The notes beneath the pieces were generated by a model. It worked only from the letters and a program-made list of their open reading frames with translations. It ran no database searches and was not told the DNA's origin. Positions 1-64,000 of a DNA stretch of 64,000 nt are shown here, piece by piece. How positions within the stretch are numbered: position 1 is the stretch's first letter; every line of letters starts with the position of its first letter. The translations under genes were made by a program, and so were the position numbers. This DNA is from Candidatus Izemoplasma sp. (GTDB taxonomy: Bacteria; Bacillota_I; Bacilli_A; Izemoplasmatales; Izemoplasmataceae), in contig JAXKVY010000002.1 of NCBI GenBank assembly GCA_036172455.1, positions 186,001-250,000 of the forward strand. Reading direction: 5' to 3'.

Positions 1-362
1 TGATGCCACTCTTTAAAGGGCTGTAATGTTTTTGAGCGAAAAATCTCATACGTATCCATTTCTTCATAGAACGCTTTAGGTGCGGCAGTATAATCTACTC
101 TTGTATATGCAATAATCTAATTGTCATCGATATGCTTGGTATACTGTTTAATATCGTTTTCTAACATAGGATAACGATTAAGAATATCAACATACGTTGA
201 TTCATCCACAATCGCACACCAGGCAAGATCGATTGGATGTAAGTCTCCTTCTTGGTATTGTTTTACCTTATAACCTTTGTTTTCTAACGTTGTTTTTAGG
301 CGTTTTGCATAAGTCGTTTTGCCACTCCCTGGATTTCCTTCAATAAATATAATGTGACCCAT
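1..362 (-). pseudogene. P-loop nucleotide kinase-like protein, interrupted by an in-frame TAG and cut by the window edge
   Basis: The N-terminus carries a Walker A loop, GNPGSGKT at residues 9-16, of the nucleotide/zeta-toxin kinase type. The reading frame ends at a TAG at 117-119 after 81 residues, but the same frame stays open from there to base 1 and reads like the continuation (IIAYTRVDYTAAPKAFYEEM). A tyrosine at the stop position would fit the surrounding residues, so a one-base TAT-to-TAG change is the simplest explanation. The start at 362 is followed closely upstream by a GGAGGTC-type ribosome site. The substrate is unknown. It sits alone downstream of pepP and a terminator. A real short product of 81 residues cannot be excluded, but it would lack most of the kinase fold. 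Confidence 0.65.
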
Positions 363-380
363 TGTGACCTCCTTTAAAAA

Positions 381-401
381 AAGTGTTGCTAAGCAACACT
401 T
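381..401 (-). terminator. Terminator of pepP
   Basis: Perfect hairpin AAGTGTTGC / GCAACACTT with T-run on the minus-strand side, overlapping the pepP stop codon. Confidence 0.8.
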
Positions 402-1659
402 ATTTTTTCATATATGCTTCGATATCATCAACTTCTTTAATAATATGTTGACTTAAGTTTTTTGCCCCCTCTTTGGTAATTAAAATATTATCTTCAATGC
501 GAATACCAATATTTTCTTCTTTAACATACAGACCCGGTTCGATGGTTAAGACCATACCTTCTTGTAACGTTTCTATATAATGTCCCACATCATGGACATC
601 AAGTCCTAAAAAGTGACCAATAGAATGGTAGTAATATTTTTTAATATCTTCTTTATTATCAATTAAACCAATATCCATACATTTTTCTGCGAGTAAGTCT
701 TTCGCAAATGCATTTAAGTCATCCCAAGATAATCCTGGTTTCACATAATCAATCGTCGCTTTATTAACATCAAGTACGATATTATATAACGCTTTTTGAC
801 GTTTGCTAAATGTTCCGTTAATAGGATACGTTCTTGATATGTCTGCGCCATAGTTATTATAAAGTGCCCCAAGGTCTAAAAGAATCAAATTGCCGTCTTC
901 AAGAGGTTCGTTATTATTCTCATAATGTAAGACGGTCGCATTTTTACCTGATGCAGCTATGGTATTAAAGCTATTGGTTGTTGCGCCGCGAAGCGTAATT
1001 TCATGTAGAAAGTCCGCTTCAATTTGCTGTTCGTTATCACGGTTTGCAAGTTCATCCATAACGCGTTTTAATCCTTTGTCTGTGATGTCAATTGCTTCTT
1101 GTAACTGTGATAGTTCATACGCATCTTTAAACATTCTTAAGTAACTGAGATGTTCATTGACACTCATAATATTTAATTCTTTATAATTTTTAATGATGTC
1201 ACTAAAAACGCTCAGTGATAACGCTTCATCCATAGGTCTTGGTCGATATAAATCAAGATATAAATGCTTTGGTACCCGGACAGCTAATCCGCGTTTATAT
1301 CCCATCACACGGTCGATAAATGTGTCAAACTCACTTAGATATTTAATGTTTTTGACATCGATACCTGAGATCTCACTCGCTTCTTCTTTACTCATGCGTT
1401 CACCAACCCATTGACGCATATATTCTGTCGTTTCTTCAATGAATAGGTAACATTTTTTTGTGGTTCCATCTTTAATTAATACCAACTTCATTTTTTGTTC
1501 CATTAACCCTGTTAGGTAATGAAAGTTTTTATTAGGCGTAAAAAAGTAATATTGATCAGTTGTTTTATGTGGCGCTTCTCCGCTATATAATATGACCATG
1601 CTGCGGTCATCAATACGGCGTAATAATGCATCTCTATGTTGCTTACTTAAATTTTTCAT
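400..1659 (-). CDS. pepP: Xaa-Pro aminopeptidase (aminopeptidase P, M24B)
   Basis: A 419-residue protein with the N-terminal creatinase-like domain followed by the pita-bread metallopeptidase domain. The two-metal ligands are visible in order: Asp in LLDLGALY, Asp in YGADISRT, His in HSIGHFLGLDVHD, Glu in LTIEPGLYV and Glu in GIRIEDN. The family removes the N-terminal residue from peptides with Pro in position 2, in the cytoplasm, for peptide recycling. The start is supported by GGAGG seven bases upstream and by a promoter just before it. The gene is single, with its own promoter and terminator. Length is normal for the bacterial family. Confidence 0.93.
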   Translation of the reverse strand: MKNLSKQHRDALLRRIDDRSMVILYSGEAPHKTTDQYYFFTPNKNFHYLTGLMEQKMKLVLIKDGTTKKCYLFIEETTEYMRQWVGERMSKEEASEISGIDVKNIKYLSEFDTFIDRVMGYKRGLAVRVPKHLYLDLYRPRPMDEALSLSVFSDIIKNYKELNIMSVNEHLSYLRMFKDAYELSQLQEAIDITDKGLKRVMDELANRDNEQQIEADFLHEITLRGATTNSFNTIAASGKNATVLHYENNNEPLEDGNLILLDLGALYNNYGADISRTYPINGTFSKRQKALYNIVLDVNKATIDYVKPGLSWDDLNAFAKDLLAEKCMDIGLIDNKEDIKKYYYHSIGHFLGLDVHDVGHYIETLQEGMVLTIEPGLYVKEENIGIRIEDNILITKEGAKNLSQHIIKEVDDIEAYMKK

Positions 1660-1681
1660 CGTGATTACCTCCAGTAACTAA

Positions 1682-1709
1682 ATTATAACAAGTTTTCTTA
1701 AATTTGCAA
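1682..1709 (-). promoter_or_regulatory. Sigma-A type promoter of pepP
   Basis: On the minus strand TTGCAA, 16-base spacer, TATAAT, with TG one base before the -10 (extended -10). Confidence 0.7.
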
Positions 1710-1731
1710 TGTGATACTTACAAATATTACA

Positions 1732-1762
1732 AAAAAGCCATATCAGGTGATATGACTTTTGA
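1732..1762 (-). terminator. Terminator of the arsenic operon
   Basis: Hairpin around CATATCA / TGATATG flanked by AAAAG and CTTTT just after acr3. Confidence 0.7.
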
Positions 1763-1776
1763 TGTTATCAGCATAT

Positions 1777-2832
1777 TTACGCTTCACTTGGTTGCTTAAA
1801 CCAATGCTTCGTGTTGTTGACAATTTTAACGATCAATAACATAATCGGTACTTCAACCAGGACACCAACAATGGTCGCTAATGCCACACCTGGGCTTAAA
1901 GGAAATATAGCAATTGCAACCGCAACTGCTAATTCAAAGAAGTTACTTGCCCCTATCATTCCAGCAGGACCCGCCACATCATGTGGTAGCCCGATCAGTT
2001 TTGCTGTCCCATATCCAATAAAGAAGATAAGGAATGTTTGGATAATTAACGGGACACTGATTAATACAATATGTAGTGGATTCGACAGTATTAAATCCGT
2101 TTGTAACGAGAAGATTAATATGAGTGTTAATAAAAGCCCTATTATTGTAATTAACTTAAATTTAGGAATAAACATCATATTATATTGATAAAGCCCATGA
2201 TTTTTAATATAGAAATAGCGTGTTAAAGAGGCCGCAATCAGTGGCACAACAACAAATAATACAACACTTAAAAATAAGGTTCCCCAAGGGACTGAAATAC
2301 CTCCGATACCTAATAAGAGTCCAACAATTGGTACAAATAACACTAAAATAATCAAATCATTTGTCGCAACTTGGACTAAGGTATACGCTGGATTACCCCG
2401 TGTTAAACTACTCCATACAAAGACCATAGCCGTGCATGGCGCAGCGCCTAGTAAGACAGCGCCTGCTAAGTAGTTCTGAGCTAAATCATCTGATATAATT
2501 CCATCAAAGATAATAAAGAAAAATAAGCTTGCAATTAAAAACATGGTAAACGGTTTGATTACCCAGTTCACTACCCAAGTAACATACAGACCTACAGGAT
2601 TTTTACCGACATTTTTAACTGATGTTAAATCAATTTTAAGCATCATGGGATAAATCATCACCCAAATTAATAATCCGATTGGTAAATTCACATTGTAAAC
2701 CTCAAATTGATTTAAAAAAGTAGGTATTTGTGGTACATAATTGCCAATAAGGATGCCAATAGCCATACAGATTAATACAAACACCGTCAGATAGGTTTCA
2801 AAAAAGCTTATAGCTTTAGTATCTTTTGCCAT
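1777..2832 (-). CDS. acr3: Arsenite efflux permease, ACR3 type
   Basis: A 351-residue protein with about ten hydrophobic segments. The family pumps arsenite (As(III)) out across the cytoplasmic membrane, using the proton gradient. The ACR3 signature region is clear: GAAPCTAMVFVWSSLTRGNP carries the conserved Cys of the family, and LIWVMIYPMMLKID is typical of the BASS/ACR3 fold. Its ATG overlaps the stop of arsC by one base (TAATG), so it is translationally coupled as the last gene of the ars operon. No ArsA ATPase is present, so export is probably secondary. Confidence 0.93.
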   Translation of the reverse strand: MAKDTKAISFFETYLTVFVLICMAIGILIGNYVPQIPTFLNQFEVYNVNLPIGLLIWVMIYPMMLKIDLTSVKNVGKNPVGLYVTWVVNWVIKPFTMFLIASLFFFIIFDGIISDDLAQNYLAGAVLLGAAPCTAMVFVWSSLTRGNPAYTLVQVATNDLIILVLFVPIVGLLLGIGGISVPWGTLFLSVVLFVVVPLIAASLTRYFYIKNHGLYQYNMMFIPKFKLITIIGLLLTLILIFSLQTDLILSNPLHIVLISVPLIIQTFLIFFIGYGTAKLIGLPHDVAGPAGMIGASNFFELAVAVAIAIFPLSPGVALATIVGVLVEVPIMLLIVKIVNNTKHWFKQPSEA

Positions 2833-3230
2833 TATAGGTTACCCGCCTTAATACGTGCTAATAAGTCAATGACTTTATCTTTAATGATGTCTCTAGTTTG
2901 CTCGAACGCTTCTTTTGGTCCACCACTTGGATCATCAAGACCCCAATCCTCACGATGTTTACATGGCACATACGGACATTCTACACCACATCCCATCGTG
3001 ATTAAAATATCTAAATCTTCAGGTAATGTATCTAACAATTTAGAATCTGCATGTGACATATCAATCCCTGCATCTTCCATAACTTCAATCGCCATTGGCT
3101 TTGGTCCCGAATATTCTTCTGTCCCAGCAGAATAAGCATCAATTAAATCTTGACCCAAATGCTTAGCCCATCCTTCTGCCATAATGCTTCGACAACTGTT
3201 ATGAATACAGACAAATGCAACTTTTTTCAT
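2832..3230 (-). CDS. arsC: Arsenate reductase, low-molecular-weight phosphatase type
   Basis: A 132-residue protein that reduces arsenate to arsenite, which Acr3 then exports. The phosphatase-like P-loop CIHNSCRS near the N-terminus holds the nucleophilic Cys, and two further Cys (CGVECPYVPC region, about residue 80-90) fit the disulfide cascade of the thioredoxin-coupled family. I choose the ATG at 3230 over an upstream in-frame GTG because GGTGAT lies at the right distance. It begins one base past the stop of the thioredoxin-like gene. The operon order is arsR, permease, thioredoxin-like, arsC, acr3. Confidence 0.92.
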   Translation of the reverse strand: MKKVAFVCIHNSCRSIMAEGWAKHLGQDLIDAYSAGTEEYSGPKPMAIEVMEDAGIDMSHADSKLLDTLPEDLDILITMGCGVECPYVPCKHREDWGLDDPSGGPKEAFEQTRDIIKDKVIDLLARIKAGNL

Positions 3231-3231
3231 A

Positions 3232-3465
3232 TTAATCACCTAATACCTTTATCAATTGTTTCGCACTCAAAACTTGACCAGAAAATAAAACTTTTCCATC
3301 AATAACTAACGCTGGTGTACTCATTACACCATAAGTTAAAATTTCACTCACATCTGTAATTTATTCAATATCACCTTTTATATTGAGTTCTTCTAACGCT
3401 TCTTTAACATTGCGTTCTAAACGTTCGCAATTTGGACACCCTGATCCTAATACTTTTATTTCCAT
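3232..3465 (-). pseudogene. Small thioredoxin-like (redox-active disulfide) protein, interrupted by an in-frame TAA
   Basis: A 77-codon frame with ATG at 3465, preceded by GAGGAG, and ending one base before arsC. The N-terminus has a CPNC active site (VLGSGCPNCERL), and the C-terminal half has the cis-Pro loop (GVMSTPALVIDGKV). This is the compact thioredoxin family (MTH895/TM0996 type) often found in ars operons beside the DUF318 permease. Codon 35 is TAA (3361-3363), in GDIE-stop-ITDVSEI where a Lys would fit (AAA to TAA). Everything else is intact, so the change looks recent, or it is a sequence error. The residual 34-residue product would keep the CXXC but not the fold. Confidence 0.8.
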
Positions 3466-3504
3466 TATACTCTACACTCCTCGTATAATATAGTTGGGCT
3501 TTAG

Positions 3505-4527
3505 TTATATTGAATAATATCCGAAGATATTAAAGATATAGCCTGTAATAATAATACCGATTGTAACAATCGTGACAAACACCATTAAGAGTCGTGGTTT
3601 AACGACTTTTTTCAATAAGATGATTGATGGTAAACTAAGGGCTGTTACTGCCATCATGAACGCAAGTACCGTACCAATTCCAACGCCTTTTAATACAAGC
3701 GCTTCAGCAATCGGCAATGTGCCAAAGATATCGGCATACATTGGAATACCTAACAGTGTGGCTATAAGCACTGAGAATGGATTATTGTCTCCAAGGACAT
3801 AACTAATTACGCTTGCTGGGATATAGCCATGAATAATTGCCCCAATACCGACACCAATCAACACATACATCCATACTTTATGAACGATAGCTTTAACCTG
3901 ACTAACCGCATACATGTGACGGTCTTTTTTTGTTTGTTCTAATGTTACGCTAACATTGTTTTGACTTACAGGCTCTTTTACAAACGCTTCAACATCTTTC
4001 TCCATATTGAAGAGATCGATTAACGTCCCCCCAATAACAGCGATGACAAGCCCAATCACGACATACCACAAGGCGATTGTCCAATTAAATATACTCGCAA
4101 GTAAAATCACTGAGGCAAGATCCACTAAGGGCGAAGAGATTAAGAACGAGAAAGTAACGCCAATCGGTAATCCAGCTTTTGTAAATCCAATAAAAATCGG
4201 AATCGACGAACAGGAACAAAACGGTGTAACTGTTCCTAATAACGCGCCAAAGATATTACCTTTGATGCCTTTAAAACGGGTTAATATGTGTTTGGTTCGT
4301 TCGGGACTGAAGTAAGACTGAATATAACTTGATATATAAATCAATACCGATAATAATATAAAGATCTTGATCACATCATAAATGAAAAAAGAGAGCGTTT
4401 GAAACAGATAACTTGTGCGATCTAAATTAAAGACAATTTCTAACACATGATCAACTAGTCTATTCAACCATGTCATCTTCAGCAAAATGTCATTTAAAGA
4501 AACAAAAAATGATTTTATAAACTGCAT
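3505..4527 (-). CDS. DUF318 / ArsP-like permease
   Basis: A 340-residue polytopic membrane protein of the predicted permease family DUF318 (YraQ). The conserved motif TPFCSCSSIP, with paired Cys in a membrane segment, is present at about residue 100. Characterised relatives (ArsP) export trivalent organoarsenicals, and others are tied to metal resistance. The gene lies second in the ars operon, its start overlapping the end of arsR by 13 bases. That context supports a role in arsenic export rather than copper or zinc, but the substrate is inferred. A hydrophilic loop of about 40 residues (EAFVKEPVSQNN region) divides the two membrane halves, as usual in the family. Confidence 0.85.
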   Translation of the reverse strand: MQFIKSFFVSLNDILLKMTWLNRLVDHVLEIVFNLDRTSYLFQTLSFFIYDVIKIFILLSVLIYISSYIQSYFSPERTKHILTRFKGIKGNIFGALLGTVTPFCSCSSIPIFIGFTKAGLPIGVTFSFLISSPLVDLASVILLASIFNWTIALWYVVIGLVIAVIGGTLIDLFNMEKDVEAFVKEPVSQNNVSVTLEQTKKDRHMYAVSQVKAIVHKVWMYVLIGVGIGAIIHGYIPASVISYVLGDNNPFSVLIATLLGIPMYADIFGTLPIAEALVLKGVGIGTVLAFMMAVTALSLPSIILLKKVVKPRLLMVFVTIVTIGIIITGYIFNIFGYYSI

Positions 4528-4805
4528 TGTTCAGCCTCAACATCTCGCAAGTCTTCTAAAAACCTAATTATTGTGTTGAGGGCATCTTTATTGATATAAT
4601 GTTTTATCCAATTCCCATCCCGCTCGGCTGTAGCCAATCCAGCTTCAGTAATCATTTTCAAATGATAAGACAGGGTTGGTTGTGACACATCAACATTATC
4701 AATTAATGTACACCCACATGTTTCACCTTTTAATAATAACTCAATTATTTCTAATCGAGTTGGATCAGATAATACCTTAAATTGCTTAGCGATTTTCTCT
4801 TTCAT
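4515..4805 (-). CDS. arsR: ArsR/SmtB-family arsenic-responsive repressor
   Basis: A 96-residue winged-helix protein. Relatives repress the ars operon and leave DNA when As(III) or Sb(III) binds. The metal site is visible as ETCGC in the DNA-recognition helix region, followed by the helix-turn-helix SQPTLSYHLKMITEAGL and wing. I choose the ATG at 4805 because GAGGTGG precedes it at proper distance; longer in-frame extensions would run into the operator. It is the first gene of the operon and is expected to be autoregulated through the repeats at 4819-4858. Confidence 0.92.
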   Translation of the reverse strand: MKEKIAKQFKVLSDPTRLEIIELLLKGETCGCTLIDNVDVSQPTLSYHLKMITEAGLATAERDGNWIKHYINKDALNTIIRFLEDLRDVEAEQCSL

Positions 4806-4818
4806 CTTTGCCACCTCA

Positions 4819-4858
4819 CTATATAGATGTTTATCTATATTGAATATCATCTATATAG
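4819..4858. promoter_or_regulatory. Candidate ArsR operator (inverted repeats)
   Basis: CTATATAGAT at 4819-4828 is the reverse complement of ATCTATATAG at 4849-4858, and a further ATCTATAT lies between at 4833-4840, forming an 8-4-8 palindrome with 4821-4828. The repeats cover the -10 box and the transcription start of arsR. Confidence 0.65.
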
Positions 4859-4883
4859 TAACATCTTAAAAGAATTTAGACAA
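4855..4883 (-). promoter_or_regulatory. Promoter of the ars operon
   Basis: On the minus strand TTGTCT, 17-base spacer, TACTAT. The -10 overlaps the inverted repeats. Confidence 0.7.
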
Positions 4884-4902
4884 CTCTTTTAACAAAGTTT
4901 AA

Positions 4903-4936
4903 CAAAAAAAAGATGAGACATTTACTGTCTCATCTT
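4903..4936 (-). terminator. Terminator of the DUF1295 gene
   Basis: Perfect 11-bp stem AAGATGAGACA / TGTCTCATCTT with a run of T on the minus strand. Confidence 0.85.
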
Positions 4937-4943
4937 AAAAATG

Positions 4944-5813
4944 TTATTTTGTAAATGGAAAAATCATTGGTGTGTTAGCTTTATAGGTGTCCCATCCGTC
5001 ATATTTTTCCATATGTTTTTCTAGCATTGGTGTTGAAATTTTAATCAATACCGTACTCATTAATACTGGTGAAATAATTAAAATTGCGTAAAAGCCAAGA
5101 CTAATAGACGCATCAATTAACGCCACGCCTGTTATATACAAGCCACTCCAGATTAGAATTTCACCAAAATAGTTGGGGTGACGTGTTAATGACCAAAGTC
5201 CACTTGACATAAGTGATTTTGTTTGTTTATTGATATGCCGTCGTAATTGTTCATCACCAACGACTTCAAAGATTAATCCAATCGTTGCGACTAAAAGACC
5301 AAGATACACAATATATTGCGTCCAACCGTCAAAATTAAACTGATTAAATTTAATGACAGTATAACTCGCAGACCCTACAATAAAGTTAATGATCCCTTGA
5401 ATCATAAATACACGGAAAAAGGCAATAATTACGACCCTATCTCCCCATTCTTCACGCCATTGTTGGTAACGAAAATCTTCTGGTTTTCCCCAATTTCGTC
5501 TAATTAAACGTGCAGATAAACGACTTCCCCATACTGCGATAAATCCTACAATAATATAAGACAGTGTCGTTGGATCATTCATAGTCAAAAGTGTCGCAAC
5601 ACTCCCAACAACAAAACCAAACCCCCATCCCATATCAACAATTGAGTTGTCTTTTACGATTTGGGCAACGATAAAGAAAATGGTGAAATAGCCTAATGTG
5701 GCTAACATTGGAATGAGAAGTCCATTCTCATCAAAATGTTGAAAACCTATTGTTGCAATCGCTAGCGTGGCCACAAACAATAGTGTATAAATAATAATAC
5801 GTTTTGTATCCAA
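4944..5813 (-). CDS. DUF1295 (steroid 5-alpha-reductase-like) membrane protein
   Basis: A 289-residue protein with about seven membrane segments. The C-terminal part has the family motif of DUF1295 and isoprenylcysteine methyltransferase-like proteins: SLTRHPNYFGEILIWSGLYI, with the RHPNYxGE core. Members are integral membrane oxidoreductases or methyltransferases acting on lipids; the substrate here is unknown. It is a single gene between two terminators, so its neighbours give no hint. Confidence 0.8.
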   Translation of the reverse strand: MDTKRIIIYTLLFVATLAIATIGFQHFDENGLLIPMLATLGYFTIFFIVAQIVKDNSIVDMGWGFGFVVGSVATLLTMNDPTTLSYIIVGFIAVWGSRLSARLIRRNWGKPEDFRYQQWREEWGDRVVIIAFFRVFMIQGIINFIVGSASYTVIKFNQFNFDGWTQYIVYLGLLVATIGLIFEVVGDEQLRRHINKQTKSLMSSGLWSLTRHPNYFGEILIWSGLYITGVALIDASISLGFYAILIISPVLMSTVLIKISTPMLEKHMEKYDGWDTYKANTPMIFPFTK

Positions 5814-5910
5814 AATTAACTCCCCCTAAGTTTTTATTAACTTCATTATATCATATTTTTTATAAACTACTAAGGTGAGCGCTAATAAAATGATTTTGTG
5901 ATTTATGGGA

Positions 5911-6861
5911 TCACCTTAAGAATTTTGTGACATGCTTGACATTGAAGGCCGCTAACTGAACTTGAACGATAAAAGCGACCGCAATTAATAATGCCGCAAT
6001 ACTCGCTTCTTCAAACGTCTGTAATGTGATTGCTAAAGCAATTGATAAATTTCTGATGTATGTGCCATGCATTAAGGCTATCCCATCCGCTTTATTAAAG
6101 AAATACTTAGCAATCATAAAGACGATAATATAGTAAGTCACATATAGTAAAATCACAGGTAATATAATCTGTAACAATAAGCTTGGTCGAGCAAATAACA
6201 CTCTTGATTTGAGCCCTGTTGCGACAAAGATAATTAATACCAAACCTAATGTAGAAAAACGAGGAAAAATAGGTTTTATACGACTATGAAATGTCTCTTC
6301 ACCAACGTTCTTTATGATGATGTATTGTGTGATAAAAGCTAGTATTAAAGGTAGAAAGACAACCAATAATACTTGACTAAAAATATCTAAAAATGCTATA
6401 TCAACATCATGTCCTAATAAATATGACAAATAAAATGGGCTCAATATGCCACCAAGCAACAGTCCAACAACAACCATCTTGATAGCTGCATGCACATTTC
6501 CCTTACCTAATACGGTCCAACTGATTGTCATACCGCTGGTGGGAAATAAACTAATCATAAACAGTCCTAAATATAGATAGGGCTCTTCTCTTAAAAAGAG
6601 AAAACCAATCGCAAATGCAATAAATGGAAAAACTAAAAAATTAATGAATTGTGTGGTGATTTGGAGTTGTTTGTTAGCCGGTCTTGTCATCTCCTTAAAA
6701 TTTAGCGTTACCATCATTGGATAGACCATCAAAAAAGTTAATGGTAAAATGAGTTGTTTCATCCAACTTATATCGGTTAAACGGCCTATAATAAGACCGA
6801 AAATCATCGCAATAAGAATACTGGTCATAAGATGTTGTTTAATTGATTTAAGTAGTTTCAT
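5911..6861 (-). CDS. BASS-family (bile acid:sodium symporter / ACR3-like) permease
   Basis: A 316-residue protein with about ten membrane segments. It matches the bile acid:sodium symporter superfamily by its LPLTFLMVYPMMVTLNFKEM region, like ACR3, and a second-half motif SLFPTSGMTISWTVLGKGN. It lacks the Cys found at the equivalent GAAPC position of acr3 (here SLFPTSG), so arsenite transport is doubtful. I choose the ATG at 6861 over an upstream in-frame ATG because GGAGGT lies seven bases before it. The DsrE-like gene downstream on the same strand may be transcribed with it. Substrate unknown. Confidence 0.78.
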   Translation of the reverse strand: MKLLKSIKQHLMTSILIAMIFGLIIGRLTDISWMKQLILPLTFLMVYPMMVTLNFKEMTRPANKQLQITTQFINFLVFPFIAFAIGFLFLREEPYLYLGLFMISLFPTSGMTISWTVLGKGNVHAAIKMVVVGLLLGGILSPFYLSYLLGHDVDIAFLDIFSQVLLVVFLPLILAFITQYIIIKNVGEETFHSRIKPIFPRFSTLGLVLIIFVATGLKSRVLFARPSLLLQIILPVILLYVTYYIIVFMIAKYFFNKADGIALMHGTYIRNLSIALAITLQTFEEASIAALLIAVAFIVQVQLAAFNVKHVTKFLR

Positions 6862-6950
6862 GATTACCTCCATTAAAAATTACTAATATACTATACCATA
6901 TTTATAGTTTGTGTGTAAACTATATTGTTTTGAATCTATAATAGGCATAT

Positions 6951-6975
6951 AAAAGAGCCATCATTGATGGCTTAA
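6951..6975 (-). terminator. Terminator of the DsrE-family gene
   Basis: Hairpin AGCCAT / ATGGCT followed by T-rich minus-strand sequence. Confidence 0.6.
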
Positions 6976-6985
6976 TTATTTATGG

Positions 6986-7321
6986 TTATAAAGTAATCAC
7001 TTTGGCATCAGATTGTAAAAAATCAGTCAGCAGTTCTCCTGTATACATAACGTTCACACCTAGATTTTCTAATGCTTGATCAACGTTTAAATCTTCTGCG
7101 CACTTCTTACACGCATAAAGTGGGATGTTTTGCTTAGTCATCAAGGCAACGCGTCGTTTGACATCATCGTTCTCTACAACAATTTTTTGGGATGGTCCCC
7201 AAATAATCACTTCTACACTGTCCCACCAACCATTTTTCTTTGAAGCAATGATGTATGGTGTAATCATTTCTTGAATATCGACTAAATTGTCGCTTTTCCA
7301 TAATACAACTAATTTCGTCAT
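6986..7321 (-). CDS. DsrE-family sulfur-relay-like protein
   Basis: A 111-residue soluble protein of the DsrE/DsrF-like fold. Visible signs are the Rossmann-like start TKLVVLWKSDNL, the VEVIIWGPSQKIV strand, and YACKKCAEDLNV, where a CXXC pair stands at the position of the family's reactive Cys. DsrE-like proteins bind or transfer sulfane sulfur or act as small redox carriers; the exact job here cannot be told. The gene lies between tRNA-Leu and the BASS-type permease, all on the minus strand. Confidence 0.78.
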   Translation of the reverse strand: MTKLVVLWKSDNLVDIQEMITPYIIASKKNGWWDSVEVIIWGPSQKIVVENDDVKRRVALMTKQNIPLYACKKCAEDLNVDQALENLGVNVMYTGELLTDFLQSDAKVITL

Positions 7322-7368
7322 TTTTATCCTTTCTTAAAGCTTATTATTTGAAAACTATAAAAAAAAGT

Positions 7369-7388
7369 TCTAACAGTCGTTAGAACCC
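7369..7388 (-). terminator. Terminator of tRNA-Leu
   Basis: Hairpin GTTCTAAC / GTTAGAAC with T-run on the minus strand. Confidence 0.8.
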
Positions 7389-7401
7389 ATTAATGTACAT
7401 A

Positions 7402-7486
7402 TGGTGCGGTCGACGGGATTTGAACCCACACATCACAAGGATACTACCCCCTCAAGGTAGCGCGTCTGCCGTTCCGCCACGACCGC
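7402..7486 (-). tRNA. tRNA-Leu (GAG)
   Basis: An 85-base class II tRNA with encoded CCA. The acceptor GCGGTCG, the D-loop GGCGGAACGGCAGACG, the anticodon loop TTGAGGG and the T-arm GGGTTCAAATCCC are all readable on the minus strand, and a long variable arm is present. Confidence 0.95.
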
Positions 7487-7544
7487 ATTGCATTATAAAT
7501 TGTATCATATTTTATAAAATAATCTAGTCTTTTTGCAAAAAAAA

Positions 7545-7570
7545 TTAAGGCTTGCAAAGGCAAGCCTTAA
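7545..7570 (-). terminator. Terminator of gap
   Basis: Perfect 11-bp stem TTAAGGCTTGC / GCAAGCCTTAA, T-run on the minus strand. Confidence 0.88.
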
Positions 7571-7585
7571 TAAAATGTTCATGAA

Positions 7586-8599
7586 TTATTTTAAGTTTTC
7601 TGCTAATAACTTCATTGTACGAATCATTTGTGCAGTATAACTCATTTCGTTATCATACCAACTGATAACTTTAACCATTTGACGTCCGTCAACAGTCATA
7701 ACTTTCGTTAATTTTGCATCAAATAATGATCCATAAGTAATTCCAATAGTGTCACTTGAAACGATTGGATCTTCAGTATATCCTAAGGTTTCATTAGCAT
7801 GTTTTTTCATTGCAGCATTAACTTCTTCTTCTGTAACTTCTTTTTCAAGTTCAACAACTAAGTCAACACAACTACCAGTAACGGTAGGAACACGCATTGC
7901 CATACCATCTAATTTACCATTTAATTTAGGTAATACTTTACCTACTGCGACAGCTGCTCCTGTAGATGTTGGAACGATATTTGCTGCTGCTGCACGTCCA
8001 CGACGTGAATTAATGCCTTTAGGGTTTGGACCATCTAATGTGTTTTGTGCATTAGTATATGAGTGAATAGTTGTCATAAATCCTTTTACTAATCCGAACT
8101 CATCATCTAATACTTTAGCAATTGGTGCTAAACAGTTTGTTGTACAAGATGCACCACTTACAATGTTTTCAGTTCCATCAAGTTCTTCATGGTTAACATT
8201 GTATACAACTGTTTTTAAGTCACCTTTTGCTGGTGCACTAATAACAACTTTCTTAGCTCCAGCGTTGATGTGTTTTTGTGCTTTATCTTTAGATGTAAAG
8301 AATCCTGTACATTCTAAAACAACTTCGACACCTAATTCTTTCCAAGGTAAGTCTTCTGGATCGCGTTCTGCGTAAATTTTGATTGGATCTCCATCTACAA
8401 CAATTTTGTCTCCGTCAACAGAAATTGCATCTGTTTTGTACCGTCCTTGAGCTGAATCGTATTTCAATAAGTGTGCTAATGTTTCAGCATCAGTTAAATC
8501 GTTAATCGCAACGATTTCAAAATCTGGATCATCGTCCATTAAACGGAATGCTAAACGTCCAATACGACCAAATCCGTTAATTGCAACTTTAATAGCCAT
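7586..8599 (-). CDS. gap: Glyceraldehyde-3-phosphate dehydrogenase
   Basis: A 337-residue enzyme of glycolysis that oxidises glyceraldehyde 3-phosphate with NAD and phosphate. The NAD site INGFGRIGR is at the N-terminus, and the catalytic Cys is C152 in GASCTTNC, with the substrate-binding His in the later HSYTN motif. Asp in VAINDLTD suggests preference for NAD. GGAGG precedes the ATG. It is a single gene with a strong promoter and terminator rather than part of a gap-pgk-tpi operon. A cre-like site lies upstream of the promoter, so carbon catabolite control is plausible. Confidence 0.97.
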
Positions 8600-8634
8600 T
8601 AAAATATTCCTCCTAATTTTTTTACTTCAATTAT

Positions 8635-8663
8635 ATTATAAATGGTTTAATTCTAAATTACAA
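8635..8663 (-). promoter_or_regulatory. Promoter of gap
   Basis: On the minus strand TTGTAA, 17-base spacer, TATAAT. Confidence 0.75.
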
Positions 8664-8678
8664 CTGATAAGATATGAA

Positions 8679-8695
8679 TACAAACGCTTTCTCAA
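8679..8695. promoter_or_regulatory. cre-like site upstream of gap
   Basis: On the minus strand AGAAAGCGTTTGTA matches 12 of 14 positions of the CcpA consensus TGWAARCGYTWNCW. It lies about 50-67 bases before the expected transcription start. The same 14 bases AAACGCTTTCTCAA recur at 30436-30449. Confidence 0.45.
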
Positions 8696-8718
8696 GTATT
8701 TAATGCTCTAATTAATAA

Positions 8719-8745
8719 AAAGGTTAGCCCCATGGCTAACCTAAT
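8719..8745 (-). terminator. Terminator of spx
   Basis: Stem GGTTAGCC / GGCTAACC, with T-rich minus-strand sequence after it. Confidence 0.8.
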
Positions 8746-8747
8746 TT

Positions 8748-9212
8748 TTAAACTGTTTGTTGTTCTCTTTGTTTCAATTCTTTGAAGTAAATTTCAAGAG
8801 CATTTTTATAATCACAGTCTGCACCATTCTCACATGTAGTGCACATGATAATTTCGCGTAAACGTTTTGGGATGAATGTTCTAATTTCGTCTTCATTATA
8901 ACCCACTTGCATTTTTTCGTCTTCAATAATAATCGGACGTCTTAATACACTTGGATTGTCAATAATAAATTCGGTTAACTCAGAGATAGACATTTCATCT
9001 AAATCTAAATCATTCTCTTGAAATACCTTTGATCGAGTGGAAATAATGTCATCGAATCCACCCATTGTGTTTTTTAACATCAACAAGATATCATCACGTG
9101 TTAATTGAATGTTAAAAATGTTTTTCTCGCGGTAATCAATACGATGATCGTCAAACCACTTTTTTGCTTTACGGCAAGAGGAACAACTCGGTGTTGTGTA
9201 AATTTGAATCAT
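8748..9212 (-). CDS. spx: Spx-family transcription regulator with a Cys-rich C-terminal tail
   Basis: A 154-residue ArsC-fold protein. Spx binds the RNA polymerase alpha C-terminal domain and switches on thiol-stress genes when its CXXC oxidises. Here the switch is C10-S-S-C13, followed by the Spx signature regions DIISTRSKVFQ and LRRPIIIEDEKMQVGYNEDEIR. B. subtilis Spx is 131 residues; this one extends about 25 residues further and holds three extra Cys in MCTTCENGADC (C124, C127, C133). I choose ATG 9212 because GAGGTGAG precedes it; the upstream open frame is promoter DNA. It is transcribed away from pepF. Confidence 0.92.
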   Translation of the reverse strand: MIQIYTTPSCSSCRKAKKWFDDHRIDYREKNIFNIQLTRDDILLMLKNTMGGFDDIISTRSKVFQENDLDLDEMSISELTEFIIDNPSVLRRPIIIEDEKMQVGYNEDEIRTFIPKRLREIIMCTTCENGADCDYKNALEIYFKELKQREQQTV

Positions 9213-9263
9213 ATGACTCACCTCTTTTTTATAATTTTTATAATAAAATTCGACTGCATAAAT

Positions 9264-9291
9264 ATTATAACACATTATAAATAAGATGCAA
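9264..9291 (-). promoter_or_regulatory. Promoter of spx
   Basis: On the minus strand TTGCAT, 16-base spacer, TATAAT with extended TG. Confidence 0.7.
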
Positions 9292-9307
9292 TAGGTAGTT
9301 TCTACTT

Positions 9308-9321
9308 TGTGAACGTTTTCA
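9308..9321. promoter_or_regulatory. cre-like site in the spx-pepF divergent region
   Basis: TGTGAACGTTTTCA matches 13 of 14 positions of the CcpA consensus. It is centred about 42 bases before the expected pepF start of transcription and about 57 before that of spx. Confidence 0.5.
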
Positions 9322-9342
9322 TTCCAATGCACGGCCCTGTGT

Positions 9343-9350
9343 GTTATAAT
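9343..9350 (+). promoter_or_regulatory. Extended -10 of the pepF promoter
   Basis: TGTTATAAT (TG-N-TATAAT) about 27 bases before the start codon. No good -35 is seen at the proper distance. Confidence 0.5.
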
Positions 9351-9376
9351 TGAAAAGGATAAAAGGAGGAAAAACA

Positions 9377-11137
9377 ATGAAATGGGACTTAACAAAGCTC
9401 TATAAAACCCTTGACGAATGGGAAAAAGACGTCGCTTATATCGAAAACATGATTAAAGACTTACCTAATTATAAAGGTAAACTAGGTGATTATGACACGT
9501 TTTTAGATTATTATAAGAAACAAAAAGAAGGTGCAGTAAAATTGATGAAAGCTTATCAATATGCTGCCTTGACATCAGATTTAAACAAAAAGGATACAAA
9601 AAATGCTGCACGGGTGCAACAAATGGCAAATATTGTATCAAACTTACAACAAGCTACTGCGTTTGAACAACCAGAACTGATCGCACTAGGTAAAGAAAAA
9701 GTCATTTCTTTTATTGAAAGAGATCCCTTACTTGAAGAATACAGATTCTCTATTGAAAAATTATTTCATGCACAGGAACATGTGCTAGATGGAGAAAGTG
9801 AGGGCTTATTAGCCAATTTTGCAAACTTAAGTAACCAAGGTAGTGAAGTGTACAGTGCATTATCAATTGCGGATAAGGAAGACCAAGAAGTGACACTGTC
9901 TGATGGTGAGACAATCACTATAACAAGTGGTAACTTTAGAAGTTACTTAGCTGATTTAGAAGATGCCGAAGATAGAAAGAAAGTCTTCCGCGCTATCTTT
10001 GATAATTACATGGACAACAAAAATACATATGCGCAAATTTATAATACAATTTTACAACGTGATATTGCGAATATGAAGAGTCGAAAATATAATTCATCTC
10101 TTGAATCATATTTATTTGGTAATAACATACCAACTGATGTGTATCACAATTTAGTTGACGTTGCTGAAGCAAGCACAGATTTAATCAAACGATACTATAA
10201 GATTCGTAAAGATGTGCTGGGTCTTAAACACCACCATACCTATGACCGTTTTATGCCATTAGCTGAAAGTACGACTAAGTATACGTATAAAGAAGCACAA
10301 AACCTCTTCTTCGATTCGATTAATCATCTAGATGAGAATTTCGTTAAAAAAGCACAAAGCGCTATTGAAGAAGGCTACGTTGATGTGTATGAACAAGAAG
10401 GAAAACGGACTGGGGCGTATTCATGGGGATCACTCAATCAACATCCTTATATATTATTAAACTATGATGATACCTTAAACAGTGTGTTCACATTAGCCCA
10501 TGAAGCTGGGCATTCAATGCATTCATTATTTAGTGCAGAAAATCAACCTGTCGCGACACAAAACTATACCATATTTGTCGCAGAAGTTGCTTCCACCTTT
10601 AATGAACACAATTTACTCGATTATTTCATTCACAATAAAAATACAGGTAAAGACGATAAAATCACTTTATTACAACAATCAATCGATGATATTTTAGGTA
10701 CATTTTATCGTCAAACCCTTTTTGCGACTTATGAACTGCGTGCACATGAACTCGCAGAAAAAGGTGTACCGATTACCCACGAAACACTATCAGAAATTAT
10801 GATTGATTTATACAAATCGTATTATGATATTGATATTACAGAAGAAGAAAGCAAACAATTTGTTTGGGCATATATCCCTCATCTTTTCCATACACCATTT
10901 TATGTTTACCAATATGCGACAAGCTTTGCCGCATCATTAAAACTCTACGAAATGGTAAAAGAGGATAATGCCAACATCAAACATCATATGGATTTATTAA
11001 AATCTGGTGGTAATGACTTCCCTGTTGAACAGATTAAAAAAGCCGGTGTTGACTTAACAACAAAAGAACCTTTCTTGGCAGTTGTTAACCGCTTAGAAAC
11101 GTTACTTGATGAATTAGAACTTGCACTGAAAGAATAA
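9377..11137 (+). CDS. pepF: Oligoendopeptidase F (M3B zinc metallopeptidase)
   Basis: A 586-residue cytoplasmic peptidase that cuts oligopeptides of roughly 7-17 residues. The zinc site HEAGH is at residues 375-379 (TLAHEAGHSMHS), and the downstream zinc-binding Glu lies in VAEVASTFNEH. The start is ATG 9377, since AGGAGG stands eight bases before it; the in-frame ATG nine codons earlier has none. Length matches the family. It is a single gene, divergent from spx. Oligoendopeptidases can degrade imported signalling peptides, which may matter given the peptide system 2.5 kb downstream; that link is only an inference. Confidence 0.95.
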   Translation: MKWDLTKLYKTLDEWEKDVAYIENMIKDLPNYKGKLGDYDTFLDYYKKQKEGAVKLMKAYQYAALTSDLNKKDTKNAARVQQMANIVSNLQQATAFEQPELIALGKEKVISFIERDPLLEEYRFSIEKLFHAQEHVLDGESEGLLANFANLSNQGSEVYSALSIADKEDQEVTLSDGETITITSGNFRSYLADLEDAEDRKKVFRAIFDNYMDNKNTYAQIYNTILQRDIANMKSRKYNSSLESYLFGNNIPTDVYHNLVDVAEASTDLIKRYYKIRKDVLGLKHHHTYDRFMPLAESTTKYTYKEAQNLFFDSINHLDENFVKKAQSAIEEGYVDVYEQEGKRTGAYSWGSLNQHPYILLNYDDTLNSVFTLAHEAGHSMHSLFSAENQPVATQNYTIFVAEVASTFNEHNLLDYFIHNKNTGKDDKITLLQQSIDDILGTFYRQTLFATYELRAHELAEKGVPITHETLSEIMIDLYKSYYDIDITEEESKQFVWAYIPHLFHTPFYVYQYATSFAASLKLYEMVKEDNANIKHHMDLLKSGGNDFPVEQIKKAGVDLTTKEPFLAVVNRLETLLDELELALKE

Positions 11138-11149
11138 ATGTTGTATTAT
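11121..11149 (+). promoter_or_regulatory. Promoter of the trpS T-box transcript
   Basis: TTGCAC, 17-base spacer, TATTAT, starting in the last codons of pepF. Confidence 0.55.
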
Positions 11150-11159
11150 AAAATCACAT

Positions 11160-11376
11160 AACACGATGATTAGACAGAGTACTATCACCCTTATGTTTAT
11201 AGCGAGTTTAGGATGGTGAAAGCTAAACAACACAAGCGATAGGAATGGATCTATGAGTGGCACTAACCCTGCCCGTTACTCTACGTTACAGAGATAAGCG
11301 CTAGTAAAAATACTAGAACTAAGGTGGTACCACGGACATATAACGTTCGTCCTTTTCAGGACGGACGTTTTTTATA
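11160..11376 (+). ncRNA. T-box leader, tryptophan-specific
   Basis: The canonical T-box core AAGGTGGTACCACGG is at 11321-11335, followed by a terminator hairpin (11343-11368) and a T-run. The specifier loop shows the AGTA element near 11178 and GAA-TGG-A, with the specifier codon TGG (Trp) at 11246-11248. Uncharged tRNA-Trp should pair with both sites and let transcription run into trpS. Confidence 0.93.
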
Positions 11377-11395
11377 TTTTTAAGGAGGACTATTT

Positions 11396-12394
11396 ATGAA
11401 ACGTATATTATCAGGTATTCAACCAACAGGGTCTTTAAATATAGGGACCTATTTGGGAAGTGTAAAAAACTTTGTTAAATTACAGAATGACATGCCAGAT
11501 TATGAATTCTTTATCTTTATTGCGGACTTACATGCGATCACTGTCCCTAAAGATAAACAAAAACTAAGAAAACTCATCAAAGAACTTGCTGCGTTATATA
11601 TTGCGTGCGGGCTTGATCCAGAGCGTGTAAACTTATTTATTCAATCAGAAGTGCCTGCGCATGGACAAATGGCATATTTATTACAGTGTAATGCGTATAT
11701 TGGTGAACTTGAGCGGATGACGCAATATAAAGATAAGTCTCGCAATCAAGAAACGGGTGTAACAGTGGGGTTATTTACTTATCCAACATTAATGGCCGCA
11801 GATATTTTACTATATGATGCGGAATATGTTCCCGTTGGGCAAGACCAAAAACAACATTTAGAGTTAACACGCGATATTGCACAACGTGTTAATAATAAAT
11901 ATAATGATATTTTCACTGTCCCAAAACCTTTAATCGCAGAGGTTGGCGCAAAGATTCAAAGTTTATCAGAACCCACTAAAAAAATGAGTAAGTCAGATGA
12001 CAACGTCAAGTCTCGGATTAACTTATTAGACCCAGAAAACATCATCAAAAAACGCATCCGTTCGGCTGTGACAGATTCATTAGGAACCATCAAATATGAT
12101 CCGGAAAACCGTGCTGGTATTTCAAACCTAATGACTATTTACTCTCTTATTGCTGGACTATCATTTGATGACATTGAAAAAAAATATGCTGATAAAGGAT
12201 ACAAAGAATTTAAAGATGACTTAGGTGAAATTGTCTACCAAGAATTAAAACCAATCCAAGAACGATACAACGAATTGATCAACTCTAAAGAATTAGATGA
12301 AATCCTAAACAAAGGCCAAGAACGGGCATTCAAAGTATCACAAAAGAAACTATATAAGTTTATGCATCGTATTGGACTAGGAAGAAAACGCTAG
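11396..12394 (+). CDS. trpS: Tryptophanyl-tRNA synthetase
   Basis: A 332-residue class I aminoacyl-tRNA synthetase that charges tRNA-Trp. The HIGH-like motif appears as GSLNIGTYLGSV near residue 17, and the KMSKS loop as KKMSKSDDNVKSR near residue 200. GGAGG precedes the ATG. A Trp T-box directly upstream controls it. The TAG stop overlaps the GTG start of the following regulator gene by one base, which suggests read-through of transcription into the regulator. Confidence 0.97.
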   Translation: MKRILSGIQPTGSLNIGTYLGSVKNFVKLQNDMPDYEFFIFIADLHAITVPKDKQKLRKLIKELAALYIACGLDPERVNLFIQSEVPAHGQMAYLLQCNAYIGELERMTQYKDKSRNQETGVTVGLFTYPTLMAADILLYDAEYVPVGQDQKQHLELTRDIAQRVNNKYNDIFTVPKPLIAEVGAKIQSLSEPTKKMSKSDDNVKSRINLLDPENIIKKRIRSAVTDSLGTIKYDPENRAGISNLMTIYSLIAGLSFDDIEKKYADKGYKEFKDDLGEIVYQELKPIQERYNELINSKELDEILNKGQERAFKVSQKKLYKFMHRIGLGRKR

Positions 12395-13305
12395 TGGCAG
12401 ACAATAACTTTGCTCAGTTCATAGAAGAACTGAGAATTTCACGCAATTTAAGTCGAGAAGACTTTGTGGATGGTATAATTTCAACCAGACAATATCAGCG
12501 ATTCTTAAACGGCGAATCATCAATTAAGAATAATAATATGACAGATTTACTTGAACGATTAGAAATCAATTCTATTGATATTTACTATCAGTATTTAGCA
12601 ACTAATGATGATTATATAAAAAAACTAACAGATGCCTACCAGGCATACTTTAATAGAAATTTATTGAAAACAACACAAATACTATCTAATATCAACTCTG
12701 ATAATATTTCGAACGATTATTACTTAAAGTACTATCGCTTTCTTAAAATCAATACTGATATACAACTAAAAAAAGTGCCTACATCTATGGGAATGGAAAA
12801 ACTTAAAGAATTAGTGGATTATCCGAATATATTAGAACATAAAATTCTTAATTTTATTGAAATTAATATTCTTATAAGTTTATCTGATTATATTGTAACT
12901 GAGGAAAAAGATTTTAGAATAGCTAATTATTTATTTGATAAATTAAAAAGTAATCCCAAATTACCAAATCTATCACAGATTAGTTACAAACCTGCACTAT
13001 ACTCATATGTTGCTAGGACGTTGGGTCATATTAAAGAATATGAAAAGTCACTACAAATCGCTAAAACCGGATTAGAAATTTGCGAAAAATATCAGATTTA
13101 TGCGGGTGTAAATTCTTTGCTTTACTATCATGCTTTAGGTGAGAAATATGTATATGATGATAAGCGACATCTTGAGACTCTACGTAGATTATATTTTAGT
13201 TTGCATATTTTTAATGAAACACCAAGGACCAAGACCTACAAGAAGTTTATACAAAAAAACTTTAGTGTCAGTTTTGAAGACCTATTTGAGATAAAAAATG
13301 CATAA
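12394..13305 (+). CDS. HTH-TPR (RRNPP-type) regulator, copy 1
   Basis: A 303-residue protein. Residues 5-60 form a HTH_3-type DNA-binding domain (FAQFIEELRISRNLSREDFV, then GIISTRQYQRFLNGE); the rest is all-helical and resembles the TPR region of PlcR/Rgg/PrgX-type regulators, which bind short peptides. It is a paralogue of the gene at 13926-14837: both are 303 residues and share SRED-xx-DGIIS-xx-QY-x-R-x-L-x-G-xx-SI-xx-N. It starts with GTG overlapping the trpS stop, with AGGAAG upstream, and has no promoter of its own that I can see. No peptide gene is adjacent except the one at 13697-13837. The target genes are unknown. Confidence 0.8.
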   Translation: MADNNFAQFIEELRISRNLSREDFVDGIISTRQYQRFLNGESSIKNNNMTDLLERLEINSIDIYYQYLATNDDYIKKLTDAYQAYFNRNLLKTTQILSNINSDNISNDYYLKYYRFLKINTDIQLKKVPTSMGMEKLKELVDYPNILEHKILNFIEINILISLSDYIVTEEKDFRIANYLFDKLKSNPKLPNLSQISYKPALYSYVARTLGHIKEYEKSLQIAKTGLEICEKYQIYAGVNSLLYYHALGEKYVYDDKRHLETLRRLYFSLHIFNETPRTKTYKKFIQKNFSVSFEDLFEIKNA

Positions 13306-13330
13306 AAAAAGAGGTTTCACCTCTTTTTTT
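13304..13330. terminator. Bidirectional terminator
   Basis: Perfect 12-bp stem AAAAAAAGAGGT / ACCTCTTTTTTT with loop TTC, between regulator copy 1 (plus) and the 91-residue gene (minus). Confidence 0.9.
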
Positions 13331-13604
13331 ACGCGAACTTAAACATAAACTCTTTTAATAATCTTTGTGTTTTATAATGAGAATCAACATTAATGACCCA
13401 TCTATTTTCTTCTATTGCGGCAATGTGTTCTTCATACCATTCGTTTAATTTAGATATCATCAGACGAATCATTTCTACTTCTTCATTTTGTATTGCTTGT
13501 TTCAATTTATTTAGGTAACTAACTACATAGGGATCACATGAATACTGCTTAATCGTTCCTAACATCCCTTCATACTCAATTTTTAACTCTTGAATTGCTG
13601 TCAT
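13329..13604 (-). CDS. Helical protein of unknown function in the peptide-regulator locus
   Basis: A 91-residue protein, predicted helical by its pattern of charged and hydrophobic residues, with no signal peptide, no membrane segment and a single Cys. I do not recognise its family. A strong AGGAGG precedes the ATG. It lies 92 bases downstream of the small peptide gene on the same strand, with no terminator seen between them, so it could be co-transcribed and thus be a target or modulator of the peptide system. It could also be driven by its own weak promoter in the 92-base gap, which holds the palindrome AACTTT-GA-AAAGTT. Confidence 0.7.
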   Translation of the reverse strand: MTAIQELKIEYEGMLGTIKQYSCDPYVVSYLNKLKQAIQNEEVEMIRLMISKLNEWYEEHIAAIEENRWVINVDSHYKTQRLLKEFMFKFA

Positions 13605-13696
13605 CGTAATTCCTCCTTATAATTTTTTTCATACTTAAAGACAAAACTTTGAAAAGTTAACAATTTATAGTAAAATATATGTGGGTCTCTTAATTC

Positions 13697-13837
13697 TTAT
13701 AATGGCAATGTAGGCATTGGTCCTGGTAAATCTTCAAACTCATTATCTGCATCTGCGTTTACATTAAATTTTACTGCTTGCCCTAAGATTAACCCTACAG
13801 CGAATAATACTACCATTGCTTTTTTAATTTTTTTCAT
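13697..13837 (-). CDS. Small exported peptide, candidate signalling pheromone precursor
   Basis: A 46-codon gene with AAGGAG nine bases before the ATG. The N-terminus has a Lys-rich stretch (MKKIKK) and a hydrophobic core (AMVVLFAVGLILG), typical of a secretion signal, with a plausible cleavage after VNA. The remaining acidic tail ends in DLPGPMPTLPL. Size and layout match PapR-type precursors (about 48 residues, C-terminal active heptapeptide). It is transcribed away from the adjacent HTH-TPR regulator (13926-14837), the usual arrangement for RRNPP pheromone-receptor pairs. The mature form is probably a C-terminal 5-10 residue peptide; which one is inference. No homologue is known to me. Confidence 0.72.
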   Translation of the reverse strand: MKKIKKAMVVLFAVGLILGQAVKFNVNADADNEFEDLPGPMPTLPL

Positions 13838-13869
13838 TTTTATCAGCTCCTTGTCAATATTTTATATGT

Positions 13870-13875
13870 ATTATA
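13870..13875 (-). promoter_or_regulatory. -10 box of the peptide gene
   Basis: TATAAT on the minus strand, 33 bases before the ATG. The -35 position (13893-13898) has no consensus hexamer and is occupied by the 14-bp palindrome, as in regulator-dependent promoters. Confidence 0.5.
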
Positions 13876-13887
13876 CCAAAAAGAAAA

Positions 13888-13901
13888 GGTCATATATGAC
13901 C
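13888..13901. promoter_or_regulatory. Perfect palindrome, candidate operator of the peptide-receptor locus
   Basis: GGTCATATATGACC is its own reverse complement. It lies between the divergent peptide gene and regulator copy 2, covering the -35 zone of the peptide promoter and just upstream of the regulator's ribosome site. Confidence 0.6.
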
Positions 13902-13925
13902 CATATTTTAAAAGGAGGTAATTCC

Positions 13926-14837
13926 ATGAGTGAACAAACAAAAGAATTTGGCTTGTTTATTGACAGTTTACGTACTGATAGACAAATAAGTCGAGAAGAC
14001 TTATGTGATGGAATTATTTCTTTGAGTCAGTATAAAAGATACCTCAGAGGTACTGCATCAATACCAAATAACAAGCTATTACAGTTGGCAGATAAGTTAA
14101 AACTAAGTATTAGCGAAATTCATACCTTGTTCAATAAACAATATAACCAACAATATAATCAAATACTTGATATTTATAACGATTTAAAATTAAGTAAATT
14201 TGAAATAGCATTAAAAAGAGCCTTAAAAGTCAAAAAGGATGTTATAGTTAGTTCTACCAATAAAATGTTTATTGATTATTGTATTATCAAAGCGCAATAC
14301 CATTTAGATCTTGCATCAAAGGTTCAAGCTCTTGATGTTTATTCAGATATGATAAATTATCCTGCATGTATGGATAATTTATCATTTAATCGAATTGAGT
14401 TAGCAATTTTAATAGAAATTGTACAAATAGCTGCGAGCATGGAAAACTACGAACCCACTAACTTATTATACAAGGTTTTAATTTCTGAAGATTTTGAGTA
14501 TATAACAAGTAATGACAGATCATTTGTACCATCATTATATTACACTTTAGCACTATCTTTGAAAGTACAGAGAAAGTACCAGGAAGTCTTAGACATTTGC
14601 AATCTTGGAATCGAATATTCATTAACATACGAAACCTCAAATGCTCTTGCTCATCTACTCTATATGAAAGCCTCTACGCATGATGATTTAGGTGACACAG
14701 AGCAAGCGTTAAAAGTTGCTAAAAAAGCTTTTATGCAATTGATCATTGAAGATAAGCCTGAAAAATTCAATAGTTTTAACAAGTTGTTTGAAAATAGATT
14801 CAATATGAAAGTAAGTGACATAATAAAAATCGATTGA
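13926..14837 (+). CDS. HTH-TPR (RRNPP-type) regulator, copy 2
   Basis: A 303-residue protein with an N-terminal HTH_3 domain (FGLFIDSLRTDRQISREDLC, then GIISLSQYKRYLRGT, about residues 8-60) and a helical repeat region to the C-terminus. TPR-like units are visible near VQALDVYSDMINYP, YQEVLDICNLGIEYS and GDTEQALKVAKKAF. The best start is ATG 13926, with AAGGAGG upstream. RRNPP proteins bind an imported peptide in the TPR groove and change DNA binding. The divergent small exported peptide (13697-13837) is the natural ligand candidate. Paralogous to the gene at 12394 and of identical length, so the pair probably arose by duplication. Confidence 0.83.
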   Translation: MSEQTKEFGLFIDSLRTDRQISREDLCDGIISLSQYKRYLRGTASIPNNKLLQLADKLKLSISEIHTLFNKQYNQQYNQILDIYNDLKLSKFEIALKRALKVKKDVIVSSTNKMFIDYCIIKAQYHLDLASKVQALDVYSDMINYPACMDNLSFNRIELAILIEIVQIAASMENYEPTNLLYKVLISEDFEYITSNDRSFVPSLYYTLALSLKVQRKYQEVLDICNLGIEYSLTYETSNALAHLLYMKASTHDDLGDTEQALKVAKKAFMQLIIEDKPEKFNSFNKLFENRFNMKVSDIIKID

Positions 14838-14858
14838 TAGTGAATAATCAATCGATTT
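14826..14858. terminator. Bidirectional terminator
   Basis: Stem AAATCGATTGA / TCAATCGATTT between regulator copy 2 and the ptsH-like gene. Confidence 0.8.
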
Positions 14859-15117
14859 ATTTTGTGGATAATTTATTAATTAATTGGGTAATTTCTCTTA
14901 TTGCTGGGACTTCATCAACGCCTTCTGCTTCAATTTCAATTAATGCCCCTTGGTTTACTCCCAAACTAAGTACACTCATGATTGACTTCAAGTCAGTTGA
15001 AACTCCTTCATGAGTGATCGTTATTTTTGATTGAAATTCATTGGCTTTGTGGACTAACATCGTTGCTGGTCTAGCATGTAATCCTTCTTTATTACGAATA
15101 ACATACACGCGTTTCAT
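14857..15117 (-). CDS. ptsH: Phosphocarrier protein HPr
   Basis: An 86-residue HPr. It passes phosphate from Enzyme I to sugar-specific EII proteins. The phospho-His is H14 in GLHARPAT, and the regulatory Ser is S45 in LKSIMSVLSLG, the residue that HPr kinase modifies to make CcpA co-repressor in Firmicutes. The ATG at 15117 lies one base past the TAG stop of the upstream gene, so translation is coupled. It is not next to ptsI. The coupled upstream gene codes for a membrane-anchored EIIB-like domain, a pairing I have not met before. Confidence 0.93.
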   Translation of the reverse strand: MKRVYVIRNKEGLHARPATMLVHKANEFQSKITITHEGVSTDLKSIMSVLSLGVNQGALIEIEAEGVDEVPAIREITQLINKLSTK

Positions 15118-15118
15118 T

Positions 15119-15445
15119 CTATTCACCAACCCATTCTTTCATTTGGTTATAATATGTTTCGTTTTTATCACCATCAAAATAGAATTTAATTTTATCGCCA
15201 ATAACATGAATCCCTTTTGCACCAAATGCTAATAAAGCATCGGTATTAAACTTATTCCCATCAGGAACATGTAAAATGATTTTATTGCGTTTAAACTCTA
15301 TTTTATTAACATCTTCATTTATAATCAATTGATGAAGTTCATCAATTTCGACTTTTTTTGGTTCAGGCTTACTATTCTTCTTTACAATAAAGATAACGAT
15401 TGCGACTACGATCAGTAGTGCTATTCCAATATAGATATATTCCAA
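15119..15445 (-). CDS. Membrane-anchored, cysteine-free PTS EIIB-like protein
   Basis: A 108-residue protein with one membrane segment at about residues 4-22 followed by a Lys-rich stretch and a cytoplasmic domain. From about residue 40 the domain reads like a glucose-type EIIB: the segment ALLAFGAKGIHVIGDKIKF fits the EIIB pattern LKKLGAAGVVV-x-VQAIFG, and it ends in QMKEW as EIIB ends in EMDEY. The protein has no Cys at all, so the phosphorylated Cys of EIIB is missing (the site reads NKIEFKRNK). I choose TTG 15445, seven bases after AGGAGG. It is coupled to ptsH. A phosphate-independent regulatory role is inferred. Confidence 0.68.
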   Translation of the reverse strand: MEYIYIGIALLIVVAIVIFIVKKNSKPEPKKVEIDELHQLIINEDVNKIEFKRNKIILHVPDGNKFNTDALLAFGAKGIHVIGDKIKFYFDGDKNETYYNQMKEWVGE

Positions 15446-15546
15446 TGTGACACCTCCTATCAATTATAGTTTATCATATTGATGGTTGTTTTAAAATATT
15501 AATGAGTTATAATTATACTATAATATATTATTAGGATGTGATTTTT

Positions 15547-15966
15547 ATGGTTGTTGTTGCGAAGACGCAAAAAGAAATATTAGATAATGTGTTGGTTCGG
15601 GGAAAAGTGTTTATTGTCGAACAAGAAATTGATTGGGAAATTGAATTTGACGGTTTAGATGATCAATGTGTCTTATTTACTGCTTATGATGATAAAACCC
15701 ATCAGCCAATTGGCGCAGCTAGATTATACAAAAATAAAGTTGGTCGCGTCGCAACCTTAAAAGCGTTTAGAAAACAAGGTGTTGCAACAGAGATTATGGC
15801 CAAAATTGAAGAATATGCAAACAATAATCAAATACCAGAACTTGTGCTTCATGCTCAGTTATATGTGAAAGACTTTTATGAGCATCTTAACTATATTCCA
15901 GTTGGAGACATTTTCGAAGAAGCGAATATCAAACACATTAAAATGGTTAAAAAAATAACACCTTGA
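15547..15966 (+). CDS. GNAT-family acetyltransferase, ElaA-like
   Basis: A 139-residue protein of the GNAT fold. The start resembles ElaA: VRGKVFIVEQEIDWEIEFDG (the xVFvvEQ motif) followed by GAARLYKNKVGRVATLKAFR, then the acetyl-CoA loop RKQGVATEIM (R-x-x-G-x-A type) and the C-terminal LHAQLYVKDFYEHLNY. The family moves acetyl groups from acetyl-CoA to an unknown amine. I choose the ATG at 15547 rather than an upstream in-frame GTG. It ends in TGA and shares a bidirectional terminator with mgtE. Confidence 0.83.
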   Translation: MVVVAKTQKEILDNVLVRGKVFIVEQEIDWEIEFDGLDDQCVLFTAYDDKTHQPIGAARLYKNKVGRVATLKAFRKQGVATEIMAKIEEYANNNQIPELVLHAQLYVKDFYEHLNYIPVGDIFEEANIKHIKMVKKITP

Positions 15967-15986
15967 GTCTAATGACTTAAGGTGTT
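15957..15986. terminator. Bidirectional terminator
   Basis: Stem AACACCTTGAGTC / GACTTAAGGTGTT with one mismatch, between the GNAT gene and mgtE. Confidence 0.75.
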
Positions 15987-15990
15987 TATA

Positions 15991-17355
15991 TTATAAAGTG
16001 TTAATGATCAGCATTGTTGCTAAAGTGAAATAAACACTTAACGCAAGGATGTCGTTTATCACTGTAACAAATGGCCCACTTGCAACTGCTGGATCGATAT
16101 TGATGGCATTGATTAACATCGGTATAAAGGCACCTGCAAAGGTCGATACCGTTAAACTAATAACAATTGAGATTGAAACAACAAATGCAATATCAAATGC
16201 ATATACGTTATTAATCAACAGCAAGAAACTAAATGATACTAAAAATAAAACTAGGCCAATGATAATACCATTCAGTAGTCCTGTACCAATTTCACGTATA
16301 AGGTGATTTCTGATTAATGCCTTATTTGAAAAAGCATCATTATTTAATGCTCTTACGGTAACCGCAAGAGCTTGTGTTCCGGTGTTCCCTGCCATCCCTA
16401 AAATCATCGGCATAAAGAGTGCAATTGTTGGCACCTGATCTAAGGCTCCTTCAAACTGACTAATTATAGCAGAGGTAACAAACCCTAAAACACTTAATAC
16501 AATTAACCATGGTAGACGTTTTTTTGTACTTAGCCATACTGTTTCACTACTACTATCAATTTCGATATCACTAACCCCGGCAAACATTCCATAGTCTTCT
16601 TGTGCCTCTTCTTCGATAACATCGACGATATCGTCAATGGTAATGATTCCTAACATTCGGTTAAGTGAATCGACAACCGGCAAGTTTGTGAAATCGTAAT
16701 CTTTAAAGATACTGGCAACATCTTCTTGGTCATAATGGGTTTTCACACTGATGATTCGATCATTCATAATATCTTTTATCTGTTGGCCTTTTCTAGCTAA
16801 AATCATTTCTCTTAAAGAAAGTGTTCCAACCAAAGTATTTTTAGCATCAGTAATATATATCGTATTAATTGTTTCCGCTTCTACTGCTTGTTTCAATAGT
16901 TTTTTCATACCTGACTCTACACTATCTTTGACACTGATTTCAACATACGCTGTGGTCATGATTGCCCCAGCGGTATCTTCTTCATACCGAAGCAGTTGTT
17001 TTATCGTTGATCGATGCTCTTCGTCCATTAAACGGAGATATCCTGTTTGTTCTCCAGGCTCCATCATTTCAATAACATCAACCGCATCATCAATATCCAG
17101 TTCTTGAATAATATTTACAATTAATCGTGGAGGCATTTCTGTAAATAAATCTAAAATGTATTCTTCTTCTAAGAATGAAAAAATAAGTGCAAGTTCTTCA
17201 GCATTTAATTGTTCATACACGTTATCTCGCGCAGATTCTTCTAATGATAATATAGCCTGCGCCAAGTCATAGGGATGATATTCAAAAAGTGTTTCTGTAT
17301 CGATGGTTTCAGCCATATATAATTCATGTATTTTCATTTCTACTGTATTGTCCAT
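15991..17355 (-). CDS. mgtE: Magnesium transporter MgtE
   Basis: A 454-residue protein with the full MgtE layout: an N-terminal helical MgtE_N domain (to about residue 130), two CBS domains (about 135-255, including VVDSLNRMLGIITIDDIVDVI), the linking helix, and five membrane segments in the C-terminal third with the signature MPMILGMAGNTGTQALAVTVRAL. The Asp of the pore (NAINIDPAVASGPF) is present. It is a gated Mg2+ channel of the cytoplasmic membrane that closes when cytosolic Mg2+ fills the N and CBS domains. No riboswitch is seen in the 145 bases upstream. Confidence 0.95.
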   Translation of the reverse strand: MDNTVEMKIHELYMAETIDTETLFEYHPYDLAQAILSLEESARDNVYEQLNAEELALIFSFLEEEYILDLFTEMPPRLIVNIIQELDIDDAVDVIEMMEPGEQTGYLRLMDEEHRSTIKQLLRYEEDTAGAIMTTAYVEISVKDSVESGMKKLLKQAVEAETINTIYITDAKNTLVGTLSLREMILARKGQQIKDIMNDRIISVKTHYDQEDVASIFKDYDFTNLPVVDSLNRMLGIITIDDIVDVIEEEAQEDYGMFAGVSDIEIDSSSETVWLSTKKRLPWLIVLSVLGFVTSAIISQFEGALDQVPTIALFMPMILGMAGNTGTQALAVTVRALNNDAFSNKALIRNHLIREIGTGLLNGIIIGLVLFLVSFSFLLLINNVYAFDIAFVVSISIVISLTVSTFAGAFIPMLINAINIDPAVASGPFVTVINDILALSVYFTLATMLIINTL

Positions 17356-17453
17356 AATTGCCCTCCAATCTAATTATATTGTATCACACCTCTTTTTAGA
17401 ATACCAAGCAAGACGATTATTAATGTAACAAAATTCTGATTTTCATTCTTTCA

Positions 17454-17482
17454 TTGAAAAATTTTCATTGCTCGATTATAAT
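17454..17482 (+). promoter_or_regulatory. Promoter of the ppa-OsmC unit
   Basis: TTGAAA, 17-base spacer, TATAAT. Confidence 0.75.
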
Positions 17483-17500
17483 TAGTATAGAGAGTAGGTA

Positions 17501-18001
17501 ATGAATATGGAAAAAGTATATGAAGCAATTATTGAAATTCCCATGGGAACAAAGAATAAGTATGAAATCGATAAAGAACGTAATCGGATTAAACTCGATC
17601 GCGTTTTATATTCACCAATGACATATCCTGCAGAATACGGATACATAGAAAATACATTGGCTGAAGATAACGATCCGTTAGATATATTGGTCATTTCAAG
17701 CAGTAAAACATTCCCTGGATGTATTGTCGATGCAAGAGTTGTTGGATATCTCAATATGATTGATAATGGTGAGCCTGATCAAAAGATTATTGCAGTAATG
17801 AATAAGGATCCACGCTTTTCACATATCAATGAAATTAATGATATCCAAGAACATACATTAAGGGAAATCAAACACTTCTTCAAAACCTATAAAGACTTAC
17901 AACAAAATAAAATCGTTGAAGTGAAAGAATTCCATGATAAAATTGATGCATTAGAGTTGATACAAGAGTGTAAAAAACGCTATATTGGAGTTAAAGAATA
18001 G
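17501..18001 (+). CDS. ppa: Inorganic pyrophosphatase (class A)
   Basis: A 166-residue soluble enzyme that hydrolyses pyrophosphate and so drives biosynthesis forward. Family I signatures are present: IEIPMGTKNKYEID near the N-terminus, YPAEYGYIENTLAEDNDPLD with the metal-binding Asp residues (D-N-D-P-L-D), and VMNKDPRF. A second ATG two codons in (17507) is nearer to the ideal distance from TAGGT and may be the true start. The OsmC gene follows 17 bases after the stop on the same strand. Confidence 0.94.
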   Translation: MNMEKVYEAIIEIPMGTKNKYEIDKERNRIKLDRVLYSPMTYPAEYGYIENTLAEDNDPLDILVISSSKTFPGCIVDARVVGYLNMIDNGEPDQKIIAVMNKDPRFSHINEINDIQEHTLREIKHFFKTYKDLQQNKIVEVKEFHDKIDALELIQECKKRYIGVKE

Positions 18002-18018
18002 TAAAGGAGAAATTTATT

Positions 18019-18414
18019 ATGGCTAACAAAGTTAATGTAACGTTTTTAGAATCAACTGAAGGTGTCGCGAAAACTGAGCACTTTCATACTGACATCAGTT
18101 TTACAGGTAAGGCATTTGCCCCTTATGAGTTATTGTTAAGTGGGTTTGCATCTTGTTTGCATGCGACTTTCATGGGTATTGCAAAGAAGATGAAAGTTGA
18201 TTATGAGTCTGTGAATTATGATGTCACTGGTGAAAAACGCGAAAAAGTCCCAACGTTTCTAAAACATGTATTAGTAAAAGTAACGGTTACTGGGGTAGAA
18301 GAAAACCAACAAAATAAATTCAAGAAAGCAATGGAAACTGCAGAACGGTATTGTAGCATTTCAGCAATGATAGCAAAAGTCGCTGAATTAGAATTTGAGT
18401 TTAAATTTGAATAA
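18019..18414 (+). CDS. OsmC-family peroxide-reducing protein
   Basis: A 131-residue protein of the OsmC/Ohr fold. It carries the two Cys expected for thiol-dependent hydroperoxide reduction: one in the helix LLLSGFASCLHATFMG and one in TAERYCSISAMIAK. GGAGAA lies before the ATG. It probably shares the transcript of ppa. OsmC relatives detoxify organic hydroperoxides; the OsmC/YhfA branch is more likely than Ohr, but the subfamily is not certain. A short, weak hairpin with a T-run (18414-18436) follows. Confidence 0.88.
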   Translation: MANKVNVTFLESTEGVAKTEHFHTDISFTGKAFAPYELLLSGFASCLHATFMGIAKKMKVDYESVNYDVTGEKREKVPTFLKHVLVKVTVTGVEENQQNKFKKAMETAERYCSISAMIAKVAELEFEFKFE

Positions 18415-18739
18415 GAGGTAAATGTCTCTTTTTTTATGCATATAAAAACTGCCCCATTTTTTATATTTTTCTATATCAATATTTTTGAGTGCCAGTTCAC
18501 TCGTTGCATCATTTTTACTCCAACTAATTCAATGTTATCTGTCAACTTCAAGATCTCAAATGTCTGTCTTTAAAAACAATCTTATCAATATAAATATGTA
18601 ATTGTCATTGAATTCTTTTGTTCTACTATTTCTAATTATTTTATCAATGATCATTCACATTTTAGTGAATCGCTTTATTTAGAACACTCTATTATAATTT
18701 TACACAAAAACGGTATATTTTTTATAAAATAAGGAAGTA

Positions 18740-18768
18740 TTGTATTTGTTACAATATTATGATATAAT
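18740..18768 (+). promoter_or_regulatory. Promoter of the peroxiredoxin gene
   Basis: TTGTAT, 17-base spacer, TATAAT. It predicts an unusually long leader of about 160 bases. Confidence 0.7.
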
Positions 18769-18790
18769 AAAATTGTAATGGTTACAATAT
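18748..18790. promoter_or_regulatory. Candidate operator with palindrome and direct repeats
   Basis: ATTGTAA-TGG-TTACAAT (18772-18788) is a perfect 7-3-7 palindrome right after the -10. GTTACAATAT occurs twice, at 18748-18757 and 18781-18790, 33 bases (about three turns) apart. Confidence 0.6.
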
Positions 18791-18865
18791 CTAGTATTTT
18801 ATAAAATTTATGACACCCAACTGTTGAAACCGTGGTTAATAATGATAATTTGAATGGACTCTTAA

Positions 18866-18879
18866 TTCATTATAATGAA
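18866..18879. promoter_or_regulatory. Perfect 14-bp palindrome in the peroxiredoxin leader
   Basis: TTCATTATAATGAA contains the ATTATAAT core seen in PerR boxes, but it is not a full PerR consensus. Confidence 0.4.
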
Positions 18880-18936
18880 CAAATAAAAAGATCTATGTCG
18901 AAGTTATCAAATATATAATATAAAGGAGAGCAAGAT

Positions 18937-19647
18937 ATGTCAGAAGAAGAAAACAAAGTTGTTAATGAACCATCTAAAGTAACTAGAATGCCACTAATTG
19001 GTGATGATGCACCAGCATTTAAGGCAACCACAACGCAAGGGGAGATTAACTTCCCAGAAGATTATGAAGGAAAATGGGTGATTTTATTTTCACATCCTGC
19101 TGATTTTACTCCAGTATGTACTTCTGAATTTATTACATTCGCAACAATGATTGATGATTTCAAAGAATTGAATACAGAATTGATTGGACTTAGTGTGGAT
19201 AGTTTGTACGCACACATTGCGTGGCTAAGAACCATTCAAGAAAAAATTGATTGGAATGGACATAGTGGTGTGGAAGTAACATTCCCATTAATCGAAGACA
19301 TTAGTATGAATGTAGCAAGTAAATTTGGCATGATTCAACCTAATCAATCATCAACACAGGCTGTAAGAGCTGTATTTGTAATTGATCCAGAGGCAAAAAT
19401 TAGAACGATTCTTTACTACCCATTATCAACAGGTCGTAACTTTGATGAAATTAAGCGTATTGTTCAAGCATTGCAATTTGCAGATAAACATGGTGCGGCG
19501 ACTCCTGCGGATTGGCGTCCGGGAGATGACTATATCGTGCCACCTGCAGGATCTTGTGGTAAAGCGAAAGAACGTATGGAAGGTGTAGATGCTGATTATT
19601 GTTTAGATTGGTTTATGTGCTTTAAAAAAGGTGAAAAAACAAAATAA
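18937..19647 (+). CDS. Peroxiredoxin (AhpC/TSA, Prx6-like with C-terminal Cys)
   Basis: A 236-residue thiol peroxidase. The peroxidatic Cys stands in HPADFTPVCTSEF at about residue 66, with the conserved Thr and, later, the Arg of the family. It has the long C-terminal arm of the Prx6/archaeal type and three extra Cys there (GSCGKAKER and DADYCLDWFMCF), so an intramolecular or decameric 2-Cys cycle is likely. No AhpF partner is adjacent. GGAGAG precedes the ATG. It has its own promoter, operator-like repeats and terminator. Confidence 0.92.
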   Translation: MSEEENKVVNEPSKVTRMPLIGDDAPAFKATTTQGEINFPEDYEGKWVILFSHPADFTPVCTSEFITFATMIDDFKELNTELIGLSVDSLYAHIAWLRTIQEKIDWNGHSGVEVTFPLIEDISMNVASKFGMIQPNQSSTQAVRAVFVIDPEAKIRTILYYPLSTGRNFDEIKRIVQALQFADKHGAATPADWRPGDDYIVPPAGSCGKAKERMEGVDADYCLDWFMCFKKGEKTK

Positions 19648-19658
19648 AGTTACAAATA

Positions 19659-19702
19659 AAAAATACCCCAACAGTTAGTTAAAATGTTGATGGTATTTTT
19701 TT
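19659..19702 (+). terminator. Terminator of the peroxiredoxin gene
   Basis: Stem AAATACC-c-CAACA / TGTTG-at-GGTATTT followed by seven T. Confidence 0.75.
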
Positions 19703-20025
19703 ATGTCTTATTTAGATTTTAAAAAGGTGCCATTCCAAGATGATATAATTGTCAACTGATATTTATCTGATACCAATAATGGCTGTCCATATGACTTAAG
19801 AATATTTAAATATATAAGCTTTTGTATCTCTCGTTTTTCTTACATAAAACAATTCTAAAAAAGTAAAAACAGAGTAAAATAATGAACTATATCCTATCCA
19901 AAAGTGAATCCTAATGAATTTCTCTCACATATGAAAATTAGATGACATGCTCTTGTTTTATTTTTAATAAACTAAAGTTTTAAAGGATTATTTGAAATTG
20001 ATACAAAGAATTTGAATCAGAATTA
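19703..20025. other. AT-rich interval without recognisable genes
   Basis: No open frame, hairpin or repeat I can support between the peroxiredoxin terminator and the end of the EAL gene. No clear terminator is seen for the EAL gene. Confidence 0.5.
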
Positions 20026-21969
20026 CTATATCATCTTTGTCGGTCTATGATGCAAATATCCCTGTTGAAGAGATACTCCTAATTCATAAAAAAGTTCTGA
20101 GTCTCGAATAGTCTCAATTTTTTCAATTATAACAGTTTTATCTTTGCTTAAAGTTTCTTCAATAATCGGTTTTAAGATATCTAACGTCAACTCATCATGT
20201 ACTTTATCGACAAATATTCCATCTAACTTTAAAATATCAAAAGGTACATCTTGAAGTAAACTAATTGAAGTGTATATGGAACCAAAATCATCTATTGCAA
20301 TAGAAAAATATTTATGAATTCTTTTTATTATTTTAATTATGTCTACATCTTCAATAAAAACTTTTTCGCTTATCTCAATAACAATATCTTCTCTTTTAAT
20401 CTCATTCTCTTCTAATAAATTTAAAATAAATTGAACAATACTTTTATCTTTAAGCGCATGAGTCGACAAATTTAAGGCCAATTTGATTGGGTTGGTAATT
20501 GTTTCTCTTACTAGTTTATAATTTTCTATTGATTTTTTAATAATAAGTTTATCAAGCTTATCCATAAAATTAAACTTATCGGCAATATCAAAAAAGACTT
20601 TTGGATGAACAAAACCTAATTCTAAGTCGTCCCACCTTGACAATGCCTCAATATATTTAAACTGTTGCTGATTTATATCGAATATTTTTTGAAAATATAT
20701 GTCAATTTTACATTCTATAATTGCTTGGTGTAATTTATTTTTTAATTTATGGTTTTCTAACATTTGTTGATATTGCTCTTTAGAAATCTGTATTATTTCA
20801 TTTATTTCATTTATCTCAGCAAAATAACTACTTTCTTTTGCAACTTTCATAGCTGTTTCATAATCTGAATGTTCATCAACTATACCATATCCAATAGTTA
20901 AGCTAAGTCCAAGGGTATTCTCAGTCTCTGTTTTATTCTTGAAATCTGCTAAACGTTTAAAATAGTGTTCATAATTGTCCAATTTATTAAAAATCAACAC
21001 AAATGATCTTTCGTTATTTAAATAGATATCGCCTTTCTTAGTCGTTATTTGTTTTAAATTTTTTATAATGTTTTCTTTTTCTTTAATGATGCTTTTTTGT
21101 TTGTTAAATACTTTGACTTGTTCATAGTTGGATATAGATACAAAGAATATAATACCTTGAGATTGTTTATTCTTCGCTAAATCAAACATTTCAATGCGAG
21201 GTAAACCGGTATGTTTGTCATATAAATTTTTGTTCTTCAATTGATTGATTCTCATATCGAGCTCCGTGATGTTAATTATAGTAAGAAGTATGAGATCTTT
21301 TTCTAACCTTTTTAAAATCATTTGATGTGAAGTATGATTTAATACATTTTTTACGTAAAAGCTGTGTTTGGTTTTGTTTTTTTTAAGAATTTTATTTTTC
21401 ATTAATTTTAATATTCTTTTATGGTCTTGGTGACCTAACTGGGATCCTTTTTTGTTTCTCAAACTCATATCATCTTTATCAAAAAATAAGCGAGCCTCCT
21501 CATTCGCATATGAGAATTCATAATCATATAATATATTATCTTTACTATAATTCATTTTCAAAATTGCAAGACCAAAAGGTATTTTTTGCAAGAGATTTAT
21601 AGCATGTAAAAGTCTTTCTTTCTCTAATAGAAAAAAACCAATAAGCATCGTAATACGGTCTTGCGATATTACATTATTAATATAGAAGGAATATTTTTTA
21701 AAATTTTTATGTTTAAAATTTATTGGTTTTACTATATTCTTGTTTTGGTAATTTATGATAATATCAGTAATTTTCTCTTCGTTTTCAAGTACGTCATCAT
21801 TAAAAACATCAATATCGAATGATAGAACATTTTGAACTGTTTTGTTATTATTTTGGTATTGATCTGAAAAAATAATCTTTACTATTCCATTAATATCATC
21901 TATTTCAATAATTGATTGTTCGTTTGTAATCGTTTTCTTTAATTGATTAATTCCACGATTGTTTTTCAT
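20026..21969 (-). CDS. PAS-GGDEF(degenerate)-EAL protein, probable cyclic-di-GMP phosphodiesterase
   Basis: A 647-residue soluble protein. Order: N-terminal region of unknown fold, PAS-like segment (about 145-235), degenerate GGDEF domain (about 240-395) whose active-site signature is replaced by NNERSF, and an EAL domain (about 405-645). The EAL catalytic set looks intact: EAL in IEALSRW, Asn in LALNLSTHA, Glu in VIEISEKVF, DDFG in IAIDDFGS, Lys in ILKLDGIFVD, the Glu of IEKIET, and Gln in LQQGYL. It should hydrolyse c-di-GMP to pGpG. GGAGG precedes the ATG. Composition is richer in AT than its neighbours, hinting at transfer or relaxed selection. No synthase is in the window. Confidence 0.85.
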   Translation of the reverse strand: MKNNRGINQLKKTITNEQSIIEIDDINGIVKIIFSDQYQNNNKTVQNVLSFDIDVFNDDVLENEEKITDIIINYQNKNIVKPINFKHKNFKKYSFYINNVISQDRITMLIGFFLLEKERLLHAINLLQKIPFGLAILKMNYSKDNILYDYEFSYANEEARLFFDKDDMSLRNKKGSQLGHQDHKRILKLMKNKILKKNKTKHSFYVKNVLNHTSHQMILKRLEKDLILLTIINITELDMRINQLKNKNLYDKHTGLPRIEMFDLAKNKQSQGIIFFVSISNYEQVKVFNKQKSIIKEKENIIKNLKQITTKKGDIYLNNERSFVLIFNKLDNYEHYFKRLADFKNKTETENTLGLSLTIGYGIVDEHSDYETAMKVAKESSYFAEINEINEIIQISKEQYQQMLENHKLKNKLHQAIIECKIDIYFQKIFDINQQQFKYIEALSRWDDLELGFVHPKVFFDIADKFNFMDKLDKLIIKKSIENYKLVRETITNPIKLALNLSTHALKDKSIVQFILNLLEENEIKREDIVIEISEKVFIEDVDIIKIIKRIHKYFSIAIDDFGSIYTSISLLQDVPFDILKLDGIFVDKVHDELTLDILKPIIEETLSKDKTVIIEKIETIRDSELFYELGVSLQQGYLHHRPTKMI

Positions 21970-22392
21970 AATTTCCTCCTACAATAACTCTATGGTACTA
22001 CCGAAGAATTATCGCAAATGAAATTCAAATTTATTTCTTAAGTTACCATTAATATCATTCTAAAAATATGGTCACAATATACATACGCATACATAACTTT
22101 TTTTCTTGTCATCAACCAACTTTTGTTTATAAAATTATTATTTAATATATATAAATTATATTATGACATCATTTTCATGTCAAGAAAACGGACTCACTAA
22201 ACTACAACTTAATTTTATTATCTACATCATATTAGTAATGCTTTCACCTAACAACTTCCAGATACGTTTATCCTAATCAAATAGATGTTTTGTGAATTGA
22301 TGTGTAGAAATCTCACATAAAGTCTGCAAATCAAATAAAATCAGAAGCTTGTTTGTTTTTTTCTAGTTTTAAATTATTCTGTTTGTTTTTGA

Positions 22393-22500
22393 CTAATCAA
22401 AGTGTTCAGATAGTTCTTTGTACATGTTGTTATATTTTTCTATATTTGTACTGGTTTTAGAGTTTTCTCTGAAAAATTTGTTGTATGAGTTGTAACCTGC
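22393..22500 (-). pseudogene. Possible fragment of an AraC-type HTH protein
   Basis: A stop-to-stop frame of 35 codons reads AGYNSYNKFFRENSKTS..., which resembles the end of the second helix-turn-helix of AraC regulators (GFxSxxxFxRxFKK). It has no start and no upstream domain, so at most it is a relic. The resemblance rests on about a dozen residues. Confidence 0.3.
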
Positions 22501-22715
22501 TTATTTTTAATTTTTTTAATCATACTTAAATATTCTTACTGAATATGTCTTGTCCGTATCGTGTTTATCTCGATTTCAGGTGCTGTCAACCCGTGTTGCT
22601 TTTTCCAAATGACTTGTGTTTATTTTTTTGACTAACTTAGATCTAGATTTGTTGTATGATTTCTTGACAAACAATAACTCAATCATTCATATATATAACT
22701 GCACAAGAAAAGAAA

Positions 22716-22736
22716 AACTCCCGAGTGAACGAGAGT
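22716..22736 (-). terminator. Possible terminator of the frameshifted membrane gene
   Basis: Minus-strand hairpin AACTC / GAGTT with inner CG pairs, followed by TTTTTCTTTTC. Confidence 0.4.
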
Positions 22737-22776
22737 TAAATTTTAAATTACTTTCTTTGATGAAGAAGTACCCGCA

Positions 22777-23178
22777 TCAAGATTTACCAACAATAACAAT
22801 TGTTGATATTATATAAGTTGGAAAGAACACTATAAACACAAAGAATATCATATCACTATCCAATAAATATCTTATGATTTCATTAGTTGAATCAACACCA
22901 AATTTTCCAAGTATAAAATAAGCTACTAACATCAATGTACTTGTTATTTCTAAATAAATCAACATGGATTTATTATTATAAATTTATTAAACATTAAAAC
23001 AAATATAATTGTTGATCCAACCAAAATAATTAACATGCATGGTTTGAATCCTATCATACCCATAGCCATAAAAACCCCAAATAACAAAACACTTGAAACA
23101 ATTGTCAATATCTTCATCTGCACTGCTATGATTTTCAAGGACACATAGGTACCACCCTAGATATAAAAATAGTGGCAT
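22777..23178 (-). pseudogene. Small multi-span membrane protein broken by two frameshifts
   Basis: A good start exists: ATG 23178 with GGGAGG upstream and an extended -10 (TGG-TATAAT) before it, giving MPLFLYLGWYLCVL. The hydrophobic continuation moves to the second frame from about 23140 (LTIVSSVLLFGVFMAMGMIG, then CMLIILVGSTIIFVLMF) and to a third frame at about 22965 (STLMLVAYFILG, then MIFFVFIVFFPTYIIST). Joined, these would make a protein of about 130 residues with four membrane segments. The second junction overlaps as ATGTTGA, so translational coupling of two tiny proteins is a weaker alternative. I do not recognise the family. Confidence 0.5.
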
Positions 23179-23384
23179 GCAACTTTCCTCCCAAATATTA
23201 TACCATCTGATCAACTATATTTAAATACAATATTAGCCTGATATACTGGTTAAATGGCTTGATTACTGTAATCGTGTAGTGTATTTGTAAATTTAGCAAA
23301 AATTGTATCAAAATAGGGTGTTCCATACCTACTACCTATACTATTTTAGTACAATGTGAAAATCAAGAGATGGCTAAATAAAAG

Positions 23385-23420
23385 CAAAAAAAAGGTTTGA
23401 TACAGAATGTATCAGACCTA
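23385..23420 (-). terminator. Terminator of the tRNA-Gly pair
   Basis: Stem around AGGTTTGATAC / GTATCAGACCT, with eight T on the minus strand. Confidence 0.85.
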
Positions 23421-23431
23421 TTCTACTCTTA

Positions 23432-23505
23432 TGGAGCGGGTGATGGGAATCGAACCCACACAGTCAGCTTGGAAGGCTGAGGTTCTACCATTAAACTACA
23501 CCCGC
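23432..23505 (-). tRNA. tRNA-Gly (TCC), second of a tandem pair
   Basis: A 74-base tRNA with encoded CCA. The acceptor GCGGGTG pairs with the 3' end CACCCGC-T, the anticodon loop is CTTCCAA, and the T-arm is GGGTTCGATTCCC. Identical in sequence to the copy at 23533-23606. Confidence 0.95.
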
Positions 23506-23532
23506 AAAGGGATTTATCCTTCTGACAAAATT

Positions 23533-23606
23533 TGGAGCGGGTGATGGGAATCGAACCCACACAGTCAGCTTGGAAGGCTGAGGTTCTACCATTAAACTAC
23601 ACCCGC
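23533..23606 (-). tRNA. tRNA-Gly (TCC), first of a tandem pair
   Basis: Same 74-base sequence as the downstream copy, separated from it by 27 bases. The immediate flanks (CTGACAAAATTT at 23522-23533 and AAATTTGTCAG at 23607-23617) are inverted repeats that would extend a stem around the tRNA in the precursor. Confidence 0.95.
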
Positions 23607-23624
23607 AAATTTGTCAGCATTAGT

Positions 23625-23653
23625 ATATTATCATAAATGCAAAAACAAGTCAA
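23625..23653 (-). promoter_or_regulatory. Promoter of the tRNA-Gly pair
   Basis: On the minus strand TTGACT, 17-base spacer, TAATAT. Confidence 0.75.
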
Positions 23654-23670
23654 TATGAATGACTGAAAAT

Positions 23671-24600
23671 TTATATTTTTTTTATTGCACGAAGTTTCGC
23701 ACTATGCGCACGGTTGTTATGTTCTAACTCTTCTTTGCTTGGACGAATCACTTTCTTTGTGACAAGTTTAAAATCAATATCTTCTTTGATCTCATGAGGT
23801 AATAATGGGACGTCTTTTGGAATGTCTGAGGTGACTTTTTCTTTCATTAAAGATTTCGCAATCCGGTCTTCTAATGAATGGAATGAGATAACAACAATAC
23901 GTCCACCTGTATTGAGTAGATCAAAGGCTTGTGTTAATGATTTTTCAAACACTTGAAGTTCATCATTCACAGCTATCCGTAAGGCTTGAAAGGTCTTTTT
24001 CGCTGGATGGCCTTTTTTCTTTAATACTTTTTGGGGTAAGGCATCTTTAATCACATCGACAAGCTCAAAGGTTGTTTCAATTGATGCGTCTTTCCGTCTG
24101 GCTTCAATTTTACGCGCAATTTGCTTGGCAAACGATTCATCGGCGTAGCGATACAAAATCTTTACTAACTCATGATAATCATATGTATTCACAATCTCTT
24201 TAGCTGTTAAAGATTGGCGTGTATCCATTCGCATATCAAGTTCGGCATCATAATTATAACTAAACCCACGTTCAGGATCATCAAAATGAAATGAAGATAC
24301 TCCGAGGTCATATAATATGCCATCAACCTTCTCGATACCAAGATTATTTAACGCATCTTTGATGTATACAAAGTTCTTTCTGATAATAGTATAATTCTTA
24401 TTTAGTGTATCAAGTTTTTTAGAAGCTTTTTCAACCGCAAAGTCATCTTGATCAAAGGCATATAAATGTCCCGTATCAAGGCGTTTTAATATCTCATAAC
24501 TATGGCCTCCACCACCAAGTGTACAATCGACATAGATACCATCTGATTTAATATCAAGATAACTTATTGCTTCATCTAATAATACAGATATATGTTTCAT
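23671..24600 (-). CDS. rsmH: 16S rRNA (cytosine-1402-N4)-methyltransferase
   Basis: A 309-residue SAM-dependent methyltransferase that acts on C1402 of 16S rRNA in the decoding centre. The N-terminal HISVLLDEAISYL and SAM motif DCTLGGGGHS are clear, followed by LYDLGVSSFHFDDPERGFSY, and the C-terminal ISFHSLEDRIAK is a family signature. In most bacteria rsmH sits in the cell-wall/division cluster with ftsL, pbp and mra genes. Here it follows rpmF behind a terminator and none of those genes is near. Confidence 0.96.
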   Translation of the reverse strand: MKHISVLLDEAISYLDIKSDGIYVDCTLGGGGHSYEILKRLDTGHLYAFDQDDFAVEKASKKLDTLNKNYTIIRKNFVYIKDALNNLGIEKVDGILYDLGVSSFHFDDPERGFSYNYDAELDMRMDTRQSLTAKEIVNTYDYHELVKILYRYADESFAKQIARKIEARRKDASIETTFELVDVIKDALPQKVLKKKGHPAKKTFQALRIAVNDELQVFEKSLTQAFDLLNTGGRIVVISFHSLEDRIAKSLMKEKVTSDIPKDVPLLPHEIKEDIDFKLVTKKVIRPSKEELEHNNRAHSAKLRAIKKI

Positions 24601-24648
24601 TTTACCATCTCCAACAGTAAATATATAATATCATAATTTCCCAAAAGA

Positions 24649-24670
24649 AAAAACGCTTAATAGCGTTTTT
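24649..24670 (-). terminator. Terminator of rpmF
   Basis: Stem AAAAACGCT / AGCGTTTTT. Confidence 0.8.
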
Positions 24671-24674
24671 CTTT

Positions 24675-24875
24675 TTACAGATCGAAATCTTCAATCTCAG
24701 TTTTTTCTTCTACAACTGCTTTACCGTTATAATGTCCACATTCTTTACATACGCGGTGAGCTAATTTCATTTCACCACAGTTTGGACAAACGACCATTCC
24801 TGGTACATTCAACTTGTAATGTGTACGACGTTTACGTTTCGCAGTTTTAGAAGTTCTACGAAATGGTACTGCCAT
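24675..24875 (-). CDS. rpmF: Ribosomal protein bL32
   Basis: A 66-residue large-subunit protein. The start [20 protein letters not shown] is typical, and the zinc-ribbon pairs CPNC and CKEC are both present, so this is the zinc-binding form. It lies 13 bases after the yceD stop, the standard yceD-rpmF pair. Confidence 0.97.
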
Positions 24876-24888
24876 TTTGTTTCAGCTC

Positions 24889-25356
24889 CTAATTCTTGTT
24901 GTTCTTGAGAGATGCAAATGCCTTGTTTATGGTCTCGTCAGATGATGGAATCTCATCGTTTTCAAAATCAACTTCATCATAAGCGTTATCAGAAACAACC
25001 CTCATTGGCTTCTCCAAGTATATATTAGACCATATTATCGGTAATAAGTCAATAGTAATCCCATTAATTTTTCGAGTTTCGTCATCTTCATAGGTCGTTA
25101 AGACCTCTTCAACCTCAAAATGCATAGGATATTCTATCTCTTTTAGAGTAATTGCACACTGTAATGTCAAGGTACAGTCAATCTCTAATAAGAAGTTGAA
25201 CTCTTCTCCATCATAAATCTCAAAATCACCAGTAACATGGACATCTGATATATCCAAAATATCAGTACCTGCAATATAATCAGTTAAATCAATAGTCTCA
25301 TCAATTGTATTATCAATATTATATTGTTTCATTAATTCAGCGATTGTCCATTTCAC
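24889..25356 (-). CDS. yceD: YceD-family (DUF177) protein
   Basis: A 155-residue protein of the DUF177 family, whose members are encoded beside rpmF and are linked to 23S rRNA accumulation and ribosome assembly. The diagnostic core is the paired-strand region LEIDCTLTLQCAITLKEIEYPM with its two Cys, followed by the acidic tail EVDFENDEIPSSDET. I choose GTG 25356 because GGAGGTGAG lies at the right distance. Divergent from the tmcAL gene, the same arrangement as ylbN-rpmF and ylbM in B. subtilis. Confidence 0.85.
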   Translation of the reverse strand: MKWTIAELMKQYNIDNTIDETIDLTDYIAGTDILDISDVHVTGDFEIYDGEEFNFLLEIDCTLTLQCAITLKEIEYPMHFEVEEVLTTYEDDETRKINGITIDLLPIIWSNIYLEKPMRVVSDNAYDEVDFENDEIPSSDETINKAFASLKNNKN

Positions 25357-25438
25357 AGCACTCACCTCCAAGTGTTAAAAATTATACGATTACTGTGGAA
25401 AAATGTCAAATATACTGTATAATTTAATTGGTGGTTCG

Positions 25439-26593
25439 ATGAAAGCAACTGGAATAATCGTTGAATATAATCCGTTACACAATGGCCATATGTATCATCT
25501 AAATGAAACAAAGAAATTGTTTCCTGATCGATGCACAATTGCGATAATGAGTGGCAACTTCACGCAACGTGGTGAACCAGCAATTGTTGATAAGTTTGCA
25601 CGTACTGAAATGGCCATCAAAGCAGGTGTCGATCTTGTGATTGAGTTACCTTTTGTGTTTACGGTACAGAATGCTGATATTTTCGCTAAGACAAGTGTCC
25701 ATTTACTGGATATGCTTGGTGTCGAAAATATCGTTTTTGGCAGTGAGACCGGTGATATGACAGTTTTAGAAGATATGTTAAAGCAAATGGATTCTAAAAT
25801 TTATCACGATCGCGTTAAATATTTCTTAAAACAAGGAAATAGTTATCCTACAGCTAGTGCTTTAGCAATGGCTGAACAAGGCATTGATAAAGGATTTGAT
25901 GCGCCAAATAATATTTTGGGTCTGCAGTATTTAAAAGCAAAAAAAGCGCTTAATAGTAAGATTACATTCCATACCATCAGACGTCAAACGACAGGGTATT
26001 ATGATAAAATTAAACAAAATGCTTCTATTCAGAGTGCAACAGCTATTAGGGGCCTCATTAAAAATAATGAGTCCTACGAACGGTATGTTCCTAAACCCGT
26101 AAAAAGCATTCTTGACTCACATAAAAGCATTGATTATAACTTTTTTACAGATCATTTTAAGTATTTAATTAATGTGATACCGGTAGAAGATATTGGCAAC
26201 TTATTTAATATGACTGAAGGTATTGAGCATCGGATTAAAAAAATGCGGCATTTCTCCACCACAAGTGAGTTAATTGAACAACTCATCACGCGACGTTATA
26301 CGTATTCTTCGATTAAACGCACCCTTGCGCATTTACTATGTCAAACAAAAGAAACGCTGATTGAGAGTTTCATACCACCCTATCTTCGTGTTCTTGGAAT
26401 GAACAAGGTGGGTAAGGAGTATTTATCACAAATAAAACATGATTTAGAGATTCCTTTAATTACCAATGTTAAAGAAGGTATACACCCGTATTTAGATCAT
26501 GAATTGAAAGTCTCTCGAATTTATTCATTAGCCAGTGATAAAGACGTTTTCAAAATGGAATTTGACCCGACAATTAATTTGTATATTAATTGA
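25439..26593 (+). CDS. tmcAL: tRNA(Met) cytidine acetate ligase
   Basis: A 384-residue nucleotidyltransferase-superfamily protein (YlbM). It activates acetate with ATP and acetylates C34 of elongator tRNA-Met. The N-terminal GIIVEYNPLHNGHMYHL holds the HxGH motif, and AIMSGNFTQRGEPAIVDKFAR is characteristic of this family. I choose the ATG at 25439, four bases after GGTGG; a longer start 12 codons upstream lacks a ribosome site. It ends in TGA. A TATAAT at 25419-25424 may be its -10. Confidence 0.92.
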   Translation: MKATGIIVEYNPLHNGHMYHLNETKKLFPDRCTIAIMSGNFTQRGEPAIVDKFARTEMAIKAGVDLVIELPFVFTVQNADIFAKTSVHLLDMLGVENIVFGSETGDMTVLEDMLKQMDSKIYHDRVKYFLKQGNSYPTASALAMAEQGIDKGFDAPNNILGLQYLKAKKALNSKITFHTIRRQTTGYYDKIKQNASIQSATAIRGLIKNNESYERYVPKPVKSILDSHKSIDYNFFTDHFKYLINVIPVEDIGNLFNMTEGIEHRIKKMRHFSTTSELIEQLITRRYTYSSIKRTLAHLLCQTKETLIESFIPPYLRVLGMNKVGKEYLSQIKHDLEIPLITNVKEGIHPYLDHELKVSRIYSLASDKDVFKMEFDPTINLYIN

Positions 26594-26637
26594 TTTAAAC
26601 TGATAAACCGTTATAATAATTTTTGGGTGATATAAAG

Positions 26638-27627
26638 ATGACTAAAGAAGAATTAAAAAAAGCATTAGGATCGATTACTGACCCCTCTGCGGAAAAAACA
26701 TTAGCAGAAACAAACGGGATTAAGCATATCGATATTGCTGATGATGTTGTAACATTGATTGTTGGTTTAGAAAAAACTGATGATATTTATGTAAAAAGCA
26801 TTAAACGCGATTTAGCCAGAAAGATTAAACTTGATTTAGGATTTAAAGGTGTTAAAGCTGAGTTCCAATTAAATAAATTATCTGACAGCATCTTATCAAG
26901 AGAAGTGAAATATATTGGTATTGCATCAGGTAAAGGTGGCGTTGGAAAATCAACCGTTACTGCCAACTTAGCGTATGCATTAAAACGCTTGGGTAAAAAG
27001 GTTGGAATTATTGATGCTGATATTTATGGTAGTAGTATTCCTACCTTATTAGATATGCCAATTAAAACACCACGTAGTACAAAAGATGAAAAAATCATCC
27101 CTTTTATTGTGGATGATATCGAAGTTATTTCGACAGCATTTTTCTTACCTCAGAACAAACCACTCATGTGGCGCGGTCCGATGTTAGGAAAAATGTTAAA
27201 CCACTTCTTTTATGATGTGCTCTGGGCAGATGATATTGAATATATCTTAGTCGACTTACCACCGGGTACAGGCGATGTCGCAATGGATATTCAAAAACTG
27301 ATTCCAGCATGTGAAATGATTATCGTAACAACTCCACATCCAAGTGCGTCTTTCATTGCTGTTAAGGCTGGTTTTGCAGCAAAAGAATTGAAACATGAGT
27401 TATTAGGTGTTGTGGAAAACATGACACAATTAGTTCATAAAGGCGAAAAATTAAAAATCTTTGGTGAAGGTGGCGGTGAAGAAGTCGCGAATAAACTCGA
27501 CACTGAATTACTCGCTCAAATAGAAATTGGACAACCAAAAGATCACAGAACTATTTTTGATGTTAAAGAAGATATTGGTGTAAGCTATTTAGGCCTAGCC
27601 AATAAGGTATTAAAAGCGAACAAATAA
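26638..27627 (+). CDS. Mrp/NBP35-family P-loop ATPase without the CXXC motif
   Basis: A 329-residue protein: an N-terminal DUF59 domain (residues 1-85), then the deviant Walker A loop ASGKGGVGKST (about 100-110) and the switch DLPPGTGD. Mrp proteins carry or insert Fe-S clusters through a CXXC near VVENM; here the segment reads VVENMTQLVHKGEKLKIFGEGG with no Cys, and the only Cys in the protein is in LIPACEMI. So bridging Fe-S binding in the usual way is unlikely, and it may act more like SalA-type regulators. ATG 26638 has GGGTGAT upstream. It follows tmcAL by 44 bases. Confidence 0.85.
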   Translation: MTKEELKKALGSITDPSAEKTLAETNGIKHIDIADDVVTLIVGLEKTDDIYVKSIKRDLARKIKLDLGFKGVKAEFQLNKLSDSILSREVKYIGIASGKGGVGKSTVTANLAYALKRLGKKVGIIDADIYGSSIPTLLDMPIKTPRSTKDEKIIPFIVDDIEVISTAFFLPQNKPLMWRGPMLGKMLNHFFYDVLWADDIEYILVDLPPGTGDVAMDIQKLIPACEMIIVTTPHPSASFIAVKAGFAAKELKHELLGVVENMTQLVHKGEKLKIFGEGGGEEVANKLDTELLAQIEIGQPKDHRTIFDVKEDIGVSYLGLANKVLKANK

Positions 27628-27636
27628 CTAGATATT

Positions 27637-27673
27637 AAAAGCAAATTATGCAATCTAGGCATAATTTGCTTTT
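27637..27673. terminator. Bidirectional terminator
   Basis: Perfect long stem AAAAGCAAATTATGC / GCATAATTTGCTTTT between mrp and the MATE gene. Confidence 0.9.
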
Positions 27674-29061
27674 TTCTTTAAAATATGCATTTCATATAAA
27701 AACATTGCTAGAGCGAGTAATCCTGATAATATATCAGCAACAAAGAACGTATACCATAGGCCTTGAAGTTCAAAGAAATAGGTGAATAGGAAGACTAGCG
27801 GGACAAACAAGATAAACTGTCGTGATAAGGCAACAAACATTGCCCGTTTAGCATACCCAAAAGATTGATAGATACTCGACATTAATATTTGGAAACTGAC
27901 AAGTGAAAATCCAATCGAAATAATTTTCATGGTGTTAGATCCATAATGAATAAAGAAATCATTACTATCTGAATTAAAGAGTGTAAAGATATAAGGTGCG
28001 AATAGTTGGACGGCAATAAATGTTATTGTGAAGTAAGCAAGCAATATTTTAGCTGCAAACTTGCTTACATCAATTAATCTTCGATAGTTTTTAGCACCAT
28101 AATTGTATCCAGCAATCGGTGCTAAGCCTTGGACTAATCCAAAGGCAGGCATAAATAAGAATAAGATAATCCGATTGATTACACCAAAAATAGATACGTA
28201 TATCGCATGATCACCGCTTGTATATTGCTCAATCATTATAAAGATAAATATCGTTAGAAAAGCCCCTATGGCATTTCTCAAAAACGTTGGGACACCCACT
28301 AAGAAAATCTCTTTCATTATTGTAAAGTTAAATACAACAAGTTTTTTTAAATTGATGTATAGTACCGAATCAGGTCTAAATGTCATAAGAAAAATATAGA
28401 AAAAGCGGACTACTTGAGCAATGACGGTTGCGATTGCAGCCCCTTTTACACCAAGTCCTAAAGTGGGGAAGTTCAGTCCGAAAATCACGAGTTCATCAAA
28501 AATGAAAAAGGGGTCTAATATAATATTCAATCCAGCACCAATGACCATTGAGTACATAGCAACACGTACACGACCTTCAGCGCGCGTAAGATTGTTTAGA
28601 ACCATTGATAAGGTTAAGGGAACCAGCCCAAGTAAAACAATCGATAAATAGTCTTTAGCATACCCTATGTTGGATTCAGTTGCTCTAAAGAATAGTAATA
28701 ACTCATCAATGAAAATAAAGCCTAATATGGTCAGTGTTGATGCCAGGATAATATTAACTCGCAATGCTGTATTGACAGTTACATTCATCGTATCTTCATC
28801 ATTACGACCGTAAGCTCTAGAAAAGACACTAGCGCTCCCGACTCCAATCATAAGTCCGGCAGACATTATAATCATTTGTACAGGAAACGCAAGCGATAGT
28901 GCACCAATAGCTATTTCACCAACACCACGACCAACAAATATTGTATCAGCTAAATTGTATAATGCGTTAATCATCATTCCAAGTGTTGCTGGAATAGCTA
29001 ATGATATTAATAATTTATGGATATTCTTATTACCTAATTGTTTTGATTTTTCCGTTTGCAT
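27655..29061 (-). CDS. MATE-family efflux pump
   Basis: A 468-residue protein with twelve membrane segments in two similar halves, of the multidrug and toxin extrusion family (DinF/NorM-like). Typical stretches are ALYNLADTIFVGRGVGEIAIGALSLAFP in the first half and INRIILFLFMPAFGLVQGLAPI (with GYNYGAKN) in the second. Members export cationic drugs in exchange for Na+ or H+. I choose the ATG at 29061 after GAGGTGACC. The HTH-TPR regulator gene lies upstream on the same strand, 57 bases away, so both could be transcribed together. Confidence 0.92.
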   Translation of the reverse strand: MQTEKSKQLGNKNIHKLLISLAIPATLGMMINALYNLADTIFVGRGVGEIAIGALSLAFPVQMIIMSAGLMIGVGSASVFSRAYGRNDEDTMNVTVNTALRVNIILASTLTILGFIFIDELLLFFRATESNIGYAKDYLSIVLLGLVPLTLSMVLNNLTRAEGRVRVAMYSMVIGAGLNIILDPFFIFDELVIFGLNFPTLGLGVKGAAIATVIAQVVRFFYIFLMTFRPDSVLYINLKKLVVFNFTIMKEIFLVGVPTFLRNAIGAFLTIFIFIMIEQYTSGDHAIYVSIFGVINRIILFLFMPAFGLVQGLAPIAGYNYGAKNYRRLIDVSKFAAKILLAYFTITFIAVQLFAPYIFTLFNSDSNDFFIHYGSNTMKIISIGFSLVSFQILMSSIYQSFGYAKRAMFVALSRQFILFVPLVFLFTYFFELQGLWYTFFVADILSGLLALAMFLYEMHILKKKANYA

Positions 29062-29117
29062 TACGGTCACCTCAGTCGAACCAATTATAATGCATTAGGA
29101 AAATTCTGACAAGTTAT

Positions 29118-30383
29118 TTAACCCAATAAATCTTGCGTCTTTTTCAATTCCTTTTCATATTTCCGTAAATAGGTTAATCCTTCTTTATATCGATGTGTCT
29201 CATAACAAATGTCGATAATTTCATCGATGTAATATTTGAGTTTGTGAATATTCTCTGTTTTGATTGAAAATGGAATCGCTATATCTCGCAAATACTCTTT
29301 TTTATCATTTAAATAAGCAGTTAAATAATGCCAATGAATTTTGTGATGCATTTCTTCTTGGGTCGGATGATAGTCTTTTAAAATCATTTTAACATGCTTG
29401 ATCATATCAAAATCATCTTCAATGTAGAAGATTTCATACATTAAGACCATTTTACGAAAAAAATGTTTGGATTCATCGGTAATACCTTTTAAAACAAGTA
29501 ACGCTTTTTGATATTTCTTAAGCTTAAAATATATTTCAGCTTCTAAAATATGATAGGTATCGATATTATCAATTTGAACAATACCTTTTTTTAGTTGCAT
29601 CAAAAGTTTTAAAGCCAAATCAGGATGTTCATTAGTAATCTGTATCACTTTCTCAATACCCATGCGTATCATTCTTTTCATGGCATTATAGTGCTGAAAG
29701 TAGAACAATGCTTTTTTGTAATCTTCTTGCGCAGAATATGACATGAGTAATCGATTCTTGATGTAATATTTAATCTCATATAACATGGCCGTTATATATT
29801 CGTTATCTGTGATAATTTCATCACTGATGAGTAAAAGTTCTAATGCCGTACGGTAAAGATTTTTCTTCATATAATAATGTGATGCCAAAAGCAAATAGAA
29901 TTTCAACTCTAAATTTGTCATATTTCCCACTAATTCTTCTAACATCATGACGAAGGCTGAATGATTTTCATCATTAAAATAGATATAATAAGCTAACTTA
30001 ACTAAGTTAATCATCTTATCATGTTTGATGTCTTCAATATCTTGATAGATTTGATGAATACAGTCATCTTGTTCATAAAAGAAAGCTTCGATAATTTGAC
30101 CTAAATACTGTTTATGTTGCTTACTTTTAACATAGATTTCATCATCAATCTCTAATCTATTCATGATCTCATTAACATAATAGTCACTTGGTATGATTTG
30201 GTTATTTTCAATCTTAGATAAATAACTGATACTACAAATCCCTTTCGCTACGTCATCTTGCGTTAGGTTTTGTTTCTTACGTGTTTTTTTAAGAAAACTT
30301 CCAATATCTTTAAAATCATTCTCATATAATTCTTGATGTTGCCGTTTTTTGATAACTGTTCTCATTCTTCGTATACTCATCAT
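29118..30383 (-). CDS. HTH-TPR regulator (RRNPP-like), copy 3
   Basis: A 421-residue protein with a classic XRE-type HTH at about residues 25-80 (IGSFLKKTRKKQNLTQDDVA, then GICSISYLSKIENN) and a long TPR-like helical region (for example YRTALELLLISDEIIT and YQKALLVLKGITDES). The GICS-x-S-x-LSKIE motif is shared with PlcR/Rgg regulators. AAGGAG precedes the ATG. It is longer than the pair near 13 kb. I searched both flanks by eye for a small exported peptide and found none. A cre-like 14-mer lies 53-66 bases upstream of the start. It might control the MATE pump downstream. Confidence 0.8.
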   Translation of the reverse strand: MMSIRRMRTVIKKRQHQELYENDFKDIGSFLKKTRKKQNLTQDDVAKGICSISYLSKIENNQIIPSDYYVNEIMNRLEIDDEIYVKSKQHKQYLGQIIEAFFYEQDDCIHQIYQDIEDIKHDKMINLVKLAYYIYFNDENHSAFVMMLEELVGNMTNLELKFYLLLASHYYMKKNLYRTALELLLISDEIITDNEYITAMLYEIKYYIKNRLLMSYSAQEDYKKALFYFQHYNAMKRMIRMGIEKVIQITNEHPDLALKLLMQLKKGIVQIDNIDTYHILEAEIYFKLKKYQKALLVLKGITDESKHFFRKMVLMYEIFYIEDDFDMIKHVKMILKDYHPTQEEMHHKIHWHYLTAYLNDKKEYLRDIAIPFSIKTENIHKLKYYIDEIIDICYETHRYKEGLTYLRKYEKELKKTQDLLG

Positions 30384-30435
30384 GCTCGCTCCTTATCTTG
30401 TGTTTTGTCACCGATACCATTTTACCATTAAATAA

Positions 30436-30449
30436 AAACGCTTTCTCAA
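30436..30449. promoter_or_regulatory. cre-like site upstream of HTH-TPR copy 3
   Basis: AAACGCTTTCTCAA, identical over 14 bases to the site upstream of gap; on the minus strand it matches the CcpA consensus at 12 of 14 positions. Confidence 0.45.
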
Positions 30450-30492
30450 TAATTTTATTGAAAAAAACCGTGACTTTTTAAACTTGACAATA

Positions 30493-30527
30493 AAAGACCA
30501 CATTCCAACGGAAATGTGGTCTTTTAG
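30493..30527 (-). terminator. Terminator of nth
   Basis: Long stem AAAAGACCACATT / AATGTGGTCTTTT; symmetrical, so it can work both ways. Confidence 0.85.
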
Positions 30528-30582
30528 AACAATTTTATCAAATATAGTTTATCCTGGGTTTCGTAAAAGTGACAAAAATGTC

Positions 30583-31206
30583 TTAAATGTGTGGGTATCT
30601 ACACGGGTCTTTTAAAGGACATTGATCACAGTTTGGGTTACGTGATGTACAATGGTATCGACCAAAGAAAATCATTTTATGATGCATATCACTCCATCTA
30701 TCTTTTGGGAGTTTACGCATAAGTTTTTCTTCAACTTTTTTAACTGAATCATTTTGATAGGCTAATTTAAGGCGTTTAGCAACCCGGTTAACATGGGTGT
30801 CCACTGCTATTCTTGGCACATCAAACCAGACACTTAATACAACATTGGCTGTTTTGCGCCCAACCCCCGGTAAACGCTCTAATTCTTTTTGACTGGAAGG
30901 GACTTTTCCATCAAACTCATCAATTAACTGCTTCGCCATCTTCTTCACATTTTTAGCTTTATTTCTATAAAGTCCTATTTGTTTAATATCCTCCATAAGT
31001 TCCTCAAGATTAGCGTTCGCAAAGTCTTCTACAGAGGTGTATTTTTTAAATAATGAATCTGTGAGTTTATTCACAGATTCATCGGTTGTTTGTGCACTCA
31101 ACATGACCGCAACTAATAATTCTAAACTGTTGGTATGATTAAGTTCACACTCAGCATTGGGAAACATGTTGTCTAATTCTTGGATAATTTTTTTTACTCT
31201 GTCCAT
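30583..31206 (-). CDS. nth: Endonuclease III
   Basis: A 207-residue base-excision repair enzyme that removes oxidised pyrimidines and cuts the abasic site. The helix-hairpin-helix LPGVGRKTANVVLSV is followed by the catalytic Asp in IAVDTHVNRVAKRL, and the catalytic Lys belongs to the HHH. The C-terminal cluster CTSRNPNCDQCPLKDPC has the four Cys of the [4Fe-4S] site with C-x6-C-x2-C-x5-C spacing. Its start overlaps the end of dnaD by 13 bases, the classic dnaD-nth pair of Firmicutes. Confidence 0.96.
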   Translation of the reverse strand: MDRVKKIIQELDNMFPNAECELNHTNSLELLVAVMLSAQTTDESVNKLTDSLFKKYTSVEDFANANLEELMEDIKQIGLYRNKAKNVKKMAKQLIDEFDGKVPSSQKELERLPGVGRKTANVVLSVWFDVPRIAVDTHVNRVAKRLKLAYQNDSVKKVEEKLMRKLPKDRWSDMHHKMIFFGRYHCTSRNPNCDQCPLKDPCRYPHI

Positions 31207-31826
31207 ATCTTTTTCAAATCCTCAATTAACGTCGTTTGGTTATATTTTTCTTCTGGTTCTTCTTGTTTTAATAAAATGCCATCGACATATTTAATAGATA
31301 ACTTCTTTTGCTTTGACGCTTCAAATAAGGCGTCTTTAATTTGATCAACAGTATAATGGTCTTCGTTTAACCATTTTGTAATAGTTTGAATATCAAGTAC
31401 ACCTAGGGGTTTCTTAAACTCTTCTTCGAACAACTCTACCAGTTCTTTTTCTTGAGATTGACGGGGTACAAGTGTATCGTCTTGTTTGCTTTTAAACTCT
31501 TCTTTAAGAATGCTTTCAATTAAAAAGTCAAGATTAAAAACTTCTGTTTCTTTTCCATTACCATTCTTTTTAAGTTCAATTTTAACAAATCCTCGATCGA
31601 TTAATTTATCTAACCGTCTTTGTGTTGTTGGTGAGGTTATGCTAAGCATATCAGATAATTTTTTAGGATGTATAAAGGTTATATTCTTTTGCAATAGATA
31701 ATGTAATTTAATTAAAATAACAGCATCAGTTTCGTCTAAATCTAGCGTATAATAGTTATTTAACACTAACTCAGAAAAATCGATGATGTTTTTTTGTATG
31801 AGTTTTTTTAACCGTTCTAATTCCAT
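31194..31826 (-). CDS. dnaD: Primosome protein DnaD
   Basis: A 210-residue protein with an N-terminal winged-helix domain (about residues 1-105, including LSDMLSITSPTTQRRLDKLIDRGFV) and a C-terminal DnaB_2/DDBH2 domain (about 125-195, FEEEFKKPLGVLDIQTITKWL). It helps load the replicative helicase with DnaB and DnaI. The asnS gene that often precedes dnaD is absent. Coupled to nth. Confidence 0.9.
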   Translation of the reverse strand: MELERLKKLIQKNIIDFSELVLNNYYTLDLDETDAVILIKLHYLLQKNITFIHPKKLSDMLSITSPTTQRRLDKLIDRGFVKIELKKNGNGKETEVFNLDFLIESILKEEFKSKQDDTLVPRQSQEKELVELFEEEFKKPLGVLDIQTITKWLNEDHYTVDQIKDALFEASKQKKLSIKYVDGILLKQEEPEEKYNQTTLIEDLKKIWTE

Positions 31827-31887
31827 AGGTGACCCCCAAATCTCTCTTCAATTCTGGAATTATATTATACCATAGAAAAGATAAAAA

Positions 31888-31915
31888 AAAAGGTCATTAT
31901 AAGAATAACCTTTTA
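31888..31915 (-). terminator. Terminator of rnc
   Basis: Hairpin AAAAGGT-ATT / AAT-AACCTTTT with a run of T on the minus strand. Confidence 0.7.
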
Positions 31916-32593
31916 AAATTTCATTGACCGAACAGCAAGTTTTTTTAAGGCTGTTTCAGCAGCATGTTGCTCAGATTCTTTTTTGGTTTTGCCGCTACCT
32001 TCACCCATTAGGATATCATCCATATACACCCGGGTTACAAATGTTTTGTCATGAGATGGTCCTTTTTCATCGACCACCTTATATTCTAAAGAGCGTTTGT
32101 CCGATTGGACTAATTCTTGTAAATAAGATTTATAATCTACGAAATTATCTACATCATCTGATTCAATTGTTGGAACAACGACTTTATCAAATACTTTTCT
32201 GACTTCTTCTAACCCTTTGTCTAAGTATATTGCTCCAACAAATGCTTCAAATGCATCGGCTTGTAATGCACTTCGATCACGTCCACCACTCATTTCTTCA
32301 CCTTTACCAAGTAATAAATAATCTTTTAGATGGCATTTCTTCGCATATTCTACTAAGGCTGATTCACAAACATTTTTAGCTCGAATTTTGGTTAATTCAC
32401 CTTCTTGAAACTTAGGATATTTTGCATACAGATATTCTCCCATTAAGACATCTAAAACAGCATCACCCATATACTCCAATCGTTCATTACTTTCAACATT
32501 ATGCTCATTCGCATAGGATGAATGGGTCAATGCTGTTCTTAGAAGGGTGTCATTATTAAATGATAACTCAAAAAATTTTTCTAACTCATTCAT
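31913..32593 (-). CDS. rnc: Ribonuclease III
   Basis: A 226-residue double-strand RNA endonuclease for rRNA and mRNA processing. The signature NERLEYMGDAVLDVLMGEYL holds catalytic Glu and Asp residues, the second acidic site is in ADAFEAFVGAIYLD, and a double-stranded RNA binding domain fills the last 70 residues (YKSYLQELVQ to TALKKLA). I choose ATG 32593, six bases after AAGGTG. Its start overlaps plsX by eight bases. The smc and ftsY genes that commonly follow rnc are not here. Confidence 0.96.
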   Translation of the reverse strand: MNELEKFFELSFNNDTLLRTALTHSSYANEHNVESNERLEYMGDAVLDVLMGEYLYAKYPKFQEGELTKIRAKNVCESALVEYAKKCHLKDYLLLGKGEEMSGGRDRSALQADAFEAFVGAIYLDKGLEEVRKVFDKVVVPTIESDDVDNFVDYKSYLQELVQSDKRSLEYKVVDEKGPSHDKTFVTRVYMDDILMGEGSGKTKKESEQHAAETALKKLAVRSMKF

Positions 32594-33587
32594 TTTTTTC
32601 ACCTTCTAACACAGCTTCTACTTTTTTTGGTACTTCTTGCCGGATAATGGACGCAGCTTGTCTAATCCCATTATAAAATCCCTTCTTTTTGGATGCTCCT
32701 TGAGCTTTCACAACAACACCGCGTAGGCCATAAATCATAGCGCCACCGATTTCATCTGCGGCCATACGTTGTTTAAACCGTTTTAAGTTAGGCATTGAAA
32801 ACAATAATCCAAGTTTTCCTAAAATCCCTCTTTTTAATTCTTGTTTAAGCATTTTACCCATACCTTTTGCGGTACCTTCAATGGTTTTCATGACTATATT
32901 AGCCGTAAACCCATCACTAATTAAAATATCACACGGTGGATCAAGCACTTGCTTAGGTTCAACATTTCCTACAAAATTAAGATGCTTATTCTCTTGTAAA
33001 AGTCGATATGCTTCTTGATCAAGTTCGCGTCCTTTACCAACTTCTGTTCCGATATTGATTAACCCCACTTTTGGATTGTCAACACCTAAAATTTCTTTTG
33101 CATATATATGTGCATAGTGTGCTTGTTGGACCATATATTCAGGCTTAATGTCAATGTTTGCTCCAGAATCAATGAGAATGATATTTCTTCTATCGACTGT
33201 TGGAATTAATGGCGCGATCGCGGTTCTTCGCATACTTTTCATCCGGCCGACTAATATATGAGCCCCAGCGATTAACGCTTGCGTTGCCCCACTACTCACA
33301 ATCCCATCATTTTCTTTTTTACGGACACTGGTAAGTGCCATTGCCATTGAACTTTTTCGGTTACTTCGAATGGCTCTAATCGGATCTTTTTCCCCCATAT
33401 CAATGACACCCTCAGTTTGAACGATTGTAATACGCTCATCATTTGTTAGGTATTTTCTAATTTCTGTTTCGTCACCATAAAGTGTACACTCAATATCCGG
33501 AATATGCTTAATCGCAAGCATTGTCCCTTCTACTTGTTCTTTCGGTGCAAAGTCCCCACCCATGGCGTCTATTGCTATTTTTATCAT
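32586..33587 (-). CDS. plsX: Phosphate acyltransferase PlsX
   Basis: A 333-residue enzyme that makes acyl-phosphate from acyl-ACP, the donor for PlsY in phospholipid synthesis; with FakA, it also links exogenous fatty acids to ACP. The start IKIAIDAMGGDFAP is characteristic, as are SSGATQALIAGAHIL and ILISDGFTANIVMK. I choose ATG 33587 after GAGGTGAC. In B. subtilis plsX is followed by fabD-fabG-acpP before rnc; here it abuts rnc directly. Confidence 0.96.
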   Translation of the reverse strand: MIKIAIDAMGGDFAPKEQVEGTMLAIKHIPDIECTLYGDETEIRKYLTNDERITIVQTEGVIDMGEKDPIRAIRSNRKSSMAMALTSVRKKENDGIVSSGATQALIAGAHILVGRMKSMRRTAIAPLIPTVDRRNIILIDSGANIDIKPEYMVQQAHYAHIYAKEILGVDNPKVGLINIGTEVGKGRELDQEAYRLLQENKHLNFVGNVEPKQVLDPPCDILISDGFTANIVMKTIEGTAKGMGKMLKQELKRGILGKLGLLFSMPNLKRFKQRMAADEIGGAMIYGLRGVVVKAQGASKKKGFYNGIRQAASIIRQEVPKKVEAVLEGEKNE

Positions 33588-33620
33588 ATATGTCACCTCA
33601 AAATGTATTATAACATAATT

Positions 33621-35633
33621 TTAATCAAAAATACTTTTCTTAAGCGTTTTTTTAAGATACTGATATAACGGTTGATATTCTACGTTCGTGTAGGTTGTTT
33701 TATCTTTTAAAATATTAAGCGCATCCTCTTTCGCTAATTGTAAGATTTTTGTATCTTCTATGATGTCTGCATACTGAAAGTTTAGGACACCACTTTGTCG
33801 TTTACCAAAAAACTCCCCAGGTCCACGTGTGCGCAAATCTTCTTCACTGATGATGAACCCATTATTGGTTTCTTCTAAAACGCGTAGACGTTCTGGGTCA
33901 CCGCTTGTGTCATCATAAACAAGAAGACAATATCCGCGTAAATCACCACGTCCTATCCGTCCCCTTAACTGGTGTAGTTGAGATAATCCGAATCGCTCAG
34001 CGTTCATAATTACCATCATCGAAGCATTAGGGACATCTACCCCTACTTCAATCACCGTTGTTGAGACTAAAATATCAATTTTCTGTTCTCTAAAGAGGGT
34101 CATAACTTCGAGTTTGTCATCATCTTGTATTTTACTATGAAGCAATCCGACTGAATAATCTTTAAAGATCTCACTCAATCGTTTATATACCTGTTGGGCA
34201 TTTTTTACTTGTAATGCATCACTTTCAACAATCAATGGCGTCACAACATACACTTGATGCCCTTCATGTAATTCTTCAGTAATCAGTTTGTCTACTAAAT
34301 CCATATTACTTTCTTTAAACAGGCTAGTCTCGACTGGCTTTTGATGTTTTGGTTTTCCTTTAATCGTCGATATATCCATATCGCCAAAGGCACTGATGGC
34401 TAGCGTTCTTGGGATTGGTGTTGCTGACATATAAAGCACATCTGGATAAGCACCCTTCTGGCGAAATTTTTCACGTTGTTTTACACCAAAACGATGTTGT
34501 TCATCTGTGATGACATATCCTAAGTTATGATAGACAACGTCCTCACTAAATAAAGCGTGTGTCCCAACCACCAAACACGGGGTATCTGTGTTGATATCAT
34601 CTAAAATCAGTTGTCGTTCTTTATTACTTAGTTTCCCGTGTAGTAAGTATACTGGGAAATCTAATGGCTTAAACAACGTTTTAAATGTTTGATAGTGTTG
34701 TTTTGCTAATAGCTCTGTAGGTGCCATTAAAGCCACTTGCATTTTAGCGTATAACACCGCAACAATACTAATCGCAGCGACAACTGTCTTACCGCTCCCA
34801 ACGTCTCCTTGTAAAAGACGATTCATCATATAAGGTGATTTAATATCCTTAATAATCTCATTTGTCGCTTGTTTTTGTCCTTGGGTTAACTCAAAGGGCA
34901 GTGTTTTAATGAATGCTTTAATTTTATCAAGATGATAGCTTTTAGGTGTTACTTTTTTTCGTCTATTCCGTAGTCTAATATACTGCATTTTCAGTTGAAA
35001 TTTAAATAATTCTTCATATTTTAATCGTCTTGTAACTTGTCTTAACTCTTGATGTGTTTTAGGATGATGAGCATATTCTAATAAGGTATACATATCTACT
35101 AGTTTATACTTTTTACGTAAATGCGTTGGAATGTCATCTTTAATCATATATCCATAGGTTTTCAATGCTTCTTCAATCAATTTTTGAAAACGTTGGTTAC
35201 TAATCTTATCAATATTATAAACAGGTTGAATCTCGTTCGTAAAGTTCTCTTCTTTCTTTAGTGTTGTTGCGGTAAAGGCATGGTGCAATCGATCAAGTTT
35301 ACCGGTCATCACGATTGACACACCAGGGGCAAGCATTTGTTTCATATAAGCTCGATTAAAGATCGTAACTTTTAAGTGATGCTCATCAACCAAGGCATCA
35401 AATGATACCTTGTTCAGGTTTTTTCTAATGTAGGCAACTTTCGGCTGGCTGATAACTTGTGCTTTTAAAGTGACACGGACTTGATCGGGTGCATCTGCAA
35501 AAGTCACGATATGAAAATCTTCATAGCGTGTTGGAAATTGTCTTAATAGTTCAAAACAATCATGTATATCCTGGTTAATTAGATGCATTTTGAGTTTTGG
35601 CCCAATACCTTTAATTGTGGTTAAATCAGCCAT
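33621..35633 (-). CDS. recG: ATP-dependent DNA helicase RecG
   Basis: A 670-residue branched-DNA helicase that regresses stalled forks and processes recombination intermediates. An N-terminal wedge/OB domain (about 55-140) is followed by the helicase core: Walker A LLQGDVGSGKT, the box DEQH, motif III MSATPIPRTLA, and motif VI QLRGRIGRGD, then the TRG element in the C-terminal part. I choose ATG 35633 with GAGGTGGTG upstream; the in-frame ATG six codons before it lies in the ribosome site. Confidence 0.96.
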   Translation of the reverse strand: MADLTTIKGIGPKLKMHLINQDIHDCFELLRQFPTRYEDFHIVTFADAPDQVRVTLKAQVISQPKVAYIRKNLNKVSFDALVDEHHLKVTIFNRAYMKQMLAPGVSIVMTGKLDRLHHAFTATTLKKEENFTNEIQPVYNIDKISNQRFQKLIEEALKTYGYMIKDDIPTHLRKKYKLVDMYTLLEYAHHPKTHQELRQVTRRLKYEELFKFQLKMQYIRLRNRRKKVTPKSYHLDKIKAFIKTLPFELTQGQKQATNEIIKDIKSPYMMNRLLQGDVGSGKTVVAAISIVAVLYAKMQVALMAPTELLAKQHYQTFKTLFKPLDFPVYLLHGKLSNKERQLILDDINTDTPCLVVGTHALFSEDVVYHNLGYVITDEQHRFGVKQREKFRQKGAYPDVLYMSATPIPRTLAISAFGDMDISTIKGKPKHQKPVETSLFKESNMDLVDKLITEELHEGHQVYVVTPLIVESDALQVKNAQQVYKRLSEIFKDYSVGLLHSKIQDDDKLEVMTLFREQKIDILVSTTVIEVGVDVPNASMMVIMNAERFGLSQLHQLRGRIGRGDLRGYCLLVYDDTSGDPERLRVLEETNNGFIISEEDLRTRGPGEFFGKRQSGVLNFQYADIIEDTKILQLAKEDALNILKDKTTYTNVEYQPLYQYLKKTLKKSIFD

Positions 35634-35694
35634 TATGTCACCACCTCTCATTCTCTCATTATAGCACGATACTCCTTTAAAATCTAATATAAAA

Positions 35695-35714
35695 AAAGAG
35701 GCAAATACCTCTTT
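35695..35714 (-). terminator. Terminator of the DUF6054-like gene
   Basis: Stem AAAGAGG / CCTCTTT with T-run on the minus strand, overlapping the stop codon. Confidence 0.75.
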
Positions 35715-36042
35715 ATTGAAGTTCGTTAAATGATATATTGTTTTGACTCAGTATCCTTGGAATTGCATTTTCAAATGATTCTTTTGCGCCCCAGTCAAAT
35801 TTAAAAATCATCCCTTGGCCACCACCAGAACCCACGGCTTCAAGTTTACATGAAAATTCATCAATTGCACTAATAACAATTGATAAAGACGCTCGGCTAC
35901 TGTTCCGTAAGAAAAATTTCTCAACTACTATGAAACGTGTGTCTTCATCCACTTGTGAATTGTTGATAATATTATAGTCTGATTAATATTCTGTAATTAG
36001 GCGTTTTACTTGTTTTGCATCTTTTCGTATGAGTAACTTCAT
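35713..36042 (-). pseudogene. DUF6054-like small protein, interrupted by an in-frame TAA
   Basis: A 109-codon frame with ATG at 36042, preceded by GGAGGAG, and a closing stop at 35713. The C-terminal 75 residues (VEKFFLRNSSRASLSIVISA, then AVGSGGGQGMIFKFDWGAKESF) resemble, from memory, the DUF6054 family, of unknown function. Codon 20 is TAA (35983-35985): MKLLIRKDAKQVKRLITEY-stop-SDYNII. Both halves look like normal protein, and one base change would restore it. No strong restart site is seen after the stop. It lies between fakA and recG. Confidence 0.72.
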
Positions 36043-36105
36043 CTGTCTCCTCCTACTTATGTTATCTCTATTATACCAAATAATTCTCATTTATAAACAA
36101 AAAAA

Positions 36106-36129
36106 AGAATAGGGGATGGCCCCTATTCT
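36106..36129 (-). terminator. Terminator of fakA
   Basis: Perfect stem AGAATAGGGG / CCCCTATTCT and a run of T, overlapping the fakA stop. Confidence 0.88.
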
Positions 36130-37775
36130 ACTGCGATAATATACGAATAAATTTCTTGATTACCTTCAATGACTTCAACTTCTACATCAGGATGATGTGA
36201 TTCAAGATGAAGCATGATTGATTCAAGTTCTTTTTCTTCGACACCATTACCAAACATCACGGTGATGATTTCTGAATCCTCATCAACTAACTCTTCGATG
36301 AGTTTGTTTACTGTGTCGATGCGTTGTGAGTTTGCGGTAATGATTTCACCATCACGAATACCAATGAACTCATCTTTCTTAATTTTGATACCTTTAAACT
36401 CTGTATCACGTACCGCATACGTCACTTCTCCTGTTTTAACATTGTCAATTAACTCTTTCATTTCAGCAAGATTTTCTGCCAACTCTTGGTTCGCATCAAA
36501 CATTGTTAAAGAAGCATAACCTTGCGCAATTGTTTTCGCTGGAACTACACTAACACTATAATCTTCTAAATATTTTGCGGCGTGTTCTGCGCTTAACATA
36601 ACATTACCATTATTCGGTACGATGATCACATGATCAGCTTTCATTGATTCAACAGCTTTGACAAAATCTTCAGTCGATGGATTCATTGTTTGTCCACCAT
36701 CGATGATGCAGTTCGCACCCATTTCTTTAAAAGTATTTTTTAACCCTGTACCATTGACGACCGTAATTATGCCATATCGGCTATTTGGAATGTGTCCATG
36801 ATCATGTCCACATTTTTCTCCATCCTCATGTGTGTGTAATAATGTCTCTGAATGTTGCAACGACATATTTTCGATTTTCATTGTCGCAAAACTACCATAC
36901 TGTTGTCCAAAGTTCAAGACATCTCCAGGTGTTTTGGTATGAATGTGCACTTTTAAGATTTCATCATCAGATACAACAACTAAACTGTCTCCAAAACGTG
37001 AGATTTTCTTTCTAAATTTCTCTTCATTAAATTTTTTACTATCATTGAAGTGAACGATAAATTCTGTACAGTAACCAAAATCATCTGCGACACCAGAGTA
37101 ACTTGCGATGCCTTGTCCAACACTTGAAACAGTGTTAAATTTAGAATCTTCTAAGATTTCGCCTTCTAATGCTTTAATGATTCCTTCAATAATCACATTG
37201 AATCCAGCACCACCACTATCAACAACACCTGCTTCTTTTAGTACAGCGAGTAAATCAGGTGTACGTTCTAATGATGCATCGGCTTCTTTTAAGTAAATGT
37301 TCATGATGTCAAGTAACCCCATATTTTCATCGGCTTCTTCTAATGCTTTATCAGCTGCTTCCCTAGCAACGGTTAAAATTGTTCCTTCAACCGGATTGAT
37401 AACTGCACCATAAGCCTGTTCAACACCTTGTAATAATCCCTTAACAAACTCTACAGTGTTTGCCGTTTCTTTCCCCTTAAACGTTTTTGCAAAACCACTA
37501 AATAGTTGTGATAAGATAACCCCACTATTTCCTCTTGCCCCCATTAATAGTCCTCGTGATAGAGTTTTTGCTACTTTTTCAACGCTTTCATCATTTAAAT
37601 TAGCAATGGCCTCCACACCACTCATCATTGTTGATTGCATATTGCTTCCTGTATCACCATCTGGTACTGGGAATACATTTAGTTCATTAATGCGTTGATG
37701 ATCGTTACGTAATGCGATGGTTCCATTAGTAATTAAAAGCTTTAGCAAATTTCCATCAATTACAGTTGGGTTCAT
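36123..37775 (-). CDS. fakA: Fatty acid kinase catalytic subunit FakA
   Basis: A 550-residue protein (YloV family). It phosphorylates fatty acids delivered by FakB, feeding PlsX and PlsY. The DhaL-type ATP-binding domain fills the first 200 residues, with NVFPVPDGDTGSNM holding the Mg-binding Asp residues and RGNSGVILSQLFSG. A middle domain with a His-rich loop (HTHEDGEKCGHDHGH, about 318-332) and a C-terminal DegV-like domain follow. The His/Cys loop could bind metal. FakB is not in the window. The usual asp23 gene (yloU) upstream is missing. Confidence 0.93.
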   Translation of the reverse strand: MNPTVIDGNLLKLLITNGTIALRNDHQRINELNVFPVPDGDTGSNMQSTMMSGVEAIANLNDESVEKVAKTLSRGLLMGARGNSGVILSQLFSGFAKTFKGKETANTVEFVKGLLQGVEQAYGAVINPVEGTILTVAREAADKALEEADENMGLLDIMNIYLKEADASLERTPDLLAVLKEAGVVDSGGAGFNVIIEGIIKALEGEILEDSKFNTVSSVGQGIASYSGVADDFGYCTEFIVHFNDSKKFNEEKFRKKISRFGDSLVVVSDDEILKVHIHTKTPGDVLNFGQQYGSFATMKIENMSLQHSETLLHTHEDGEKCGHDHGHIPNSRYGIITVVNGTGLKNTFKEMGANCIIDGGQTMNPSTEDFVKAVESMKADHVIIVPNNGNVMLSAEHAAKYLEDYSVSVVPAKTIAQGYASLTMFDANQELAENLAEMKELIDNVKTGEVTYAVRDTEFKGIKIKKDEFIGIRDGEIITANSQRIDTVNKLIEELVDEDSEIITVMFGNGVEEKELESIMLHLESHHPDVEVEVIEGNQEIYSYIIAVE

Positions 37776-37945
37776 AATTTTCCTCCATTTATTGTTAATT
37801 AAGTATTCTAATTTGTTCTTATTTTATTTTATTTTACTTTTCATATTTTATCACATTCACTATTTGAATGCAACAAATAAGGTAGTAAGACTAATAGCCT
37901 ATCATAATGATATTATACATCATATGCTTTGATATTCAAAATACA

Positions 37946-38524
37946 TTATGTGACTGTTTTTTTAACAAGCTTTCCCGAGATAAATGATGTCATAAAAAAA
38001 TGATCTTTTTGAATGACATCAAAGCCATTTTCCCTCGCTGTTTTTACAAAGTCATGTGTTAATGTGCATTCACGACTAAATAGCATCCATAGGGGATTAA
38101 TAAACGTGAATATCACTCGTAAAAAACGATTCTTAGGTAGCACATGTTCTATAAAAAGAATCTGACCGTCATCTTTCAATACCCGTCTCAATTCTTGCAT
38201 ACCAACATGTTTGTGATTGACACTACAAAAGACTAATGTATGAACAATTGTATCAAACTGTTTATCTTGATAAGGTAAATCACTAGCACTCGCTTCTTCT
38301 AAGCACGCAATATCAGGTGCTTTCTTTGTTAAGTGTTTCGACAAATTAACATCTGTGATGCATAAGGAATGTATTTGATCCATATCATAATACCTTAAGT
38401 TAGCGCCGGTACCACTACCAATTTCTAATATATTTCCTTTTGCCTCTTTTAATATATCATATCGTCTTTTACCAATTCTAAGGCGCTCTAAAGGCGCCAT
38501 AAATACATCATATATCGATAACAT
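37946..38524 (-). CDS. Class I SAM-dependent methyltransferase
   Basis: A 192-residue Rossmann-fold methyltransferase (Methyltransf_11 type). The SAM-binding motif is ILEIGSGTGANLRYY at about residues 32-46, with the acidic LCITDVNLS and the post-motif FDTIVHTLVFCSV. Layout, with a short hydrophobic region after VLPKNRFLRVIFTF, recalls METTL7/UbiE-like thiol or lipid methyltransferases. The substrate is unknown. It is inserted between rpmB and fakA, where other Firmicutes carry yloU. Confidence 0.82.
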   Translation of the reverse strand: MLSIYDVFMAPLERLRIGKRRYDILKEAKGNILEIGSGTGANLRYYDMDQIHSLCITDVNLSKHLTKKAPDIACLEEASASDLPYQDKQFDTIVHTLVFCSVNHKHVGMQELRRVLKDDGQILFIEHVLPKNRFLRVIFTFINPLWMLFSRECTLTHDFVKTARENGFDVIQKDHFFMTSFISGKLVKKTVT

Positions 38525-38602
38525 ATTCTCACCTACTTATCATTATAACAACTATAGTTTACTCATGCATTTTTTATGCAGTAAAAAAAAATATTTTTTT
38601 CC

Positions 38603-38630
38603 TTGCTTTTTCCCCATTATGTGATATTAT
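38603..38630 (+). promoter_or_regulatory. Promoter of rpmB
   Basis: TTGCTT, 16-base spacer, TATTAT. Confidence 0.6.
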
Positions 38631-38673
38631 ATTTATTGCTTGTATTCTATAATACAGAAACGGAGGAATAACA

Positions 38674-38865
38674 ATGGCACGCAAATGTTATGTTACAGGA
38701 AAAAATGGTATGAGTGGTAATACGAAGTCATTCTCACTTCATACAGAAAAACGTCGATGGAAGTCAAACCTTCAAAAGGTTCGTATTATCGATGAAGATG
38801 GCAATGTGAAACGCGTATATGTTTCAGCTAGAGCCTTGAAAAGTGGTTTAGTTAAACGCGCATAG
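38674..38865 (+). CDS. rpmB: Ribosomal protein bL28
   Basis: A 63-residue large-subunit protein. The N-terminus ARKCYVTGKNGMSGN and the basic core HTEKRRWKSNLQKVRI are typical. One Cys remains, so this is not the four-Cys zinc form. CGGAGG precedes the ATG. It is transcribed against the rsgA-rpe-thiN genes, as in B. subtilis. Confidence 0.96.
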   Translation: MARKCYVTGKNGMSGNTKSFSLHTEKRRWKSNLQKVRIIDEDGNVKRVYVSARALKSGLVKRA

Positions 38866-38876
38866 TGTTTTATAAG

Positions 38877-38897
38877 AGCCGGCAACGGCTTTTTTTA
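38877..38897 (+). terminator. Terminator of rpmB
   Basis: Stem AGCCG / CGGCT with GCAA loop and seven T. Confidence 0.85.
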
Positions 38898-38932
38898 TGG
38901 AATAAATGAAATATCCCTCTCTCTTTTTAATG

Positions 38933-38957
38933 AAAAAGCACCTTTCAGGTGCTTTTT
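38933..38957 (-). terminator. Terminator of the rsgA-rpe-thiN unit
   Basis: Stem AAAAGCACCT / AGGTGCTTTT with T-run on the minus strand, inside the end of thiN. Confidence 0.8.
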
Positions 38958-39559
38958 TCATTTTGATGTATAACCAGTAAACATCCCTCGTCAAAGGCGA
39001 TATTTCCTTCGCCTTCATTTGAGACACATAAAGGATCAAAGCGGTCTAAATTAAAGTATGTTAGAGGATATTTAAATCCAGAAAGAGATAAGTTTTTAAC
39101 ATCTTCTAATGCAAAGAAAGAAATGAAATCAAAGCCGTTTTCTATTGTATACTGACCAGGATCTAATGTATAAATTAAAGCATCATCTGTCTGGATGCTT
39201 ATATTTCCTAATAACAATAAATCTAAATTCGCTAGTGTATGGTCTAGTCGTTTGCCGACACCGCCATATAGCGTGATTTCATCGTGTTCAATATACAGTG
39301 CTCGTGTCACTGCAAGATACGTATCGGTATAATCTTTTTTTGCTTTATACAGTTCTGTTTCTTTGGCATAACTTTCAATTTCTTTACGCTCATCTTTGGT
39401 GACACTATCGAAATCCCCAATCGCTAAATCGATGGGGATATTTTTTTCTTTTAAGGTTAAACATGCGTGATCCACAGCGATAATGTAGTCATTATCTTCA
39501 TTCTCGTATAAGTTAAGGATTGCTTCTGTGAGTGGTTCAGCAAAGATTTTTACTCTCAT
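38945..39559 (-). CDS. thiN: Thiamine pyrophosphokinase
   Basis: A 204-residue enzyme that converts thiamine to thiamine diphosphate using ATP. The conserved DxD-type motif is in IDLAIGDFDSVTKDE, followed by KKDYTDTYLAVTRAL and the GGVGKRLDHTLANLDLL segment, all signatures of the family (YloS). Its start overlaps the end of rpe by four bases. A hairpin terminator lies within its last codons. Confidence 0.93.
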   Translation of the reverse strand: MRVKIFAEPLTEAILNLYENEDNDYIIAVDHACLTLKEKNIPIDLAIGDFDSVTKDERKEIESYAKETELYKAKKDYTDTYLAVTRALYIEHDEITLYGGVGKRLDHTLANLDLLLLGNISIQTDDALIYTLDPGQYTIENGFDFISFFALEDVKNLSLSGFKYPLTYFNLDRFDPLCVSNEGEGNIAFDEGCLLVIHQNEKST

Positions 39560-40188
39560 CCTAGTTTGGCCATCCTTTCTGATGGTTTATCAGACTTAAA
39601 GATAAACGACCCAGCCACTAAGACATCAGCCCCAGCTTCTTTACACTGTGCCCCTGTTTTCTCATTGATGCCCCCGTCAACCGCAATTAATAAGTTTGGG
39701 TTGATTGTTTTTTTAAGCATTGCTAATTCTTTAATCTTATTCAACGCTTCTGGCATAAATTCCTGTCCGCCAAACCCCGGTTCAACACTCATCACAAGAA
39801 CTTGGTCGATGAATGGTAAGTATTCCTTAATACTCTTTACTTTGGTGTCTGGCTTAATTGAAATACCCACAGCAACATCTAACTCATGCAGCATATCAAT
39901 AACATATTTAGGGTCATCAACTGTTTCAACATGAAAGGTTATACGATTGCTTCCAGCATCAACAAATGCTTTTGCGTACTTCATCGGATCTGTAATCATC
40001 AAATGCGTATCCAAAACTTGTTTGGTATATTTTCGAATCCCTTTTACGACGACAGGTCCTATCGTTAAATTGGGAACAAAATGGCCATCCATTACATCAA
40101 TATGGAGCCATTTTGCATTATGGACACGATCAATCGATGCTTCTAGGTTTCCAAAGTCTGCAGATAAAATCGATGGTGCAATAATCAT
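39556..40188 (-). CDS. rpe: Ribulose-phosphate 3-epimerase
   Basis: A 210-residue TIM-barrel enzyme of the pentose phosphate pathway that interconverts ribulose 5-phosphate and xylulose 5-phosphate. Metal and catalytic residues are visible: LSADFGNL, the HIDVMDGHFVPNLTIGP signature (His, Asp), and the second Asp in LIAVDGGIN; the phosphate loop GADVLVAGSFIF closes the barrel. It lies nine bases after rsgA and overlaps thiN by four bases. Confidence 0.96.
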   Translation of the reverse strand: MIIAPSILSADFGNLEASIDRVHNAKWLHIDVMDGHFVPNLTIGPVVVKGIRKYTKQVLDTHLMITDPMKYAKAFVDAGSNRITFHVETVDDPKYVIDMLHELDVAVGISIKPDTKVKSIKEYLPFIDQVLVMSVEPGFGGQEFMPEALNKIKELAMLKKTINPNLLIAVDGGINEKTGAQCKEAGADVLVAGSFIFKSDKPSERMAKLG

Positions 40189-40197
40189 CTAATCACC

Positions 40198-41064
40198 TCA
40201 ATATTTCGGCTTTATATCTTTTACTTCTTCATAAATACGTTTATAGTTTTCATACCGTGATGGTAATATATCTCCATCATTAAGTGCTTGCTTAACGGCA
40301 CATTTTGGTTCATTGATATGTGTGCACCCGTTAAACTTACATTGATGAGATAAGGCAAAGAAATCAACAAAGTTTAATGGGACATTATCTAAGTCAATAT
40401 TTCTAAAATCCAGTTTAGAAAATCCGGGTGTATCTGCGATGAGACCACCTGATAACGGAATTAACTCCACATGTCGTGTCGTGTGTTTACCACGTCCTAA
40501 GGCATCAGATATATCATCTGTTTTTAAATTAAGTGTGGGGTCTATCGCATTTAATAGTGTGCTTTTTCCTGCGCCTGTTTGCCCAGCTAGAACACTAATT
40601 TTATCAGTAAATATGGTATCAAGTTGTTCAATATGCTCACGATGTTTGGCATCTACATAATATATATCATAAAACTCTTCATAATATGCAAGTTGTTCTT
40701 TTAAATTTATTAAATCATGATCACGCAGTAAATCAATTTTTGTCACCACGATAATAGGCGTAATATCTTCATTCTCTATAATGGTTAAAAACCGATCTAA
40801 GAGATTAAAACTAAACGTTGGCCGAGTAGCACTATGAATTAATAACGCTTGATCGACATTGGCAATGGCGGGACGAACTAAATCGTTATGACGGGGTAAG
40901 ACTTCCTGAATGAAATCGTCATTATACGTGACTAAATCGCCCACTTTTGGGCTTGTATTAATGTGGCGCATTTTACCTCTGGGTGTTAACGTAATAACAT
41001 CACCTTGTTCACCTAACACGGTATATTTTCCACCGATCAATTTAATGATTCTTCCATTTTTCAA
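40198..41064 (-). CDS. rsgA: Ribosome small-subunit GTPase RsgA
   Basis: A 288-residue circularly permuted GTPase that checks 30S maturation. An N-terminal OB domain is followed by the permuted motifs G4 (VVTKIDLL), G1 (LAGQTGAGKSTLLN) and G3 (IADTPGFSKLD), and the C-terminal zinc site CKFNGCTHINEPKCAV (Cys, Cys, His, Cys). The prpC and prkC genes that precede rsgA in B. subtilis are absent here; an ABC exporter lies upstream instead. Confidence 0.96.
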   Translation of the reverse strand: MKNGRIIKLIGGKYTVLGEQGDVITLTPRGKMRHINTSPKVGDLVTYNDDFIQEVLPRHNDLVRPAIANVDQALLIHSATRPTFSFNLLDRFLTIIENEDITPIIVVTKIDLLRDHDLINLKEQLAYYEEFYDIYYVDAKHREHIEQLDTIFTDKISVLAGQTGAGKSTLLNAIDPTLNLKTDDISDALGRGKHTTRHVELIPLSGGLIADTPGFSKLDFRNIDLDNVPLNFVDFFALSHQCKFNGCTHINEPKCAVKQALNDGDILPSRYENYKRIYEEVKDIKPKY

Positions 41065-41079
41065 ATGTGTTGCCTCCTA

Positions 41080-43446
41080 TTAAACTTGATACATTTTCAT
41101 CGCTTCTTGTAATGCGACATCGTTTAAATGATGTTTCGCATTGAGGGCTCCTAAGTAAAATATCACAAGGTAAATCCCCAACCCAAGAACGGCGTGCCAA
41201 AGTTTAAATGACACCGGGAATAACAGCCCATAAAAGTCGGCAAAGAACTGTTCCATAAACTGAAAACCTGCAAACGCAATCGGAATTGTGATTAAGAAAA
41301 TAATCACGCCATAGGTTAAGTACCCACCGAGAATCATCTTGTCGATTTCTTTATTATTATACCCCATTACTTTAAATAATGAAATATTATAAAAGTTATC
41401 TTCAATCGTTAGTAACGTCAAAATATAAATAATGATTGTTCCTAATACGATTGAGACACTTATCATAATCATGATAAACATATTGAAAAACGCTTGCATC
41501 TCTTCTGCTTGTTTTAATATATCATTAGTTGAGATAACATGCAAGTAATTGTCTTCATTCAAGTTTGTTTGACTATATACAGCATTGTAGTAAGTTGTAT
41601 TATCCATTAAAAACGCTGATAGTGAACTACGGCTATAATACGCTTTACTTGCGCCATATTCTTCTGTAATACCAACAACGTTTAACGTTGTTGAATCGCT
41701 TCCGACTTGAACAGAAACCTCATCACCAATATCAATGTTCTCGATCAAGTGCATTGATGATGTAATTACTAGTCCATCACTAATTTTCTCAGTGATGATC
41801 TCCCCACTATCATTATACAAAGGATGAATGTCAGACGACTGATCAAGCCCGATTAACATAACATTACTTTCATTAACTAAAACACTGGATAGTTCAATCA
41901 CTTTTTCATCATCATCTGACACTGGACAACTTGATTGGTAATCACAATACCCTATGGTCTCATGATGTGTATTCTCATAATAATCATAAATCATCCGGTC
42001 CATCATGCCGGTCATCGAGAAACTAAACAAAATGGTAAAGGCTGCGAAAAAGATGCCTATTAAGAAAACTAAAAACTTGACCATACTTCTGTAAAGTAAT
42101 AAATGTTTTAACTTCGTCTTAATATTAAAAGGCTTTAATAACACTGATAACTTAGTGACTAGTTTATTCGTTTGACTGGTTACTACGGGATTAAGGAGGG
42201 TCACCGGATCTTTCTTTAACATCTTTTGTATGATGACAAAACTGATTAATAATAAAAACAGATAAGGCACAATAATTGCCACAAATACCGTGCTAATATC
42301 TTGTTCAATCGCTTGATACGGAAGCAAATAAAATTCTAAGTAAATGTTCTTAAACGGTTCAGCAAAATACCACCCAATAAAATACCCTAGTATAATAGTT
42401 GGTAGTGCTAGTATTGCGATAAAGAGAATATATGGTAATGTAATTTCTGTATTCGTATATCCCATTGCTTTTAAGATGCCAATAGGACCGCGTTGTTGAC
42501 TTAAGACTTTAGAAATCATGATCCCCACTATAATTAATCCGATTGATGCGATCATTAAACTCAGAAAAATATTCATTGCACGGCCACCAGACAACTCTGA
42601 ATAAATAGCGCCGCTTCGCATATTGTTAATTGTTAAGGTTGCGCTTGTAATATACGGGAGTCCTTGGTCATAAATAGTGTCAATTACAGTATCGGTAAAT
42701 GCCTCATCTGTGAGAGATGTTGTTCCTGCTATATCGAAACCAATATCACTATTAATCCGTGTAAATTCACTATCTGTCACAGTGCCAATTGTTTGTGAGG
42801 TATTATCTATAATAAGTGTTTCTGACAGAATGGTTAAACTATAATCAGGGAAGAGTGTAAAAGCTGTTATTTCATAATCCTTTTCATTAATGGTCAATGT
42901 ATCGCCAATCGATAAATTATGTTTTTTAGCAAAGATTTCTGTGATTGTTATGTGCCTATCATTTTGAGGTAATCCACCTTCAATAACATATGTTGTATTT
43001 ATCATATCATTTTCTTTTAAGACACGCATTCTCACTGAACGATTATTGAATGTAAAATAGATATCTTTATACTCTCTTAATTCCAATGTAATATCTTCAT
43101 ATATTGACTCGATTGCTTCAATTCGATGTGTCATTACGCTCTTATAACATGTGCGGTCAATGTCATATAGCCCACTCACTGTATATACATCAGGATGATT
43201 TTGTAGTACTTGGGGACAGTTTGATTGAATCACAGCTAAATCGTCTTCAAATAAGCCATCCGCTAATCCAATCGCAAAATCTTCCTGATTCGCCTGATCA
43301 AAATATTCTTCTGTCGGTTCAAGGAGTGTATCAATACTATAACTCATCATGGTATATATAAAACTACTCATGACCATAATAAGTCCAAGCAAAAACAGTT
43401 GTAGCCATTTTTTCTTCAGTGTTCTAAACACATTCCGAAATAACAT
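41080..43446 (-). CDS. FtsX-like ABC transporter permease
   Basis: A 788-residue membrane protein with an N-terminal anchor, a large extracytoplasmic domain (about 40-280), a three-span FtsX domain (about 290-420), a second extracytoplasmic domain with Cys residues (YCDYQSSC), and a second FtsX domain near the C-terminus (about 660-780). This is the two-module architecture of MacB/YvfR-like or antimicrobial-peptide exporters. The ATPase gene ends one base before it. Substrate unknown; a role in lipoprotein, peptide or drug export under TetR control is inferred. Confidence 0.88.
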   Translation of the reverse strand: MLFRNVFRTLKKKWLQLFLLGLIMVMSSFIYTMMSYSIDTLLEPTEEYFDQANQEDFAIGLADGLFEDDLAVIQSNCPQVLQNHPDVYTVSGLYDIDRTCYKSVMTHRIEAIESIYEDITLELREYKDIYFTFNNRSVRMRVLKENDMINTTYVIEGGLPQNDRHITITEIFAKKHNLSIGDTLTINEKDYEITAFTLFPDYSLTILSETLIIDNTSQTIGTVTDSEFTRINSDIGFDIAGTTSLTDEAFTDTVIDTIYDQGLPYITSATLTINNMRSGAIYSELSGGRAMNIFLSLMIASIGLIIVGIMISKVLSQQRGPIGILKAMGYTNTEITLPYILFIAILALPTIILGYFIGWYFAEPFKNIYLEFYLLPYQAIEQDISTVFVAIIVPYLFLLLISFVIIQKMLKKDPVTLLNPVVTSQTNKLVTKLSVLLKPFNIKTKLKHLLLYRSMVKFLVFLIGIFFAAFTILFSFSMTGMMDRMIYDYYENTHHETIGYCDYQSSCPVSDDDEKVIELSSVLVNESNVMLIGLDQSSDIHPLYNDSGEIITEKISDGLVITSSMHLIENIDIGDEVSVQVGSDSTTLNVVGITEEYGASKAYYSRSSLSAFLMDNTTYYNAVYSQTNLNEDNYLHVISTNDILKQAEEMQAFFNMFIMIMISVSIVLGTIIIYILTLLTIEDNFYNISLFKVMGYNNKEIDKMILGGYLTYGVIIFLITIPIAFAGFQFMEQFFADFYGLLFPVSFKLWHAVLGLGIYLVIFYLGALNAKHHLNDVALQEAMKMYQV

Positions 43447-43447
43447 A

Positions 43448-44149
43448 TTAACTCCAACTTATATGCTTTGCTTTGTGCTTGTCTGCGTTTTCAAAACTAT
43501 CGATCACTTCACCTGAATTGAGCTTAACTATACGATCTGCCATCTTCGCAATATTTGGATTATGAGTAATAAGACAAATAGTTGTTTTATACTCAGCATT
43601 TAAGTTTTCTAAGACAGTCAAAATCTCTTTTGCAGTGTCTTCATCAAGTGCGCCAGTAGGTTCATCGCAAAATAGAATTTTTGGATTTTTAACGACGGCA
43701 CGTGCTATACTAACACGCTGTGCTTCACCACCACTTATTTGATATGGATACTTATCAATATTAGGTGTTAACCCTACACGGTCAATGATTTCTTCTGTCT
43801 CAAATGGATCGTTACTCACAGCCCGACCAACTTCTACATTTTCTCTAACACTTAAGGTTTGTAAGAGATTATGTTGCTGGAAAATAAATCCAAGATTATC
43901 ACGTCTGAACCTGGTTAATTCTTTTGTCGACATCTCACTAATAATATCCTCATCAATCTGAATCTTACCATCTGTTGGTACATCTAATCCACTGCAAACA
44001 TTCAAAAGTGTCGATTTTCCACTCCCACTCGGTCCTAAAATAGCCACAATTTCGCCCTCTTGAAAGTTAATTGATACCTCTTTTAACGCCTTTGTCTCAA
44101 CTTCTCCAGATCGATACACTTTCGTCACTTTTTCTAATACAATACTCAT
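43448..44149 (-). CDS. ABC transporter ATP-binding protein (MacB/LolD type)
   Basis: A 233-residue ATPase. Walker A GPSGSGKST, the Q-loop in GFIFQQHNLL, the ABC signature SGGEAQRVSIARA, Walker B ILFCDEPTGALD and the switch His in CLITHNP are all present. It pairs with the FtsX-like permease encoded immediately downstream. GGAGG precedes the ATG. Confidence 0.95.
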   Translation of the reverse strand: MSIVLEKVTKVYRSGEVETKALKEVSINFQEGEIVAILGPSGSGKSTLLNVCSGLDVPTDGKIQIDEDIISEMSTKELTRFRRDNLGFIFQQHNLLQTLSVRENVEVGRAVSNDPFETEEIIDRVGLTPNIDKYPYQISGGEAQRVSIARAVVKNPKILFCDEPTGALDEDTAKEILTVLENLNAEYKTTICLITHNPNIAKMADRIVKLNSGEVIDSFENADKHKAKHISWS

Positions 44150-44159
44150 TGTTTACCTC

Positions 44160-44768
44160 CTACAGTCTTTCTTTTAGAACCATATAAACTTTATCTTCAA
44201 CCGTGTTAAATAACATTTCTTTACTCCGCTTTTTATCGTAAACATAGATCATTAACTCATATACCATAATGCTATAGATAATTTCACTCATATACTTACT
44301 ATTTAATGATTGAAAAAAACCACGTGCTTTTAACTGATTGAAGTATTCTTCAATTCGTGCCATGTATTGAAAATCTATGTCTGCATAATGCTTCAACTTA
44401 CTTGGATTCTTTTTCGCAAGTTTTATCGTTTGAACAGTCAACTCCGCCAAAAGGCGTTTTGGTAGTTTTAAAAGTAATTTCAAAATGCGTTTCATTTCGG
44501 TAACAATAGCTTTTGCGATGTCTTTCTCTTCCTTAATTGTATCATGCCAAACAGTCATTTTTTGTTGGATATCTTGATTAATTATTTCGAAGAACAAGTC
44601 TGTTTTTGAGTCAAAGTAATTAAACAATGTCCCTTCTGCAATTCCCACTTCTTTCGCAATCGTTTTTGTCGATGTTGCTTCAAATCCGTGTTCTAAAAAC
44701 TTTTTTGATGCGACTTCAATTATACGTCTTTTACGTTCTTCTTGTTGCTTTTTTGTCGTTCTAGCCAT
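44160..44768 (-). CDS. TetR-family regulator
   Basis: A 202-residue protein with an N-terminal TetR HTH (about 12-58: RRIIEVASKKFLEHGFEATST, then AKEVGIAEGTLFNYFDSKTDLF) and a helical ligand domain. It heads the three-gene unit with the ABC ATPase and permease, only ten bases before the ATPase gene, so it most likely represses its own operon. GGAGGTG lies before the ATG. A palindromic stretch ATATGAGTACACTCATAT at 44783-44800, right upstream of the gene, is a good operator candidate. Confidence 0.9.
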   Translation of the reverse strand: MARTTKKQQEERKRRIIEVASKKFLEHGFEATSTKTIAKEVGIAEGTLFNYFDSKTDLFFEIINQDIQQKMTVWHDTIKEEKDIAKAIVTEMKRILKLLLKLPKRLLAELTVQTIKLAKKNPSKLKHYADIDFQYMARIEEYFNQLKARGFFQSLNSKYMSEIIYSIMVYELMIYVYDKKRSKEMLFNTVEDKVYMVLKERL

Positions 44769-44782
44769 AGGTCACCTCCTAA

Positions 44783-44800
44783 TATGAGTACACTCATATA
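44783..44800. promoter_or_regulatory. Candidate TetR operator
   Basis: ATATGAGT-AC-ACTCATAT is a perfect 8-2-8 inverted repeat about 15 bases before the TetR gene. Confidence 0.65.
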
Positions 44801-44828
44801 ATAAATGACTTTTTATATAAATGCAAGA

Positions 44829-44857
44829 AAAAAGAGAATGCATCACGCATTCTCTTT
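44829..44857 (-). terminator. Terminator of rlmN
   Basis: Perfect stem AAAGAGAATGC / GCATTCTCTTT, T-run on the minus strand. Confidence 0.88.
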
Positions 44858-45874
44858 GATATCTTTTGAACGTAATTGACCACAAGCAGCATCAATGTCG
44901 CCACCTTTTTCATGTCTTAATGTTGCAGTTATACCGCGTTCCATTAACCGATCATGAAATGCTTTAGCTTGGTTTTGAGGCGTGCCTTGATAACTAAATT
45001 CTTCGACAACATTATAGCGTATCAAATTGACATAACAATTGATCCCCCGCAACACATTACTTAACTCGTCGGCGTGAGCAATGGAATCATTGACACCTGA
45101 CAGTAATATGTATTCGAAGGTTACACGACGGTTAGTTTGGTCAATATAATACTTCACCGCTTTTAAGATATCCTCAATTGGATAGACGTTATTTATTTTC
45201 ATAATTTGCGTTCGTAAACGGTTATTTGGCGCATGTAAACTAATTGCGAGATTAACTTGTTTTGGGTCCTTCGCAAAATCATATATCCGTGGGACAATGC
45301 CACTTGTAGATACGGTGATGTGTCGTGCCCCAATCTCTAAGCCGTAAGGACTATTAATGATATCGATAAAGGCCATGGTGTGATCATAATTTTCAAAAGG
45401 TTCGCCTATACCCATTATAACAACATGACTAATACGCTCATTAATCAATGATTTTACGGTCATGATTTGTTGAACAATTTCACCCCGTGTTAAATCACGT
45501 GTTTTTTTGTAAAGTCCCGATGCACAAAAGCTACATCCCATATTACAACCGATTTGGGAGGTAACGCATACACTGTTTCCATAGTTGTGTTTCATCAAAA
45601 CCGTTTCAATAACTTGTCCATCTGTTAATCTAAATAAAAACTTTTGTGTACCATCACGACTTGTTTGGTGTGATACGACAGTTAATGTGTTAACTGTCAT
45701 CGTCTCATCTAAAAAACCACGCAACTTTTTACTTAAGTTGCTCATCTGGCTAAAGTCTGTTTCATCTTTTTTATATATCCATTCAAAAACTTGTCTTGCA
45801 TTAAACGCTTTAAAGCCTTTATTAACAAGATATTCTTCAAGTTCTTGTAACGTGTAATTAAATAGATTTTCCAT
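44843..45874 (-). CDS. rlmN: 23S rRNA (A2503-C2)/tRNA (A37-C2) methyltransferase
   Basis: A 343-residue radical SAM enzyme. The [4Fe-4S] site is GCNMGCSFCASG (C-x3-C-x2-C), and the two catalytic Cys expected in the family appear near SVCVTSQIG and in DIDAACGQLR at the C-terminus. It methylates A2503 in the peptidyl-transferase centre. I choose ATG 45874, seven bases after GAGGAG. A single gene with its own terminator; divergent from the MocR gene. Confidence 0.95.
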   Translation of the reverse strand: MENLFNYTLQELEEYLVNKGFKAFNARQVFEWIYKKDETDFSQMSNLSKKLRGFLDETMTVNTLTVVSHQTSRDGTQKFLFRLTDGQVIETVLMKHNYGNSVCVTSQIGCNMGCSFCASGLYKKTRDLTRGEIVQQIMTVKSLINERISHVVIMGIGEPFENYDHTMAFIDIINSPYGLEIGARHITVSTSGIVPRIYDFAKDPKQVNLAISLHAPNNRLRTQIMKINNVYPIEDILKAVKYYIDQTNRRVTFEYILLSGVNDSIAHADELSNVLRGINCYVNLIRYNVVEEFSYQGTPQNQAKAFHDRLMERGITATLRHEKGGDIDAACGQLRSKDIKENA

Positions 45875-45961
45875 TTTAAAACTCCTCAAATATTCATTCA
45901 TCTAATGCTTATAATATTGTATCACACTTCTTAAATAATGCAATGTGTATACGATTCTTGT

Positions 45962-45990
45962 TTGTTATTTCAGACGATATGCGATATAAT
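45962..45990 (+). promoter_or_regulatory. Promoter of the MocR-type gene
   Basis: TTGTTA, 17-base spacer, TATAAT. Confidence 0.7.
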
Positions 45991-46036
45991 ATTGTCATTC
46001 TAGAAACATAAATTATCACCAAAAGGAGATGGACAG

Positions 46037-47320
46037 ATGGCTAAAAAATTATTATATGAAACAGTCTATGAGACCTTAAAAGCAAACATCATGAATGATT
46101 ATTACCCCGCAAATAGTAAATTGATGTCAATTAGGCAATATGCCAAAACACATAATATATCCACCACAACGGTAGAAAAAGCCTATCACCAATTAGCTGT
46201 TGAGGGGTATATTGCCTCACGCCCTCGTAGTGGATATTATGTCATGAATATCCATAATGTTGCTTCGACATCGACGTCTTTATCACTCGAACCAATTGGA
46301 TATCATAATCATCCAAATGATCAAATTACACCTTGCATGTTTGAGACAAAAGAGTATAAAAGAATGCTCAATCAGGTATTGAATTACGAAGAAGATAATT
46401 TACGAAAGCCGTGTCACCCAAGTGGTGAACTTGCTTTACGTAAAGAAATCCAAGCCTTCTTGAGAGATGAACGAAACGTCATGTGCGATGTAAATCAAAT
46501 CATTATTGGTGCGGGAATACAATCATTACTACACATCTTGCTTGGATTAAGCAATCGTACGAGTGTTATGTATTTAAAACCAGAATTCACAAAAGCCATC
46601 AATATCTTTAGACAATACGATTTTCAATGTATCGGAAGGAACACCTTTGATAACTTACTCAAAACAGAGGCCGATTTTCTGTATATATCTCCTTCAAATA
46701 TGTATCCAAGCGGTGATATATTAAAAGTCAATGACCGAAACAAACTTATCACCTGGGCACATACTTTTGATAGCTATATCATAGAAGATGATTATAATTT
46801 TTTAATGCGGTATAATAGTCAGATTATACCCGCTATTCAAAGTTTTGATCATGCCCATGTAATCTATATAGGATCCTTTTCAAAAACATTACTTCCCTCA
46901 CTAAGAATGAGTTATATGGTCTTACCCCCTAAACTGTATAATCTATATAAAAAAGATTTCTTCAATTACGCCCAAGGTGTGAGTAAGTTAGAGCAATTAA
47001 GTGTCGCTAATTATATGAAAAGTGGTCTTTATTACCGCCATCTAAAAAAATTATCAAAAATTTATAAAGATAAAAATGAAATTATGCTCGAGGCAATAAA
47101 ACGATACCAAAAAAATCATTTTACTATACGCTCAACAGATGCTAACTTACATATTGTGTTTGATTTTAAACAAAAACACCATCTAAATACGTTTATTAAA
47201 AAGTGTCATCAATACGCTTATAAATATCAATTAATTGATCAATCCAACAGTATAATATTTCCCTATTCTGGAATAGAGAATAAAGATATTCCTAAAGTCG
47301 TAAAACAATTATTAAACTAA
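46037..47320 (+). CDS. MocR-family (GntR-aminotransferase) regulator
   Basis: A 427-residue fusion of an N-terminal GntR winged helix (about 1-75, SIRQYAKTHNISTTTVEKAYHQL) to an aminotransferase class I domain. PLP contacts are visible: Asp in YIIEDDYNF and the Schiff-base Lys in IYIGSFSKTLLPSLR. MocR proteins bind PLP and control vitamin B6 or amino-acid genes (PdxR, GabR). No PLP synthesis genes are adjacent, so its target is unknown. AAGGAG precedes the ATG. It ends at a bidirectional terminator. Confidence 0.9.
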   Translation: MAKKLLYETVYETLKANIMNDYYPANSKLMSIRQYAKTHNISTTTVEKAYHQLAVEGYIASRPRSGYYVMNIHNVASTSTSLSLEPIGYHNHPNDQITPCMFETKEYKRMLNQVLNYEEDNLRKPCHPSGELALRKEIQAFLRDERNVMCDVNQIIIGAGIQSLLHILLGLSNRTSVMYLKPEFTKAINIFRQYDFQCIGRNTFDNLLKTEADFLYISPSNMYPSGDILKVNDRNKLITWAHTFDSYIIEDDYNFLMRYNSQIIPAIQSFDHAHVIYIGSFSKTLLPSLRMSYMVLPPKLYNLYKKDFFNYAQGVSKLEQLSVANYMKSGLYYRHLKKLSKIYKDKNEIMLEAIKRYQKNHFTIRSTDANLHIVFDFKQKHHLNTFIKKCHQYAYKYQLIDQSNSIIFPYSGIENKDIPKVVKQLLN

Positions 47321-47355
47321 CGCCTATTTCAAATATTAAAGCAGATAACTATACT

Positions 47356-47384
47356 AAAAAAACACTTCATAATGAAGTGTTTTT
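47356..47384. terminator. Bidirectional terminator
   Basis: Stem AAAAACACTTCAT / ATGAAGTGTTTTT between the MocR gene and pheT. Confidence 0.88.
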
Positions 47385-47400
47385 AAGTGGATTAATCCTA

Positions 47401-49770
47401 TTAATAATCTCTAATAATCGCATCAATATTACTTTTAAGACCTTTGACAATCGCATCAACACGTTGGTCAACGTCTTTTGTTTTAAGCGTTTTATTCTCG
47501 TCAGTAAATGTAAGACGAATAGTTAATGATTTTTGATGCGCTTCAAGGTGCTCACCTTGATATAAATCAGTAATCTCAACATCTTTTAATAATCGTTTAC
47601 CATCTTTTTGAATTTGATCAACTAATCTATTAGCGGTAACTTCTTCAGTAACAATAACCGATAAATCACGCGTCACTTCAGGATATTTATTTATCGCTTT
47701 CGCACTCCTTAATACCCGTCTATAGTCATAAAGACGTAATAGATCCAGTTCGAAGACATACGTATTTTCTAAGTCATGCTTTTTAGCATATTCAGGGTGA
47801 AGTTTTCCTAAAAATCCAACTTCGCCTTGATAATCTTTAATGATGGCTGTTTGACCTGGATGACATTCTTTATATCGATTTGTTGGTTCAAATGTTAAAT
47901 GGGATAAACTCAACACCTCAAACAAACTGTTTAAAATACCTTTTACAGTAAAGAAATCAATCTCTTCAACTTGTCCTTGCCAACTTATGTGGGACAAGTT
48001 ACCGGTTAAAACACCACTTAAGATTTCATCTTCACCATCTTTTGCATAAGACTTTCCGAGTTCAAATAGTCTAATATCTGTTTGTTTACGGGCATAGTTG
48101 TATTTTGCTACTTCCAACATATTAGGTAACTGACTTAACCGTAATACGGACTTGTCCGCACTCATTGGTAACTGTAATTGAACTGGGGTGTCATGTTCTA
48201 CTGTAAACTCATGAACTCGTTCTATAGACGTTAATGAATAGGTAACGACCTCGGTTAATCCAAGATGCGCTAAGGTGTGTTTGATGGTGCGTTTAAATTG
48301 TTGGTAATCTGTCAATTTACCTTGATTAATGGTTGTTGGCAAGGTTACAGGTAGTTCATTATACCCCAAAATACGTCCAATTTCTTCAATGATATCTTGG
48401 TATGTCTCAATATCCTGGCGTCGCGTTGGGACATGAACAATGATCATTTGATCTTTTTCTGACAGATTAAAATGTAATCGCGTTAAAATTGTCTTTATCT
48501 CTTTATCACTTAAACTTGTTCCTAATGTCTTATTGACAAGCTCTGCGCTGATTGAAATCAACAATTCTTTATGGGATGTATTATCGACTTTTTGTATTCC
48601 TTTTAACACATCTGCGTGCGCATATTTATTAAAGTAATGTGTCGCTAGTTCTAAGGCGTATTGTGTCCGTTTAGGATCTACTTTACGCTCAAAACGCATC
48701 GATGCTTCACTACGAAGATTTAAACGCGATGATGTTTTTCTGATATGTGTTGGATCAAAGACCGCACTCTCTAAAAGAATTCGTTTTGTACTCGATGAGA
48801 TTTCAGTATCATACCCACCCATCACACCACCTAGTGCGACAGCCTTTTTCCCATTCGTTATCACAATATCATCGGTTAATAATTGCCGTTCAACTTCATC
48901 AAGGGTGCGTAGTGTTTCTCCGTGTTTAGCCAAGCGAACATCAATTGTATCACTGTCTAATAAATCATAATCAAAAGCATGTAACGGTTGACCTGTCTCT
49001 AACATAACATAATTTGTAATGTCAACCACATTATTAATTGGACGAATCCCAGCGGCAATTAAACGTGATTGCATCCAACGTGGTGATGATTTTATTTGTG
49101 CATTTTCTAAGACTCTAGCGTAGTAACTCATGCATTGGTCTGTCGATAATTTAATAGTGACATCGTTCGGTTTATCAATTTCATCCACACGAATCTCTTT
49201 TAATGTAATCGGCTTTTCTAAAATGGCGCTCACATCATATGCAACACCCATCATGCTTAATAAATCAGGACGATTTGGTAAAATGTCAATCTCTATAACT
49301 TGATCATCTAACGCCATAACAGAAAGCGGGTTATCCCCAGGTTCGCATGTTTCTTGAATGACGTGGATACCACTCGCATCCGCATACTTTTTGTCGATAC
49401 CCAGTTCAGGCAAACTACAAATCATCCCATTGCTTTTTACGCCACGAATAGTCGATGATTTAATTTTAAAATTCCCCGGTAAGACTGCGCCCGGTTTTGC
49501 GACAATGACCATTTGTCCAGCCTGAACATTTGGTGCCCCACACACAATTTGTTCTGTAGAATCGCCTAAATCAACTTGGCAAACACTTAATTTATCCGCA
49601 TTTTCATGCGCTGTTTTTTCTAACACTTTTCCGACAGTTAATTGATTAGCATTGACTAATTCTTTTACCGATTCTACTTCTGCGGAATGTATATTAAATA
49701 GATTTGCTAAAGTGTCTTTATCAATGGCCACATCAACAAAGTCTTTTAGCCAATTTAGTGAAATATTCAT
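47401..49770 (-). CDS. pheT: Phenylalanyl-tRNA synthetase beta subunit
   Basis: A 789-residue protein of normal length for the bacterial beta subunit. Domains in order: N-terminal tRNA-binding EMAP-like domain (about 40-150), B3/4 domain, B5 domain, the catalytic-like core, and the C-terminal anticodon-binding ferredoxin-fold domain (about 695-789, YPEVTRDLSVIVTEE). It forms the alpha2-beta2 enzyme with PheS. Unusually it is separated from pheS by a hydrolase gene; its start overlaps the end of that gene by four bases, so all three are co-translated. Confidence 0.96.
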   Translation of the reverse strand: MNISLNWLKDFVDVAIDKDTLANLFNIHSAEVESVKELVNANQLTVGKVLEKTAHENADKLSVCQVDLGDSTEQIVCGAPNVQAGQMVIVAKPGAVLPGNFKIKSSTIRGVKSNGMICSLPELGIDKKYADASGIHVIQETCEPGDNPLSVMALDDQVIEIDILPNRPDLLSMMGVAYDVSAILEKPITLKEIRVDEIDKPNDVTIKLSTDQCMSYYARVLENAQIKSSPRWMQSRLIAAGIRPINNVVDITNYVMLETGQPLHAFDYDLLDSDTIDVRLAKHGETLRTLDEVERQLLTDDIVITNGKKAVALGGVMGGYDTEISSSTKRILLESAVFDPTHIRKTSSRLNLRSEASMRFERKVDPKRTQYALELATHYFNKYAHADVLKGIQKVDNTSHKELLISISAELVNKTLGTSLSDKEIKTILTRLHFNLSEKDQMIIVHVPTRRQDIETYQDIIEEIGRILGYNELPVTLPTTINQGKLTDYQQFKRTIKHTLAHLGLTEVVTYSLTSIERVHEFTVEHDTPVQLQLPMSADKSVLRLSQLPNMLEVAKYNYARKQTDIRLFELGKSYAKDGEDEILSGVLTGNLSHISWQGQVEEIDFFTVKGILNSLFEVLSLSHLTFEPTNRYKECHPGQTAIIKDYQGEVGFLGKLHPEYAKKHDLENTYVFELDLLRLYDYRRVLRSAKAINKYPEVTRDLSVIVTEEVTANRLVDQIQKDGKRLLKDVEITDLYQGEHLEAHQKSLTIRLTFTDENKTLKTKDVDQRVDAIVKGLKSNIDAIIRDY

Positions 49771-50474
49771 GATATCTCCTCCTTCAGATAGTCATCGATC
49801 GTATGGATGACATCGTTGCGCACACTTTTATCAAAGAATAAGAAATGACTCGAATCCACTTTGTAACGTCTAAATGGTACATCCCCCATACTTTTTTCAA
49901 TTTGATCGATTGACTTTTTCTTCACTAACTCATCTTTAGTAGTTTCAATCACTAAGGTAGGTACATTAATCATTTTTAAGTACCGTTTAGTATAGTGAAG
50001 ATATAACTGCAAATGCCAAATATGAATCTTTGGCACTAAGACAAAACGTCTTATAAACTCTTTATAAAAAATTTCTTGAACACGGGTTAACTTTTTAGAA
50101 TGGGCTAAGCTTGAACTGAGACCTTTTAAAAACTTTCGATAATTGGGATTCTTAACAATCGGTGCGATTAATACGACTTTATCTACACGATGGTTTCTAG
50201 CCGCTAAAATAGCTGCGGTACTCGCGCCTAAAGAATACCCAATCAAGTAAACATTTCTAAAGCCTTTTTGGTTAATCACTTCCGTAGTTTCATCAATAAA
50301 TTGAATGAAGTCTTTCGTTTTTGCTTTAGGGAAATAGTTTCCAACAAATGCCCCTGGCATGATACCTGGATAATAGACAAAATACTCATCATTCTTCTTT
50401 AAATAGTTATATAAGCCACGTAATTCGCCACCAGTTGTCCCAGCGCCATTGATAATAACAACTAAATCTTTCAT
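49767..50474 (-). CDS. Alpha/beta hydrolase inserted between pheS and pheT
   Basis: A 235-residue alpha/beta-hydrolase. The oxyanion start is [14 protein letters not shown], the nucleophile elbow is [10 protein letters not shown] (G-x-S-x-G), the acid is in [11 protein letters not shown] and the catalytic His in [10 protein letters not shown]. It looks catalytically complete; the substrate is unknown, though esterase, lipase or thioesterase action would fit. It overlaps both pheS (ATGA at 50471-50474) and pheT (49767-49770) by four bases and so is tightly built into the Phe T-box operon. A D-aminoacyl-tRNA- or ester-cleaving proofreading role is only speculation. Confidence 0.85.
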
Positions 50475-51508
50475 GACTTAAATTGCTTGTTAAAGCGTAA
50501 ATCATTGGTATAAAATTGACGTATATCGTTAATCTTATACTTTAACATCGCAATTCGTTCCACTCCTACACCAAAGGCAAATCCTTGGTACACACTACTG
50601 TCATAGCCACTGGCTTCTAAAACATTATTATTAACCATACCAGCACCTAATACTTCTATCCATCCGGTGTGTTTACAAATATGACATCCTTTTCCATCAC
50701 AGTTATGACAGCTAACATCGACTTCAACACTTGGTTCGGTGAATGGAAAATAGGAAGGACGTAAGCGAATATCACGATTTTGTCCAAACATCTCTCTTGC
50801 GATGACGAGTAATGTCCCTTTTAAATCCGCCATGGTTGTATCTTTATCAACCACTAGCCCTTCTATTTGCATAAATTGATGACTATGCGTTGCGTCATCT
50901 TCATCTCGTCGATAAACTTTGCCAGGGCATATAATTTTAACAGGTTCTTTACCGCCCTTATCAAGCATTGTTCTAACTTGTACTGGTGATGTATGTGTTC
51001 TTAATAACAATGTGTCATCAATATAAAAGGTATCTTGCATGTCTCTTGCGGGATGATCTTTCGGCAAATTCAGTTTCTCGAAATTATATTCATCAATTTC
51101 AATCTCTGGTCCTTCCATCACTTCATACCCCATACCAATGAAGACATCTTCTATCTGATCTGTTATTTGAGTAAGAAGATGTGTTGTCCCTGGATGAAAC
51201 ACTTTTCCTGGCATTGTCACATCGACGGTTTCTTCTTCAATCTGTTTTTGTACTTCTAAATCATGAAGTTCTTGTCGCTTCTCGTCTATCCAGGTTTGAA
51301 TATCACGCTTAGCAAGATTGGTTTCTTTTCCAACAACTGGGCGTTCTTCTTTAGACAAGTCTTTCATCGATTTCATAATATCATTAAACGCACTTTTCTT
51401 TCCTAAAAATTTCGCTTTAATGTCATTTAGATCTACCATTGTTTGCGCTTGGTTAATGGCTTTTTTGGCCTTCTCTTTAATTGAATTTAACCGTTCTTTA
51501 ATGGCCAT
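50471..51508 (-). CDS. pheS: Phenylalanyl-tRNA synthetase alpha subunit
   Basis: A 345-residue class II aminoacyl-tRNA synthetase subunit. The N-terminal coiled coil is followed by motif 1 (near [15 protein letters not shown]), motif 2 ([14 protein letters not shown], then [20 protein letters not shown]) and motif 3 ([13 protein letters not shown]). A Cys4 zinc-like loop [15 protein letters not shown] lies at about 268-282. I choose ATG 51508 over an upstream in-frame GTG, since AAGGAG stands eight bases before the ATG. The Phe T-box upstream controls the operon. Confidence 0.96.
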
Positions 51509-51535
51509 AATTGTCACTCCTTTGTCTTATTGTAA

Positions 51536-51755
51536 TAAAAAAATCGTCCTTTATAAAAAGGACGAAATAATTTCCGCGGTACCACCTTTAGTTCCGTTAG
51601 GCTCTTAAGCATCTGTTAACGTGGATGAGACGGACGGGATTGGCGTCACTCGATAGTTGAATTCATAACAAGTCGATAAAGGTCATCACACCATTGCAAC
51701 CTCTCTCTGATATCGTCTTTTGTGTTACTACTATGACTATGTCTACGTTTTACAA
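51536..51755 (-). ncRNA. T-box leader, phenylalanine-specific
   Basis: On the minus strand the T-box core AAGGTGGTACCGCGG lies at 51574-51588, followed by the terminator stem (TCGTCC / GGACGA, 51544-51566) and T-run. The specifier loop reads GAA-TTC-A, with TTC (Phe) at 51659-51661. Confidence 0.93.
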
Positions 51756-51760
51756 TTAGT

Positions 51761-51788
51761 ATTATAACATGATGATAATATAATGCAA
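51761..51788 (-). promoter_or_regulatory. Promoter of the Phe T-box operon
   Basis: On the minus strand TTGCAT, 16-base spacer, TATAAT with extended TG. Confidence 0.75.
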
Positions 51789-51803
51789 CTGTTATTCAAA
51801 GGA

Positions 51804-51833
51804 ATAGGTGTTAAGCATAATGCTTAACACCTA
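51804..51833 (-). terminator. Terminator of the BI-1 gene
   Basis: Perfect 13-bp stem ATAGGTGTTAAGC / GCTTAACACCTAT. Confidence 0.85.
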
Positions 51834-51839
51834 TAATTA

Positions 51840-52589
51840 TTAATCTCGTTTTCCAGCGATAATCGCAAATAAACGCAAGAGTTCTAAGTATAACCACACA
51901 ATAGTAACAACCAACCCTAATGCAAGTGACCACTCCATTTCTTTTGGGGCCCCCGCATCAACAAACTCTGTGACCATTTTAAAATCATATAATAAAAATA
52001 AACTTGAGATAATAACACTTAACACGACAATCCCAATATAAAGTGTTTCAAACGTCTGCATAGCAATTCCTGTGAATGATAAAATCAATAATAAGATTGA
52101 GGCAAAGATTAATCCTACTAAGGCACTCATCATCGCTTTTTTAAAGAAATTCCCCACGCGAATAATACCTGTTGAATATAAGAACAACATGCCTCCTAAA
52201 ACACCAAAGGTTCCCATTAAGGCCATTTGTATGATTTGACCACCATACATATATCCATACAAGGCACTAATAAAACCGATAAATGTCCCTTCTGCACCAG
52301 CATAAATCAACGTTGTGAACATTCCTATTTCAGGTTTGCGATGAGTAACAATCACCGCAATAATCGCAATAATTGGGGCTCCAATCATAACTCCTATCAT
52401 TCGTCCTGTACCAAATGTTTCCACATTTAAACGATACGCAAATACCAATGCAAATGCAGCTGTAATGACTAGTAGATAAAACGTCTTTAAAGCAACCCCT
52501 TGGTACGTTGCACTATAGCTATTACCATAGTCATAAAGCCCACTTTTTTCAGCGTATTTATAGACAGGATTTTCTCCTCTTAATTTCAT
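51840..52589 (-). CDS. Bax inhibitor-1/YccA-family membrane protein
   Basis: A 249-residue protein with seven membrane segments. Members of this family (BsYetJ, TMBIM) form pH-gated Ca2+ leak channels. The C-terminal di-aspartyl region is suggested by LFLLYDFKMVTEFVDAGAP and a final Lys/Asp-rich tail. I choose ATG 52589 (GGGAG upstream); an in-frame ATG three codons earlier lies inside that ribosome site. Single gene. Confidence 0.88.
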   Translation of the reverse strand: MKLRGENPVYKYAEKSGLYDYGNSYSATYQGVALKTFYLLVITAAFALVFAYRLNVETFGTGRMIGVMIGAPIIAIIAVIVTHRKPEIGMFTTLIYAGAEGTFIGFISALYGYMYGGQIIQMALMGTFGVLGGMLFLYSTGIIRVGNFFKKAMMSALVGLIFASILLLILSFTGIAMQTFETLYIGIVVLSVIISSLFLLYDFKMVTEFVDAGAPKEMEWSLALGLVVTIVWLYLELLRLFAIIAGKRD

Positions 52590-52825
52590 TTCTAACACTC
52601 CCTTTTTTGAAATCGTTGATTATTATATCATATATTTTTTTAAAAGTCATCGCTAAACATTCAATAACTCATATTGATTTTCTTGTTTTCTGTAAAACTC
52701 TACGATATAATATAAATGAAAAGTGTAATATACATCACGAATACATAGATTTGGTGTGTATTGTTTTTTTATTTAAAATTTTTATGAAATAATAGATATG
52801 TACAAAAAAATGTGAGGTTGATGTT

Positions 52826-55800
52826 ATGCCACAAGGATTAAACTACGAACTATATTTTAATATTGCATTCTTTGGTGTCATTGGACTAGGCTTCTTAATC
52901 GGGTATTTTCGAGGGCTGAAAAAGACATTGTACAACTTAATTGTGCTTGTTCTTTTCTATGCCTTCTTTTTTATTACGATTGATGCCGTTGTCGATGCCC
53001 TTTGGGTCTTAGAAATGCCAAGTGTCTTTGATATGGCAGCGCCCTATGTTCCAGAACTTTCCGGTGTTACGACACTCGGTAATGCCGTATTTACACTTGT
53101 AGAAACATATGCAGGTAGCTATGTTGGTGATACAATGAGCAATGATGTATTCATCTCGTTTGTCACGGGAATATCGCTATTTGTTGTGAAGATAATATAT
53201 GCGATTGTATACTTTACTATCGGACAAATTGTGTTCCGCTTTATCGCGTATGTCATTCGTGTCTTATTCTTCTCAGGAAGCAATAAAGAGGTTATTCTAG
53301 ACTATAATGGTGAAGAACGTACATTAAAAGGCAAAAAAGACCATAAAAAGTACCGCAAGGAAGAAAAACGTCATCGGAAAGACATGAAAAAAATGGTTAA
53401 ACAAATGTCACGAAAAGAAAAACGCCAACATAAAAAAGATCAAGCCAGACTGGCTAAGGATCAAAAGAAATTTGCGAAAAAACAAAAAATCAAAAAGAAA
53501 AAACCATTACTTGGTGCGTTTGCCGGTGCTGCAAAAGGTACAGTAAGTGCGTTTGTTGGGTTGATCATGCTTGGTGGTATGCTAAATATCACAGAAAGCT
53601 TCTTAGTCTTATTACCTGAAGAAACAACTCAAACAGCCCAAACCATTGAAACAATCTATTTGGCCAATGATTATAATCCATATGATCCCCTATATCAAAA
53701 CAATATCTCGCCTGAGCCGATGGCGACAGGTTTAATTGATATCCCAACAAATATGCAATCGACCATTACAGAAACACGTAATATGATTGATGGCTACAAC
53801 AACAACCTATTTGTTGAATACGCTTATAAAGTGACTTATACGGATGAAAATTATAATGCCCAAGTACCGTTAAACTTATATTTATTTGACACCGTCTTCT
53901 CTTTCTATATAGAAGAAGATAAAGTTTTATTACGTAATGAACTTGATACTATGGCTGAAACAGCCAATATTTTACTGAGTTCAGATTATAGACAAACAAA
54001 CGATATCAGTGACATTACAGGTGATGAAGTCACAGCTTTATTCGTTACCTTATCTGAAAGTAAATTTGTCACATCAATGATTCCACTGGGAATTGACATT
54101 GCAAGTGGCTATTTTGAAACCCCATTAGAGATACCAACTGAGGATTTATATGCCATTGATTGGGCGAGTGAATTATCTACTTTGGGTGCAGTAGCCGGGA
54201 CTGGTTTTGATTTAATCAATACGGCCGGCATTATGAATGATGATACAGATTTAACTACTGTCACATTAGATGGTACAGAAGTCAAAGACTTATTCGATTC
54301 ACTTAGCCAATCAGAAATAGCGACACTAGCTGCCTACGTTGCTCTCGAGCCATTATTAGAACGTCAAAGCGGACAATTAAGTGCCGTTATCACGGTACCA
54401 CAAGGCGTGACATGGGAAAATGAATATCAAGCTTTTGGTGAAGTTGCTAAAGCCGTATTAGATACGAATATTACTGTAGGTCAACTTCAAGCAGGGGATC
54501 CGAATGTTTTAATAGGTGCTTTATCAGACATGGACTTCACCGTTTTACTACAATCAGAAATTGTAAGCCACGCACTAAAAAACATCTTTGATGGAACCGC
54601 AGGTATTGAGGGACTTGATGTCATTGTTGTACCCGATGGTGTGAATTGGTTTGATGTGTATGACAATGATGGCAACTTACAAACTGCCGGAGAGTTACGT
54701 AATATATTAGAAGCCGTCAATGCCATTACTAATGTGGCAGAAGACTTTGACTTTAATAATATTAGTCTCGATGTCATCGCAAACTTCGATGACCCAACAA
54801 TTGATACCATCTTTGATTCAGAATTACTGGTTGCGACGATTAGTGATTTCTTACTTAATATGGATTTAGGAACCACACCATTAATCATTCCTGACAGTGT
54901 GTTAGATGCGAATAACTATTTACTCGCGTCAGAACTTAAAAACGTGGCAAGTGCAGCTACAGTTCTTGTCAATGATTTAGCGTGTGATGAAGGTGACACA
55001 GTCTGTGAAGAACAAGGCTTTGATATTGCCAAAGCATTTAGTTTAAGCGACACCTCTATTAATACCTTAACCACATCAGATATTTTATCCGCTACGATAG
55101 GTAATATTATCATCGATCAAGGTGGCAGTATTTTAACTGTGCCTAACAGTGCATTAACCACAATTAGCGTTGATGGTGTCAATCAAGATGTTGTCAGTAA
55201 AACTGAAATCAGCAAATTATTCCAAGCAGTGGGTGTTTTAGGTTTCACTGACCTGGAAAATATGACATTTGATGCCTCAATTATACAAAATCTTGGCACA
55301 GACGCTGATCCTACCATTTTAGACACAACAAAATCTAACACACTATTTGACTCAAAGCTTGTCCATGCGACGCTCTCACAAATGTTATTTGAACAAGCAG
55401 AAGGCGCAAGTGCAATATTGACTGTCCCTTATTTCACAGAAACAGGCGGAAACGTCATTATTGAAGATACACAAGATAGCCTAAACTATGTTGCACAAGC
55501 AGAATTAAATGCCATGCTGCAAAGTTTATTAACGTTGAATATTACTGATTTTACCGCTGTCGATAGTTTAGATTTAACTGAAGTCATTGCAGATGCAGAT
55601 ACCTTATTAGATTCTTCCATCTTACATGCGACTATTTCAAAACAAATCTTTGATTTAGGCACTGAAACGATTAAAGTCCCATATGAAGACGTTGATACGA
55701 ATCCAATCCGAATTACTGTCGGCGATACAAATGATAGTACCGATACTGAATATATTACTGAAGATGAAATAATCGCTATACTAGATGCATTAGAGATTCT

Positions 55801-58171
55801 TGGTATTACAGACTTTGATACATTTACAGGATCAATTGATCTTGCTAGTATTACAAGTGATCCTAATAATATTATTACAATGCTAGATAGTGCAACATTG
55901 CATGCGACAATCTCGGATCAATTAATCGATCAAGATACCGCAGGTAATATCTCAATACCACATTTTGCTGAAGATAACAGCACAACTATCCGTTTACTCG
56001 TTGGCCCAAGTGGTAATGAAACAGAGTTTATTAGTAAAGATGAAATAGAAGCTATAATAGATGCCCTTAACATTTTAGGATTAACAGATGTTGGGTCATT
56101 TGATGGTGCGATTGATCTAAGTACTATTTACGACCCAGATGCCACAACTCCTGTGGATAACAGAAGTGAGTTTCTAGCATCTTCTACCATTCAAGCAACC
56201 ATCTCTAAACAAGTCATTGATTTAGAATCTACTGCCACAACGGCATTTGTTGTTCCTCATTTCGCAGAAGATGACACAACAAAAATACGTGTTGCTGTCG
56301 GAGATCCACTGAATAATACGGATACAGAATATATTACTAAAGCAGAATTAAGTGCTGTATTTGAAGGCATGGATTTACTCGGTATCACAGACGTGACATC
56401 ATTTAATGGAAGCATTAACCTAACAACATTCTTTGATGAAACAAAACGTAATACCTTATTAGCATCATCGACAATGCAAGGAACTATTTCTAAACAGTTG
56501 CTAGATTTAGGTGATGGAACATTACGCATACCATCTACAGATATTGACAGTGTTGCTGTTAAAATAGATGTTGGAAATGCAGGAGATAATACCGACTTCA
56601 CCTATGTTTCTAAAACTGAAATAGGGGCGATGTTTGAATCACTTGAAGTACTTAATATAACCGATATCAATTCATTTACTGGTTCAATTAATCTATCAAA
56701 TATATATGATGATACAAATCAAGATGTATTATTAAATAGTGCCGCTATGCATGCAACTATTACAAAACAAATGGTTGACTTAGGCGATACCTTCTTGAAT
56801 GTTCCGGATGTAGATGTGAATAATAATGTCATTCAAGAAACAGTCAATAGTACTTTATTTATTGTAAAGGATGAAATCAAAGCTACCATTGAAGCATTAG
56901 AAGTCTTAAACATTTCGGATATAGGAAATGTGGATGGAACATTTGATTTTACCTTAATCTCTAATACAACTAATCAAGATATTTTACTCGGCAGTGCTTC
57001 TATACACCGTACAATCACGGATAAAGTGATTGCTTTAGATGACACAGATAATCTTGTTATTGTACCAAACTATACACAAGATGGGGAAACTGTTGGTAAT
57101 GAAATCCGATTAACTGTTGCGCCTGAAGAGTATATTATTAAAGAGGAAATTAAAGCGCTTATCGATGCCTTTACAGCAATGGGTTATAGCAACCTAGACA
57201 CCTTTGGTGCTGAACTTAATTCAAGTGAATTCTTTGCTGAAAGAGATACGATTTTACTCTCCTCAATACTTCAAGCTACTTTATCAAACAAACTCTTAAA
57301 TACTTCAGGGGGAGATACCTTAGTTATCCCTGATGTAAACGTGAACACTAGTGACACAATACGTATTGTACAAACGGATGTCACTTATGTTAATAAAACC
57401 GAAATTGATGCGATTATGGATGGGTTAGAAGAAATGGGATTAACGGACTTTGGCGCTTTAACATTTGATCCTACAACCATCTTTGCGGCTGACTTTAATA
57501 TCGTTTTAACAAGTGCTTCACTACAAGCAACCATTTCAGGTAAAATTTTACCTACTGCAGGGGATGAAACAACACCAGTTGGAACAACAACATTACTCGT
57601 TCCAACAGAATTTAGAGAAGCAATCCATGTAAATAGTGTTGGCGATACGCACATTGAAAAAGTTGAACTAATACGATTGCTTGAATCGCTAGAAGTCCTT
57701 GGTGTTAGTGACTTTAATGGCGGTATGAATGCATCGACTATTACATCAATGAGTGACACTGATTTAACGACTTTATTAATTAGTTCTAGTGTTCATACAA
57801 CACTCGATAATATGTTAAGAGGAAATGCTAATATTGCTTCAGACATTCCTGCTTTAGCAGAAAACACATTCAGTTATGCCGGTACCCTAATAACTAGAGA
57901 TGAAATTAAATACTTTATTCAAGCTACACAAGAAGTAACCACTGATTTCACCAGTGTATCATTCGACTTAAGTACGCTAAATAGTCTAGATGCAGCTGGA
58001 CAAGATACAGTTGCAACAAGTATGATTGTTAGAAATATAGTCACACCTGAAATCGTTGGCCCATATGAAACAATTAATGGTGCTGATAGTTATCCAGATA
58101 CTGAGTATATGAATAATGATGATACAACATTCTTAACCAAAGATGGTGTTCTCAACCCAGTTACACCTTAA
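52826..58171 (+). CDS. Giant membrane protein: CvpA-like anchor plus about 14 degenerate repeats
   Basis: A 1781-residue protein. Four hydrophobic segments in the first 150 residues (about 11-27, 34-52, 108-130, 131-150) resemble a CvpA-type domain; then a very Lys-rich cytoplasmic loop (155-225), a last membrane segment (about 228-252), and roughly 1500 residues that should lie outside. The outer part is built of repeats of 84-96 residues, each with a motif like S-x-x-x-HATIS-K-Q-x-x-D (nucleotide positions near 54835, 55090, 55365, 55627, 55902, 56190, 56478, 56751, 57005, 57273, 57525, 57793) followed by x-VP, YI-x-K-x-E-I and ALEIL-x-I-x-D. No LPXTG, no enzyme motif. The family is unknown to me; adhesion or envelope structure is a guess. 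Confidence 0.8.
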   Translation: MPQGLNYELYFNIAFFGVIGLGFLIGYFRGLKKTLYNLIVLVLFYAFFFITIDAVVDALWVLEMPSVFDMAAPYVPELSGVTTLGNAVFTLVETYAGSYVGDTMSNDVFISFVTGISLFVVKIIYAIVYFTIGQIVFRFIAYVIRVLFFSGSNKEVILDYNGEERTLKGKKDHKKYRKEEKRHRKDMKKMVKQMSRKEKRQHKKDQARLAKDQKKFAKKQKIKKKKPLLGAFAGAAKGTVSAFVGLIMLGGMLNITESFLVLLPEETTQTAQTIETIYLANDYNPYDPLYQNNISPEPMATGLIDIPTNMQSTITETRNMIDGYNNNLFVEYAYKVTYTDENYNAQVPLNLYLFDTVFSFYIEEDKVLLRNELDTMAETANILLSSDYRQTNDISDITGDEVTALFVTLSESKFVTSMIPLGIDIASGYFETPLEIPTEDLYAIDWASELSTLGAVAGTGFDLINTAGIMNDDTDLTTVTLDGTEVKDLFDSLSQSEIATLAAYVALEPLLERQSGQLSAVITVPQGVTWENEYQAFGEVAKAVLDTNITVGQLQAGDPNVLIGALSDMDFTVLLQSEIVSHALKNIFDGTAGIEGLDVIVVPDGVNWFDVYDNDGNLQTAGELRNILEAVNAITNVAEDFDFNNISLDVIANFDDPTIDTIFDSELLVATISDFLLNMDLGTTPLIIPDSVLDANNYLLASELKNVASAATVLVNDLACDEGDTVCEEQGFDIAKAFSLSDTSINTLTTSDILSATIGNIIIDQGGSILTVPNSALTTISVDGVNQDVVSKTEISKLFQAVGVLGFTDLENMTFDASIIQNLGTDADPTILDTTKSNTLFDSKLVHATLSQMLFEQAEGASAILTVPYFTETGGNVIIEDTQDSLNYVAQAELNAMLQSLLTLNITDFTAVDSLDLTEVIADADTLLDSSILHATISKQIFDLGTETIKVPYEDVDTNPIRITVGDTNDSTDTEYITEDEIIAILDALEILGITDFDTFTGSIDLASITSDPNNIITMLDSATLHATISDQLIDQDTAGNISIPHFAEDNSTTIRLLVGPSGNETEFISKDEIEAIIDALNILGLTDVGSFDGAIDLSTIYDPDATTPVDNRSEFLASSTIQATISKQVIDLESTATTAFVVPHFAEDDTTKIRVAVGDPLNNTDTEYITKAELSAVFEGMDLLGITDVTSFNGSINLTTFFDETKRNTLLASSTMQGTISKQLLDLGDGTLRIPSTDIDSVAVKIDVGNAGDNTDFTYVSKTEIGAMFESLEVLNITDINSFTGSINLSNIYDDTNQDVLLNSAAMHATITKQMVDLGDTFLNVPDVDVNNNVIQETVNSTLFIVKDEIKATIEALEVLNISDIGNVDGTFDFTLISNTTNQDILLGSASIHRTITDKVIALDDTDNLVIVPNYTQDGETVGNEIRLTVAPEEYIIKEEIKALIDAFTAMGYSNLDTFGAELNSSEFFAERDTILLSSILQATLSNKLLNTSGGDTLVIPDVNVNTSDTIRIVQTDVTYVNKTEIDAIMDGLEEMGLTDFGALTFDPTTIFAADFNIVLTSASLQATISGKILPTAGDETTPVGTTTLLVPTEFREAIHVNSVGDTHIEKVELIRLLESLEVLGVSDFNGGMNASTITSMSDTDLTTLLISSSVHTTLDNMLRGNANIASDIPALAENTFSYAGTLITRDEIKYFIQATQEVTTDFTSVSFDLSTLNSLDAAGQDTVATSMIVRNIVTPEIVGPYETINGADSYPDTEYMNNDDTTFLTKDGVLNPVTP

Positions 58172-58194
58172 ACACATCTTACAGGAGGCAAATA

Positions 58195-58542
58195 ATGATT
58201 ATTAATCACATTAAACAAACACAAACTAAGCAAATTGTTAGTGACTTAGTTAAAGATACATCAATTCAAGTTTTAGTTGGTGAAAAAGAAGGGTGGGATA
58301 GCCATGTTATGCGTGTACTTACCGTTGAAAAAGGTGGGCATACACCAAAACATGAACATCCTTGGCCACATATTAATTATGTCCTTGAAGGACATGGTTC
58401 TTTACAGATTGATGATAAACTACATCCATTAAGTCCGGGATCCTACGCTTATGTTGATGCGAACACATTACATCAATTTAAAAATACATCTAACGAACCT
58501 TTTAAGTTTATTTGTATTGTACCAAAAGAAGGACACCAATAA
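58195..58542 (+). CDS. Cupin-domain protein
   Basis: A 115-residue single cupin. The metal-binding motif 1 is GGHTPKHEHPWPHINYVLEG (three His and a Glu) and motif 2 is PGSYAYVDANTLHQFKN. Small cupins of this kind bind a metal and often a sugar or phenolic ligand; no function can be assigned. AGGAGG lies upstream. It starts 23 bases after the giant repeat gene and may be on the same transcript. Confidence 0.88.
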   Translation: MIINHIKQTQTKQIVSDLVKDTSIQVLVGEKEGWDSHVMRVLTVEKGGHTPKHEHPWPHINYVLEGHGSLQIDDKLHPLSPGSYAYVDANTLHQFKNTSNEPFKFICIVPKEGHQ

Positions 58543-58544
58543 AA

Positions 58545-58580
58545 AAGAGGAATCTAAGCTACTTGCTTAGATTCCTTTTC
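58545..58580. terminator. Bidirectional terminator
   Basis: Stem GAGGAATCTAAGC / GCTTAGATTCCT(T) between the cupin and EamA genes. Confidence 0.88.
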
Positions 58581-59432
58581 AGTTATATAAAGACCAATAA
58601 TGATAATGAGTGTTCCAAATGTATTAAGTAATGTAATGGGATCATCTACTATTATGTAACTCATTATCATCGTGACAACAGGAACCATATAGATAAAGAC
58701 ATTGGTTTTAAATGTTCCAATTAAGGCAATCGCTTTATTCCATAAAAGAAAGGCAAGTGACGATGCTGCGATAGCTAAATACAAGACGCCAAATACTGTC
58801 GTTTTGTTTACTGTTTCCCAGATTAATGTCGTCCCAAAGAAAAGATGATAGGTGATTAAGACTAAGAAGGTATAGATAAAGACTTTACGCGTTTTTTGAA
58901 TAATGTGATACTCTTCATAAACAGATGCTAAAAAGGCTGTATAAATTGAAAACATTAAAGCTGCTAGTATAGCTAAAAAGTCTCCTAAAGGTTCTATGCC
59001 TTTGACACCACTATTGCCAAACACAACAAACCCAACACCAACTAATGCCATGATTAAACCGATAATGTTTTTTAAAACAAAGTATGACTTATCTTCACGA
59101 AAAGAACTAATGATAGCTGTAAAAAGAGGGGATAAAGCAACTAACAAGCCAACATTACTTGGATACGTCATATCCACCGCGGTATTTTCAAATATAAAAT
59201 ATAAGCCTAATCCTAGACCACTTCCTAAAAACAAAAGTTCTGTTTTTATTGATGTTGGTTTGCGAAACTTAGGATAGATAATAAATAGAAAAAGCGTCGC
59301 AGTCAACAATCTCACTGTTAATATTTGTAATGGAGTAATATATTCAAGTACTAATTTAGTGATAACAAATGTTGAACTCCATATAGTTACTGTTGTCATC
59401 GCAAGTAAATAACCTATAAATTTATGTGTCAT
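58554..59432 (-). CDS. EamA/DMT-family transporter
   Basis: A 292-residue protein with ten membrane segments in two EamA repeats: the first starts at LLAMTTVTIWSSTFVITKLVL, the second at LAILAALMFSIYTAFLASVY. The drug/metabolite transporter superfamily exports amino acids, nucleosides or drugs; the substrate is unknown. I choose the ATG at 59432 (MTHKF); the longer open frame upstream has no start that fits a ribosome site. Single gene. Confidence 0.88.
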   Translation of the reverse strand: MTHKFIGYLLAMTTVTIWSSTFVITKLVLEYITPLQILTVRLLTATLFLFIIYPKFRKPTSIKTELLFLGSGLGLGLYFIFENTAVDMTYPSNVGLLVALSPLFTAIISSFREDKSYFVLKNIIGLIMALVGVGFVVFGNSGVKGIEPLGDFLAILAALMFSIYTAFLASVYEEYHIIQKTRKVFIYTFLVLITYHLFFGTTLIWETVNKTTVFGVLYLAIAASSLAFLLWNKAIALIGTFKTNVFIYMVPVVTMIMSYIIVDDPITLLNTFGTLIIIIGLYITEKESKQVA

Positions 59433-59496
59433 AAACATCACTTCTTTCAATACCGTTATTATATCAGGTTTTATCTCATTCTCAATACAAATGTAA

Positions 59497-59528
59497 AAGA
59501 ATGGATACATTGATTGTAACCATTCTTT
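59497..59528 (-). terminator. Terminator of polC
   Basis: Stem AAGAATGG-TAC / GTA-CCATTCTT, T-rich after it on the minus strand. Confidence 0.7.
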
Positions 59529-59534
59529 ATATTA

Positions 59535-62500
59535 TTAAAGATTGAATAAATTCATTTGTGAGTCTTCAGGTATGCCCTCAAAGACATCTAACATATCAAG
59601 TTTATTGAATAGTGTTTTTGATAGACTCGTTCTATTTTTTATATCTTCTTGTGTTTTAAAAGGGGCTTCTTCTCTTGCGGCAACAATGGATTGTGCAACT
59701 TTGAGGCCTAGTCCATCAACCGTGATAAACGGTAATAAGAGTTGCTTCTTATCATCTGTAATCTTAAACTCAGTAGCATCAGACGCATTAATATCAATTG
59801 TTTTAAAGCTAAATCCACGTTTGACCATTTCAAGTGCAATTTCTAAAACAGTGTAGACACGCTTGTCACGATCGGATGCACGATTACCTTGCTCATCAAT
59901 GTCATTCATCCGTTTTCTTATTTCATATTCGCCACCTAAAAAAGCGTATATGTCATAGTCACTTGCGCGTTTAGAAAAGTAGGCACTATAGAATAAAATT
60001 GGATGATAGTATTTAAACCAAGCAATGCGTAAAGCCATCATTACGTATGCTGTTGCGTGGGCTTTTGGGAACATGTACTTGATCTTCCCACAAGACCAAA
60101 TATACCAATCAGGAATGTTGTGTTGCTTCATAATGTCCTTATATCCATCCCACTTATCTGGTTGAAATTGTGCTTTTCCTTTACGGATAAACTCTGATAT
60201 TTCAAAGGCGACATCTTCTGGCATATTGTTTTGGATTAAGTAGACCATAATATCATCACGACATCCGATAACGTTTTTAAATGGAATCGTACCAAATCGT
60301 TGATTATGACCTGTAACTAGGTCTTTTGCATTGTTAATCCATACATCTGTCCCGTGTGATAATCCACTGATTTTTACTACATCAGCGAATGTTTTTGGTC
60401 GTGAATCTGTCAACATATCACGGACAAATTTGGTTCCCATTTCAGGAATTCCAAAACTTGCGACTTCACTATTTAAATCCTCTTTAGTCAGTCCAATGGC
60501 TTCTGTCGAGTTAAGCATTCCATAAATATGAGGATCATCTAATGGGATATCTCTTGCGTCTGTAAATGGAAAGTCAATAGGGTGTTCTTTGACATAATCC
60601 ATTAAGTAACGAATCATTGTTGGATCATCATGTCCTAAGACATCTAATTTAAATAAGTTGTCTTCAAAACTGTGATAGTCAAAGTGCGTGGTTCGCCAAT
60701 TACTTGATGTATCATCAGCTGGATATTGTACTGGAGTAACATCATAAATCTCTTTATAAGTTGGCACGACAACAATTCCGCCAGGGTGTTGACCAGTTGA
60801 ACGTCTAACACCAGTAATTCTGGTGGCGCTACGTTGAATTTCGGCGCTACGCATCGTCATATTTTTAGACTCAAGATAGCCTTTGACATATCCAAACGCT
60901 GTTTTTTCCGCAACGGTTGAGATAGTTCCTGCCCGAAAGGCGCGTTCAACACCGAAGATTTTACGTATATATTCATGTACTATAGGTTGATATTCACCAC
61001 TAAAGTTTAAGTCAATATCTGGGACTTTATCGCCTTTAAATCCTAAGAAGGTTTCAAAAGGAATTGAGTGTCCATCTTTGTGAAGTTCTTCGCCACATGC
61101 AGGGCAAATTTCTTTAGGCAAATCAAACCCTGTATCATACCGATCAAGGATTGCTTGTAACGTTTCTTCTTCTTGTGATAACCCATAAGTCATTTTTTGT
61201 TCTTTGGTCATTTTAAATGATGAGAAATGACATTTAGGACAGACATAATGTGGAGGCAAAGGATTCACTTCTGTAATATCCATGAGTGTTGCGACTAATG
61301 AACTTCCAACTGATCCACGACTACCGACTAAATAGCCTTCGTCAAGCGATTTTTTAACGAGTAAATGAGAGATAAAGTAGACTGTAGAGAATTTATTTTC
61401 TGTAATACTTTTAATTTCTTTATCTATTCGGTCTTGAACAAGTTTTGGAACATCATTACCATATATTTCTTTCGCTTTATCGCTAACCATTTTGATGAGT
61501 TTATTTTCAATAGATGGTATGCCTTCTAACGCTAGAAAATCATCGTTAGGGGCATAGAGTTCTTTTTGGAATGCCTTGACAAATTCAATTTTGTTGTTAA
61601 TTAATTGGGTATTTTCTACGACGATTTTATGTGTTGTTTCATCATTTAAAAATGGAAAGGCATCAAGCATTTCATTGGTTGTTCTAAAATACTGACTTGG
61701 AATATTTTTAAAATTCGCAAGTGGGTGTAAGCCACCGCCAACGACAGGTGTTTGAACATAGATGTCTCTGTACTTCTTCTCACTTTTCAAGACATGGTGA
61801 ACATCTCCTGTAGCGACAACGGGAATATCTAATGTCTCGCCAACTTTTATGATATTTTCAATGGCCGTTTGAATGACAGTATTTACATCATCCATGCGTT
61901 CTTCTAAGTAAAGATAATCTTCGAATGGTTGTACTTCTAGAAAATCATAATACTTCGCCGCTTCTAATAAATCATCATATGGTTTATTTTTTGCTATCTC
62001 AAAAAGGTAGCTATTCATGCAGCCACTACCGACAAGTAATCCGTCTCGATGGTGATCTAAAACTGATTTTAGTAGCCTCGGTTCTTTATGAAAATATTTT
62101 GTGTTTGCTAAGCTGACTAATTTATACAGGTTTTTTAATCCTATTTGGTTTGTGACAAGTAAATTAATATGGCTTGGAATAGCATGTTTATAGCCGTCAC
62201 TCCCGTCACTTAACATATTCATTTGATTAACATTCAAAATGCCTACTTCGCGCATATGCTTTAACATATGTAAAAAGATTTCAGCGGTAGCTTTTGTATC
62301 ATAAATAGCTCTATGGTGACGTTCTAGATGAACTTTAAAATAACGGCTAACAGCCTTTAAATTAAACCGTTTCAAGTCATCACCAAAGGCATTTCTTGCA
62401 ATCTGCAAGGTATCGACTGTCGGTAATGGGCCATCATATAAATCATGATCTTTTAGTGATTGATAAATGAATCCCATATCAAAATGGGCATTATGCGCTA

Positions 62501-63977
62501 CCATAATCGTTCCTTCAAAGAATGCTTTAAATTTAGGAATAACCGCATCAATTGTCGGTGCTAAGGCAACATCCTTATTTTGAATTGAAGTTAACTTAGT
62601 GGTTAACATACTGAGTGGTTGTTCTGGATTAACAAACATTGAGAATTCTTCAACAATTTGATTGTTTTTAAGTTTCACTGCCGCAATCTCAATAATTTTA
62701 TCATGTAATACGCTGAGTCCCGTTGTTTCAATATCAAATACCGTATAGACAGCCTCAGTTAAGGGTAAGTCTATTGGATGTTTAATGACATCAAGTTGCC
62801 TTTCATCGATAAATGATAATTCACATCCATAGATCGGTTTAATCTTCTTATCTTTCGTGGCGTTATATAATTCAGGAAACGATTGTACCGTTCCGTGATC
62901 AGTCACAGCTATCGCGTCATGTCCCCATTTCTTCGCTGTTTTCACATAATCTTTCATCGATGTAATACCATCTAATGTCGACATTTTAGAATGTAAATGG
63001 AGTTCAACACGTTTTTCTTTAGCTGTATCTTGACGTGGGTCACGTGTAACAGTGTGATTACTTCTTTCGATTGTAATCGCTGTGACAGTGACTTCTTTTG
63101 AATACTCATCAAAAGAAGCTATTCCGTTTATTTTGGCAAGCATGCCAACTTTTGTTTGTTTCATAAAAGCAAGCTCGTCTTGATTTTTAACAAACTTTTT
63201 AACATAGATTGAGTCATTATCATTTGAAATAATCCACGTAAATAAATGACTTTTTTTACGTGTTACAAAATGTTCGATGTGCGTTATTTCACCTTCAAAT
63301 GCCACTTTGGTGTTATTGTGCATACTTTTATATTCTATAAGTTCTTGTTCCGTAATCGGTATTTCTTCAATTTGATGTGTAATTTTCCGAACTTTCCCGT
63401 CGTTATAGGACATAAAACGCATTGGTTTTTCTTGTTCAATCGTTTCTTCACTTTTGATTGAAAAGTCAGATGCTTCTTTGCTGATTCTATCTTTAATCAT
63501 CGGTGATTTTTCGCATATCCGTGTGGCTAAAATAACGTCAAATCCATAACGTTTAAGTTCTTTTTTAATCTCGTATAACATATTCGTTACAAAAGTCCCA
63601 TCTTTAGGGCATATAACATTAATTTTATTGTTTTCTTGTTCGATTTTAAAATCTAAAATTGCATTGAAACGCGGACGTTCTTTTGCGAGTTTTCTTAAGA
63701 CATAATCATAATATGATTCGATATGATCATGATTGGGTTCTTTATATTCTAATAACAATTCTGTCTTATCACAGTGTGAAAGGTACTTTGGTAATTTTTC
63801 GAATCGTTTTTCAAATGTTTCTAAATGTTCAATTGATAATGGTGCATTAAAACGCACACGAAAAGACCAACAACTGTTAGTCTCATTTATCGTCACATCT
63901 TCGAGTGACCCTTGGTATATATCTGTTTGTTGATGTAAGTCTAGTTGCTCTAAAAGCACACGAAATTCTTTGTTCAT
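59535..63977 (-). CDS. polC: DNA polymerase III alpha subunit, PolC type
   Basis: A 1480-residue replicative polymerase, complete at both ends. Order: N-terminal domains, OB fold (about 215-310), PHP domain start (VELHLHSKMSTLDGI at about 330), an inserted DEDDh proofreading exonuclease (YTVFDIETTGLS at about 415, ending near 580), PHP remainder, polymerase core with zinc finger (CPKC ... CPAC, about 910-965) and the catalytic Asp pair in PDIDLNFSGEY, then HhH/C-terminal duplex-binding regions and the QMNLFNL end that resembles a beta-clamp-binding motif. GGTGG precedes the ATG. PolC is a hallmark of low-GC Gram-positives and Mollicutes. Confidence 0.98.
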   Translation of the reverse strand: MNKEFRVLLEQLDLHQQTDIYQGSLEDVTINETNSCWSFRVRFNAPLSIEHLETFEKRFEKLPKYLSHCDKTELLLEYKEPNHDHIESYYDYVLRKLAKERPRFNAILDFKIEQENNKINVICPKDGTFVTNMLYEIKKELKRYGFDVILATRICEKSPMIKDRISKEASDFSIKSEETIEQEKPMRFMSYNDGKVRKITHQIEEIPITEQELIEYKSMHNNTKVAFEGEITHIEHFVTRKKSHLFTWIISNDNDSIYVKKFVKNQDELAFMKQTKVGMLAKINGIASFDEYSKEVTVTAITIERSNHTVTRDPRQDTAKEKRVELHLHSKMSTLDGITSMKDYVKTAKKWGHDAIAVTDHGTVQSFPELYNATKDKKIKPIYGCELSFIDERQLDVIKHPIDLPLTEAVYTVFDIETTGLSVLHDKIIEIAAVKLKNNQIVEEFSMFVNPEQPLSMLTTKLTSIQNKDVALAPTIDAVIPKFKAFFEGTIMVAHNAHFDMGFIYQSLKDHDLYDGPLPTVDTLQIARNAFGDDLKRFNLKAVSRYFKVHLERHHRAIYDTKATAEIFLHMLKHMREVGILNVNQMNMLSDGSDGYKHAIPSHINLLVTNQIGLKNLYKLVSLANTKYFHKEPRLLKSVLDHHRDGLLVGSGCMNSYLFEIAKNKPYDDLLEAAKYYDFLEVQPFEDYLYLEERMDDVNTVIQTAIENIIKVGETLDIPVVATGDVHHVLKSEKKYRDIYVQTPVVGGGLHPLANFKNIPSQYFRTTNEMLDAFPFLNDETTHKIVVENTQLINNKIEFVKAFQKELYAPNDDFLALEGIPSIENKLIKMVSDKAKEIYGNDVPKLVQDRIDKEIKSITENKFSTVYFISHLLVKKSLDEGYLVGSRGSVGSSLVATLMDITEVNPLPPHYVCPKCHFSSFKMTKEQKMTYGLSQEEETLQAILDRYDTGFDLPKEICPACGEELHKDGHSIPFETFLGFKGDKVPDIDLNFSGEYQPIVHEYIRKIFGVERAFRAGTISTVAEKTAFGYVKGYLESKNMTMRSAEIQRSATRITGVRRSTGQHPGGIVVVPTYKEIYDVTPVQYPADDTSSNWRTTHFDYHSFEDNLFKLDVLGHDDPTMIRYLMDYVKEHPIDFPFTDARDIPLDDPHIYGMLNSTEAIGLTKEDLNSEVASFGIPEMGTKFVRDMLTDSRPKTFADVVKISGLSHGTDVWINNAKDLVTGHNQRFGTIPFKNVIGCRDDIMVYLIQNNMPEDVAFEISEFIRKGKAQFQPDKWDGYKDIMKQHNIPDWYIWSCGKIKYMFPKAHATAYVMMALRIAWFKYYHPILFYSAYFSKRASDYDIYAFLGGEYEIRKRMNDIDEQGNRASDRDKRVYTVLEIALEMVKRGFSFKTIDINASDATEFKITDDKKQLLLPFITVDGLGLKVAQSIVAAREEAPFKTQEDIKNRTSLSKTLFNKLDMLDVFEGIPEDSQMNLFNL

Positions 63978-64000
63978 AATTTACCACCTGTTTTGTGCTA

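Follow-up and report, generated by a model that had tools for sequence, protein, structure and literature searches.

A probable RRNPP-type pheromone cassette with an SpbK-like partner gene in a marine mycoplasma relative

The window, a stretch of 64,000 nucleotides from a marine mycoplasma relative of the Ca. Izemoplasmatales (Mollicutes), contains two HTH-TPR regulators of 303 aa that enclose a short propeptide gene and a second small gene. The first regulator, R1 (12394..13305, plus strand), has a GTG start that overlaps the trpS stop and lacks a propeptide of its own; its position after trpS is common to G029, G031, G011, G025 and G013, and also to G009 and G067 on broken contigs. The second, R2 (13926..14837, plus strand), is homologous to R1 (25% identity, E 1.7e-21) and separated from it by 620 bp, in agreement with the sequence-only reading, which had pointed to an equally long regulator about 0.6 kb away. 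The propeptide of 46 aa, MKKIKKAMVVLFAVGLILGQAVKFNVNADADNEFEDLPGPMPTLPL, is encoded on the minus strand (13697..13837) from an ATG start with the Shine-Dalgarno sequence AAGGAG (13847..13852, minus strand), and R2 is its putative cognate receptor: the two genes are divergent, as had been proposed, with their start codons 88 bp apart. The peptide opens with MKKIKK, continues into a hydrophobic core and ends in the tail DLPGPMPTLPL; signal peptidase would likely cut at VNA/DADNEF, a site that has been judged by eye, as have the export predictions (K-rich start, hydrophobicity). The second gene of the propeptide operon (13329..13604, minus strand) encodes a protein of 91 aa, a predicted four-helix bundle that is homologous to the N-terminal domain of SpbK and stands alone. 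Between it and R1 a hairpin flanked by runs of A and T (13304..13330) can be read from the sequence, which is likely a bidirectional terminator. Between propeptide and R2 lies the perfect palindrome GGTCATATATGACC (13888..13901), a candidate R2 operator, followed towards the propeptide by the −10-like hexamers TATAAT (13870-13875, minus strand) and TAAAAT (13859..13864, minus strand), of which the latter begins 23 nt away from the palindrome, a distance shared by all relatives checked. The 91-aa gene, which shares the direction of the peptide, and the palindrome had both been absent from the earlier reading. A search of Rfam has returned no family in the region.

The locus has been found to be one of dozens of related cassettes, a point that had escaped the earlier reading. 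Complete R2 loci exist in the window and in seven further genomes, whose R2 orthologues are 40-53% identical, and all eight carry an ORF of 43-46 aa with an MKK start and a hydrophobic stretch in the same divergent position. The small ORF is more than a chance frame, as it occupies the same place in eight genomes, and the earlier proposal that it is a real gene is confirmed; the conservation check set beforehand has found the frame wherever R2 occurs with its upstream region. The tails differ strongly between R2 orthologues, whose complete small ORFs are 17-41% identical to that of the window, and the mature pheromone is therefore not readable by alignment. Across the order, a divergent propeptide has been located at 44 of the 69 homologous receptors with at least 300 bp of upstream sequence, and a stricter blind scan has detected a small ORF upstream of 19/57 receptors vs 0/198 other long genes taken as controls.

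The AF2 model of R2 is all-helical and confident (pLDDT 94.6), with a predicted N-terminal HTH and C-terminal TPR domain as in RRNPP receptors. Foldseek ranks the PlcR:PapR:DNA complex first (3u3w, E 3e-8), followed by ComR, Rgg2, PrgX and Rgg3, and the hits below an E of 1e-3 comprise PlcR, ComR, Rgg, PrgX and related proteins, at TM-scores against the solved receptors that are moderate (0.4-0.6). A profile match to PlcR extends over positions 3-274 (E 1.5e-8), nearly the whole protein, and the HTH resembles that of Rgg2 (E 5e-10). Pfam and NCBIfam have provided no receptor family above cut-off except a generic HTH in some members, HTH_3 being a weak match in the receptor, and among phages and plasmids no match to R2 has been found. 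The structure check set beforehand has thus not refuted the pheromone reading, the confident model being that of an RRNPP-type TPR receptor. As a second or opposing receptor, R1 may more tentatively answer the same peptide.

In around 20 sister systems the propeptide is a tandem array whose unit measures 13-20 aa and is repeated up to about 10 times; LDFDDPDLPELVN (G053) is an example. Between adjacent units, chosen without exact-match picking, 191 synonymous vs 12 nonsynonymous differences have been counted (pN/pS 0.014), and the units are under extreme purifying selection. The strongest evidence for selection comes from the sister repeat systems, not from the single-copy peptide of the window. 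Over 61 pairs, peptide distance tracks the distance between TPR domains (r 0.64), with a partial r of 0.32 given the HTH (p 0.0005), a correlation that may partly reflect phylogeny. Hydrophobic short peptides beside HTH regulators are also known from toxin-antitoxin and bacteriocin loci, and the small protein could accordingly be a secreted or membrane toxin, a bacteriocin or an anti-receptor that R2 merely regulates, with no pheromone involved. This appears very improbable, as the peptide tail and the TPR domain of the receptor diverge in step, the sister propeptides repeat a single short conserved unit, as expected of a processed signal, and the closest folds to R2 are peptide-pheromone receptors.

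The palindrome has been found in R2 loci, and of 2000 shuffles of the propeptide-R2 intergenic region, 6 have produced a palindrome of 14 nt that is perfect and contains six or more G/C. In 16/16 loci checked, including the sister clade with CGACATATATGTCG, the distance from it to the start of a −10-like hexamer is exactly 23 nt, which places the centre of the candidate operator near −42 in a promoter devoid of a −35 hexamer; class II activators bind at this position. With respect to R2 itself, the palindrome is located 18-25 nt before the start, and R2 may consequently repress its own gene. If R2 were in general a repressor, it would sit on the operator without peptide and block the operon until the peptide frees it, instead of activating in the manner of PlcR, an unlikely arrangement given that an operator near −42, the missing −35 hexamer and the fixed 23-nt spacing represent activation geometry.

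Computation has shown the conservation of the genes, the receptor fold, the selection on the peptides of the sister systems, the operator geometry and the identity of the third gene, and an RRNPP pheromone-receptor pair is strongly supported by the predicted receptor fold, the conservation, the selection on sister repeat units, the operator geometry and the co-divergence of peptide and receptor. An adjacent small propeptide gene with a predicted export signal, typical of RRNPP systems, is present as well. The earlier interpretation is supported for the most part. We estimate a probability of roughly 0.86 that the locus is an RRNPP-type peptide quorum-sensing cassette with positive feedback on the propeptide operon. 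The propeptide would leave the cell by the Sec route with a cut at VNA/D; extracellular trimming would then yield a short pheromone from its C-terminus, contained in DADNEFEDLPGPMPTLPL, which an Opp-type transporter would re-import. The genome of the window (G000) encodes an SBP_bac_5 oligopeptide-binding lipoprotein with an adjoining permease, as well as an M50 peptidase, all with a putative role in pheromone handling. Once imported, the peptide would bind the TPR domain of R2, and the complex, placed on GGTCATATATGACC at about −42, would activate the propeptide operon, which would give positive feedback and more of the SpbK-like protein.

Among known systems, PlcR-PapR of the Bacillus cereus group is alike in the size of the HTH-TPR activator and of the Sec-type propeptide and in the palindromic operator. 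papR is codirectional with plcR and lies downstream of it, whereas the propeptide here is upstream and divergent. This placement, together with an identity of 18% in the structural alignment, sets the locus outside the PlcR-PapR subfamily; the SpbK-like partner and the repeat propeptides of the sister systems are further differences. Rgg2/Rgg3-SHP and ComR-ComS of streptococci share the divergent or adjacent short peptide and the HTH sequence similarity, and two receptors around one pheromone operon resemble Rgg2/Rgg3, with an opposing role of R1 being putative. SHPs are exported by PptAB (PMC5167397), whereas the propeptide here has a predicted Sec-type signal with hydrophobic core, then V-x-A/D as the putative cut site and a tail that is polar and rich in Pro. 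Rap-Phr systems likewise include propeptides with multiple identical copies of the pheromone, up to 8 in Phr105 (PMC11343458), but Rap lacks an HTH, and the present units of 13-20 aa, with about 10 copies at maximum, belong to another receptor family in another phylum.

SpbK of ICEBs1 is an anti-phage TIR NADase of B. subtilis, whose N-terminal four-helix domain docks on the clip domain of phage portal proteins (PMC12847820). The 91-aa protein (AF2 pLDDT 95.4) matches this domain in PDB 9phb chain G (E 4e-16) and the PADLOC spbK model (E 6.9e-20), and 28/28 members of its family match the SpbK defence model; by sequence homology it represents the portal-binding domain, portal binding itself being putative. 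The C-terminal TIR NADase domain and the linker of SpbK are absent from the ORF, which instead belongs to a pheromone operon, and the open frames of the SpbK-like copies across the order are without exception short, 159 aa at the most. Foldseek has found nothing significant for the model in the PDB, presumably owing to the low scores that small helical bundles obtain, and the SpbK link therefore rests on sequence profiles. A match to Pfam DUF515 has remained below cut-off and has been dropped in favour of SpbK. Plasmids have yielded no match, and phages one weak match in an unannotated faecal phage record. More tentatively, the protein may bind phage portal proteins. Nearly even odds can be given to a reading without phages, which is limited to this gene and does not conflict with the pheromone explanation: SpbK would have taken up a general interaction bundle that here is a circuit part such as a receptor adaptor. 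The gene follows the receptor family across genera without a TIR effector, and of the portal-contact residues of SpbK, 69 is kept (aromatic in all members) and 71 is not, while the scores of all members against the SpbK defence model argue for the link to phages.

A wider role in defence, in which the peptide-receptor pair governs anti-phage operons (CBASS, Gabija, Thoeris, PDC-M49) via the same palindrome, has been considered from the sites within one mismatch in G000, where a CBASS operon has a second perfect copy in front of it and a PDC-M49 operon a one-mismatch copy with a near-identical promoter. In relatives the same 26-bp module stands before Gabija, CBASS, Thoeris and DUF4297 genes, and it occurs in 5/10 R2-type genomes vs 3/80 others. 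We nevertheless regard such control as doubtful: the module palindrome is mostly GGTCTTATATGACC with a −10 spacing of 22, not 23, the module is present in G014, G008 and G064, where R2 has not been detected, and in G000 the module is located at the ends of rlmH, where it may serve for recombination or be the target of another regulator. Direct control of defence promoters by R2 has been tested through site covariation and is not supported, as in G013 the R2 operator has changed to GCTCATATGTGAGC and the modules are unchanged. Still less probable is the fullest version, a Mollicutes-related lineage of pheromone systems whose peptides, secreted and often multi-copy, would tune anti-phage immunity by raising an SpbK domain that binds portals and stands alone and, within Izemoplasma, by driving CBASS, Gabija and Thoeris operons from the same palindrome.

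In searchable papers, descriptions of RRNPP-type pheromone sensing concern Bacillota together with their phages and plasmids, and no published system in Mollicutes has been found there; three large studies leave Mollicutes/Tenericutes unmentioned (PMC10075063, PMC9765709, PMC12700828). The cassettes apparently constitute a large, undescribed family of bacterial pheromone systems. The repeat propeptides display the signal unit directly, so that candidate pheromones can be ordered for testing at once. The spread of one receptor family and its cognate propeptides among mycoplasma relatives would widen the known range of peptide signalling, and the constant SpbK-like partner would link signalling between cells to a domain for which the sensing of phage portals is the only known role.

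The 46-residue propeptide ORF (13697-13837, minus strand) begins with ATG behind the Shine-Dalgarno sequence AAGGAG (13847-13852) and encodes a peptide that is Lys-rich at its start, hydrophobic in its core and Pro-rich in its tail, as the sequence-only reading had described for a small exported-type peptide beside regulators. The two paralogous HTH-TPR regulators of equal length that it named have likewise been recovered: R1 (12394-13305) and R2 (13926-14837) both comprise 303 aa and are homologues (25% identity, E 1.7e-21). Its inventory was right for these genes but left out a third, encoding 91 aa (13329-13604, minus strand), which lies between R1 and the propeptide, codirectional with the latter and 92 bp downstream of it, and meets R1 tail-to-tail at a hairpin. 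A perfect palindrome, GGTCATATATGACC, is placed at 13888-13901 between the propeptide and R2 starts.

R2 orthologues have been found in Candidatus Izimaplasma HR2 (Mollicutes, Ca. Izemoplasmatales in the NCBI taxonomy), ZiA1 and further Izemoplasma or Mycoplasmatota bins, and the complete locus is present in eight genomes, the window's own included. The seven other R2 proteins are 40-53% identical to that of the window. The search for the same peptide-regulator pair in relatives has turned out in favor of the earlier proposal, as a divergent ORF of 43-46 aa with an MKK start, a Shine-Dalgarno sequence and a hydrophobic core is kept in 8/8 complete loci; comparison of the C-terminal residues, however, has revealed a different tail in each (LPGPMPTLPL in the window, ALPAETDN, TPEGGNN, PSEPVAV, LPLPVY, SPRPY, LPVGDVTS and LLPIRY). 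The 91-aa protein retains 67-81% identity across the same loci, and thus peptide and receptor evolve rapidly next to a constant downstream partner, the behavior that would be expected if pherotypes diverge around a fixed output.

A receptor profile search has identified relatives in 53/90 genomes of the order and, at a stricter threshold, in 63/395 sampled genomes of the class; most class-level relatives likewise have a divergent ORF. Under a blind criterion requiring ATG, Shine-Dalgarno, K/R-rich start and hydrophobic core, a small divergent ORF lies upstream of 19/57 receptors versus 0/198 other genes. Once longer ORFs are admitted, a divergent propeptide accompanies 44 of the 69 order-level receptors whose upstream sequence is long enough, and eight of those lacking one are R1-type and adjoin trpS. 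By inspection, many propeptides have a common V-x-A/D cut site followed by a D-F-x-D-x-x-x-P-E motif. Genomes from two genera share near-identical cassettes (L138, L139, L141; propeptide ...GFDDVDLEEVVIESQ), suggestive of recent horizontal transfer.

In sister systems, repeats within the propeptide sequences themselves provide direct evidence of peptide function. In about 20 of these systems a 13-20-residue unit (e.g., LDFDDPDLPELVN, LDFDDEDFPEFIN) is repeated 3 to 10 times in tandem in the product of the divergent gene, and adjacent units differ by 191 synonymous versus 12 nonsynonymous changes (pS 0.378, pN 0.0054), so that they have diverged in DNA with the peptide unchanged. Multi-copy Phr propeptides are already known in Bacillus (PMC11343458), and propeptide repetition is therefore in itself not new. 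As assemblies frequently end at the arrays, the counts of repeats and of propeptide systems are lower bounds; at L239, L240, L241, L151 and L188 contigs stop directly beside the SpbK-NTD-like gene, the relative of the 91-aa gene, apparently at a repeat propeptide, which implies undercounting in draft genomes.

The AlphaFold2 model of R2 (pLDDT 94.6, alignment of 53 sequences) has a predicted fold resembling those of PlcR, ComR, Rgg2, PrgX and Rgg3: its top PDB match is PlcR with PapR and DNA (E 3e-8), followed by ComR, Rgg2, PrgX and Rgg3, with moderate TM-scores of 0.4 to 0.6 to these solved receptors. Independently of the model, the receptor sequence profile matches PlcR over positions 3-274 (E 1.5e-8) and Rgg2 (E 5e-10). 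Across 61 receptor-peptide pairs, peptide distance tracks TPR-domain distance (r 0.64), a relation that persists when the HTH domain is controlled for (partial 0.32, p 0.0005). The oligopeptide-binding protein of the window's genome (L257:2502-6908, contig C1) is a lipoprotein of unusual length, 1468 aa, that contains bacterial Ig-like domains.

In most R2 orthologues the palindrome reads GTTCATATATGACC, with the variants GTCCATATATGACC in genome G009 and GCTCATATGTGAGC in G013 and a degenerate form in G003; in a clade that does not belong to the order, the corresponding place is taken by CGACATATATGTCG. In 16/16 loci examined, the propeptide strand carries a -10-like hexamer whose start is exactly 23 nt from the palindrome, and none of these loci has shown a -35 hexamer on this strand. 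This spacing puts the palindrome centre near -42 of the predicted transcription start. Class II activators bind near -42, and judged by this position R2 with peptide would activate the propeptide operon. Possibly R2 represses its own gene, given that the palindrome also lies 18-25 nt upstream of the R2 start.

The window's genome (1.69 Mb, of which the window covers 64 kb) contains a single further perfect palindrome, plus four sites that deviate by one mismatch, and no sites of a reversed control pattern. The additional perfect copy is located ahead of a CBASS operon and one of the one-mismatch copies ahead of a PDC-M49 operon, the two having a promoter in common, and the same 26-bp module is found in relatives upstream of Gabija, CBASS, Thoeris and other defence genes, as well as of some genes without defence annotation. 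The module occurs in 5/10 R2-type genomes (including G065, whose R2 is cut by a contig end) versus 3/80 others. Direct control of defence operons by R2 through this palindrome is a lead, not a proven link; against it, the module palindrome is mostly GGTCTTATATGACC with a -10 spacing of 22, and the module is unchanged in G013, where the R2 operator has changed. The module copies in the window's genome sit at rlmH ends, one of these a duplicated fragment; the module may alternatively be a recombination feature or respond to another regulator, and the rlmH ends possibly mark an SCC-like defence hotspot. A terminator-palindrome-promoter arrangement (GGTCTTATATGACCTGTTATTTATAA...TATAATATAAATAAG) stands before CBASS, Gabija, Thoeris, PDC-M49 and DUF4297 genes in several Izemoplasma genomes (L252:5959-6030, at 68958 of contig C5 of the window's genome; L253:4467; L285:2753 and 7970; L286, L284, L320, L321). 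In five genomes (L254:3881, L277:2892, L279:2976, L281:3078, L288:2533) the same palindrome separates the butyrate kinase operon from a divergent operon for membrane proteins, with no consistent -10 spacing.

The PADLOC spbK model is matched by 28/28 members of the 91-aa family, the window protein aligning to positions 33-120 of 308 (E 6.9e-20), and the family profile matches residues 25-114 of the SpbK chain in PDB 9phb (E 4e-16). The four-helix domain of SpbK binds the SPbeta portal YonE at its clip domain, with F69 and F71 as contacts (PMC12847820); the position of F69 is aromatic in all family members (W in the window), and that of F71 is variable. All order-level copies are a stand-alone NTD, whereas a fused NTD-TIR form occurs in one other genome of the class (G254, L236:1509-2636); this protein of 375 aa has an SpbK-type domain in the middle, preceded by an additional N-terminal part and followed by a TIR-like domain at the C-terminus. 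Candidate roles of the free domain are portal blocker, decoy or player inside the circuit. In four cassettes (L040:8116-8400, L041, L089, L092) an HNH endonuclease-like gene, Pfam-confirmed for L040, follows the SpbK-NTD-like gene, and G064 has tandem arrays of two to three such genes with charged C-terminal extensions (L242, L243), with no receptor within the stretches covered.

No literature linking Izimaplasma, Izemoplasma or Acholeplasma to peptide quorum sensing has been found, in a coverage that excluded most subscription-journal papers and all bioRxiv preprints, and the words Tenericutes, Mollicutes and Mycoplasma are absent from three large RRNPP studies (PMC10075063, PMC9765709, PMC12700828). 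Computationally, the proposed RRNPP quorum-sensing role of the propeptide-R2 pair is well supported by ORF conservation, selection on the repeats, predicted receptor fold, operator geometry and peptide-TPR co-divergence; the original finding stands, and its extent is larger than stated. Judged by their sequences, the propeptide-receptor loci represent, in Mollicutes relatives, a family of RRNPP-type systems, already known in their basic kind, with a recurrent SpbK-domain partner.

Follow-up and report, generated by a model that had tools for sequence, protein, structure and literature searches.

CvpA is a common membrane family without a settled function, and the membrane part of the mycobacterial protein MarP also bears this label. 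In MarP (Rv3671c), four N-terminal helices precede a periplasmic C-terminal domain, which is a trypsin-like protease (PMC4992679). Giant repeat proteins are known from a different setting, the wall-less bacterium Mycoplasma mobile: its Gli349 protein, the leg used in gliding, has 3183 residues and runs from an N-terminal transmembrane segment through 18 repeats of about 100 residues to a foot at the C-terminus (PMC7052211). Little is settled about how free-living bacteria without a wall arrange their surface.

The window analysed here is a 64,000-nucleotide stretch from Candidatus Izemoplasma sp. (positions 186001–250000 of contig 2; genome size 1.69 Mb, completeness 99%). It encodes a 1781-residue protein with features of all three systems. 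The protein shares with CvpA (PF02674) the TM1 motif GxxRG(L/F), the later segments, and LGAxxG before the last helix; with MarP, four N-terminal membrane helices (predicted here) followed by a putative extracytoplasmic domain; and with Gli349, compared by description, the plan of a giant, here putative, surface protein in a wall-less bacterium, with N-terminal anchor, repeats, and distal foot. It also differs from each. Canonical CvpA proteins in its relatives have about 245–260 residues and no long outer part, whereas the giant adds an outer part of 1500 residues and has a Lys-rich loop of 77. The MarP protease is part of the chain, whereas the trypsin-like lipoprotein found at some related loci (family f3) is encoded by a separate neighbouring gene. 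Gli349 has a single N-terminal transmembrane segment and no CvpA domain; the window protein has a predicted four-segment, CvpA-type anchor. No publication describing these proteins was found in the literature. The points that this analysis adds are how large the family is, the confirmation of its kinship with CvpA, a rule of conserved array ends, and the lack of any fold match for the repeat.

Membrane anchor and orientation

The features of the gene are collected in Table 1. Hydropathy fits four membrane segments, after which a further 1500 residues follow. Searched alone, the window protein receives no CvpA call from Pfam or NCBIfam (PF02674, 10.1 bits; curated cut-off, 29.3). PF02674 does match several giant homologues, one of which, the G046 homologue, exceeds the cut-off (30.3 bits, with neighbours), and with a limit of E 0.01 it recognises the N-termini of 16 of 41 homologues (best, 4e-9). 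When a profile of the giant N-termini is compared by hhalign with seven CvpA proteins from these genomes, the score is 97% (E 9.5e-11, 175 columns); the alignment spans all membrane segments and skips the Lys-rich loop. On this sequence evidence, the CvpA kinship of the predicted membrane domain, proposed in the first-pass annotation, is confirmed at the family level. The Lys-rich loop described there is equally real, with 33.8% Lys (K+R 33 vs D+E 11). It is long in the window protein, L031, L033, L034, and L052, and short in most other homologues.

Table 1. Features of the giant gene and its downstream neighbour, in window positions
Feature	Position	Strand	Basis
Whole gene, CvpA-anchored repeat protein	52826..58171	+	ATG start, 1781 aa, code 11
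Weak Shine-Dalgarno-like GAGGT, 7 bases 5' of ATG	52814..52818	+	read from sequence
TM1–TM3 of predicted CvpA-type domain, residues 9–150, bearing GFLIGYFRGLKK motif	52850..53275	+	hydropathy; G26 and G30 conserved across 41 homologues; hhalign to CvpA
Lys-rich loop, residues 152–228, predicted cytoplasmic	53279..53509	+	composition, comparison with homologues
TM4 with LLGAFAGAAKG, residues 229–263	53510..53614	+	hydropathy, homologue alignment, hhalign
Juxtamembrane base, residues 264–660, conserved; one weak and two marginal repeat-like units	53615..54805	+	repeat profile, homologues
Base repeats W1–W3, residues 661–925; open the array in nearly all homologues	54806..55600	+	repeat profile, typing
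Middle repeats W4–W8, residues 926–1385; class with species-variable number	55601..56980	+	repeat profile, typing
Tip repeats W9–W12, residues 1386–1724; close the array in nearly all homologues	56981..57997	+	repeat profile, typing
C-terminal tail, residues 1725–1781, SMIVRN and TFLTK motifs	57998..58168	+	sequence, hydropathy, homologues
Small cupin gene, 23 bases downstream, AGGAGG before ATG	58195..58542	+	sequence, neighbours

A structure model of residues 1–665 (three rows; pLDDT 38) has no value beyond the Lys-rich helix, and the four-helix topology is drawn instead from hydropathy, charge, and homology. By the positive-inside rule, the Lys-rich loop and the TM1–TM2 loop (RGLKK) would lie inside the cell and the repeats outside, the orientation assumed from the start; it is read from charge, not from experiment. 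The outer part (residues 262–1781) is acidic and rich in Thr and Asp, as first described: 12.3% Thr, 10.1% Asp, D+E 245 vs K+R 54, and only 2 Cys. That this orientation is wrong and the repeats are intracellular is highly improbable. The TM3 region (residues 106–150) could fit two helices and so change the parity, in a stretch where the 1–665 model is unreliable. The Lys-rich loop would then oppose RGLKK across the membrane, contrary to the positive-inside rule; the repeat part, moreover, is extremely acidic, with 2 Cys per 1520 residues, and the domain that follows the four N-terminal helices of MarP is periplasmic (PMC4992679).

The far end of the protein shows no second anchor of a familiar kind. 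The tail has no LPXTG and no hydrophobic or membrane segment, and the C-terminus reads TKDGVLNPVTP; a sortase-anchored adhesin would end in an LPXTG motif, a hydrophobic segment, and a basic tail, and the window protein does not have this signature. Instead, the tail looks like a truncated closing repeat. Pfam and NCBIfam find neither an SLH or other wall-binding domain nor a binding domain of known type in the window protein.

The repeat

A profile built from the protein's own repeats detects 12 repeats in residues 661–1724 (i-E 1e-17 to 3e-34), one weak repeat at 573–646 (6e-4), and two marginal ones at 361–398 and 474–489. The first-pass annotation had counted about 14 repeats of 84–96 residues. 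The repeats are real, but on these scores the count is better given as 12 clear plus one to three degenerate units, spaced 84–97 residues apart. Motifs like HATIS-x-Q and YI-x-K-x-EI, already remarked on at first sight, recur among them. Mean pairwise identity within the protein is 30% (17–46%). Across 62 repeats from many species, residue S5 never varies, and A10, T11, P27, and E56 hardly do.

Divergence in the DNA is also as first reported: similarity between repeats is limited to short ungapped matches, mostly 60–80% identical, and TRF finds no tandem array, which makes the repeat a protein-level feature.

Structure prediction of three repeats in a row, a check suggested by the first-pass annotation, gives a confident model. 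For W4–W6, AlphaFold reaches pLDDT 85.7 and pTM 0.84 with eight alignment rows, drawn solely from the window protein and L031. Each modelled unit comprises a helix pair, a two-strand hairpin, and an additional long helix. The best reading of the outer part is a chain, about 1500 residues long, of α/β units of about 90 residues.

Comparison with known folds and families yields little. Run with the three-repeat model, Foldseek gives no credible hit in the PDB (best E 0.63, probability 0.07) and no match in BFVD (best E 0.2). Several winged-helix structures appear in the Foldseek list, but at E 0.6 or worse and TM below 0.3, and we do not propose kinship with them. At the sequence level, no Pfam or NCBIfam family matches consistently over the 62 repeats, and the repeat has no credible PDB sequence match. 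Searches of Pfam, NCBIfam, PHROGs, and the PDB with the protein and with single repeats return only chance matches, including HDOD (0.029), AuxB (0.035), and UBA-like domains; a designed-protein PDB profile (0.0039) matches weakly, with no passing stretch. EF-hand matches are at E 0.2 or worse, so calcium-binding EF hands are not claimed. Profile search thus assigns the repeat to no known family, just as the charge pattern does not place it inside the cell. The repeat is a candidate new fold.

Conserved ends and an elastic middle

Among named relatives, the closest is a Candidatus Izimaplasma MAG of the same genus (L031/G001; best segment 62% identical). Every one of the 12 window repeats has its own orthologue in L031, at 68–88% identity; different repeats, compared between the two proteins, are about 20–50% identical, except for the products of a block duplication in L031. 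Individual repeats have therefore kept their identity since the species split. The duplication (4-5-4-5) by itself accounts for the two extra middle repeats of L031. Between these genes dN is 0.11–0.22 and dS 1.4–2.1 (saturated), for a dN/dS of about 0.06–0.11: the gene is under purifying selection.

Repeats of 28 complete homologues, which carry 5–26 each, were each assigned the type of the window repeat that they match best; the resulting ends test applies to members closer than the very remote f12, f18, f20, and f22. The array opens with window type 1 or 2 in 27 of the 28, and closes with type 11 or 12 likewise in 27. Over 2000 shuffles of repeat order, these start and end counts average about 9–10, with a maximum of 17 of 28. 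Types 9, 10, and 11 fall among the four final positions of the array in 17/18, 24/25, and 28/28 cases, respectively. Strings such as 1-2-3-...-9-10-11-12 occur in families f1, f3, and f10, which also have in common a tail with SMIVRN or a close variant. In L052 the string is 1-2-3-9-10-11-12, and the middle is absent. Together with orthology and dN/dS, these ends bear out the early impression that the array is old and selected. (One f3 homologue, L043:7519-15894, starts with the base pair of types 1-2 six times over, an alternative way of lengthening the array.)

A base and tip that are conserved, joined by an elastic middle, best fit a tethered stalk or spacer; most likely the protein serves the cell surface as a structural stalk or a coat element. 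Our main reading, to which we give a probability of roughly one half, is that of an extracellular rod or spacer, tethered to the membrane, whose tip makes a fixed contact and whose length can evolve. The four-helix, CvpA-family domain would hold the protein in the cytoplasmic membrane, with its basic loop inside; the acidic 1500-residue chain would extend outside, in three sections. The conserved base, consisting of the juxtamembrane part and repeats 1–3, would dock to the anchor. In the middle, block duplication and loss would alter the number of repeats, and this number would set the reach. The conserved tip, repeats 9–12 with the SMIVRN tail, would contact a fixed partner: either its own copy or another part of the envelope.

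This reading is preferred over an adhesin, whose ligand-binding tip would attach the cell to particles, polymers, or other cells in the manner of Gli349. Conservation of the distal repeats and tail is consistent with such a role, and Gli349, with its repeat arm and foot, provides a precedent (PMC7052211). However, an adhesin that tracks its target is expected to diverge fast, whereas identity of the outer part to the window protein is even, at about 41–58% across taxonomic families, and mostly above that of the anchor. In L083, for example, from another taxonomic family (f10), identity is 47–58% over base, repeats, and tip (base 48%, repeats 1-2 58%, tip 51%) and 36% in the anchor. Nor do Pfam and NCBIfam show a known binding domain. 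We consider an adhesin unlikely.

Distribution and the cell wall

Of 61 relatives of Izemoplasmatales type, 41 carry homologues, which range from 800 to 3163 residues. Among 395 sampled genomes of the class, the repeat profile matches 70 at 1e-5, and a profile that includes remote repeats matches 97 at 1e-4. Remote homologues sharing the anchor are found in several other families of the class. In the remote matches that were opened, the ORFs mostly begin with a GFxRGxxKS-type membrane domain; several (such as L084, L085, L091, and L095) end at a contig end. As judged from these matches, the design is a widespread family of the class and not a one-off. The first-pass annotation knew of no family with this design; this holds for the repeat, which has no family in Pfam, NCBIfam, or the PDB, but the design is not unique.

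The first membrane segment is absent in frame from two homologues, L123 and L129. In L123:3320-7877 it lies in another frame than the remainder, so this reference gene looks split. The L123 genome is probably that of A. laidlawii PG-8A, and two others are probably A. palmae and A. brassicae. Cultured carriers comprise Xianfuyuplasma coldseepsis zrk13 (G025), Hujiaoplasma nucleasis zrk29 (G040), and probably Acholeplasma laidlawii; the genus of zrk13 is described as non-motile (PMC8397711). Strain zrk29 encodes two giants, one long and one short (L042; 2941 and 955 residues), and zrk13 a single giant of 2342 residues (L034). Some Izemoplasmatales genomes, such as G011 and G013, have no match to the repeat profiles, so the protein is not essential to that way of life.

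The window's genome has no PF00905 transpeptidase, and the 174 of 395 sampled genomes with a PF00905 match include none from the Izemoplasmatales, in agreement with published work (PMC10868615). The repeat is carried by 23 of the 174 genomes with transpeptidases and by 74 of the 221 without. A strict link to wall loss is rejected on these counts, which follow phylogeny. The 23 repeat-bearing genomes (of 97) that keep PF00905 belong to f10, f20, and part of f18 and f22, and they imply that the protein predates wall loss or does not depend on it. The early suggestion of a wall-less cell therefore suits this host, which lacks penicillin-binding transpeptidases, but the protein is not tied to such cells.

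The same data bear on a surface layer, in which the proteins would form a side-by-side lattice in place of a wall. A host without these transpeptidases, a large acidic repeat protein, and the two tandem copies in family f3 would all suit a lattice. Such a layer is nonetheless very unlikely: Pfam finds no S-layer domain, nothing but a thin membrane is visible in published sections of zrk29 (PMC10470597), the family is present also in transpeptidase-bearing genomes, and its length varies from 5 to 26 repeats.

The tethered rod can be set in a broader history, which we offer tentatively and as clearly less likely than not: an undescribed α/β repeat fold may have formed adjustable-length rods on CvpA anchors, as a general element of the envelope, in walled Bacilli, and may then have become a main exoskeleton-like component in several lineages after their loss of peptidoglycan. 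A large, slowly evolving outer protein with fixed ends and a variable number of middle units on a CvpA anchor is, in any case, a concrete test object both for CvpA function and for the surface organisation of wall-less cells. (In two f1 homologues, L046 and L047, the outer parts are more acidic than that of the window protein: D+E 504 and 553 vs K+R 107 and 68.)

Genomic neighbours and other CvpA proteins

The cupin gene is probably co-transcribed with the giant gene, and within the genus the kept neighbours are this gene and a transporter (EamA-like by eye). In the window, the locus is flanked by ordinary housekeeping genes, a PolC-type DNA polymerase and pheST (59535-63977 and 47401-51517, both on the minus strand). 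In Bacillus, pheST lies near cvpA. As a conserved neighbour of the giant gene, pheST is rejected: other genera have different neighbours.

A distinct arrangement is seen at nine f3 loci (L035–L043). A divergent Trypsin_2 lipoprotein gene is followed by a long giant, a short giant, and a 5'-nucleotidase lipoprotein gene; Pfam identified one example of each lipoprotein cluster. A nucleoside phosphorylase-like gene often lies further along.

Two giant genes between these lipoprotein genes could point to a transport or envelope-stress device, in which an exporter-like or sensor CvpA domain is served by a chain that gathers or gates substrate or organises surface enzymes. E. coli CvpA is required for deoxycholate resistance and has been proposed to be exporter-like (PMC6705877), and extracellular nucleic acids are part of what sustains cultured Izemoplasmatales (PMC10470597). 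Yet the f3 lipoprotein neighbours are not found at the window or f1 loci; the elastic middle suggests length rather than catalysis; and several relatives have separate, short CvpA proteins of the canonical kind. A device of this sort is distinctly unlikely, and a tethered rod or spacer is preferred here as well.

The window's genome encodes a second CvpA protein elsewhere, P0002 (G000:C1:546163-548496; L104:5163-7496; 778 residues; PF02674, 35.5 bits). Like the giant, it joins a CvpA domain to a long outer part, but these 600 residues have no match to the repeat. L106, L130, and L131 keep the same neighbourhood, in which the gene lies after one for a 630-residue protein and another that is O-sialoglycoprotein endopeptidase-like.
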